Origin: a virus
Virus record (IMG/VR): IMGVR_UViG_3300019759_000014
Coordinates: 1 to 31,020 of that record
Strand: one strand, 5' to 3'
Length of the DNA stretch: 31,020 nt
In this document: piece by piece, positions 1 through 31,020 of the stretch
How positions within the stretch are numbered: the first letter of the stretch is position 1
Layout: every line of letters begins with the position of its first letter
Notes under the pieces: model-generated
What the model was told of the DNA's origin: nothing
Seen by the model: the letters and a program-made list of their open reading frames with translations, nothing else
Database searches by the model: none
Made by a program: the position numbers and the translations under genes

Positions 1-1
1 A

Positions 2-211
2 CAGAAAGCAATAAGTGATGGGGATAGAAGACTTATCTGTGAATATAGTGCTGATGTTGGCAATCTTGCAGAAAAAGCTTTTAATGTGTTTGGTAAACCT
101 GATGTTTGTATTGACTGTAATGGAGAAGGAGTAGTGTGTGTTGCTATTGGGGATGAAGGAATGTCTCGTTGTGAGCTATGTAGTGGAACAGGCGTTAAAG
201 AAGTGAAGTAG
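2..211 (+). CDS. C-terminal part of a protein with DnaJ-type zinc motifs (5' end outside window)
   Basis: Reading codons from base 2 gives 69 residues and a TAG at 209-211; the start lies upstream of the window. The fragment contains CIDCNGEG and, about 20 residues later, CELCSGTG, two CxxCxGxG motifs of the type that bind zinc in DnaJ-family cysteine-rich domains. Small phage proteins often carry such isolated motifs without a J domain, so I infer a small zinc-binding phage protein rather than a chaperone. What precedes the visible fragment is unknown. The frame is well supported by the two motifs. Confidence 0.7.
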   Translation, partial: QKAISDGDRRLICEYSADVGNLAEKAFNVFGKPDVCIDCNGEGVVCVAIGDEGMSRCELCSGTGVKEVK

Positions 212-416
212 GCTATTGTTTTTTGTTGTATCTATACTTTATTATCTTTACTCTTAGCTCTATTATTATGTCTAGTAGTAGTATTTGTGTTAGTAGGTTG
301 TCCATGATTATATTGTATTATTTTCTTAAGTTTGGTCGAAGAAGTACGGCATTGTTATTCTTAGTTCTATCTAGTTTTAAATGATTACCTATAGATTCTA
401 AAATTTGTAATCTATC

Positions 417-458
417 TTGATGTAGGTCAAGGTAATTACTTTTATATGTTGTTATAAT
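417..458 (+). promoter_or_regulatory. activator-type promoter with TTGAT-N4-GTCAA operator (copy 1)
   Basis: The palindrome TTGATGTAGGTCAA (417-430, flanked by C and G) lies 22 bases upstream of a TATAAT box (453-458), which has an extended -10 TG at 450-451. With -10 at -12 to -7, the palindrome is centred at -41.5. The bases where a -35 box would sit (430-435, aggtaa) do not match TTGACA. The same layout recurs at 1165, 4910 and 28478 (minus). An AAGGAG ribosome site and the ATG at 483 follow closely. Likely bound by a CRP/FNR-like or other dyad-binding activator (inference). Confidence 0.75.
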
Positions 459-482
459 TGTGTAAATTTAAGGAGATTTATT

Positions 483-773
483 ATGGCTAGGAAACTATTA
501 TTATATCATGGTCACACGTTTGTTAAAGGTCAACAAGTTTTTTGTTGTATTGCATCTACTACGCAAAAGAAAGTATTAGATATTACTGGTATTTCTAGAA
601 ATGAATTGAAAGACTATTGGAATACTGACTCAGAAGAGGATGCAAGAGATTGGGAAGGAAGAGATATTGCTTTAAACAACCCTGATGTTCTGTATGTAAT
701 TAACACAGTTAGAACTTGTCTTAATTTTAGCCCATTCATTACTGAAAAAGAATTTATTAAAAAATATAGTTAG
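483..773 (+). CDS. hypothetical protein, 96 aa
   Basis: I do not recognise this family. The start is well fixed: AAGGAG lies 7 bases before ATG 483 and the operator-type promoter at 417-458 lies directly upstream, so it is the first gene of its transcript. The protein is soluble, with no membrane segment or signal peptide, and is mixed-charge with an acidic middle (EEDARDWEGRD). The next gene starts 15 bases after the stop with its own AAGGA, so the two are probably co-transcribed. The position among small genes near ssb and dut suggests an early or host-takeover role (inference only). Confidence 0.7.
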   Translation: MARKLLLYHGHTFVKGQQVFCCIASTTQKKVLDITGISRNELKDYWNTDSEEDARDWEGRDIALNNPDVLYVINTVRTCLNFSPFITEKEFIKKYS

Positions 774-788
774 ATTAAGGATTTAAAG

Positions 789-1157
789 ATGGAAATAATA
801 TTAGGTAAAAAATACATAGACAGAATGGGAAACATATCTGTTGTTAAATTGGCGTTTGATTTTTATGGGAAAGAAATGGACTTTTTATTCATTGCTGAAC
901 ATATTGACAATGTTAAATACCCTACTAAATCTACTGTTGGTATCAAAGAATATCAAATTTTTAGAGATACAGGTATGATTCGTGATGATAAAAAAACTGT
1001 TATTGATCTCTACAAAAGATTCACATTAAGGATGCAAGCAAGATTGTTTTTTGATAGACTTATTTATAAGCTTATCCCTAAAGGTATTTCTAATGGGTTT
1101 GAAGATGATTTGTTTGATGTTGATATAGACAATAGAATTAAAAGGTTTTTGAAATAA
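789..1157 (+). CDS. hypothetical protein, 122 aa
   Basis: Unrecognised soluble protein. ATG 789 is preceded by TTAAGGA with good spacing, and it follows the 96-aa gene by 15 bases, so it is probably the second gene of the transcript from 417-458. The C-terminal half is basic (KRFTLRMQARLFFDRL) and it ends with an acidic patch then a lysine/arginine tail. No catalytic motif, Cys cluster or membrane segment is visible. A copy of the TTGAT-N4-GTCAA operator starts 8 bases after its stop, so a new transcript begins right after it. Confidence 0.7.
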   Translation: MEIILGKKYIDRMGNISVVKLAFDFYGKEMDFLFIAEHIDNVKYPTKSTVGIKEYQIFRDTGMIRDDKKTVIDLYKRFTLRMQARLFFDRLIYKLIPKGISNGFEDDLFDVDIDNRIKRFLK

Positions 1158-1164
1158 TAGTATC

Positions 1165-1206
1165 TTGATTCATGTCAAGTGTTTTTGTTTTTTCTTAGTG
1201 TATAAT
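1165..1206 (+). promoter_or_regulatory. activator-type promoter with TTGAT-N4-GTCAA operator (copy 2)
   Basis: TTGATTCATGTCAA (1165-1178) is followed after exactly 22 bases by TATAAT (1201-1206). The -35 slot (1178-1183, agtgtt) is not a sigma70 -35 box. The T-rich stretch after the palindrome could act as a weak terminator for the gene ending at 1157, but the stem has only five base pairs. The leader (AATTTAAGGAG before ATG 1230) closely resembles those before 483, 2751 and 4982. Confidence 0.75.
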
Positions 1207-1229
1207 TTTATAAATTTAAGGAGTTTATT

Positions 1230-1515
1230 ATGGAAATCTTTGAGGTTGGTAGCTTAATTACCTATAATTCAAGATGGTCTAATCCAATCTTGACTGTGAT
1301 AAGAGAGACTAAAACGATGTTTATTTGTGATAGAGGTGTTCGTATCTATAAGAAAAATAACTGTATTGTTGGCGATTCTTATACTAAGGCTAGGCTCGTC
1401 ACTCAAAATGACTTAGACTTACAAAAAAAAAGCTACTCTTGCTAGAGAATTGCGAGAATTTAATTATGATAGTCTTAGCTTAGACTTATTAATTAAGATA
1501 AAGGAAATGTTATGA
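1230..1515 (+). CDS. hypothetical protein split by an A9 run; about 94 aa after a +1 (or -2) shift
   Basis: ATG 1230 with a strong AAGGAG opens a frame that stops at 1443-1445 (71 aa). At 1423-1431 there are nine A residues. Leaving out one A continues in another frame as ATLARELREFNYDSLSLD and so on, ending at TGA 1513-1515, which overlaps the next ATG (1512) in the ATGA style of the neighbours. The shifted product would have about 94 residues. The clean coding character and exact junction suggest that this is the true C-terminus, reached by polymerase slippage on A9, or that one A is an assembly error or recent mutation. Function is unknown; the N-terminal half resembles a small beta-rich domain. 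Confidence 0.6.
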
Positions 1516-1712
1516 AAATTGAAGTTGAAGTTGTTGAGAAACCTAAAAATTCTCTGTTTTTACATGAAGAAGTTGCTACTTTTGAAGGTGGTAGAGTTAT
1601 ATCTGTTGTTGGAAATCGTTCTATTGTTGTAGAATCTGATAAGCATGATGTAAAGTTTGAATTTTCTGTTCAGAATCTTCTTGAAGCTCTAGATAAAAAA
1701 GTGAGTTTATAA
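1512..1712 (+). CDS. hypothetical protein, 66 aa
   Basis: Unrecognised 66-aa protein. It starts at ATG 1512 behind AAAGGAAA and overlaps the shifted end of the previous gene by four bases (ATGA); its own stop overlaps the next start (TAATG at 1710-1714). These couplings argue that all are translated together. The alternating hydrophobic and polar pattern (IEVEVVEK, GGRVISVVGNRSIVVES) suggests a small beta-barrel or SH3-like fold. No motif gives a function. Confidence 0.65.
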   Translation: MKIEVEVVEKPKNSLFLHEEVATFEGGRVISVVGNRSIVVESDKHDVKFEFSVQNLLEALDKKVSL

Positions 1713-2299
1713 TGCATGATGAAATTGATGCTTTAGCTATTAAGCATACTCCTTACCTCGATGATATTTATTCTCGCACCATTCCTTTTTTTGATGGTGG
1801 TATCACTTGTGCTGTTGCTCACACTCCAGAAGGTATTTCTACTTTTATTATTAATGATATTAGTTCTGCATCTGCTATTCAGTTATTTATCAATACAGAT
1901 GGTGAAGGCAATTCACATGTTTCTTTTGAGCATGATGGATGGTCTAATGTTCCTAGTGCTAATGACATTATTAATCTTGAACGTCAAATTGAACTACTGG
2001 AAGATTATGATAATTGGGATTCAGAATATCGTGAATCTACCATGTATCAAAAAGCTCATATTAAGAATTTTGCTTTTGATATTACTAGAAAAACTGGACT
2101 TGCTATTCGTAGTGTTGAAAGTGGAATCGAAAGCCTACTATCTAGTAGTGCAACTGTTACTCCATCTATCCCTGAAGAACTTGTCTTTGAAATTAAAAAC
2201 ATGCATGAAGATATTGAAAAGCTTGCTTTTCTTGAAGACAAACATCCTCACTACAGAGACTTAGAGTTTGGACACAAGAAAAAGAAAAGGTTTACTTAA
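1712..2299 (+). CDS. hypothetical protein, 195 aa
   Basis: Unrecognised protein. Its start overlaps the previous stop and its stop overlaps the start of the next gene at 2299, so it is inside a tightly coupled operon. The N-terminal 70 residues look globular and beta-rich, residues about 85-110 are acidic and helical (LERQIELLEDYDNWDSEY), a serine/threonine-rich linker lies near 145, and the C-terminus is a helix ending in a lysine-rich tail (HKKKKRFT) that could contact nucleic acid. No enzyme motif is visible. The long open frame at 1761-2264 in another phase is a shadow of this gene. Confidence 0.7.
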   Translation: MHDEIDALAIKHTPYLDDIYSRTIPFFDGGITCAVAHTPEGISTFIINDISSASAIQLFINTDGEGNSHVSFEHDGWSNVPSANDIINLERQIELLEDYDNWDSEYRESTMYQKAHIKNFAFDITRKTGLAIRSVESGIESLLSSSATVTPSIPEELVFEIKNMHEDIEKLAFLEDKHPHYRDLEFGHKKKKRFT

Positions 2300-2619
2300 T
2301 GGAAATTATACTATTAGATAGGTATGACTTGAAAAAGTACATGCCTGACAAAGAGGCTCATTCTCTTGCTACTACGATTATAAAAGACATTAATGCCATA
2401 AAGACAAAGGCAATGTATGTTAACATGGAAAGAGGTAGTCAGAAGTTTGAAACTAGAGTCCAAGTCAAGCAGTTTAACATAGATACAGTTATACTTCATT
2501 TTCAAAATAAAATAGAATCTCAAGATAAAAGATTTATGAAGTCTTGGAAAAGAAACTTAAGAATCGTCAAAAAAATCAAGGATGATAAAATTGCCATTCT
2601 AGAAGACGATTCAAGATGA
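2299..2619 (+). CDS. hypothetical basic protein, 106 aa
   Basis: Unrecognised, strongly basic protein (many Lys/Arg, especially in the C-terminal third, for example KRFMKSWKRNLRIVKKIK) with an acidic last few residues. The start overlaps the preceding stop by one base and the stop overlaps the next ATG (ATGA at 2616-2619). The charge suggests nucleic-acid binding, which is inference only. No Cys cluster or membrane segment is seen. Confidence 0.65.
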   Translation: MEIILLDRYDLKKYMPDKEAHSLATTIIKDINAIKTKAMYVNMERGSQKFETRVQVKQFNIDTVILHFQNKIESQDKRFMKSWKRNLRIVKKIKDDKIAILEDDSR

Positions 2620-2714
2620 GTGCTTTAGATTTTAAAGTTATTTATGCTAAAGATAAGCTTGATTTGCTTATTATTAAAGAGCAATATGCTCAAATTAAAC
2701 AAAGTGAGAAGTGA
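2616..2714 (+). CDS. small hypothetical protein, 32 aa
   Basis: ATG 2616 overlaps the previous stop codon (ATGA), as elsewhere in this operon, and opens 32 codons to TGA 2712-2714. The peptide is lysine-rich and helical (SALDFKVIYAKDKLDLLIIK). The extended -10 box of the next promoter begins three bases after its stop, so it closes the 1230-2714 transcription unit. Translation is inferred from coupling only. Confidence 0.5.
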   Translation: MSALDFKVIYAKDKLDLLIIKEQYAQIKQSEK

Positions 2715-2716
2715 TG

Positions 2717-2725
2717 TGCTATAAT
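2717..2725 (+). promoter_or_regulatory. extended -10 promoter, without the palindromic operator
   Basis: TGCTATAAT (2717-2725) is a perfect extended -10 element 25 bases before ATG 2751. Bases 2684-2697, where the other promoters carry TTGAT-N4-GTCAA, do not match, and the -35 slot (aaacaa) is poor. This promoter would drive the fibre-like gene and ssb independently of the putative activator. Confidence 0.6.
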
Positions 2726-2750
2726 GGTACATTAATTTTAAGGAGTTTTT

Positions 2751-3020
2751 ATGGCAGATGTTGTTGAAATCATAGAGGTTGTTAAAGATACATGGCTTCA
2801 TGTTCCTCTTGACCCTGATTCCGATGGATATACTGAGATTACAATTGAGAAGATTGAAGTAGAAATGGATGTTATGTGGACTTCTGTAGAACCTGCTGAT
2901 CCTCTCGTCATCACTCCTTTTATCCCTTATCAGTCAAGATTTGATTATGATATTTATTTAAAACTTCATAAAGAGTCCATGTTTGAAAAACGTAGATACT
3001 CTATCACGAGGTTACTATAA
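2751..3020 (+). CDS. hypothetical protein, 89 aa, paired with a fibre-like protein
   Basis: Unrecognised acidic protein. ATG 2751 follows AAGGAG; the stop overlaps the ATG of the 431-aa virion-like protein at 3020 by one base. The sequence is beta-strand rich (EITIEKIEVEMDVMW) with prolines, like small virion or fibre-associated proteins. Its tight coupling with the next gene suggests a partner or chaperone for that product (inference). Confidence 0.6.
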   Translation: MADVVEIIEVVKDTWLHVPLDPDSDGYTEITIEKIEVEMDVMWTSVEPADPLVITPFIPYQSRFDYDIYLKLHKESMFEKRRYSITRLL

Positions 3021-4315
3021 TGATTAATGGTTTTGACTTTAGAAAATACATTCCTGTACGCTTTAAAAAAGGAGAAAACCAAGTTGAGATGACTGGTGTA
3101 GGTGGTGTTCAAAATTTTGTCTTTCCTTTTGGAGAGCAACTAAGCGGTAAAAAGCATGATGATGTCTCTGTTCAATTTCAACACAACTACTTAGATGAAC
3201 AGTTCGATGTAAAAACTTCTGTCGTTGGTGCTGGTGCAAGCGTTGATGCTTCTGATTCTCTCTGTATTGCTTCTACTTCTGCTGAAGGAGAAATGGCATA
3301 TATCAGTTCCATAGACCCCATTAGATACAGAGCAGGTCATAGTGGTTTTATAGACCTCACTCTTAGTGCAGACTTAACTAACGGTGGTTTTATTCATGGT
3401 GGTGGTTTCGATCCATCTATGCAAAATGGATTCTGTATTGAAATTGGCTCAAATGGTATGACTTTTGGATTTTTCAAAGATGGTGTTAAAAAAGGTAGTG
3501 ACTTCAATGATGGCTTTGATTCAGTAGATACCACTGGCATAAATCTTTCCAACCAAAACATCTACAGAATTGTTTTTGGTTATCTTGGTGTAAAAAATCC
3601 TATTTTATACACTACTCAAAATGGTTTATGGTATCAGCTTCACGAGGTTCAAACCGAAGGAAAGAAAGATTCCACCCATGTTTCTACACCAGTCTTTCCT
3701 ATTACTGTAATGGCTCATGATGGAGCAGTAGTTAAGTCTGGCTCATGGAATGGTGGTGTGATTGGAAATGGTTCTTCTGTTGGAAATAGAGGTTTTCATT
3801 TTCCCATAGAACTTCTCACAAGTGGTTCAGCTCCTCTACAAGGCACTGCTGTTATGAATTCTACTGATGTTAAAACCATTGTTGCTTTTAGAGCCAAAGA
3901 CGTTTATCAAGGTAAAGTTAATAGCGTTAAGGCTCGACTTATAGGGTATAAGTTTGAAGTCTATATCCCATCTGGTAATGTTTTCGGTGAAGTTGAATTT
4001 CAGCTTATCAGTGTTAATTCTTTTACAGGAACTTTTAACCCTCAAGACGTTGATACTGTCAGCTCTATGATGGAATATGACCATATAAATGGTGTTGGTT
4101 CTGGCATAGTTCCTACTGTTGGAAAAGTTATAGCTCAAGAACTCGTGACTTATGTTGGTTCTTCCAAAGGTGGTGCTGTTGTTGATGCTTCACTTGATGC
4201 AGAGAAAATCGGTGCATTTGCTTATGCTGGAAATATTTTTGCTGTTATTGCAAAAGATTCTGGAGGCAACAATATTACAGCCAAAGCTCTTCTTGTTTGG
4301 GAAGAGTTATTTTAA
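3020..4315 (+). CDS. putative virion surface/fibre-like protein, 431 aa
   Basis: The protein is rich in Gly, Ser, Thr and Asn with many short predicted beta strands. It contains the stretches RYRAGHSGFI (about residues 101-110) and NIYRIVFGYLGV (about 180-191), resembling a recurring virion-protein layout that I know from phage structural and fibre proteins; this is recall, not a search. There is no signal peptide, coiled coil or catalytic motif. Its location is odd: it is read on the strand opposite the whole morphogenesis module, directly before ssb. It could be a receptor-binding fibre, head fibre or decoration protein, or possibly an abundant non-structural protein. Confidence 0.5.
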   Translation: MINGFDFRKYIPVRFKKGENQVEMTGVGGVQNFVFPFGEQLSGKKHDDVSVQFQHNYLDEQFDVKTSVVGAGASVDASDSLCIASTSAEGEMAYISSIDPIRYRAGHSGFIDLTLSADLTNGGFIHGGGFDPSMQNGFCIEIGSNGMTFGFFKDGVKKGSDFNDGFDSVDTTGINLSNQNIYRIVFGYLGVKNPILYTTQNGLWYQLHEVQTEGKKDSTHVSTPVFPITVMAHDGAVVKSGSWNGGVIGNGSSVGNRGFHFPIELLTSGSAPLQGTAVMNSTDVKTIVAFRAKDVYQGKVNSVKARLIGYKFEVYIPSGNVFGEVEFQLISVNSFTGTFNPQDVDTVSSMMEYDHINGVGSGIVPTVGKVIAQELVTYVGSSKGGAVVDASLDAEKIGAFAYAGNIFAVIAKDSGGNNITAKALLVWEELF

Positions 4316-4334
4316 AAAAAAACAAGGAAAAAAT

Positions 4335-4871
4335 ATGTACAATAAAGTCATATTAGTTGGAAACTTAACTCGCGACATCGAACTTAGATACTCTCAAAGC
4401 GGTATGGGCATAGCAAATACTGCTCTTGCAACAAGCCGTAAATTCACTAGTAATGGTGAAAAGAAAGAAGAAGTATGTTTTGTAGATATCACATTCTTCG
4501 CAAGAAGTGCAGAGATAGCAAACCAATACCTTCGTAAAGGAAGTAAAATTCTTGTAGAAGGAAGACTTAACTTTGACCAATGGGTAGATCAAAGTGGACA
4601 GAAACGCTCAAAGCACTCGGTTGTAGTTGAAACTATGCAAATGCTTGATAGCAAAGGCGATAATCAAGGTGGTGGTGCGAACAATGCTCCTACTCAAGGT
4701 GGACAGTCTTATCAACAACCTCAGTATCAAAACACTCAGCAAGTTCCTACTGAATATCAAACAGTTAACGCTGGTCAAAAAAACAATCAATCTCAGGCTC
4801 AAAGTCGTGCTATGCCTAGTCCTGATTCTGTTCCAGTGATTGATATAGACGAAGATGAAATTCCGTTCTAG
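4335..4871 (+). CDS. ssb: single-stranded DNA-binding protein
   Basis: This 178-aa protein opens with MYNKVILVGNLTRDIELRY, the classic bacterial/phage SSB N-terminus; the OB fold spans about residues 1-105. A Gln/Asn-rich flexible linker follows (about 110-160), and it ends in the acidic tip DIDEDEIPF, the motif by which SSB recruits partner proteins. It coats ssDNA during phage replication and recombination. ATG 4335 is chosen because ACAAGGAAAA precedes it and the SSB fold begins there; the same frame is open to 4152, but that part lies over the C-terminus of the upstream gene. A hairpin terminator follows the stop. Confidence 0.97.
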   Translation: MYNKVILVGNLTRDIELRYSQSGMGIANTALATSRKFTSNGEKKEEVCFVDITFFARSAEIANQYLRKGSKILVEGRLNFDQWVDQSGQKRSKHSVVVETMQMLDSKGDNQGGGANNAPTQGGQSYQQPQYQNTQQVPTEYQTVNAGQKNNQSQAQSRAMPSPDSVPVIDIDEDEIPF

Positions 4872-4905
4872 CACTAACTAAAAAAGTTTTTTAAATTTAT
4901 GTTGA

Positions 4906-4933
4906 AGCCTTGATTTATGTCAAGGCTTTTTTT
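4906..4933 (+). terminator. rho-independent terminator after ssb, overlapping an operator
   Basis: AGCCTTGA (4906-4913), a 6-base loop, then TCAAGGCT (4920-4927) form a perfect 8-bp stem, followed by a run of T to 4933. It lies about 35 bases after the ssb stop. Its inner stem is the TTGAT-N4-GTCAA operator of the next promoter, so one palindrome appears to do two jobs. Confidence 0.8.
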
Positions 4934-4951
4934 CGTTTTATGTATTATAAT
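4910..4951 (+). promoter_or_regulatory. activator-type promoter with TTGAT-N4-GTCAA operator (copy 3)
   Basis: TTGATTTATGTCAA (4910-4923) sits 22 bases upstream of TATAAT (4946-4951). The -35 slot (4923-4928, aggctt) is not a sigma70 box. A leader with AAGGAG leads to ATG 4982. This is the third + strand copy with identical spacing. Confidence 0.75.
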
Positions 4952-4981
4952 TTTGATAGTTAAAAAAATAAGGAGTTTTTT

Positions 4982-5557
4982 ATGGTTGTTTCAAGAGAAA
5001 TATTAGAACTTGGTTCTATGTATGTTGATGTTAAAAATGTTGAGGCTAGATTTAATTATCTTTATGTTGGTGATTCTAGTCTTATTTCTACAAATTTAAA
5101 AGCTGTTTCTAAAGTTACGCACTATTGTGTAGTTAAAGAACCGTTTTATATTCGTAAAAGTGTTGTTGATTTAGCTCTAAAGCAAACTAAAGCTAAGACC
5201 TTTGAGCTATCCTCTGGATGCATTAAGTGTTTAGATGTAGATAATGTTGAGATTGTTACGATTAGTCGCCCTAATGATACTCTTGGTGCGTTTCCTGATA
5301 TACATTCTAATCTTCCTGAAAAGTTTGCGAAGAAAGTTAAAATTGTTGACTCTGATTATATCTCTGGTATTCTTGGAGTAAATGGTGTTATGGTTGATAA
5401 AAAGTTGTTACCTAAAAAGTTGACTTCTGATTTTCAAGGATATGTTGGCATCAACTCTGCTAAAGAGTCTATTGCTATTGTAAATAAAAGTAAAACTGTT
5501 GAACTGTATATTATGCCTACGTTTAACAATTACTTAATTGATATGGAGAATTTGTAA
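4982..5557 (+). CDS. hypothetical protein, 191 aa (weak resemblance to a clamp-like domain)
   Basis: First gene behind the operator promoter at 4910-4951, with AAGGAG before ATG 4982. I do not recognise the family with confidence. The N-terminal half (residues about 20-80) alternates strands and short turns in a pattern that recalls one domain of a DNA sliding clamp (YLYVGDSSLISTNLKAVSKV), and the position between ssb and dut would suit a replication accessory protein. The length, however, covers at most about half of a normal beta clamp. Treat the clamp idea as speculation. The stop overlaps the next ATG by one base. Confidence 0.65.
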   Translation: MVVSREILELGSMYVDVKNVEARFNYLYVGDSSLISTNLKAVSKVTHYCVVKEPFYIRKSVVDLALKQTKAKTFELSSGCIKCLDVDNVEIVTISRPNDTLGAFPDIHSNLPEKFAKKVKIVDSDYISGILGVNGVMVDKKLLPKKLTSDFQGYVGINSAKESIAIVNKSKTVELYIMPTFNNYLIDMENL

Positions 5558-5829
5558 TGAAAATCGTAACAAATAATAATGGAAAAATTGATTTCTGTAG
5601 TGATAATGGAACTGTTTTTGATAATATACACGCTACAGTTATGAGAATTGATGCTGATCGAGAAAATACCTCTTGTATTATTGAAGTTGTAAATCCGACA
5701 CTTGATTTAAAAATAGATGAAGTTTTTGTCACTTTAAATCTTGATGAGTATCTTGAACAATATACTACAGATGAGCTTCTGCTTATTTCTGGAAAGATTC
5801 ACAAAATTTTAGCTTCCAGAGAGGAATAA
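5557..5829 (+). CDS. hypothetical protein, 90 aa
   Basis: Unrecognised acidic protein, translationally coupled to the 191-aa gene (TAATG overlap at 5557). It begins with several beta-like segments (KIVTNNNGKIDFCSDNG) and ends with a helix (TTDELLLISGKIHKILASRE). No catalytic or binding motif is visible. The next reading frame starts four bases after its stop, with GAGGAA overlapping its end. Confidence 0.65.
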   Translation: MKIVTNNNGKIDFCSDNGTVFDNIHATVMRIDADRENTSCIIEVVNPTLDLKIDEVFVTLNLDEYLEQYTTDELLLISGKIHKILASREE

Positions 5830-5833
5830 AATA

Positions 5834-6079
5834 ATGGCAGAACTAAGATTATATAATCAAAAAGATTTGATTTAATTAAAAGATGCTGATGGTGGCATCC
5901 TTGAATTGAAGCGTAAGCTTGCTATGGTTGATGGCGGTGATTTGACTACTGAAGAGAAGAGGTTAAACAGAGATATGATTAACTTTGCTCTTACTGGAGA
6001 AAGAGATATGAAGCAATCTGTTTTAGATGATATTAAAGCTGGTGAAGCAGATATTTCTGATATGGGAGGTTCATATTAG
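5834..6079 (+). pseudogene. small gene interrupted by an in-frame TAA (13 + 67 codons)
   Basis: ATG 5834 lies behind GAGGAATAAAATA. The frame reads MAELRLYNQKDLI and then meets TAA at 5873-5875. Beyond it the same frame stays open for 67 codons, rich in Lys/Glu/Asp like its neighbours, up to TAG 6077-6079, which overlaps the GTG start of the next gene. Such a junction is expected for a real gene, so this looks like one gene with a single nonsense codon. Alternatives are readthrough, re-initiation at ATG 5924 (51 aa, weak ribosome site) or a sequencing error. Function is unknown. Confidence 0.55.
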
Positions 6080-6285
6080 TGGGTAGTAAAAATAATGGTG
6101 GTTCTACTGATTATTATAAGTTTAAGCCTGAGTGGAAAGAGTGCGGTGATGTGATAGAAGCTAGGGAGATGAATTATAATCAAGGAAATATCTTTAAAGC
6201 TTCATTCTGTTTTAACATTGGTAGGCATACTGGTACGGATTATGAGCGTGAATTAAATAAGATTGTTTATTTTGCAAAAAGATAA
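6079..6285 (+). CDS. hypothetical protein, 68 aa (GTG start)
   Basis: The start is GTG 6079, overlapping the preceding TAG by one base and preceded by GGGAGG at a suitable distance; no better ATG exists in the frame. The protein is short, with a Tyr/Asn-rich N-terminus and a central segment NIFKASFCFNIGRHTGT. I do not recognise it. The strong ribosome site supports expression and also suggests that the interrupted gene upstream was translated. Confidence 0.6.
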   Translation: MGSKNNGGSTDYYKFKPEWKECGDVIEAREMNYNQGNIFKASFCFNIGRHTGTDYERELNKIVYFAKR

Positions 6286-6310
6286 TTGAAAAGAATAAAA
6301 AGGAATAAAA

Positions 6311-6886
6311 ATGTTTCGTGAGATTAATGGTGGTAACTTACCGACAAGAGGTAGTAAGTACTCAGCGTGTGTTGATTTATATGCTAATGCTGATATTACT
6401 ATAGGTGCAGGTGAAACTGTTTTGATACCTTTAGGAGTTTGTATTGATAAAGATGAAATATTTAAGAAATTCTATCAAACACATAGAACTTTTGATGAAG
6501 CTATTAATGAAATAGCAAACAACAATTCAAAACAGCAACCACATGAACTAAGACAAAGCTTTAGTATGACATTAAAGTCTCACTACTTACAACTAATGTT
6601 AAGAAGTTCACTATCTAAAGAGCTTATTATTGCTAATGGTGTTGGTGTGATTGATTTGGATTATAAAGATGAGATTATGATTAGAGTGCATAAACCTTTG
6701 CGAATTTGTAGCTATGGAGTAAATGAAACTGGTAACAATCATTTTGAAGTAGATTACAAAGATGATTTATTTATCAAAAAAGGTCAAAGAGTAGCTCAGA
6801 TAACTCTATTAGAACATAAGTCTTATCTGTTTGGCATAGATGGTGAAGAAGAACGTGATGGTGGTTTTGGTAATACAGGTAAGTAG
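6311..6886 (+). CDS. dut: dUTPase (dUTP pyrophosphatase) with an internal insertion
   Basis: Trimeric-type dUTPase, converting dUTP to dUMP and PPi to keep uracil out of DNA and feed dTMP synthesis. The five family motifs are present in order: SACVDLYA (residues 18-25), LRSSL (97-101), NGVGVIDLDYKDE (109-121, with the Asp and Tyr of the uracil pocket), GQRVAQ, and the C-terminal P-loop-like RDGGFGNTGK (182-191). It has 191 residues against about 140-150 usually; the excess lies between motifs I and II (about 47-92) as a helical, Gln/Asn-rich segment. ATG 6311 has AAAGGAATAAAA upstream. Confidence 0.93.
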   Translation: MFREINGGNLPTRGSKYSACVDLYANADITIGAGETVLIPLGVCIDKDEIFKKFYQTHRTFDEAINEIANNNSKQQPHELRQSFSMTLKSHYLQLMLRSSLSKELIIANGVGVIDLDYKDEIMIRVHKPLRICSYGVNETGNNHFEVDYKDDLFIKKGQRVAQITLLEHKSYLFGIDGEEERDGGFGNTGK

Positions 6887-6891
6887 GTTTT

Positions 6892-7314
6892 ATGGAGATT
6901 AGAGTTATAGAAGTTAATGGTAAAAAAGTTAAGCAGTACCTTCGTGTATGTACTGCTTGTGATGATAAGGCTTGGAAGACTTATTTGGTTGACAATACTT
7001 CTTCTTTATGTATAGAGTGCAGTAGACTATCTTACAGAGAAAATCACTCTCTTGTTGATACAGAGTTTTTGCCAGAAGATGAAGATAAAAATAATGCTAT
7101 GATTCAGTCTTTTCTTAAAAATAATAAACCTAGTGTTACTTTTTCTGAAGACATAGATTTCAAATCCTATGTTCCGAAAGAACCTTTATTCTTTTCTTCT
7201 CAATCTACTATTGTTGATTTTGATCTTAAATTTCCTATTGCTCTCAAGAAAGCAAGGGCAGAAACTAATTCGATCATTAAGAGTATTATTAAAGAATTAA
7301 GAACTGTTACTTGA
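6892..7314 (+). CDS. zinc-ribbon protein, 140 aa
   Basis: Cys20-x2-Cys23-x16-Cys40-x2-Cys43 is a typical zinc-ribbon or treble-clef spacing, in a basic N-terminal domain. The rest is Lys/Ser-rich with an acidic stretch (LPEDEDKNN) and no other motif. ATG 6892 comes five bases after the dut stop. Its last 18 bases overlap the end of the converging minus-strand gene. Small phage zinc-ribbon proteins often bind nucleic acid or RNA polymerase, so it is one possible regulator, but that is only inferred from the motif. Confidence 0.65.
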   Translation: MEIRVIEVNGKKVKQYLRVCTACDDKAWKTYLVDNTSSLCIECSRLSYRENHSLVDTEFLPEDEDKNNAMIQSFLKNNKPSVTFSEDIDFKSYVPKEPLFFSSQSTIVDFDLKFPIALKKARAETNSIIKSIIKELRTVT

Positions 7315-7731
7315 CTTCCCTTCTTTAGCTTTTAATCTTCCTTTTAAGTAAACTATCTGGTTTTTGTTTTCTGACACACCTTCTGTTGATTTTTTTTCTA
7401 TATATCTCATTTCTTCTTTTATCTTTCTCATGTCTTCAGTTATTTCTTTTTCTTTTTGTGTCTGAACTGCTGAATGTGTTTCTATTCTAGTATCCATTCT
7501 ATGACACTCTAATGTTATCCATACACCATACGCCATAATAACAGCCATACTTGAATATAGAATTTTTTTAAGATTTGATAGCTTTTCATGAACAGGAAGA
7601 AACTTTTCTATATGCCTCACAAGCTTATCTACATCATTAGTAGTCCTCTCTGATATAGCTGTTAACTTACCTATTGCTACCGTATTATCTATTGTAGCTT
7701 GAGATGGTTGTTTTCTTCTCTCTTCATCCAT
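7297..7731 (-). CDS. one-TM coiled-coil protein at the end of the lysis cassette, 144 aa
   Basis: The start is ATG 7731, overlapping the stop of the o-spanin gene (TAATG); the frame continues upstream but that part lies over the o-spanin. Residues 1-55 are polar and helical, one membrane segment spans about 57-74 (ILYSSMAVIMAYGVWITL), and the rest is a charged coiled coil rich in Lys and Glu. I do not recognise the family. It could be a second holin, an antiholin or another membrane lysis accessory, because it is the last gene of the lysis operon. It overlaps the zinc-ribbon gene of the opposite strand by 18 bases. Confidence 0.6.
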   Translation of the reverse strand: MDEERRKQPSQATIDNTVAIGKLTAISERTTNDVDKLVRHIEKFLPVHEKLSNLKKILYSSMAVIMAYGVWITLECHRMDTRIETHSAVQTQKEKEITEDMRKIKEEMRYIEKKSTEGVSENKNQIVYLKGRLKAKEGKSSNSS

Positions 7732-7970
7732 TACTGACAAACCTTTGCTTTTTCTATGAACGAGAGTATACATTCGCCCATTATTGCTACTTGCTCAGAT
7801 AAAGTTCCCTGTGGATTACAATCTACCTTTTCAACTATACATTTTTGAGGTACTGAAACTTTCACCTCTCTATCTATATACTCTATTTTTGGTTTACAGT
7901 CCTTACTGCATCCGCTGAAGGTCATTAAAGTCGATACTACCAACAGCATTGATAACATTAGCTGTTTCAT
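7731..7970 (-). CDS. o-spanin-like outer-membrane lipoprotein (Rz1-type), 79 aa
   Basis: ATG 7970 is chosen because AAAGGAG lies seven bases upstream. The product has a short hydrophobic signal ending in the lipobox FSGC (Cys21), so it should be lipidated and sorted to the outer membrane, and a short periplasmic tail with several Cys residues. It begins inside the 3' end of the i-spanin gene in another frame, a common Rz/Rz1 arrangement. Together the two proteins would span the periplasm and fuse the membranes in the last step of Gram-negative lysis. The periplasmic part is less Pro-rich than classical Rz1. Confidence 0.8.
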   Translation of the reverse strand: MKQLMLSMLLVVSTLMTFSGCSKDCKPKIEYIDREVKVSVPQKCIVEKVDCNPQGTLSEQVAIMGECILSFIEKAKVCQ

Positions 7971-8313
7971 CACAGTTCTCCTTTGTCAAGTTATAGTCTT
8001 TTAGCTTTTTATAAAGTATTTTATACTTATCATACTTAGGCTTAGCTTTCCATTCTTCTAATTCTTTCTTTTTTGTCTCTATATCTATTTCATATTTTTC
8101 TATTTCTGTGTTCATAGTATATATAGATGCTCTAAGAGTTGCTTCATTTGCTTTTGATATACCAAGACTTACTATAGACTCTTCATACTCTTTTTTGGCA
8201 TCCCTAAGGTCTTCTGACAAACTATCTATCTCCGAACTATAACTCCACCACATACCTAAAATAGTTACAAACAATAAACCTAAAATATAATCTTTTATAT
8301 CCAAACTTGGCAT
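7903..8313 (-). CDS. i-spanin-like inner-membrane protein (Rz-type), 136 aa
   Basis: ATG 8313 follows AAAAAGGACAAA; the longer frame upstream would run into the transglycosylase gene. The product has one N-terminal membrane anchor (about residues 7-23, YILGLLFVTILGMWW) followed by a long charged coiled coil, the topology of Rz. The last 68 bases overlap the o-spanin lipoprotein gene in another frame. Family membership is inferred from topology and gene context, since spanin sequences diverge strongly. Confidence 0.8.
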   Translation of the reverse strand: MPSLDIKDYILGLLFVTILGMWWSYSSEIDSLSEDLRDAKKEYEESIVSLGISKANEATLRASIYTMNTEIEKYEIDIETKKKELEEWKAKPKYDKYKILYKKLKDYNLTKENCDETANVINAVGSIDFNDLQRMQ

Positions 8314-8326
8314 AATTTTGTCCTTT

Positions 8327-8920
8327 TTACCAGAATTTATATAATCTACTCTCAAAAAGCTTGTAATCATTTCCATACTTAAAAACTTTTTTTGAATAAT
8401 CGTAGTTTATGTCACAAGCATTTATCTTTTGACCATTTAAGAATGTTATTGTTTTTCTCTTGCAATACTTTTCAGCTATCTCATGAGGTATTTCTCTCAT
8501 TCCTGTATCAAGCCTAGCTCTAGTTATCTCTTTGTTTACAAGCGAACCACCATTATATACTTGGTACGCAACCCAAAGATGAGAACTGTACGCTTGTTTC
8601 TTACAGTCCTTCATTATCAATGCTTGAGCATGTATTTGATTTCTAGTAGTTCTTATATGGTATATACCACGTTGTGTTAAATACTTCTCCCATATCCTAT
8701 ATGTTATTTGAGATACGCCTTCTGAACCTACACCATCTCTACTCACAACATCTCTACATAACGATTCTTGCTTTAACTGTCCTACTCCATACCAGTACGG
8801 ATAATCAAGTCCGAAAACCTTATAGTGTGCTTTCCTTACATCTTTAATGTAAGCTCTACACCTATCAGCCCCCGAAAGCGTAACAAATAGGAAGAACGAT
8901 ATAAAAAGCAATCGAAACAT
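8327..8920 (-). CDS. endolysin: SLT-type lytic transglycosylase, 197 aa
   Basis: ATG 8920 is preceded by ACAAGGAAATC. The N-terminus (FRLLFISFFLFVTLSGA) is a secretion signal, so the enzyme can reach the periplasm. The domain has the hallmarks of the Slt/lysozyme-like fold: VGQLKQESLCR with catalytic Glu52, GVGSEGVSQI (residues 63-72) matching the Gly-rich motif, and VAYQVYNGG (about 117-125) matching the AYNxG motif. It should cleave the MurNAc-GlcNAc bond of peptidoglycan, forming 1,6-anhydroMurNAc. Several Cys residues may form disulfides. Its 5' end overlaps the holin gene by 56 bases. Confidence 0.85.
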   Translation of the reverse strand: MFRLLFISFFLFVTLSGADRCRAYIKDVRKAHYKVFGLDYPYWYGVGQLKQESLCRDVVSRDGVGSEGVSQITYRIWEKYLTQRGIYHIRTTRNQIHAQALIMKDCKKQAYSSHLWVAYQVYNGGSLVNKEITRARLDTGMREIPHEIAEKYCKRKTITFLNGQKINACDINYDYSKKVFKYGNDYKLFESRLYKFW

Positions 8921-9140
8921 AATGATTTCCTTGTAATTCTTTTGATTTCCAATCAACCTTATCAAACATTAATTTTCTTACTATGTGAGCATGAACAACT
9001 CCAGCACTTACCAGTATCGCTTTTATTGTTACTAACTGTAATGGTGGTGGCAACATACTGTATGACTCTGTTAAAAATAGTAACAGTATCCCCAATAATA
9101 TCATAACATCTATCAATATTCTCTTCAATCTATTTCTCAT
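8865..9140 (-). CDS. holin, three membrane segments, 91 aa
   Basis: Three hydrophobic segments are visible: about residues 10-27 (DVMILLGILLLFLTES), 34-55 (LQLVTIKAILVSAGVV) and 73-90 (YVSIAFYIVLPICYAFG), with a basic N-terminus. This, and its place directly before the transglycosylase, fits a phage holin that permeabilises the inner membrane at the time of lysis; the layout resembles small three-TM holins of temperate phages. ATG 9140 is behind AAAGGATACAA. The overlap with the endolysin gene suggests coupled expression. Confidence 0.8.
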   Translation of the reverse strand: MRNRLKRILIDVMILLGILLLFLTESYSMLPPPLQLVTIKAILVSAGVVHAHIVRKLMFDKVDWKSKELQGNHYVSIAFYIVLPICYAFGG

Positions 9141-9152
9141 CTTTGTATCCTT

Positions 9153-10061
9153 TCAAGCAAACATGTAAATTGCAAATATAGCAACCAATAAGCCAACTAT
9201 AACATAATTTGTCTTATCTTTCTTATCTTCTTCCGTAATCTCCCTCACTGGATTTACTGGTTGTTCTGGCTCTACTATCTCTTTTTTATCAAATTCTGTA
9301 CATACCCATACGTCATTTGCATCTTTTAGGAATATTCCATATTTAAATAAGAATTCTCCATTATCTCCCCAAGCTTTACCCCAAGAGTTTTCAACTATAA
9401 GACCACCTAATTCATCATCCCAGCCTATAACTAGCATGGCGTGACCACCAACACTATCTCCATTTACACCTAAGTAATTATGATCTTTTATATTGGCTCT
9501 TATATTATATAGACTTCTTCCTACATTACAAGATATAGTTACTGCAAAACCATTATATACAGCATCTTTTATATCTTCTATCGAATCTAGCTCTTTATCT
9601 AAGAATGAGTCGTTATATATATTTATACGTTCATATCTTGTCACTAATCTTTTTTTAGCTGATTCGTAACATGATTCATCTGGTCTTTCATGTATCTTGC
9701 TTGGGTTAAATTCCCACTCATTTTCAAGACATATACCTAATTTACTTACAGATTTGAACCCATCTCTTAGATGAGAACCTATGTCTTTACCTTTTAAATC
9801 TTCATATGGTTCTCTTAGATTATAGTACAGAAATAATCTTGAGTAGTCTTCTATCACACCATCTTTAGCTTTTAGCATTTCAAGACCACTTACAGTTGCA
9901 TTGGCAACACATGAACCTGTTTGTAACTGATCTTCAATATCTCCTGTAAATTCACGCAAATTAAACTTAGATGGTAATGCTTTCCCACTAGACTTGTAAA
10001 AATAATCCCTAATATCTACTTTGTCTGGTAGTATATTATCTACTCTTATTTTACCTTCCAT
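9153..10061 (-). CDS. papain-like (C1 family) cysteine peptidase with C-terminal membrane anchor, 302 aa
   Basis: The catalytic layout of papain is present: Gln45 and Cys51 in DQLQTGSCVANA, His207 in VGGHAMLVIGW and Asn225 in VENSWGKAWGDNGEF. The region ahead (LPSKFNLRE) resembles the start of mature C1 peptidases, and there is only a very short N-terminal extension in place of a propeptide. A Pro/Glu-rich linker (about 260-283) leads to a single membrane segment at 285-301 (VIVGLLVAIFAIYMFA) at the extreme C-terminus. It lies between the fibre-assembly gene and the holin. The target is unknown: a virion protein, a host envelope protein, or a lysis or exclusion role are all possible. Confidence 0.88.
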   Translation of the reverse strand: MEGKIRVDNILPDKVDIRDYFYKSSGKALPSKFNLREFTGDIEDQLQTGSCVANATVSGLEMLKAKDGVIEDYSRLFLYYNLREPYEDLKGKDIGSHLRDGFKSVSKLGICLENEWEFNPSKIHERPDESCYESAKKRLVTRYERINIYNDSFLDKELDSIEDIKDAVYNGFAVTISCNVGRSLYNIRANIKDHNYLGVNGDSVGGHAMLVIGWDDELGGLIVENSWGKAWGDNGEFLFKYGIFLKDANDVWVCTEFDKKEIVEPEQPVNPVREITEEDKKDKTNYVIVGLLVAIFAIYMFA

Positions 10062-10435
10062 CAGAATGTCATCCCATCAACCATAGCTTTATACTCTGTA
10101 TCACTAGGTACTTCAACTATACCATTTGTAATATCAGTTATTAGCTTATAATTCATATCAATTATGGCTTTATACCATGTAATTATTCTAGTAGCTTCTG
10201 CTCCAAAAGTCTCATCTCCTTCCCACAACTTTACAGTTGCCAAAGAATCATAATCAAGTTCTTTTAGCTTCGCATTTACAGTTTCTAAATATATACTTTT
10301 AAAGTGAATTACAATCCTATCAGTTTCTCTTTTCTTAGCTCCAGCTAAATATTCAGCTTCTCTTTCATCCGCTTCTAATTCTTCTTCTTCTGTAAAAGGT
10401 TTTTTTCCTTCTGATGTTGTGTGGTATCTTGCCAT
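10061..10435 (-). CDS. putative tail-fibre assembly/chaperone-like protein, 124 aa
   Basis: The N-terminus (YHTTSEGKKPFTEEEELEAD) has the short pattern often seen in phage proteins encoded directly after tail fibres, with PFTxEEE followed by an acidic helix. The rest is helical and ends MVDGMTF. The stop overlaps the start of the cysteine peptidase by one base and it follows the fibre gene by nine bases. Fibre chaperone is the best guess from position and N-terminal pattern; it could also be a small structural protein. Confidence 0.55.
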   Translation of the reverse strand: MARYHTTSEGKKPFTEEEELEADEREAEYLAGAKKRETDRIVIHFKSIYLETVNAKLKELDYDSLATVKLWEGDETFGAEATRIITWYKAIIDMNYKLITDITNGIVEVPSDTEYKAMVDGMTF

Positions 10436-10444
10436 ATTATCCCC

Positions 10445-11746
10445 TTATGTTTTTGTTATTCCGTATAATCTAAATGTTCCTGATGTTATCGCGCCTGATG
10501 GTGGTGTGAATCTTACACCTGTTAATGCTCCTGTTGAAGCATTACACATAGCTTTACCATCATTACTAAATATAAACGAACCATCCGTTCCTGATGAACT
10601 AAAGTGTATATGCTTATATTTTGTCGTGTTGTGGGGGTTGAATATTCCCATTTTCATATTACAACTATCTCCAGCATTTACGCCACAAAACATAGTAGTT
10701 CCAATGTTTGATTGCGCTGATGGAGCATAAGCAGATGAATATGTGTTTACATTTGATTGCAATGTTGATGTATGGAAATAGTATCCTGATGTTTGATATA
10801 CTCCAGCTAGCTTCATGGTTATTGAAATCCAACCGCTTGCTGATAAAACTACATTATCTGCGATTAACATATAATCATCATATGTAGCATCAAAAGTTGT
10901 TTCAATATCTACTGTTGCTGAAGCACTTGCTACTGTTGTGCTTAAAAGAACTAATCCTGCTGGTGTCGATATAGGCTCTGTTAATGCTGTACCGTCTGCT
11001 CTTTCATAAGAAATAAATCTGAAAGTACCAGCTCCGTATTCTTCTAAAACTATCACGTCTCCAGCTTGTGTTGTGATGTTCGCACCCTTAGGTAAAATTA
11101 AATTAGTTGCATGATGTGTCAATACTAATATATCTGCGAATCTTAGCGTTATTTGTGTTCCTACTTTACCTGTTGTATCTATTGACTCTATAGCTGTTGT
11201 ACCTGTGACAGTAAAACTATTCCCATCCGTTAGTATTGGTAATGCTGTTGCACTTGCTACATCAGCCCCTATAGACAATTGATGCTGGAAAGAATTCGTA
11301 TCATATACTCCCCCTGACTTTGGGCTAGTATCTTCTACCACACTTGCTATCCCTGCTTCTGGCAGTAAAGCCCAATTTGCACTTTCAGCTACAGGTTCTT
11401 CAGTATTGTTATTTACTTTTGAAGCCCATCTTTTACCTGCGTTTGAAACAGATACACCTAATGGGTACGGATATACTACAGGTAAAGTTGGTGTATCTGA
11501 CCAATCTCCTTGATATTCTGATGCTGACTGAGCCACTAGAGCGTTATTCTCTACCTCAACACCCACTATATTCATCGCGTCTACTACTGCATTTATTTGT
11601 GTGTTTACAGTATTTTTTGATGCAATCCTAGAAGGTTGCTCTCCATTATATGTGTCTATATCTTCGGGGAAGGTTGAGCTATTTAAAACTGGAGTTACCG
11701 AATACGGATCTATTACTTCTGTTATTTTTGGTATTGTTGTTGCCAT
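10445..11746 (-). CDS. tail fibre / receptor-binding protein, 433 aa
   Basis: Gly/Ser/Thr-rich, low-charge, beta-rich protein downstream of the tail tip genes. Residues about 90-130 hold YQGDWSD and GKRWASKVNNN, reminiscent of small carbohydrate-binding-like modules in fibres. The C-terminus ITSGTFRLYGITKT matches the tip pattern of many phage fibres (sGtxRLYGI). The N-terminus probably attaches to the 394-aa tail tip protein, whose stop overlaps this start by one base. It most likely sets host recognition, though the receptor cannot be told from sequence. Confidence 0.75.
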   Translation of the reverse strand: MATTIPKITEVIDPYSVTPVLNSSTFPEDIDTYNGEQPSRIASKNTVNTQINAVVDAMNIVGVEVENNALVAQSASEYQGDWSDTPTLPVVYPYPLGVSVSNAGKRWASKVNNNTEEPVAESANWALLPEAGIASVVEDTSPKSGGVYDTNSFQHQLSIGADVASATALPILTDGNSFTVTGTTAIESIDTTGKVGTQITLRFADILVLTHHATNLILPKGANITTQAGDVIVLEEYGAGTFRFISYERADGTALTEPISTPAGLVLLSTTVASASATVDIETTFDATYDDYMLIADNVVLSASGWISITMKLAGVYQTSGYYFHTSTLQSNVNTYSSAYAPSAQSNIGTTMFCGVNAGDSCNMKMGIFNPHNTTKYKHIHFSSSGTDGSFIFSNDGKAMCNASTGALTGVRFTPPSGAITSGTFRLYGITKT

Positions 11747-12930
11747 TATACGAACCTTTGTACTTTTAGATTTATTTTTGATTGCTGATTATTTGCTTTA
11801 AATACATATGAAACATCTCTTGAAAATCCATAAACTACAAGTGACCTGTATTTTTCTTTATCTGTATTTTCTGCAAAAACTACTACTCTTCTATTTATTA
11901 GCTCGTTACTTTTATCAGATATTGAATCTACAGTAGGGCTATCATATGATATACTAAAGTCAAAAGTGTCATAAATCTTTGTTATATCTCCTTCATCCTC
12001 AAATATTACTTCTCCATTATCTTTCTGAACTATTTTACCAGAGCTTTTCTTTTGCGTTGGTACACCATCTAGTGTTATGCCATATTCTTGTGTCTGCCCC
12101 ATTAATATTTCGCCAAGCTTTAATATTGTTGATACTGTATTAGCTAGTGTTATTCTTACTGTTACTTCTCCTACAAAAAATGGTAAGTTCCAATCTACAT
12201 TTTTTATAAATGATTGCTCATATTGGCTTAGTGTTCTCCAGTTTATTATTGAAGTTGTATTTAAAAGACCGTCTTTTATATTGTCATATATTGGTGTTCC
12301 TATCTCTGTGTCTGGATCATAATCTGCTGGATTGTATACTTGTATTCTTGCAGATTCCGCTTCAAAGTTAAATAGTATTACTTCATTTATATTTTTTGCT
12401 AAAAATTCAAAGTATGATTCTGTTCCTTCTTCTTGTGATTGAGTATTTATAGCTTTATCTGCACATTTATTTCTATTTGTTGCACCTAAATCTTTCCAAT
12501 ATATTGAATCTTCTTGTGGATAACTCCATTCATATCTATAATCAGAACCTACATTATCATCCCAATTTGCAGGGTCATACGCCTCTGTTGTAAAATCTAC
12601 TGTTCTATTTTGTTTTGACTGATAGTATTTTTCTTCTGTGTATACATATACTATTGTGTTTGTCGTTACTGGTACTGTGGTGCTGTCTATTATTACGTTA
12701 TCCGATAATCTTGTTGTAAATTTATTGTTTGGATCTAGGTCGTTCCATGAGTATGTTGATAGAGGGTGGATTACAGTGAAGCTTTCCCATAATCTTGCTC
12801 CATAATATCTTCTTACACCTTTAGCATAGCTATCAGTAACTACAAACGGGTATATTGTTCCATCTGTACCCTCATTCTCTGCAATGCTACTATCTGTAAT
12901 TATTACATTTTGTGGTATAAAAAACTTCAA
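11746..12930 (-). CDS. tail tip/baseplate-like protein, 394 aa
   Basis: Unrecognised by family, but encoded between the tape measure and the fibre, where tail tip components are usual. The protein is beta-rich and acidic, with many Tyr, Trp and Asp residues (YYGARLWESF, SDYRYEWSYPQEDSIYW), and ends VFKANNQQSKINLKVQRFV. No membrane segment or catalytic motif. The module has no large J-like host-specificity protein, so this and the 433-aa fibre may form a simple tip. ATG 12930 is 19 bases after the tape-measure stop. Confidence 0.6.
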   Translation of the reverse strand: MKFFIPQNVIITDSSIAENEGTDGTIYPFVVTDSYAKGVRRYYGARLWESFTVIHPLSTYSWNDLDPNNKFTTRLSDNVIIDSTTVPVTTNTIVYVYTEEKYYQSKQNRTVDFTTEAYDPANWDDNVGSDYRYEWSYPQEDSIYWKDLGATNRNKCADKAINTQSQEEGTESYFEFLAKNINEVILFNFEAESARIQVYNPADYDPDTEIGTPIYDNIKDGLLNTTSIINWRTLSQYEQSFIKNVDWNLPFFVGEVTVRITLANTVSTILKLGEILMGQTQEYGITLDGVPTQKKSSGKIVQKDNGEVIFEDEGDITKIYDTFDFSISYDSPTVDSISDKSNELINRRVVVFAENTDKEKYRSLVVYGFSRDVSYVFKANNQQSKINLKVQRFV

Positions 12931-12948
12931 TTTATTTACCTCTTCCTG

Positions 12949-15900
12949 TTATGCCTGTTGTTTTACTAATAATGGTCTATTCCCATTCTGTGAATCATCT
13001 AAGAATCCTGCTGTTTTAGAACTTGATACTGATATTGTATCTAATTTTTGTATAACTTGCTCTAAAAGTTTTTTTACTTCCATATCGTTTGTTCTACTTG
13101 CGTAACTTTCTAATGAAGTTTTTGATGGGTACTTGTTATTCATAGTCACTGGAATTGTTCTTCCATCTGGAAGTGGTACAAATGCTTCTGTTCCTGCTTC
13201 TCCAAATAATGACACAGTAGGTCTATTTACTACACCACCATTAGCAAATGGTGTTGCATTCTTCATTAAAAATTCTTCACTTTGTTTTATCCCTGCTGTA
13301 GCTAATGCTATCCCTTGCTCTTTTGTGTCTGCTGATTCTATTATATTCTGCCAAAAATCTGCTCCACCTTCGCTTCCTACATCTCTGCCTAGATTCTCTT
13401 GAAAGATTTTATTTAACTCTTTTGACCCGTAAGCCTGTTCTGCTGTGGCTTCTGCAACTTGATTTGCTGTCTCTACTCTTGCATATGCTTGATCTATTTC
13501 TTTTTGTTCTGCATATTGATTAAAGCCTATCTCTCCAACTACACCAGTTAAAGTTTTTAGCCATTCAACTATTGGCGAAGATTCTCCTAGATACTCTATT
13601 GCTGTGTCTGTCAACTCCTGCACTTTATCTTCCATAGATAATCTGTTTTCATCGTCAGCTAACTCAGAACTAAGTATCCCCAACTCTGAAACTAATTCAT
13701 TGGTTATATTTGTATTGTCCCCTATTGAAGCCTTTTGTATCTCTGTTGATAACTTCGTAACATTTCCAGTTAAAACTTTTAATCTTGCTTCTTCTGATTC
13801 TGTAAGATTTGTATCTTTCAACAATAAAGTGTCTAATTCTTCTCTTTTGTTCCAGAAATCCTCTATAAGTCTATCTTGTGCATCTAAAGCATCACTTCCA
13901 CCTAGAAGTGTTGATATTGTGTCTTCTATACTTTGTCCTAGTGAACTAAAAGTTTCTGATAAAGAACTAAGCCTATCATCTGCTTCTTCCCATTGGTTAA
14001 CAATGTCATCTTGAATAATACTCTGCGCTTCTGCAACATTCATTATAGCGTTTGATGATTCTAGTATTGATTCTGCGTATAGTTCTATGCTGTCTATAAA
14101 ATTTAATGCACTTTGAACCCCTTCCCCAAAAGCATTATCCATTGCTTTATTTAGCGAAGATAATGCATCTGCCTGATCCTGTAAATCTCTTGGGTCTTGA
14201 CTTAAAAATAATGTTGAAATGTCTGTTCCAAACTCTTTCTCTACTTTTGATATTATACTTATTTGCTTTTCTAAATATGTTGCAAAATCTAGTCCTGTAT
14301 CACTTAAAAGCTTCTCTACATCTTTCTTTGCTTTTGCTAAATCTCTGTCTTCGTATGTAGTTGTTCCTGTTAAGTCATCATATAGCTCTTTAAACGTGTC
14401 TTTCGCATCACTCATTGTATCTACTACATCTGATAATGACACTATGTACTCATGTGTCACTTCCTGTAGTTTATTTATGTTTTCAATTCCTTGTGCTACA
14501 GCCCATTGCCCAAGTTCTATATCATCCCTAACTCCATCTTTATAACCTTGAGTCCAATCAGAAAGTGTTGGCAACAACCCTTGATTATATATAGCACTTA
14601 AAGAAGCTAAAGTATTATTTCTAAATACATTTGCGTCAAATGTTACCTTCTCAAATGCTCCACCTAAGTCAAATAGACTATCCCCTACTGCTTCGTTTGC
14701 TTTTGAGAACTGATTTTCCCATGCAAATCTTATGTTTTCTTGCGTAGCTGTACCATATCCAGCACCAAGAGTTAATGTCTGCGTGCTTCTTATAATTTCT
14801 TCTGCTAGAAGTCTTGTATCCATTTCATACTGAGTTGCACTTTGAGCTAATCTTGTTCTTCCAGCAGTACCTTCAAGACCTATAATTTCTAGTAAATCTA
14901 CCATCCTATCTAGTCTTTCTAATATTGGTTCATTAGCCATTTCTATCATCAGTGTGTTAAACTCTGATTCTGCTATCGTATCACTAGAGATAGCCGATGG
15001 TACTGAACCACCACCACTACTTCCACCCACACCAACTGCCCCTGCTATTCCTGCCAACAAAGCAACCATTGCTAATACTCTGGCTGTTGCTGTATATGGA
15101 TCTCCCTCTGTCGCTTGTTTTGTTGCCCCCTCAGCTACATTTAATCCAATTTGTGTCGTAGAAGCTGATACTTTCTTAGCATTATTAATATCATCCATCA
15201 GCATAGATGTGTGTTTTGCAAATTGTAAAGCCATTTCTAGCGTATGTAGTGTTTTATAGTTATCACTCTCTTGATTAAAGAAATTAGCTGATGCACCTGC
15301 CACTCCAGCATATCCATCCATTTCATTCTCAAATGATTTTTTCTTTATCTTGTCTTGTTCTTTTATATACCTATACGCTAGAGTTTGGGCTTTCTTTTCG
15401 TCTTCCCATATCTTTTCATCAATTTTTGCATATTTAATATCTAACTTAGCTTGAGCCTCAGTTGACTTCAACCTATCTAAATCAAATTTTGCCATTGATG
15501 AAGATAAGTCAGCAATAGTTCCAGCTACCCCTTCTAGATTACTACCCCAATTGCTTGCCGATTCTGATAGAGATATTTGACTCTCCACCATTGATAAATA
15601 GTGTTCTGATTGTATCCTAGCCCAATCTTCATCTAACCTATCATCCTCTTTTACATCTTTCTTTTTTTCATTGTTTATAGCTTGCTGATATTCAAAAGCT
15701 AATTTCAATATCTTTAATCTGCTCTCTTCCTCTTCTTTACCTGCTGTTGTTAATGCATAATTTTCTGCTTCTGCTTGAATTTTTAAATTTAATAAATCTG
15801 ATCTCTTTACCTCAACACCAAGTAATGCTTGTTCTGCTACCCATATATTATTTCTTCTTTCTTCTTCTTTTTGTAGCCTATCTAACTTTATTCTTGCTAT

Positions 15901-17946
15901 TTTTTCATCTACTTCACTAATCCCTGCTCTGTTATTAGCTATTACTCTTTGCAGTTCAGCTATTGCTATCGTATCCTGCTTCTCTCTTTTTTTCTCGTCT
16001 GACAGCTTCTTTTGATTTTTAGTTAAATCATCAGACCATAGCTTCTTTTTCTCCATTAAAGCTACAATTTTATCTTCTTCTTTAGCAATAAATTTAGTAA
16101 TATCCTCTTGCACTTTTCTATCTATAGCTAACTCAGCTATCAACTTAGCCTGCTCTTTTGCTATTTCTAATGTCTTTTCAGATTCAACTCTTTCTTCATT
16201 TTTAGTTCTAGCTATATCCTGAAGTGCTTTTAAATGATTTTCCACTACTGTTAATTTATCTTTAGTTGTCTTTAAATCTTTTACATCTTTTGCTTGATTT
16301 TCATCAGACTCAAAGAAACTATCATCTGCTATATCTTTCTGCAGGTTGTATATTACACTTGTTAATTCATTATATTCACTCTCTAGTAGCTTTTTACCTT
16401 TTCTTATTGTATCTATTGGTTGTTGACTTAATGTTTCTACTGAAGTGTTTAATACTTTCGAAAGCTCAAGCAATCTCTTGTTTTCATCACTAAAATATTC
16501 TGCTATTGAATACCCTGCTGTCCCAACGATTACTGCTCCTGCTATATATGGGTTTCTCATTGCTGATGCTGTTACCGCATCTATTGCTTTTGCTAGTGCA
16601 AAATATGAAGCTATTGCTGTTGCTGGTATAGCTACGTTTTCAGCAATTCCAACTATATCTTTTACAACTTCATATATATCATCAAAGTTTTCTACAATAT
16701 CATCTGAATTTTCTGTTAGGCTTTGTGCTACCTCATAAAAAGTTTCTGTTATATCTTGGAACATTCCAGACTTTTCTACCATATCGCCCATAGTTCTTTG
16801 CCAAGCACCCTGCATCTGCAAGAACCCTTTTTCATAAGACTTTGTTGTTGCTAGAATGTCAAATGGCTCAAACTTTAGATCAAACAGTTCTTTAAGTCCG
16901 TTACTTCTTTGTCTTGCTTCTTTTATTGCTTTATTTGCTTCTGTTGGCGACCCAAAAATCATAGTAGAGATTATCGAGTCTGTTGACACATTTCCTGTTA
17001 GTGCACTTCTTATCTCTTCTTTTACTCTATCCATAGGTTGACCAATTGCACCAGCTATGTTTGAGAATCTTTGTGCTAACTGAACTGTGTTTTTATTTAT
17101 CTCTTCAACTGAACCACCAAAAGCATCTCCCATTGCTAATGTTTGACCTGTTGCTTGCTGATAGATTTCTGTTAATTGAGCAAATGTTGCAGGAGTCTTA
17201 AGAGCTTCTTCTCTTAGCTCTTGCATAATATCTTTCGCTATTGCTTGACCTGCAATAAATTTTTCCATTGGAGTTATAGAGTTTCCTAATGAATCCACCA
17301 TTCTTGTATTTGCTGATGTTAAAGCTGAGATACCAAATGTATTTGACTCAACCATCTTGTTTATCTGGATTCCAGTTCCTAGCGTTGAATCCCATGCTCT
17401 TTGTGTTGCATACACAACCCCAGCTATTGTACCAGCCCATCTTAGATATCTAATTGTTTGATTTGCTAAATTTTCAGTTGACTTACTTTGTTTATCTATT
17501 ACTGCGTTATTTTTAAGTTGTGCAGAAGTATTTGCTTGCAATGCCTTTGTTTCTTTTTTTAATGTATTTTCTTGCTTCTCTAATATTTGTGCTTCTTGTT
17601 TTTTAGCAATTATTGTTTTTTTTGTATTTGCAATATCTATCTTTTGCAGTGCTATATTATCTTTTTGCTCTTGCTGAAGTTTCTGTAGTATTTCAATGTA
17701 TTGTTGTTGTGTTTTTTTCTCTTCGCCTGTTAGAGTTTTTAACTTTTTCTTCTCTTCTCTTAGTATTGCAGTCTGCTTAATTAATTCTTTTCTATCTGCT
17801 GTGAGTCTTTTTTCAGCCTTATTGTATTCTTGTGTTACTTTTCCTATCTCTGAAAAAGTTTCTTTGTAGTATTTTGAAACCGATTTTAGTTTTGCTTCTA
17901 ACTCTGTGTCATCAATTTTTAAGACTGTTTTTGCTGAAGTTGCCAT
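12949..17946 (-). CDS. tape measure protein, 1665 aa
   Basis: Largest gene of the window, downstream of the G/GT chaperones, as expected for a siphovirus tape measure. Residues 1-150 are a charged coiled coil; a hydrophobic stretch near 442-482 and another near 945-985 (VLAMVALLAGIAGAVGVGG) could insert into the host membrane at DNA ejection; long helices fill the rest. Around 1509-1540 the segment LNKIFQENLGRDVGSEGGAD resembles DUF4214. Near 1562-1602 it carries the common tape-measure C-terminal motif GGVVNRPT, then FGEAGTEAFVPLPDGR. At roughly 0.15 nm per residue the tail would be near 250 nm (inference). A promoter-like sequence precedes it. Confidence 0.95.
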   Translation of the reverse strand: MATSAKTVLKIDDTELEAKLKSVSKYYKETFSEIGKVTQEYNKAEKRLTADRKELIKQTAILREEKKKLKTLTGEEKKTQQQYIEILQKLQQEQKDNIALQKIDIANTKKTIIAKKQEAQILEKQENTLKKETKALQANTSAQLKNNAVIDKQSKSTENLANQTIRYLRWAGTIAGVVYATQRAWDSTLGTGIQINKMVESNTFGISALTSANTRMVDSLGNSITPMEKFIAGQAIAKDIMQELREEALKTPATFAQLTEIYQQATGQTLAMGDAFGGSVEEINKNTVQLAQRFSNIAGAIGQPMDRVKEEIRSALTGNVSTDSIISTMIFGSPTEANKAIKEARQRSNGLKELFDLKFEPFDILATTKSYEKGFLQMQGAWQRTMGDMVEKSGMFQDITETFYEVAQSLTENSDDIVENFDDIYEVVKDIVGIAENVAIPATAIASYFALAKAIDAVTASAMRNPYIAGAVIVGTAGYSIAEYFSDENKRLLELSKVLNTSVETLSQQPIDTIRKGKKLLESEYNELTSVIYNLQKDIADDSFFESDENQAKDVKDLKTTKDKLTVVENHLKALQDIARTKNEERVESEKTLEIAKEQAKLIAELAIDRKVQEDITKFIAKEEDKIVALMEKKKLWSDDLTKNQKKLSDEKKREKQDTIAIAELQRVIANNRAGISEVDEKIARIKLDRLQKEEERRNNIWVAEQALLGVEVKRSDLLNLKIQAEAENYALTTAGKEEEESRLKILKLAFEYQQAINNEKKKDVKEDDRLDEDWARIQSEHYLSMVESQISLSESASNWGSNLEGVAGTIADLSSSMAKFDLDRLKSTEAQAKLDIKYAKIDEKIWEDEKKAQTLAYRYIKEQDKIKKKSFENEMDGYAGVAGASANFFNQESDNYKTLHTLEMALQFAKHTSMLMDDINNAKKVSASTTQIGLNVAEGATKQATEGDPYTATARVLAMVALLAGIAGAVGVGGSSGGGSVPSAISSDTIAESEFNTLMIEMANEPILERLDRMVDLLEIIGLEGTAGRTRLAQSATQYEMDTRLLAEEIIRSTQTLTLGAGYGTATQENIRFAWENQFSKANEAVGDSLFDLGGAFEKVTFDANVFRNNTLASLSAIYNQGLLPTLSDWTQGYKDGVRDDIELGQWAVAQGIENINKLQEVTHEYIVSLSDVVDTMSDAKDTFKELYDDLTGTTTYEDRDLAKAKKDVEKLLSDTGLDFATYLEKQISIISKVEKEFGTDISTLFLSQDPRDLQDQADALSSLNKAMDNAFGEGVQSALNFIDSIELYAESILESSNAIMNVAEAQSIIQDDIVNQWEEADDRLSSLSETFSSLGQSIEDTISTLLGGSDALDAQDRLIEDFWNKREELDTLLLKDTNLTESEEARLKVLTGNVTKLSTEIQKASIGDNTNITNELVSELGILSSELADDENRLSMEDKVQELTDTAIEYLGESSPIVEWLKTLTGVVGEIGFNQYAEQKEIDQAYARVETANQVAEATAEQAYGSKELNKIFQENLGRDVGSEGGADFWQNIIESADTKEQGIALATAGIKQSEEFLMKNATPFANGGVVNRPTVSLFGEAGTEAFVPLPDGRTIPVTMNNKYPSKTSLESYASRTNDMEVKKLLEQVIQKLDTISVSSSKTAGFLDDSQNGNRPLLVKQQA

Positions 17947-17976
17947 TTTACTCTCACTTTAAGAAGTTTATAGCTT

Positions 17977-18005
17977 ATTATATCTAAAATAAAAGATTGT
18001 TTTAA
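17977..18005 (-). promoter_or_regulatory. promoter before the tape measure gene
   Basis: On the minus strand TTAAAA (18005-18000) is followed after 17 bases by TATAAT (17982-17977), in the context TTTTAGATATAAT, which also occurs before the G gene. It lies in the 79-bp gap between the T frame and ATG 17946. The -35 match is weak (four of six). Confidence 0.5.
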
Positions 18006-18025
18006 TTAATGCAGTTGGGCAGAAG

Positions 18026-19005
18026 CTATTTCCTAGCTTCATATTCCCTTTGTTGTTTTTTTAGCATCTCTGTTTCATATTCTGTAACCATAAATGCGTA
18101 TTTTGATAGATTTATCCCATACATATTTTTTGCAGATTCAGCAAGCTTTTGTCTATCAAGTCCTGTAAAGCTACCTTCCATTCCCACATTTGTAGTGAGA
18201 TTCTCATTTTCTCTTAAAAACCCAAATATCTTAAATGCTAATCTTGTTGAATCTGGTGGGAATCTTGCTTCCAATCTCCCCTTATGCTCATCTTCATAGA
18301 GCTCATCGTCAGATATTCTATGTTCTCTAATATACTCTCGCCACTCTATTTTATCCTCATTGAACCACCACTCTACTAGTTTTGAAAACGCTTTCCCTGA
18401 GCGTGATTTCTATATCCTCTCACTGTAGAGAATGTCATGTTTGCAACTAGCATTTTTTCCCAATCTGTTAGGTTTTCTTGATTTAGACCTACTATATCAA
18501 ACACCATATTATTTAGCTCTTCTGATGCTTTTGTGTATTTTTTTATTGCTTTTTCTTTTTCTTCTGCTTCCACTTTAGAAATCGACATCATAAGCTTTTC
18601 TGTCTTACTGAGTTTTTTCAATAAGTCTTCAACTGCAAAAGCATCTGGTAAGTCACAATCTTTTGTGTTTTCTGTGGACTTATAATTTCCATTTTCATCT
18701 TTATATGAAGTTACTTTTTCTATAACAGCATGAATAAAATCTCCGATCTCTTCAGCTTTAAACTCTTTAACTTCTTCTCTCGTTATTAAGTCTTCTATAA
18801 TTGCAATAAGGCCATTTTCATCTTTGTCTTTAATCTTTTTATATCTATCTTTTTCAAGAATAGGCGTATTTCCTATTGCCTCAAGTTTTATTTCAAGCTC
18901 TGGTGCTAAAACTACTTTTGAATCAAGCTTGTCTAGCGTTTCCACTATTACATCTTCATTCCCTTTTGCTATATGCTCATCTATTCTCTGTCTTACTGTT
19001 TTCAT
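18026..19005 (-). CDS. GT tail assembly chaperone, made by -1 frameshift (about 326 aa)
   Basis: From the slippery site 18397-18391 (GGGAAAG on the coding strand) the -1 frame is open without a stop to 18026, adding 121 residues (AFSKLVEWWFNEDKIEW and so on, ending KKQQREYEARK) to the first 205 residues of the G product. The downstream frame has no good start of its own where it begins, so frameshifting is the natural way to make it. In lambda and many other siphoviruses, G and GT bind the tape measure and recruit the tail tube protein; neither is in the finished virion. Location between tail tube and tape measure fits exactly. Confidence 0.88.
18376..19005 (-). CDS. tail assembly chaperone G, 209 aa
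   Basis: The zero-frame product of the chaperone gene: an acidic/basic helical protein of 209 residues starting at ATG 19005 behind ACAAGGAATAC. It stops at TAG 18378-18376, 13 bases after the slippery site. In the lambda model G is made in excess over GT and coats the tape measure before tube assembly. No conserved motif identifies it alone; the call rests on position, size and the frameshift. A TTTACA-N17-TATAAT promoter precedes it. Confidence 0.85.
   Translation of the reverse strand: MKTVRQRIDEHIAKGNEDVIVETLDKLDSKVVLAPELEIKLEAIGNTPILEKDRYKKIKDKDENGLIAIIEDLITREEVKEFKAEEIGDFIHAVIEKVTSYKDENGNYKSTENTKDCDLPDAFAVEDLLKKLSKTEKLMMSISKVEAEEKEKAIKKYTKASEELNNMVFDIVGLNQENLTDWEKMLVANMTFSTVRGYRNHAQGKRFQN
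18391..18397 (-). promoter_or_regulatory. programmed -1 ribosomal frameshift slippery site GGGAAAG
   Basis: On the coding strand the heptamer reads G GGA AAG in the zero frame, five codons before the G stop, and would re-pair as GGG AAA after a -1 slip. It is identical to the slippery heptamer of lambda G/GT. The downstream -1 frame is open for 121 codons. Confidence 0.88.
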
Positions 19006-19032
19006 GTGTATTCCTTGTTTTTGAATGTATGT

Positions 19033-19061
19033 ATTATATCTAAAAAATGATTATTTGTAAA
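19033..19061 (-). promoter_or_regulatory. sigma70-type promoter before the G/GT gene
   Basis: Minus strand TTTACA (19061-19056), 17-base spacer, TATAAT (19038-19033). This is the best -35/-10 pair in the window and it lacks the TTGAT-N4-GTCAA operator. It lies between the hairpin after the tail tube gene and ATG 19005. Confidence 0.65.
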
Positions 19062-19091
19062 AATGTAGTGTTCCTTGTTTTTAAAATTTCA

Positions 19092-19124
19092 GGCTAAAGC
19101 ACAAAACAAGGAAATGCTTTAGCC
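19092..19124 (-). terminator. hairpin after the tail tube gene (terminator or attenuator)
   Basis: GGCTAAAGC (19124-19116 on the minus strand), a 15-base loop, then GCTTTAGCC (19100-19092) make a perfect 9-bp stem starting eight bases after the tail tube stop. The following minus-strand sequence (tgaaatttt) is only moderately T-rich, so termination may be partial, or the hairpin may protect the tube mRNA 3' end. Confidence 0.65.
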
Positions 19125-19132
19125 CTACACCA

Positions 19133-20326
19133 TTACTGGTACTTTACCTCTGAGTACACTATATAACTAATTGTCTTAGTTGTATTATCCCCATCTGCTG
19201 TTAGAGGAATTGTCATATACGCAACTTTATCAGTTGTGAAATCTGGGTCAACTCTATCTCCCTCAACACTTGGCAATGTGAAGTGTGCTACTGAACCGCT
19301 ATCATTTCCATAAAGCACTTTAACTTCTTGAGCAGTGCTTCTATAACTTGCTTCATACTGTGCTTTAGTGAATTTAAGCATATAGCTACCTTCAACTACC
19401 ATATTTGGATTATCATAAACTTTCGTTCCCACTTCCAATGCATCATCAAGAACAACTGCTCTATTTATAGACATAGTAAAGTCTCTAGCATCAATGGGCT
19501 CTGCTCCATCAAACTGAATCATAAGATCATCATATCTAAATGCTTTATCCACCGTTAGAACTTCTGTATACCCTGCTTCTGTATCAATAGATGTAAAAGG
19601 TGTTCCATCTGGATTTCCTATAACGCTATCAACTGCACTTGAACCTTTTACTGGCATAGAATATTTATGAATAACCGTACCATTAGACTTACTAAACTCA
19701 TAACCATCTAGATAGTTACCTTGAAATCTTTTTACAAAAGTATCTGGTGTCAAGCTACATCCAGAAGTTGCTTCACCTTCCATCCCGAATGACGGTAAAC
19801 ATGCTTCAGAAGAACCAGTATATTTCCAAATTGGTAATCTAGCTTCCCACACTACCGTTCCATCTGTGATTATTTCACCAACTTCCGTTGGAACTGGCTC
19901 TGTTGCTCCAGTATCTCCACCAGTTTTACACACCAACATGAAAGCTGTCGTTCCTGCCAATGATACAATATCTCCAGCCAAAGTATGCTTATTAAATTTA
20001 GCATAAGATGTTAAAGTTGTCCATGTATCTGTTTCTGCTGAAACTGGTACTGCTGGTTGACCAAGAACGTGAGTTACGATAAAAGGCATCATATCGCCTG
20101 TTGTTTTACATTCCATATTCCCAGCAAAATCAGAGCTTCCTCTGTCTTTTTTAGAACCTTGACCACCACTATCTAAAGTTGTGTTTACTTCTGTTTTTTG
20201 AGTCTCTTTAACATCACAGTTAATAAGACCTTTAACTATAAGAGCCGATGGGTTTGCTGGGATAACATTAGCATTATCCTCTTTCCAAACTCTTAACTTT
20301 GTGAATCTATAATTCTTTTCTGCCAT
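19133..20326 (-). CDS. major tail tube protein, 397 aa
   Basis: It sits immediately before the G/GT chaperone gene, the normal place of the siphovirus tail tube gene (lambda V). The protein is beta-rich and slightly acidic; the N-terminal half has the character of phage tail-tube proteins (FTKLRVWKEDNANVIPANPS, then GSKKDRGSSDFAGNMECKTTGDMMPF). The C-terminal third (AEGYT-like turns, VDPDFTTDKVAYMTIP) may form an outer Ig-like domain, since 397 residues exceeds lambda V (246). It polymerises round the tape measure to form the tail shaft. The call is by position and composition. Confidence 0.8.
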   Translation of the reverse strand: MAEKNYRFTKLRVWKEDNANVIPANPSALIVKGLINCDVKETQKTEVNTTLDSGGQGSKKDRGSSDFAGNMECKTTGDMMPFIVTHVLGQPAVPVSAETDTWTTLTSYAKFNKHTLAGDIVSLAGTTAFMLVCKTGGDTGATEPVPTEVGEIITDGTVVWEARLPIWKYTGSSEACLPSFGMEGEATSGCSLTPDTFVKRFQGNYLDGYEFSKSNGTVIHKYSMPVKGSSAVDSVIGNPDGTPFTSIDTEAGYTEVLTVDKAFRYDDLMIQFDGAEPIDARDFTMSINRAVVLDDALEVGTKVYDNPNMVVEGSYMLKFTKAQYEASYRSTAQEVKVLYGNDSGSVAHFTLPSVEGDRVDPDFTTDKVAYMTIPLTADGDNTTKTISYIVYSEVKYQ

Positions 20327-20338
20327 AATATTCTCCTA

Positions 20339-20830
20339 CTATAGTCCATTATCTTCGCCAAACATTACAAACACTTGTGCCTGTAAATCATCTGCCTCAT
20401 CTATGTCTGTGGTTGTTAGGCTTTCTATTTTTAGAAACCTTACATCTCCACCCTCTATATTACAAGCGTTAGCTTCTAATATTTCACATGCTTTATAAAT
20501 TATCTTCTTTATATCCAAAGTTGAAGTCCAGCTTGTTACTCCACCAACGTCTTCACTTTTCTCATTTGGAATTATCTGCACTACAAACGGTAATGTCCAA
20601 GTTCTAAAAAAATCTGCTGTTGAAGCATTATCTCCTTCCATAACTTCTGTATAAAAAATTATAGCTGGAAGATTATTCGCTTTCACTTCTTCCTTAAATG
20701 GGAAACTGCTATAAAAAGATAGCTCCTCTGTCAATACGTCTACGCAGAACTGGTTAAATTCTACACTACTTTTTAATGTAGAAGAAGCCCAACCCTGTAT
20801 GTCAATAAATCTTGCTAAACTACCTCTCAT
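20339..20830 (-). CDS. tail terminator-like protein (lambda U position), 163 aa
   Basis: It lies between a gp10/Z-like gene and the tail tube gene, where the tail terminator is normally encoded. The protein has mixed alpha/beta character, with FNQFCVDVLTEELSF and an acidic C-terminus (DIDEADDLQAQVFVMF). The start overlaps the preceding stop (ATGA at 20827-20830). It would cap the finished tube and dock it to the head. I recognise no sequence motif, so this rests mainly on synteny. Confidence 0.6.
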   Translation of the reverse strand: MRGSLARFIDIQGWASSTLKSSVEFNQFCVDVLTEELSFYSSFPFKEEVKANNLPAIIFYTEVMEGDNASTADFFRTWTLPFVVQIIPNEKSEDVGGVTSWTSTLDIKKIIYKACEILEANACNIEGGDVRFLKIESLTTTDIDEADDLQAQVFVMFGEDNGL

Positions 20831-21483
20831 GCTGTTACCACCTCTCTTGATGTTACATTTATTCTATCGATCTTCTTCTGTATAAGTTTTTCAAGTTTAT
20901 CAGACATAATACTTCTTACTTGACCCATTGCGTTAGCTCTACCTCTTTCTATAAAATTTTGTCCTTTATAGTTTGGGTTTCTGAACTTTGATTTGGCTCT
21001 CACTTTATCAACGTAGTCATTGTCGTCAGTATCAACATCTCCACTATTTAACTTCTGAAGTATAGCATAGCTACCTTTCGTAACCGCACCAACTGTCTTC
21101 GCATATCCAACAACTTTTCCATCTTTCCTTAGCATTGGCTTTAGCCTTCCATGCTTTCCACCTACAACCATTGTCAAACTTTTTGTCATCAGATTTGAAG
21201 TTATAAAGCTCTCCATGTTATCTGGAGTTCCATTGCTGTTTTTACCAACATGAGACATTCTTTTCCCAAGAACGTTACTTGAGCTTGTTCTAAAAATCTT
21301 TAACTCGCCTTTAATATAAGACTGTCTCCAATTCGTTCTCGAAGCTCTAAATGCTTTTCTTGTAGAATCTCTTAAAACTATACCTGCATGATCTAGTGCA
21401 TCAAGAGCCATTCCATAATTTATCTCTATTATCTTTTCCAACATTGGTACTGAACCATCATGTATTTCAATTCTAATAGCCAT
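20827..21483 (-). CDS. tail completion/neck protein (lambda Z / HK97 gp10-like), 218 aa
   Basis: The early part (ALDHAGIVLRDSTRKAFRAS) has the helix-then-basic pattern of gp10/Z-type tail completion proteins that bind the neck interface. The middle is rich in Lys and Gly and the C-terminal part is helical with IERGRANAMGQVRSIM. It begins three bases after the connector gene's stop and overlaps the next start by four bases. Synteny with lambda (FII-Z-U-V) supports the role. Confidence 0.65.
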   Translation of the reverse strand: MAIRIEIHDGSVPMLEKIIEINYGMALDALDHAGIVLRDSTRKAFRASRTNWRQSYIKGELKIFRTSSSNVLGKRMSHVGKNSNGTPDNMESFITSNLMTKSLTMVVGGKHGRLKPMLRKDGKVVGYAKTVGAVTKGSYAILQKLNSGDVDTDDNDYVDKVRAKSKFRNPNYKGQNFIERGRANAMGQVRSIMSDKLEKLIQKKIDRINVTSREVVTA

Positions 21484-21486
21484 AAC

Positions 21487-21822
21487 TTATGGTCTTCCTC
21501 TGTGTCTCACTTTTTCTCCATAGACAGTGTAAAGTCCACCTAATTTCGCAACTCTTCTGACTCTATAAGTTACTCCATCATAAATGACTGTATCCCCATC
21601 TACACTTGATACTGGAACTTCTTCTAATTTCAAACCGCCAAATGACTGATAATCATCAATCTTATCTTTTTCTATCTTATTAAAAGTTCCTGCTCCAACG
21701 AATGAATTTAAGGGAATTGCCAAATCATCACGACTTCTCATATACACTATACTTCTCGTTGGAGCAGTATCAGCATCTACAAAAGTTGCTCTTGTTTGAT
21801 CTATTAAGTCCCTTGCACTCAT
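21487..21822 (-). CDS. head-tail connector/head closure protein (lambda FII position), 111 aa
   Basis: Compact beta-rich protein whose last third (VIYDGVTYRVRRVAKLGGLYTVYGE) resembles the barrel of small phage head-closure proteins. It is placed after the small post-capsid genes and before the Z-like gene. It would bind beneath the portal and receive the tail. ATG 21822 lies just after the stop of the 53-aa gene. Position is the main evidence. Confidence 0.55.
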   Translation of the reverse strand: MSARDLIDQTRATFVDADTAPTRSIVYMRSRDDLAIPLNSFVGAGTFNKIEKDKIDDYQSFGGLKLEEVPVSSVDGDTVIYDGVTYRVRRVAKLGGLYTVYGEKVRHRGRP

Positions 21823-21825
21823 CTT

Positions 21826-21987
21826 TTACTCTTTACTTGACTTAGACTTTTTCTCAACAAAGTCTTTTACTGATCCATTACCAATTAATGTTTTGTATAT
21901 AGAATTTGAAACACTTTTAATAGTTCCTTTCCTATATTCTTTACCATTAACTTTATCTGACTTAGTAAACTCTACTGTCTTTGCCAT
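21826..21987 (-). CDS. small head-region protein, 53 aa
   Basis: ATG 21987 to TAA 21828-21826, lying between the coiled-coil gene (stop at 21993) and the connector gene with only 3-5 bases on each side, so there is room for exactly one gene. The product starts MAKTVEFTKSDKVNGKEYRK, continues with a KGTIKSVS-type turn and a helix (SIYKTLIGNGSV), then a Lys/Ser-rich tail. The first part resembles the short V.FT...NG.EYRKG element also seen in the neighbouring gene, a form often found after capsid genes. Confidence 0.65.
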   Translation of the reverse strand: MAKTVEFTKSDKVNGKEYRKGTIKSVSNSIYKTLIGNGSVKDFVEKKSKSSKE

Positions 21988-21992
21988 AACTT

Positions 21993-22295
21993 CTACTTCT
22001 TAGCTTTAGAAGCATCTGTTAAAGTTTTAACTTGAGCTTCAAGACCAGTTTTGTCATCTGTTAAAGTTTTAACTTGAGCTTCAAGACCAGTTACTTTTGC
22101 TTCTAGTGCTTTGATATCTTTTTCATAATCTGCATTTCCAGAAGAAGCAACCACTTCTTTAACTTCAGTAGCCAAACCTGCTCCCACTAACGCTTTCGCA
22201 TCTTCTAGTGAAATCTGAGTTTTACCTTTACCTACTTCGGCAGTTTCTCCATACTTGAAACCGCCTGATTTACATGATAATTTTATTGCTTTCAT
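21993..22295 (-). CDS. small coiled-coil head protein (lambda FI position), 100 aa
   Basis: Residues 1-45 form a small domain (AIKLSCKSGGFKYGETAEVG, then SLEDAKALVGAGLATEV) typical of short proteins encoded after capsid genes. Residues about 57-95 are a coiled coil with two identical copies of GLEAQVKTLTD spaced 14 residues apart, that is two heptads each, encoded by a perfect DNA repeat. Coiled-coil extension by repeat suggests an oligomerising assembly protein; in lambda the FI product at this position aids DNA packaging. The function here is inferred from position. Confidence 0.6.
   Translation of the reverse strand: MKAIKLSCKSGGFKYGETAEVGKGKTQISLEDAKALVGAGLATEVKEVVASSGNADYEKDIKALEAKVTGLEAQVKTLTDDKTGLEAQVKTLTDASKAKK
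22013..22092 (-). repeat. two perfect 38-bp direct repeats, 42-bp period, inside a coding region
   Basis: Bases 22013-22050 recur identically at 22055-22092. The 42-bp period keeps the reading frame and adds 14 residues (two heptads) to the coiled coil of the 100-aa gene. The identity at DNA level, including silent positions, suggests a recent duplication. Confidence 0.9.
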
Positions 22296-22306
22296 TATCT
22301 ACTCCC

Positions 22307-23389
22307 TTACGATATTAGTGTAGCTTTGATAGAGATAAATGCTTTTGGAACATTCATTGTTGGCAACGGAGAACTTCTATAGTATCTCTTAACACCTGCT
22401 GGATCTTTAACTGTTTCTGCATCAATCCACTCTCTATCTTCAATAAGAACTAGCTCTGAGTTTTCACCCATACCTTCTGCCACTGGAATTGCACCATATT
22501 GACGTTGAGCATTTTGACCATCACCCATAGTGAAACCAACTACATAGTTTTTGTCTAAGTAATAGTTTGATCCACCATACTTCTCTAACTCATAGTATAT
22601 ATCTACAGGTACACCAGTATCTCCAGTTGTTTGACCAAGATACTTCATATACTTACTAGACTTAGTAGCTTTCTCTTCTTTTGTTGCAGGGATAAAGTTT
22701 GCACGCTTACCAGATGTTGTGTTATCTGTAGTTCTAACTTGCGGATGCTTCGCCCACGCTTTCTTAGCTTCATAACCAAGAACATAAGTATCAACTGCAT
22801 ATTGACCCATCTCTTGAGCTTCTGTTTCAAGTTGCTCTACTGGAAATGAGTTTGCTGTATCATTCCATTGGTACTGACCAGCAGTAGCATTGTCATTTAC
22901 AATAATGTTTGTTAGACCGTAGTCAATCTCATCTGTTGTCTCTCCTTCTCCAGAAACTACAATTTTACCAGTAGTAAGAACATCGTACATAGATTTTTTG
23001 ATAAGTCTTTGACTACGTTTTTTCAGTTTACCAAACTTAGTTGCATCATCTTCGATTTCAGCTTTTTCAGCATCAGAAAGACCACCAGTTGTGTCACCAT
23101 AAATAGTTTCACCTATTCTCTTTTTACCTGCATTAACAACTGCATCAACAATTGACTCATTGATCTCCATAGGATTAACAGTGATAGTTTTATATCCATC
23201 TTTATCAACCACGTTGGATTCTTTAGCAAAATTACCTTTTAATGCAATCTCGTCTGTACCTTCGTAAAAGTCAAATTCAACTTTTACACCATCGTGTGTG
23301 AACTCTGTAGGGAACGCCATTCTTGCGATTGCCATATCCACTGTTTGCAGTATTGCTACTGCTGTAATTACACTTGTTCTAATTGCCAT
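22307..23389 (-). CDS. major capsid protein (lambda gpE family), 360 aa
   Basis: The protein follows the decoration protein as in lambda (D-E) and reads like a gpE-type capsid subunit: a short N-arm, then segments such as GYKTITVNPMEINESIVDAV, GKLKKRSQRLIKKSMYDVLTTG, YVLGYEAKKAWAKHP, and the C-terminal YYRSSPLPTMNVPKAFISI, which fits the A-domain strand pattern of E-family capsids. Length is near lambda E (341). It should assemble the icosahedral head on the scaffold. The start at ATG 23389 has AAGGAGTTTCAC upstream. Confidence 0.88.
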   Translation of the reverse strand: MAIRTSVITAVAILQTVDMAIARMAFPTEFTHDGVKVEFDFYEGTDEIALKGNFAKESNVVDKDGYKTITVNPMEINESIVDAVVNAGKKRIGETIYGDTTGGLSDAEKAEIEDDATKFGKLKKRSQRLIKKSMYDVLTTGKIVVSGEGETTDEIDYGLTNIIVNDNATAGQYQWNDTANSFPVEQLETEAQEMGQYAVDTYVLGYEAKKAWAKHPQVRTTDNTTSGKRANFIPATKEEKATKSSKYMKYLGQTTGDTGVPVDIYYELEKYGGSNYYLDKNYVVGFTMGDGQNAQRQYGAIPVAEGMGENSELVLIEDREWIDAETVKDPAGVKRYYRSSPLPTMNVPKAFISIKATLIS

Positions 23390-23399
23390 GTGAAACTCC

Positions 23400-23720
23400 T
23401 TAGTCTCTTAAATAGATGCCCTTGAAATCTAAAGCATCTCTTACTTCTGCATCCGTACCTGTACCAAAGTCAACTTCACTTGCTTTAATATCTGCACTTC
23501 TATACGCTAATCCATCAACATCTCCTGCTGAAGCATCTACATCTTCATACATTACTGTATATGGGTCTGCTGTTGTTAAAAATGGAATCACTTTTCCTGT
23601 CGCTATTGAGACTAAATCTCCACGAGACACTGAATTTCCACTTGCTACCGTTACTGTTTTCAACAGTCTTACTTCTACGTCAAGATTATCTTGAGGTTCT
23701 ACTTGTTCTACTAAAGGCAT
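23400..23720 (-). CDS. head decoration protein (lambda gpD-like), 106 aa
   Basis: It lies between protease/scaffold and capsid genes, as lambda D. The sequence has the typical small beta-rich frame with LKTVTVASGNSVSRGDLVSI, and the rest reads like the all-beta D fold (VDGLAYRSADIKASEVDFG). It would trimerise on the expanded capsid and stabilise it. ATG 23720 has AAGGAGAAAGAT before it. Length matches gpD (110). Confidence 0.8.
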   Translation of the reverse strand: MPLVEQVEPQDNLDVEVRLLKTVTVASGNSVSRGDLVSIATGKVIPFLTTADPYTVMYEDVDASAGDVDGLAYRSADIKASEVDFGTGTDAEVRDALDFKGIYLRD

Positions 23721-23730
23721 ATCTTTCTCC

Positions 23731-24150
23731 TTATACGCTTAATTTTTTTGCAACTTTCATTGCATATGCTTTTTCAGCATCTTGCTTCTTTTGTGTTGCA
23801 TCTGCATCTGACTGATGCGTTCCACCATCTGAACTCTTTGCTTCTAATGCTATTTTACTTGCATCTTCTGCTGTTTCTGCATTTACCATTGCAAGAATTA
23901 CTTTGGCATCTACTCCTGTAGTAATTGCTTCTTCAACTCTTGTTGCAATCTCTGCTTTAAAGTTACCCTCTGCCTCAGATAGCTGTGCTGTTAAAACTTG
24001 TACTTCTTCAGTCTTAGCTTCTAAAGCAGTTGTAGCTGTTTCCAGTTTCATAGTCAAACTATCATTACGACTTGTCATCGTATCTCTGTTTGCGACTAAA
24101 GCATTAAATGTTGCTTCAGTTTCATCTAAATTTTCTCTGTCAAACTTCAT
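23731..24150 (-). CDS. nested scaffold protein (lambda Nu3-like), about 139 aa, internal in-frame start
   Basis: In the protease frame, Met293 (ATG 24150-24148) is preceded by AAGGAG (24161-24156) with a five-base gap, a near-ideal ribosome site inside the longer gene. Starting there gives the helical scaffold tail alone. Lambda makes Nu3 from the 3' end of C in the same way. In-frame internal initiation is inferred from the ribosome site and analogy; it is not proven by sequence. Confidence 0.75.
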   Translation of the reverse strand: MKFDRENLDETEATFNALVANRDTMTSRNDSLTMKLETATTALEAKTEEVQVLTAQLSEAEGNFKAEIATRVEEAITTGVDAKVILAMVNAETAEDASKIALEAKSSDGGTHQSDADATQKKQDAEKAYAMKVAKKLSV

Positions 24151-25026
24151 GTCTGCTCCTTGATTGATTTCATTTGAATTGTCGCTTGCCAAGTTTGCAC
24201 TTGCTGAGGCAGTGGGAACAAAAGTAGAACCCATGCTTGAAGATGATTTTAGTGACTTTATTATAGAATCTAAAGTAGTTATGTCTTTAATAAAACCAGC
24301 ATCTTTAGCTTCTTGTGCCGAAACTACATCTCCATAGCCAAACTTTCCTGCAATCTCTTGAGCAGAAAGGTTTGTATTTCTCATTACCCTTTCATAGAAA
24401 ATCTTTTCAACATCATCTATTCTTGCTTGAATCTTTTGTTTGCAATCCCCGTTTAATGAGCAATCTTTATTTTGAGCATTTTTTGATACTAGCTTAATAC
24501 TACCGTTGTTTTCGCCTTTATCATCCCTATACCCAGCCAGAACTCCAATCGAACCAATCATTGCAGTTCTGTTTGCATAAATCTCTTTAGATGCAGAGAA
24601 AATCCAGATACCAGCACTTGCTCCAAGATTGTTGTAAAAAGTAACTGTCTTCTTTGATGATGCGAAAATCAATTCTCCCACCTCATCGGCACCAGCAACT
24701 TCTCCACCTGCTGTATCCACATCAAACAAAATAGTATCCACCGATGTGTCTTTCTCTGCTTTTGCAATATACTCAGATAAAATATCATACGAAGTAAAAC
24801 CACCACACATAGCGTTCATCCAAGTGTTCTTCTTCGTCATAGCTCCATCTACAGTTATGATAGCTACATTTCCTTGAACGTCATAACTATGTGAAGGAGA
24901 AATACCTTCGATAGTTTCTTTTGCAACCTCTCCACTATTTACTGTTGCAATAAGCCCTTCCATATAACTTGGACATGTCGCAAACATTCCGCTTGCAAGG
25001 TATGTTTTCATCTGCTCTGTTCTCAT
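23731..25026 (-). CDS. S49 (SppA/lambda C-type) prohead protease with C-terminal scaffold, 431 aa
   Basis: Residues about 50-280 are an S49 serine peptidase: VDTAGGEV (103-110) at the oxyanion/SPGG position, the nucleophile Ser137 in NNLGASAGIW, AMIGSIGVLAG at 155-165 and a candidate general-base lysine near 182-187. The rest, from about 293, is a charged helical tail rich in Glu/Ala/Thr (ATTALEAKTEEVQVLTAQL), as in scaffold domains. In lambda, C is a minor head protein whose 3' part also encodes the scaffold Nu3; the same arrangement appears here (see 23731-24150). The start overlaps the portal stop by four bases. Confidence 0.9.
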   Translation of the reverse strand: MRTEQMKTYLASGMFATCPSYMEGLIATVNSGEVAKETIEGISPSHSYDVQGNVAIITVDGAMTKKNTWMNAMCGGFTSYDILSEYIAKAEKDTSVDTILFDVDTAGGEVAGADEVGELIFASSKKTVTFYNNLGASAGIWIFSASKEIYANRTAMIGSIGVLAGYRDDKGENNGSIKLVSKNAQNKDCSLNGDCKQKIQARIDDVEKIFYERVMRNTNLSAQEIAGKFGYGDVVSAQEAKDAGFIKDITTLDSIIKSLKSSSSMGSTFVPTASASANLASDNSNEINQGADMKFDRENLDETEATFNALVANRDTMTSRNDSLTMKLETATTALEAKTEEVQVLTAQLSEAEGNFKAEIATRVEEAITTGVDAKVILAMVNAETAEDASKIALEAKSSDGGTHQSDADATQKKQDAEKAYAMKVAKKLSV

Positions 25027-26576
25027 TTTTGTTCCTCTTCTTTAAGATACAGACTCATAAGTGCATCTCCCGTATCTTCTTTTGGTTTCACTACTTCTGC
25101 TTCCACTATTATATCGTATTTCTCAGCTAACTTTTTCTTTTGTTCTGTTAGTTTTAAATCCTCTTCAAACTTGAAAAGCTCCTGCTCATTTTTCTTCTTT
25201 ATAAATGTCTCGTACTTCACACCTTCAGTTTCTTCGATTATCTGTGCTTCAGTTTTTATACCTAACTCTATATTCGTTTTATTTGCAAGTGCTGTTTTTG
25301 CTGGTTCGATATCTATCTTTTGTCTTCTTAGGTATCTGAACTTATTGAATTTACTAGGATTTTTCCAGTATGCTACTCTTTCGGTTATTCTTCCTATCTG
25401 AATACCTACTTGCACAAGTCGTGATCTTATCTCGTCTATAATCAAGTTTGATATATTGTCGAATCTTATTGAGGCGCTTAATCCATCTGTCTCTGATACA
25501 TACTTCATTGCAGAGTAGTTTACTTTATCTGCTTTACTGTATACACCTAGTGAAGACATTCCTATGCTTGAAGACATTTTCATTTCAGAGTTATCGTTAA
25601 GGTCTTTATATATTCCATCTCTTTTAGAAGTGTTGAATACTACCTCATCATCTGATGGTATTGGAGATAGACCGTAATTACCTACACCTATTTTTGCTAA
25701 GTCTGCTAGGACTTCTTTTATCTCTAGTACTTTTCCTTCAAAAGAAGTTCCATTAGCTTCATTTAGTCTATCCATAGCTAACTTCATAATCTCATTATAT
25801 GCTGTAGATCTAAGATATGCACCAGCTTTTGCTTCTTCTATTGCAGAGTCTAATTCTGCTTTTCCATACTGGCTTATTTGATCTAAAGTTGGAAGAAGTG
25901 ATGAAAGTTTTGATATCGCTACTTGCTGACCTATTGATACCCATACTTCCGAGTAGTATGTTAAGTTATCATATGGTACTTTTTTTGATGTTCTCTTATC
26001 ATCTGTATCGTATATCCATACATGAGTGATTTGATTCCATTTGTTAAATACTAGACCTGCTACTGTTGATGGTTTATCTTTTTCATATCTAGTATGCTTG
26101 CTAGTGTCTATCATATCTACACCAACTAGTTCATACTTATATGGAATAGCCCATTCAGTATTGTAGTGGTGTCTAATCATTATTCCACCATCAAGTAAGT
26201 CAAAGTTACTTATAGCTCTCATTGCTCCATTAAAGTGAAACTTGTTTGTAAGTTCTCCTACTCCAACTTTATTATGTTCTTCTATTAGTTCTTCTGCTTG
26301 CTGATTGAATTTTTTTGATGAAGATTCTACTTGAGTGTTTATTGATATACCAATCGTTTTTGAAGTAGCTGATGCTACCATAGTTGGAATATCTGTAGTG
26401 TTTACGTTAAGCCAGTGAAGCTCTCTTCTTGTTTTTGAAGCAGAAGTTCCATCTATCTTATCTATGTTGCCATCATAAAGCGGTTTACCTAAAGTTGACT
26501 TTTTTGCACCTTCAGCGTATGTTCTATATCCACCGCCATAAACAAGATGTGCCATTGAAAATGATGTGCTACTCAT
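25023..26576 (-). CDS. portal protein (lambda gpB family), 517 aa
   Basis: Placed between the gpW-like joiner and the protease, as in lambda. The sequence has features of B-type portals: early GGGYRTYAEGAKKS, then the LHWLNVNTTDIPTMV segment; a central acidic/aromatic wing (YELVGVDMIDTSKHTRYEKD and HVWIYDTDD); the long helical stem; and the C-terminal repeat-like LGIKTEAQIIEETEG. It forms the dodecameric ring at one vertex through which DNA is packed. The start at 26576 overlaps the gpW-like stop by one base. Confidence 0.88.
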   Translation of the reverse strand: MSSTSFSMAHLVYGGGYRTYAEGAKKSTLGKPLYDGNIDKIDGTSASKTRRELHWLNVNTTDIPTMVASATSKTIGISINTQVESSSKKFNQQAEELIEEHNKVGVGELTNKFHFNGAMRAISNFDLLDGGIMIRHHYNTEWAIPYKYELVGVDMIDTSKHTRYEKDKPSTVAGLVFNKWNQITHVWIYDTDDKRTSKKVPYDNLTYYSEVWVSIGQQVAISKLSSLLPTLDQISQYGKAELDSAIEEAKAGAYLRSTAYNEIMKLAMDRLNEANGTSFEGKVLEIKEVLADLAKIGVGNYGLSPIPSDDEVVFNTSKRDGIYKDLNDNSEMKMSSSIGMSSLGVYSKADKVNYSAMKYVSETDGLSASIRFDNISNLIIDEIRSRLVQVGIQIGRITERVAYWKNPSKFNKFRYLRRQKIDIEPAKTALANKTNIELGIKTEAQIIEETEGVKYETFIKKKNEQELFKFEEDLKLTEQKKKLAEKYDIIVEAEVVKPKEDTGDALMSLYLKEEEQK

Positions 26577-26788
26577 TATGACCCCATTCTAAGTGTTCTA
26601 AGACGATTGTTTAAATTATCTCGTCTTTTATACAGTTTATCTATATCTGTGTATTCTGTTCTAAACCTAGAGCCAGCACCACCTTCCTCTATCTCTCTTG
26701 TAGCTTCTATCTGGTCTATCTTTGTATCAAGAGTTGCTATCCTGTTTTCAAAATCAGTTATCTGCTCTGCTACTGTTTTATCAGCCAT
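26576..26788 (-). CDS. gpW-like head-tail joining protein, 70 aa
   Basis: A 70-residue helical protein directly before the portal, as lambda W (68 aa). It has an N-terminal helix (ITDFENRIATLDTKIDQIEA), a short turn with GSRFRTEYTDIDKLYKRRDNL reminiscent of the W family's GxxVEYT segment, and a second helix. It would bind the portal from below to close the filled head. No large terminase gene precedes it; instead a RusA-like gene ends 56 bases upstream, and that gap shows no clear promoter. Confidence 0.7.
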   Translation of the reverse strand: MADKTVAEQITDFENRIATLDTKIDQIEATREIEEGGAGSRFRTEYTDIDKLYKRRDNLNNRLRTLRMGS

Positions 26789-26844
26789 TTAAACTTCCTG
26801 CTTGATATTCTTTGCCATATTGTATCTTGTTTTTTATAAAATGT

Positions 26845-27231
26845 CTATATATCAACTTTTTCAATAAGTATAGTCAACTTGTCTTCCCCTGCGTTTAAGT
26901 GCTTTCTCACTCTTAAGTCCAGTATCTGATTGTCATTCTTATAGCACAAGTCTTCTAGTGCGTCAAAAAGCTGTTTCAGCAAAGCATCTATATCTGGAGA
27001 CTTTATCTTTTTAACATCTACATCCATATAGAACTTCAAGTGTCCTTCTAGCATCTTGTTTTGCTTTTGTCTAAGCACTTCCATTTGTATCAACTTTTTT
27101 TGTTGCCTAGATTCTTCTGATAATATAATTGATGCTAAACATTTTCCCACATACTTGCATACAGGTTTATATAGTCTGTTAAGTGGAGTAGGCTTTACCC
27201 CACTCAGCACTATAATTATAATATCAGTCAT
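26845..27231 (-). CDS. RusA-family Holliday junction resolvase, 128 aa
   Basis: The C-terminal half matches RusA: SPDIDALLKQLFDALEDL with Asp80, Asp82 and Asp90, then YKNDNQILDLRVRK with Asp100, corresponding to the catalytic acidic cluster (DxDN...DD) that binds Mg2+. The N-terminal part contains VKPTPLNRLY, the equivalent of the usual KPRPR start. RusA enzymes resolve branched DNA made in recombination or replication and may clear it before packaging. ATG 27231 follows the preceding stop directly (TAAATG). Confidence 0.8.
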   Translation of the reverse strand: MTDIIIIVLSGVKPTPLNRLYKPVCKYVGKCLASIILSEESRQQKKLIQMEVLRQKQNKMLEGHLKFYMDVDVKKIKSPDIDALLKQLFDALEDLCYKNDNQILDLRVRKHLNAGEDKLTILIEKVDI

Positions 27232-27540
27232 TTAAAACAATTGTTTTTTACCCTTGTTTACATATCCATCACATGTATGATTTATGTTTCCTAGCTTCTT
27301 TTGTATCTTAAAAGTAGAACTAAACTCTGATGGTCTATTTCTTATACATACCGTACATATATATGCACTACTATGAGGATTTTCACAACTTGCAACTTCT
27401 GCTGTCACTTCTTTCACTTGCTTGTCATTTAAAATATCCCATACATCTTGTGGCTCTACACCGAAATGTCTAGCTGTTACTAGCACTGAATTGTGCATAT
27501 CCTCTTTCATAAAACTTTCTATCTGTTCTTTAGTTGGCAT
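27232..27540 (-). CDS. HTH/Cys-rich protein, 102 aa (possible DNA-binding regulator)
   Basis: Residues 17-37 (NSVLVTARHFGVEPQDVWDI) look like a short helix-turn-helix. The second half holds Cys52, Cys62, Cys65 and Cys90 with His88, a possible metal site (C-x9-C-x2-C-x24-C). I do not recognise the family. A DNA-binding regulator is plausible from both parts, and it is a candidate partner for the palindromic operators, but that link is conjecture. The start lies inside the 3' end of the YopX-like gene (overlap 11 bases) and its stop abuts the RusA start. Confidence 0.55.
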   Translation of the reverse strand: MPTKEQIESFMKEDMHNSVLVTARHFGVEPQDVWDILNDKQVKEVTAEVASCENPHSSAYICTVCIRNRPSEFSSTFKIQKKLGNINHTCDGYVNKGKKQLF

Positions 27541-27940
27541 CTTCCTCTCCTAGTAAGTGTTTGTCTTGTTGTAGAGTGCCTATTACCTCTAGGTCTTCGC
27601 TATCCATTTCATCAAAATCTGAAATTAACCAATCGCCATCATCAGGGCTAATCCTTTCAATCTGATACTTTAAAGATTCATCGTTCCATGTAACTTTATA
27701 AATTGCATCTTCACAATCAATAATATTTAAGATACTACAATCAGCATAAATCTTATTGCCCTCTATGTCTGTTTTGCCTATGTAGTCAAGTTTTAAATAC
27801 CTGTTCATTCCATCACTTAAAACATTAAAAACTTCTGCATCTGGGTTGCACTCAAAAATAGTACCATGAGAATTTATTGCAATATCTTCATCACATATAA
27901 ATTCTTCTTCGTAATTATCCCATACTATAAACTCATTCAT
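27530..27940 (-). CDS. YopX-family protein, 136 aa
   Basis: The middle contains LDYIGKTDIEGNKIYADCSI, a clear match to the YopX hallmark (tGlkDknGkeIyeGDiv), and the end has LEVIGTLQQDKHLLGE, the second hallmark (vIGNiyeNpeLL). The family occurs in phages and phage-derived regions; its biochemical role is unknown. The Gly-Asp of the hallmark is replaced by Ala-Asp-Cys. The start overlaps the 46-aa gene's stop (TAATG). A second, better-conserved member lies at 30366-30782. Confidence 0.75.
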   Translation of the reverse strand: MNEFIVWDNYEEEFICDEDIAINSHGTIFECNPDAEVFNVLSDGMNRYLKLDYIGKTDIEGNKIYADCSILNIIDCEDAIYKVTWNDESLKYQIERISPDDGDWLISDFDEMDSEDLEVIGTLQQDKHLLGEEDAN

Positions 27941-28080
27941 TACTTTTTCTTCCCTTTCACTATCTTCTCTGCTTTCACGCCTTTAATAAGCTCTTTTATC
28001 TGCTTCTCTCCAAACTCTTGCTTATCTATTAACAACATATCTACTTGACCTCTTGGCTTACCTTTAAAGAATCCAGTCAT
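27940..28080 (-). CDS. small basic hypothetical protein, 46 aa
   Basis: ATG 28080 (preceded by TAGGAATATG) to TAA 27942-27940, where the stop overlaps the ATG of the YopX-like gene. Lys-rich peptide starting MTGFFKGKPRGQVDMLL and ending KIVKGKKK. It fills a gap between genes on both sides with standard overlaps, which supports it as real. Function unknown. Confidence 0.6.
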   Translation of the reverse strand: MTGFFKGKPRGQVDMLLIDKQEFGEKQIKELIKGVKAEKIVKGKKK

Positions 28081-28088
28081 GCATATTC

Positions 28089-28457
28089 CTACTTCATCTT
28101 TCTATATTCAAGTGTGTCATCATCCCACTCATTCAGCTTCATAAAGATATATTTTATCTCTTTTGTTGTTGCCAGTCTATACCATCTTTCACTATTATTA
28201 AGCTTATCAATTAGCTCATCTGCTGTTCTCCATTTTTCAATAGGTGGACTCACATCTCTTATTGCTCTTAAACAATACAATCTGCTTCTACTTCCTTTCT
28301 CTCCAACCACCACAGAATTTAATACCATAGTTCTCTTTTCTACACTAAACCCTAAGTTTGATGCTGAAAATGTTGTAAAGTCATCAGATAGTTCAACTAT
28401 AGGTCTATCTATAATAGCATCTAAGTCACTCTCACTAAAAATATTTTTTGTCTTCAT
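28089..28457 (-). CDS. hypothetical protein, 122 aa, controlled by an operator promoter
   Basis: Unrecognised protein, mixed alpha/beta, with an N-terminal acidic part and GEKGSRSRLYCLRAIRD near the middle. ATG 28457 is preceded by ACAAGGAGAAAGT and, about 20 bases earlier, by the -10 box of the minus-strand copy of the TTGAC-N4-ATCAA operator promoter. It therefore shares the predicted control of the three + strand operons. This makes the RusA/YopX and morphogenesis genes behind it possible regulon members. Confidence 0.65.
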   Translation of the reverse strand: MKTKNIFSESDLDAIIDRPIVELSDDFTTFSASNLGFSVEKRTMVLNSVVVGEKGSRSRLYCLRAIRDVSPPIEKWRTADELIDKLNNSERWYRLATTKEIKYIFMKLNEWDDDTLEYRKMK

Positions 28458-28477
28458 ACTTTCTCCTTGTTTATAAA

Positions 28478-28519
28478 AGTATACTATTTATCTTTCTTTA
28501 TTCTCTTGACTTAAATCAA
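28478..28519 (-). promoter_or_regulatory. activator-type promoter with the palindromic operator (minus-strand copy 4)
   Basis: The plus strand reads TTGACTTAAATCAA (28506-28519); on the minus strand this is TTGATTTAAGTCAA, followed after 22 bases by TATACT (28483-28478). The -35 slot reads agagaa and is no sigma70 box. It overlaps the stop codon of the 70-aa gene at 28516. The spacing is identical to the three + strand promoters. Confidence 0.7.
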
Positions 28520-28728
28520 GCCTTTATAACTCCTGTACCAGTAGAAGAAAACTCCCACTCTAAAGTCCAGTGTTCTACGTTAATTTCTTTTGCATCTTTT
28601 AGCTTGTCTAGTAACTTCTTGGATTTCTCTTCATCTAAAGGCTTTCCATAAACATAACACCCTTTTTCAGTAAGAGCAACAACTTCTCCTTCTGATCCAA
28701 TATGTGAAGATATTAGTTTAGCTGACAC
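28516..28728 (-). CDS. hypothetical protein, 70 aa
   Basis: Unrecognised. It opens with SAKLISSHIGSEGEVVALTEKG and ends WEFSSTGTGVIKA, with a Lys/Asp/Glu-rich helix in between (DEEKSKKLLDKLKDAKEI). The start lies inside the end of the preceding gene (overlap 16 bases) and is preceded by TAAAGGAGATAA, a strong ribosome site. The stop lies in the operator of the next promoter. Confidence 0.65.
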   Translation of the reverse strand: MSAKLISSHIGSEGEVVALTEKGCYVYGKPLDEEKSKKLLDKLKDAKEINVEHWTLEWEFSSTGTGVIKA

Positions 28729-29066
28729 ATTATCTCCTTTATATTCTTAATATCATCAAAGTGATATACCATCATACCTTTTTGTCTAGCAACTTCTATC
28801 TCTTGTCTCATACCACTTGAAACACCAAGCCCAGCATAAACTAAAAGTAGATCACAAACATCTAAAAGTTTAATTGCACTCTGAGTTCCAACAAGTCTCT
28901 CGTTTATATCATCATCATTTAAAAACTGAGGATAATACAAATGAGCAACTATGACCTCATGTCCAGCAAGTACAACTTCCCTAGAAATCTCTTTAGTAGC
29001 TTTCAGTTGCTCATCAAACTGCTCTTGTGTTTTTGCACTGTATCTTGTACATATATAAACTATCAT
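28713..29066 (-). CDS. DUF4406/DUF7768-like protein (nucleoside deoxyribosyltransferase-like fold), 117 aa
   Basis: The pattern VYICTRYSAK at the N-terminus, AGHEVIVAHLYYPQFLNDDDINERLVG in the middle, then LLDVCDLLLVYAG and GVSSGMRQEIEVARQKG is characteristic of the phage DUF4406/DUF7768 group, whose Rossmann-like fold relates to nucleoside 2-deoxyribosyltransferases. The role in phages is unknown; base or nucleotide binding is plausible. ATG 29066 overlaps the preceding stop by one base. Confidence 0.75.
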   Translation of the reverse strand: MIVYICTRYSAKTQEQFDEQLKATKEISREVVLAGHEVIVAHLYYPQFLNDDDINERLVGTQSAIKLLDVCDLLLVYAGLGVSSGMRQEIEVARQKGMMVYHFDDIKNIKEIMCQLN

Positions 29067-29623
29067 TACGCTTCCTCTATCCTCTTCTCAGCTATCTCAA
29101 AATATTTTTCATCCAATTCCTCTAAAATTATCTGTTGTTTTAGTAAGCCTGAACAATAATAACTGCTCGAAAATGTAGTTTTCTTTTTTGTTTGACCATT
29201 TTGCTCAAAGTGTATTCTTTTGTCAAACATCAAAAGTTGCATTTCTCTATTTGCTTCTTTGAAAACCCATTTAGAATACTTATCATTTAGCCATGCGTTT
29301 GTCATTAGTAATGCAAAAGGCTTTCCGAAACTCAAAACTCTTTCAAAAAAATGCCTCTTGTTTTGAAATGGTGGATTTGAAACAATAATATCCCATTCTG
29401 TCGGTTCAAATTCAAAAAAATCTTTACCATCTTCTATATGTGAATATATTACAGCATTTCCATTTGCTCTTATCTGCTTTACAAATTCGCTATGTTCTTT
29501 ATCAAAAGGACACCAAACAATGGCATCTTTTGGAATATGCTTAATTATAGGTTGCACCCCATATGATGGAGTATAACTTTCATCGCCACCTACCTTATTG
29601 TATAAAACTTTTTGACTATCCAT
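29066..29623 (-). CDS. DNA adenine methyltransferase-like protein, chimeric C-terminus, 185 aa
   Basis: ATG 29623 is preferred over the GTG three codons upstream because AAAGGTG lies six bases before it. The core has PKDAIVWCPFDKEHSEFVK, then WDIIVSNPPFQNK, in which NPPF is the catalytic motif of amino-MTases, then FSSSYYCSGLLKQQIIL. This fits a small phage adenine methylase of the EcoRI/Dam-like type. The last 20 residues, ELDEKYFEIAEKRIEEA, instead match the C-terminus of the other, beta-class MTase type. The 24-aa ORF just upstream matches the N-terminus of that same class. The protein may therefore be an insertion into, or replacement within, an older methylase gene. Confidence 0.65.
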   Translation of the reverse strand: MDSQKVLYNKVGGDESYTPSYGVQPIIKHIPKDAIVWCPFDKEHSEFVKQIRANGNAVIYSHIEDGKDFFEFEPTEWDIIVSNPPFQNKRHFFERVLSFGKPFALLMTNAWLNDKYSKWVFKEANREMQLLMFDKRIHFEQNGQTKKKTTFSSSYYCSGLLKQQIILEELDEKYFEIAEKRIEEA

Positions 29624-29690
29624 CTGTAACACCTTTAGCTATAAGTTCATCCATAACCTCTAAACAGTCGCCTTTATATAAATCTATCAT
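29616..29690 (-). pseudogene. remnant 5' end of a beta-class DNA methyltransferase gene, 24 codons
   Basis: ATG 29690, with AAAGGATTG before it, encodes MIDLYKGDCLEVMDELIAK and then stops at 29618-29616, inside the start of the next gene. The sequence is the typical opening of beta-class DNA MTases (LyxGDcLevmkeLp), which normally continues for 200 or more residues. Here only this piece remains, overlapping the next gene's ATG. It may still be translated and could couple translation to the downstream methylase. Confidence 0.55.
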
Positions 29691-29881
29691 TTTACAATCC
29701 TTTTACATATAGTCAATATCCACTCTATTCTCAACATACTGTGTATCACTTCTCTATTCTCTAAGTCATTCTTTGCTTGATTTATCGGACTGATGTTATC
29801 TGAAATTACCAACTGCTTCGATAACTCTTCCAGCTTCATTAGTTGCATCAATATAAACTTCTCTATTAATCTCTCAAACAT
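29687..29881 (-). CDS. hypothetical protein, 64 aa
   Basis: Unrecognised helical protein (MFERLIEKFILMQLMKLEEL) with a mid-region Asn/Asp-rich turn and a basic end (RIEWILTICKRIVK). The start overlaps the end of the Cys-containing 50-aa ORF (stop at 29874) and the stop overlaps the start of the methylase remnant by four bases. No motif. GGAAAAAGATG gives a usable ribosome site. Confidence 0.55.
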   Translation of the reverse strand: MFERLIEKFILMQLMKLEELSKQLVISDNISPINQAKNDLENREVIHSMLRIEWILTICKRIVK

Positions 29882-30026
29882 CTTTTTCCTTCATCTCTTT
29901 ATAGTTCTCTTCTATACATCTCTCTGAGTCTATCCACCTACCTCTAGTCTTTGTCTTTTTCTTTGACTCATCATAGTGCAAACACTCATATCTTTTGGTG
30001 CAGTACATACCGTTACACTTTTTCAT
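29874..30026 (-). CDS. small Cys-containing protein, 50 aa
   Basis: ATG 30026 to TGA 29876-29874, overlapping the next start (29881). Product MKKCNGMYCTKRYECLHYDE, then a Lys-rich stretch and GRWIDSERCIEE. Cys4, Cys9, Cys15 and Cys37 could form a small metal site. ATAAGAGATG is a modest ribosome site. It fills the gap between neighbouring genes on the same strand with the usual overlap, which supports it. Function unknown. Confidence 0.5.
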   Translation of the reverse strand: MKKCNGMYCTKRYECLHYDESKKKTKTRGRWIDSERCIEENYKEMKEKDV

Positions 30027-30029
30027 CTC

Positions 30030-30149
30030 TTATTTTACTTTTACTGTCTGATTACAATCGTGCTGTATAAACTTATCAAAATTACCTTCGCTATTTGCAT
30101 AAACTAATACCACTACTATCATAAATAAAGCCCACCCAAAATCACTCAT
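30030..30149 (-). CDS. small one-TM membrane protein, 39 aa
   Basis: ATG 30149 overlaps the preceding stop (ATGA) and is preceded by AAGGAGATTAG. The peptide is one hydrophobic segment (WALFMIVVVLVYA, about residues 6-18) followed by a polar end with one Cys. Small membrane peptides are common in phage accessory regions; a role cannot be given. Confidence 0.55.
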   Translation of the reverse strand: MSDFGWALFMIVVVLVYANSEGNFDKFIQHDCNQTVKVK

Positions 30150-30382
30150 CTAATCTCCTTATTCTTTTTGTACCACTTTCTAAAAAGTGTTGGTTTAACA
30201 TGTCTCATAAAGTGTGTCTCATCTATCTGGCTATACGGAACTACATATAGCACATCATCCATGTAAGCAACATAATCTTCATCTATATGTAAAGCATCTT
30301 CTGGTACATCTTCTAGCTCCGCAAACTGATTTAGTTCTTCTTGAGTAGATATAAGTACTACTACACTATGTTTTAGCATCAT
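30146..30382 (-). CDS. hypothetical protein, 78 aa
   Basis: Unrecognised. It reads MLKHSVVVLISTQEELNQFA, then an acidic segment DVPEDALHIDEDYVAYMDDV with alternating strands, and a basic C-terminus KPTLFRKWYKKNKEIR. The first Met pair and the overlap with the YopX-like stop (30366) argue for ATG 30382 or the next codon. No enzymatic motif is visible. Confidence 0.6.
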   Translation of the reverse strand: MMLKHSVVVLISTQEELNQFAELEDVPEDALHIDEDYVAYMDDVLYVVPYSQIDETHFMRHVKPTLFRKWYKKNKEIR

Positions 30383-30782
30383 CTATAAGCTCTTTGTTTT
30401 CATATATGTTTCCCACCACTTCTATATTCCAATCATCTGGCATATCTCTAGTCATAGAATCAATATTTCTATCAATATAATAAAAATCATTTTCAGAAAA
30501 CCACATCACATAAGCCCCATTATGCTTTCTTATTTCCCAAAAATCATCCTGACTGTCTTCTTCTCTTGTAATTTCTTTATCTAACTCTAGAGTATATAAT
30601 TTTACAATATCTCCATTATAAATTTCACTCCCATTTTTATCTCTTATTTCTGTGTATTGCATCAATTTATACGGATCTTCTTTTTCCTCTATGAAAACAG
30701 TTATTTTAAAAATTTTAATTATTTCTTCCCATTTTAAAATTTTAAATCCGTTCCATAACCTAAATTTTAGATTTTCACTCAT
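30366..30782 (-). CDS. YopX-family protein, 138 aa
   Basis: The central YTEIRDKNGSEIYNGDIVKL and the C-terminal IEVVGNIYENKELI are the two hallmarks of the YopX family. The N-terminus MSENLKFRLWNGFKILKWEE also follows the usual frame. The family is found in phages and prophages; its function is unknown. Start overlaps the preceding stop (8 bases). This is the better-conserved of two family members in the window. Confidence 0.88.
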   Translation of the reverse strand: MSENLKFRLWNGFKILKWEEIIKIFKITVFIEEKEDPYKLMQYTEIRDKNGSEIYNGDIVKLYTLELDKEITREEDSQDDFWEIRKHNGAYVMWFSENDFYYIDRNIDSMTRDMPDDWNIEVVGNIYENKELIDDAKT

Positions 30783-31011
30783 CTTCTACTCCTCTAAAAT
30801 CTGCATCTATATACTCTAGTCTATCTTCTACGCAGTTAACTATATCTTTCACTGTTTGCCATGCCATAATGTTTGAAAACTCTATATCTTCAAGCCCAAA
30901 GTTTTTTACCACTACATCAGCAAATGCAACTATATCCATAGCTTCTAGCCCTATATCTCTAAAGTAATCTGATTCTTTAACCTCTTCAAGCGTGTTAAAA
31001 TCAATCTTCAT
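30775..31011 (-). CDS. acyl-carrier-protein-like protein lacking the phosphopantetheine serine, 78 aa
   Basis: Residues about 15-63 (DYFRDIGLEAMDIVAFADVV, then a short FGLED turn and TVKDIVNCVEDRLE) resemble helices II-IV of acyl carrier proteins; the segment IGLEAMD aligns with LGaDSLD, so Ala24 stands where the modified serine would be. The length (78 aa) equals a normal ACP, but helix I is not recognisable. Without the serine it could not carry an acyl chain. I rate the ACP link as tentative. ATG 31011 is nine bases from the window edge, so its ribosome site is only partly visible. Confidence 0.5.
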   Translation of the reverse strand: MKIDFNTLEEVKESDYFRDIGLEAMDIVAFADVVVKNFGLEDIEFSNIMAWQTVKDIVNCVEDRLEYIDADFRGVEDE

Positions 31012-31020
31012 AAGTTCAAT

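Follow-up and report, generated by a model that had tools for sequence, protein, structure and literature searches.

Which factor recognizes a palindrome that stands at one fixed distance ahead of several promoters in this stretch of viral DNA (31,020 nucleotides, hereafter the window), and what would it tell the phage? To our knowledge, very little is known about gene control in phages of chemolithoautotrophic Campylobacterota. The first Sulfurimonas phage was described in 2024 (PMC11290706).

A repeated promoter element in the window

The first-pass annotation had described three plus-strand palindromes, each 22 bases before a TATAAT. Direct reading and a motif scan reproduced all three exactly and added a fourth copy (site 4), which was absent from that list. 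The relevant features are as follows.

416-431, plus strand: site 1, CTTGATGTAGGTCAAG, with core TTGATGTAGGTCAA at 417-430 and dyad centre at 423.5 (direct reading, motif scan)
453-458, plus strand: -10 of promoter 1, TATAAT; an inferred transcription start site (TSS) near 465 would place the dyad at -41.5
483-773, plus strand: first open reading frame (ORF) downstream of site 1; its 96-aa product matches no family
1164-1179, plus strand: site 2, CTTGATTCATGTCAAG, with core TTGATTCATGTCAA at 1165-1178 (direct reading, motif scan)
1201-1206, plus strand: -10 of promoter 2, TATAAT (direct reading)
1230-1445, plus strand: first ORF downstream of site 2; its 71-aa product matches no family
4335-4871, plus strand: SSB gene, the basis of the host assignment
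4904-4929, plus strand: hairpin of an intrinsic terminator following the SSB gene, with site 3 in the stem
4909-4924, plus strand: site 3, CTTGATTTATGTCAAG, with core TTGATTTATGTCAA at 4910-4923 (direct reading, motif scan)
4946-4951, plus strand: -10 of promoter 3, TATAAT (direct reading)
4982-5557, plus strand: first ORF downstream of site 3; its 191-aa product matches no family convincingly
28505-28520, minus strand: site 4, CTTGATTTAAGTCAAG, with core TTGATTTAAGTCAA at 28519-28506
28478-28483, minus strand: -10 of promoter 4, TATACT, followed by a ribosome-binding site (RBS) and an ATG at 28457
28089-28457, minus strand: first ORF downstream of site 4; its 122-aa product matches no family

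Sites 1-3 are exact copies of CTTGATnnnnGTCAAG, each flanked by C and G and separated by 22 bases from TATAAT, and all four exact occurrences of TTGATnnnnGTCAA in the window carry TATAMT at +22. The four sites are dyads of the TTGAY-N4-RTCAA type. The geometry, with TSSs expected near 465, 1213, 4958 and, on the minus strand, 28471, centres the dyad at -41.5 in all four and likewise in the relatives described below. The first genes behind the sites are mostly small ORFs with no assigned function; downstream of the first ORF of site 4, same-strand genes continue through YopX-like, RusA and portal genes. This gene content lends no support to the early timing of the operons that the annotation had proposed. 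Genes for a nucleoside 2-deoxyribosyltransferase and a DNA methyltransferase lie upstream of site 4, at 28713-29632.

Such spacing had been claimed to be hard to obtain by chance, and randomization bore this out. In 400 dinucleotide-preserving shuffles the dyad alone occurred 0.16 times on average (maximum 2), and the dyad with a -10 at +22 occurred in none. Dyads with two mismatches allowed were at chance level in the window (61 observed versus 54.6 expected), and the signal is therefore confined to exact sites with fixed spacing. The shuffles, combined with the spacing histograms for phages and host family given below, rule out a chance origin of the arrangement. The annotation had also held that the -35 slot contains no sigma70 box. 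In 38 element promoters, taken from the window and from phages related to it, the best fit to TTGACA with a spacer of 16-18 bp averaged 2.53 of 6 positions, versus 2.56 at random positions, in agreement with that statement. The extended -10 proposed for a neighbouring promoter was found as well, with TGn preceding TATAAT at 2720-2725. Epsilonproteobacterial sigma-70 promoters are known to lack a -35 box (PMC3847290).

Palindromes of this kind might instead be transcription terminators that precede promoters by coincidence. Site 3 forms a strong intrinsic terminator, a hairpin of -15.3 kcal/mol (z = -5.75) with a T run behind it, and site 1 folds also (z = -3.5). However, sites 2 and 4 are weak folders (z = -2.0 and -1.5), with no T-tract at site 4, and for these two sites a terminator-only function was rejected on that ground. 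Nor does a terminator account for why the -10 stands 22 bp away at dozens of loci, or why host respiratory promoters have the identical distance, and we regard this reading as highly improbable. The inverted repeat at 4904-4929 apparently doubles as the terminator of the SSB gene and a predicted activator site.

Recurrence in other phages and in the inferred host family

The arrangement recurs widely outside the window. A scan of IMG/VR for CTTGATnnnnGTCAAG followed by TATAAT after a gap of 14-28 bases returned 17 matches outside the window at a gap of 22 versus 0-9 at other gaps, where many matches were duplicate records, and nearly all of the same-gap matches lead straight into an RBS and start codon. 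Whole related records hold up to eight TTGATnnnnGTCAA sites (eight in 52.8 kb), and reversed-pattern controls gave zero in all of these records except one. The histogram of -10 offsets in related phage records has 32 TAnnnT boxes at +22, and no other offset has more than 3 (range 0-3); these records were partly chosen for one such site, but many of the counted sites played no part in the selection. Aligned, the phage element reads C-TTGAT-D-Y-R-D-GTCAA-G-G, followed by a T-rich stretch and TATAMT. In another type of phage, of 48 kb (G314; L167, L168), TTGATCTARGTCAATT precedes TATAGT by 22 bp, which may reflect a related system in a different host.

Two or more phage groups that are structurally unrelated to each other carry the element. 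Group A (the window, G303, G304, G307, G308 and L183) has portal, terminase, head-protease or tape-measure genes in common, and group B (G302, G305, G309, G310 and probably G311) has different virion genes, of contractile type as judged from sequence. SSB and lysis-region genes are common to both groups, but no shared helix-turn-helix (HTH) regulator was found. Because unrelated groups carry the element with no such regulator in common, it is most simply explained by a host factor that they share. A phage-encoded CRP was rejected, the CRP-type HTH (PF13545) being absent from all 16 phage records checked. Neither the nearest named phages (Thiohalocapsa MD03 and Nitratiruptor NrS-4) nor Sulfurimonas prophage SNW-1 has the element; it is therefore not merely carried along with those virion genes. 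The phage collection held no DNA-level relative of the window, and a head-protease sequence search for relatives gave no result.

The SSB gene provides the main clue to the host. Over its length, the product shares 76-81% identity with SSBs from a single Campylobacterota clade, to which Sulfurimonas indica belongs, versus 48-50% for the best phage SSBs, those of Nitratiruptor phages, and the host is thus probably a Sulfurimonas-type bacterium. No close prophage was found: of 228 Sulfurimonadaceae genomes, one has a terminase above threshold (34% identity), on an 8-kb contig lacking the element.

We scanned 200 Sulfurimonadaceae genomes for TTGATnnnnRTCAA with TATAMT 15-29 bases on, and among the matches listed the gap was 22 in 99 of 150 (hand tally). 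The genes behind sites with a gap of 21-22 in 17 genomes of the clade include those for cytochromes c and porins, along with a globin gene and one for a CRP/FNR protein (named from sequence), and 16 of these 17 genomes encode proteins with the CRP-type HTH. The extracted CRP/FNR proteins carry an ETLSR recognition helix, which places the E-x-x-S-R type in the inferred host family; they contain 0-3 Cys, lack an N-terminal cluster and FNR's four-cysteine set, and have PDB relatives that include DNR (3dkw), FNR and CRP. The same gap was enriched when 84,980 genomes were scanned for CTTGATnTAnGTCAAG, with sites preceding nrfH, hemN, truncated haemoglobin and CRP/FNR genes (named from sequence). 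In Secundilactobacillus (L081, L087, L091, L097, L104), the same dyad and spacing occur ahead of a CRP/FNR gene, an arrangement that suggests autoregulation.

Phage and host sites differ in one respect. The asymmetric form TTGAT..GTCAA with C/G flanks accounts for 28 of 34 unique phage sites versus 10 of 33 host sites (Fisher p = 2e-5); far more often in phage sites, TTGAT is the half away from the -10 and GTCAA the half next to it. This preference could mean that a special regulator is involved. A phage-coded dyad-binding activator, of the Mor/C, Ogr or another family, driving a phage-internal cascade would be in keeping with the more uniform phage form and with an element density of four per 31 kb, far above that of host genomes (the strict C..G-flanked pattern with TATAAT occurs in 3 of 298 Campylobacterota genomes). 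Yet structurally unrelated groups share the element with no HTH-type regulator in common, the dyad has the CRP/FNR 5-4-5 layout at a spacing that the host itself uses, and neither PF13545 in the 16 records nor any regulator, including a Mor/C or Ogr gene, among the scanned window ORFs was detected, the records being fragments. We consider such an activator improbable.

A host respiratory regulator as the predicted activator

A 5-4-5 dyad is the textbook CRP/FNR site, and E. coli FNR senses O2 through a four-cysteine Fe-S cluster. The class II FNR box of E. coli resembles the phage sites in placing this dyad at -41.5 in place of a -35 box, but its consensus, TTGATnnnnATCAA, differs from the phage element, the second half being GTCAA in all four window sites, and the host regulators examined lack the cluster that E. 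coli FNR carries. A strict O2-sensing FNR was rejected, since neither the GTCAA half-site nor the missing four cysteines fit it. The DNR box of denitrifiers, with consensus CTTGATnnnnATCAAG (PMC1274295), is one base off the phage element, but its second half-site is ATCAA and it belongs to different bacteria and to non-phage genes.

A published site in Campylobacterota offers a further comparison. Nss sites read TTGA-N6-TCAA and, at napA, norE and nosB, start 48-49 nt upstream of the TSS (PMC11539149), which centres a 14-bp dyad at about -41.5; the window sites agree with this consensus in both sequence and geometry. The regulator of the Nss regulon (Wolinella NssA/B/C; Nitrosophilus nap/nor/nos) is a Crp/Fnr protein with a Dnr-type DNA-binding domain (PMC11539149), and nitrate, NO and N2O are the signals to which NssA, NssB and NssC respond (PMC6682613). 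In contrast to the Nss regulon, which drives the bacterium's own respiratory genes, the element here heads phage transcription units, and its phage form is narrower and asymmetric relative to the Nss site. A precedent for a host CRP-family protein setting phage promoter activity is phage T1, in which host cAMP-CRP represses pir, dam and recE (PMC6737242), whereas here activation is predicted from where the sites stand, and each phage has several such promoters. A limited literature search found no description of a phage regulon of this kind; the type of element was already known, and its use by phages on such a scale is new as far as we have found.

The element, its fixed spacing and recurrence, the missing -35 box, the host promoter architecture and regulators, and the lack of a CRP-type gene in the phage records were established directly. 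On this footing we consider it likely that the palindromes are class II sites for a host CRP/FNR protein, most probably of the Nss/DNR type, that acts as an activator. A respiration-linked host protein of this family had been proposed in the first-pass annotation, and the proposal gained support from the fixed spacing in other phages and in the host family, the FNR/DNR-type helices and the published Campylobacterota site. The follow-up that it had called for, a survey of related phages and a listing of CRP/FNR proteins on both sides, turned up the 22-bp arrangement in other phages, and CRP-type genes in the host clade but in none of the 16 phage records checked; no relative was seen that kept the promoters and had lost the palindrome or its spacing.

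In the mechanism we envisage, the regulator would be an Nss/DNR-type controller of nitrogen-oxide respiration in a Sulfurimonas-like campylobacterote, a member of a phylum whose sigma-70 promoters have a -10 but no -35 box. Its dimer would bind the dyad at -41.5, contact sigma-70 RNA polymerase and turn on a promoter that has a good -10 and no -35. Through it, the host's respiratory state would control at least four transcription units of the phage, and the cassette would be common to related as well as unrelated phages, apparently of the same host group. The window phage appears to read that state with no activator of its own. Nitrate, NO or N2O is a likelier signal than oxygen because FNR's four cysteines are absent from the host regulators examined. 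Host species, regulator paralogue, signal and activation are the parts that we infer. Against this explanation weigh the assignment of the host mainly from SSB, a gene that phages can acquire; the fragmentary contigs, in which a non-CRP phage regulator could be hidden; the lack of the element in SNW-1 and the nearest named phages; and the stronger bias of phage sites to the asymmetric form. If the explanation is true, such a multi-promoter regulon, answering to a regulator of nitrogen-oxide or redox type, would link viral expression to nitrogen and sulfur chemistry in the habitat, and the promoter architecture could be used as a host marker for uncultured phages.

Divergent structural promoters beside the element

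A second motif, AATTTAGaTATAAT (also AATTAAGnTATAAT), recurs before tape-measure, head-protease and other genes in L151, L153, L154, L158 and L160 (for example at L160:7943, minus strand). It is a candidate promoter for structural genes and frequently lies on the strand opposite the palindrome, at a distance of 16-19 bp. The host-regulator explanation can be extended on this basis to a switch, in which the bound factor activates the forward unit and blocks a divergent structural promoter whose -10 lies 16-19 bp away, with the dyad at about -36. Seventeen TTGACnnnnATCAA readings in related records carry a -10 at 16-19 bp, often with AATTTAGaTATAAT ahead of tape-measure or head-protease genes, which speaks for such a switch. 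In the window, however, only site 1 has a reverse -10 (TAGAAT), from which no gene is read, and the tape-measure locus keeps its structural promoter with no palindrome. Because this promoter stands alone, compact insertion of a cassette would explain the closeness too, and we view the switch as unlikely. A broader scenario strikes us as conceivable though somewhat doubtful: unrelated phages would have independently spread the cassette (up to eight per record), the bound protein would activate accessory units and, where the cassette adjoins a structural promoter, block virion genes, and electron-acceptor state would bias infection.

At 17930-18030 of the window, TTTAGATATAAT is kept before the tape-measure gene with neither palindrome nor forward cassette, unlike the homologous locus of G308, the single one compared; judged from this comparison, the pair represents a natural gain or loss of the cassette. 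Palindromes at L183:9027, L150:17345 and L156:1419 are flanked on either side by a -10 at a distance of exactly 22 bp, and one dimer could thus drive divergent promoters.
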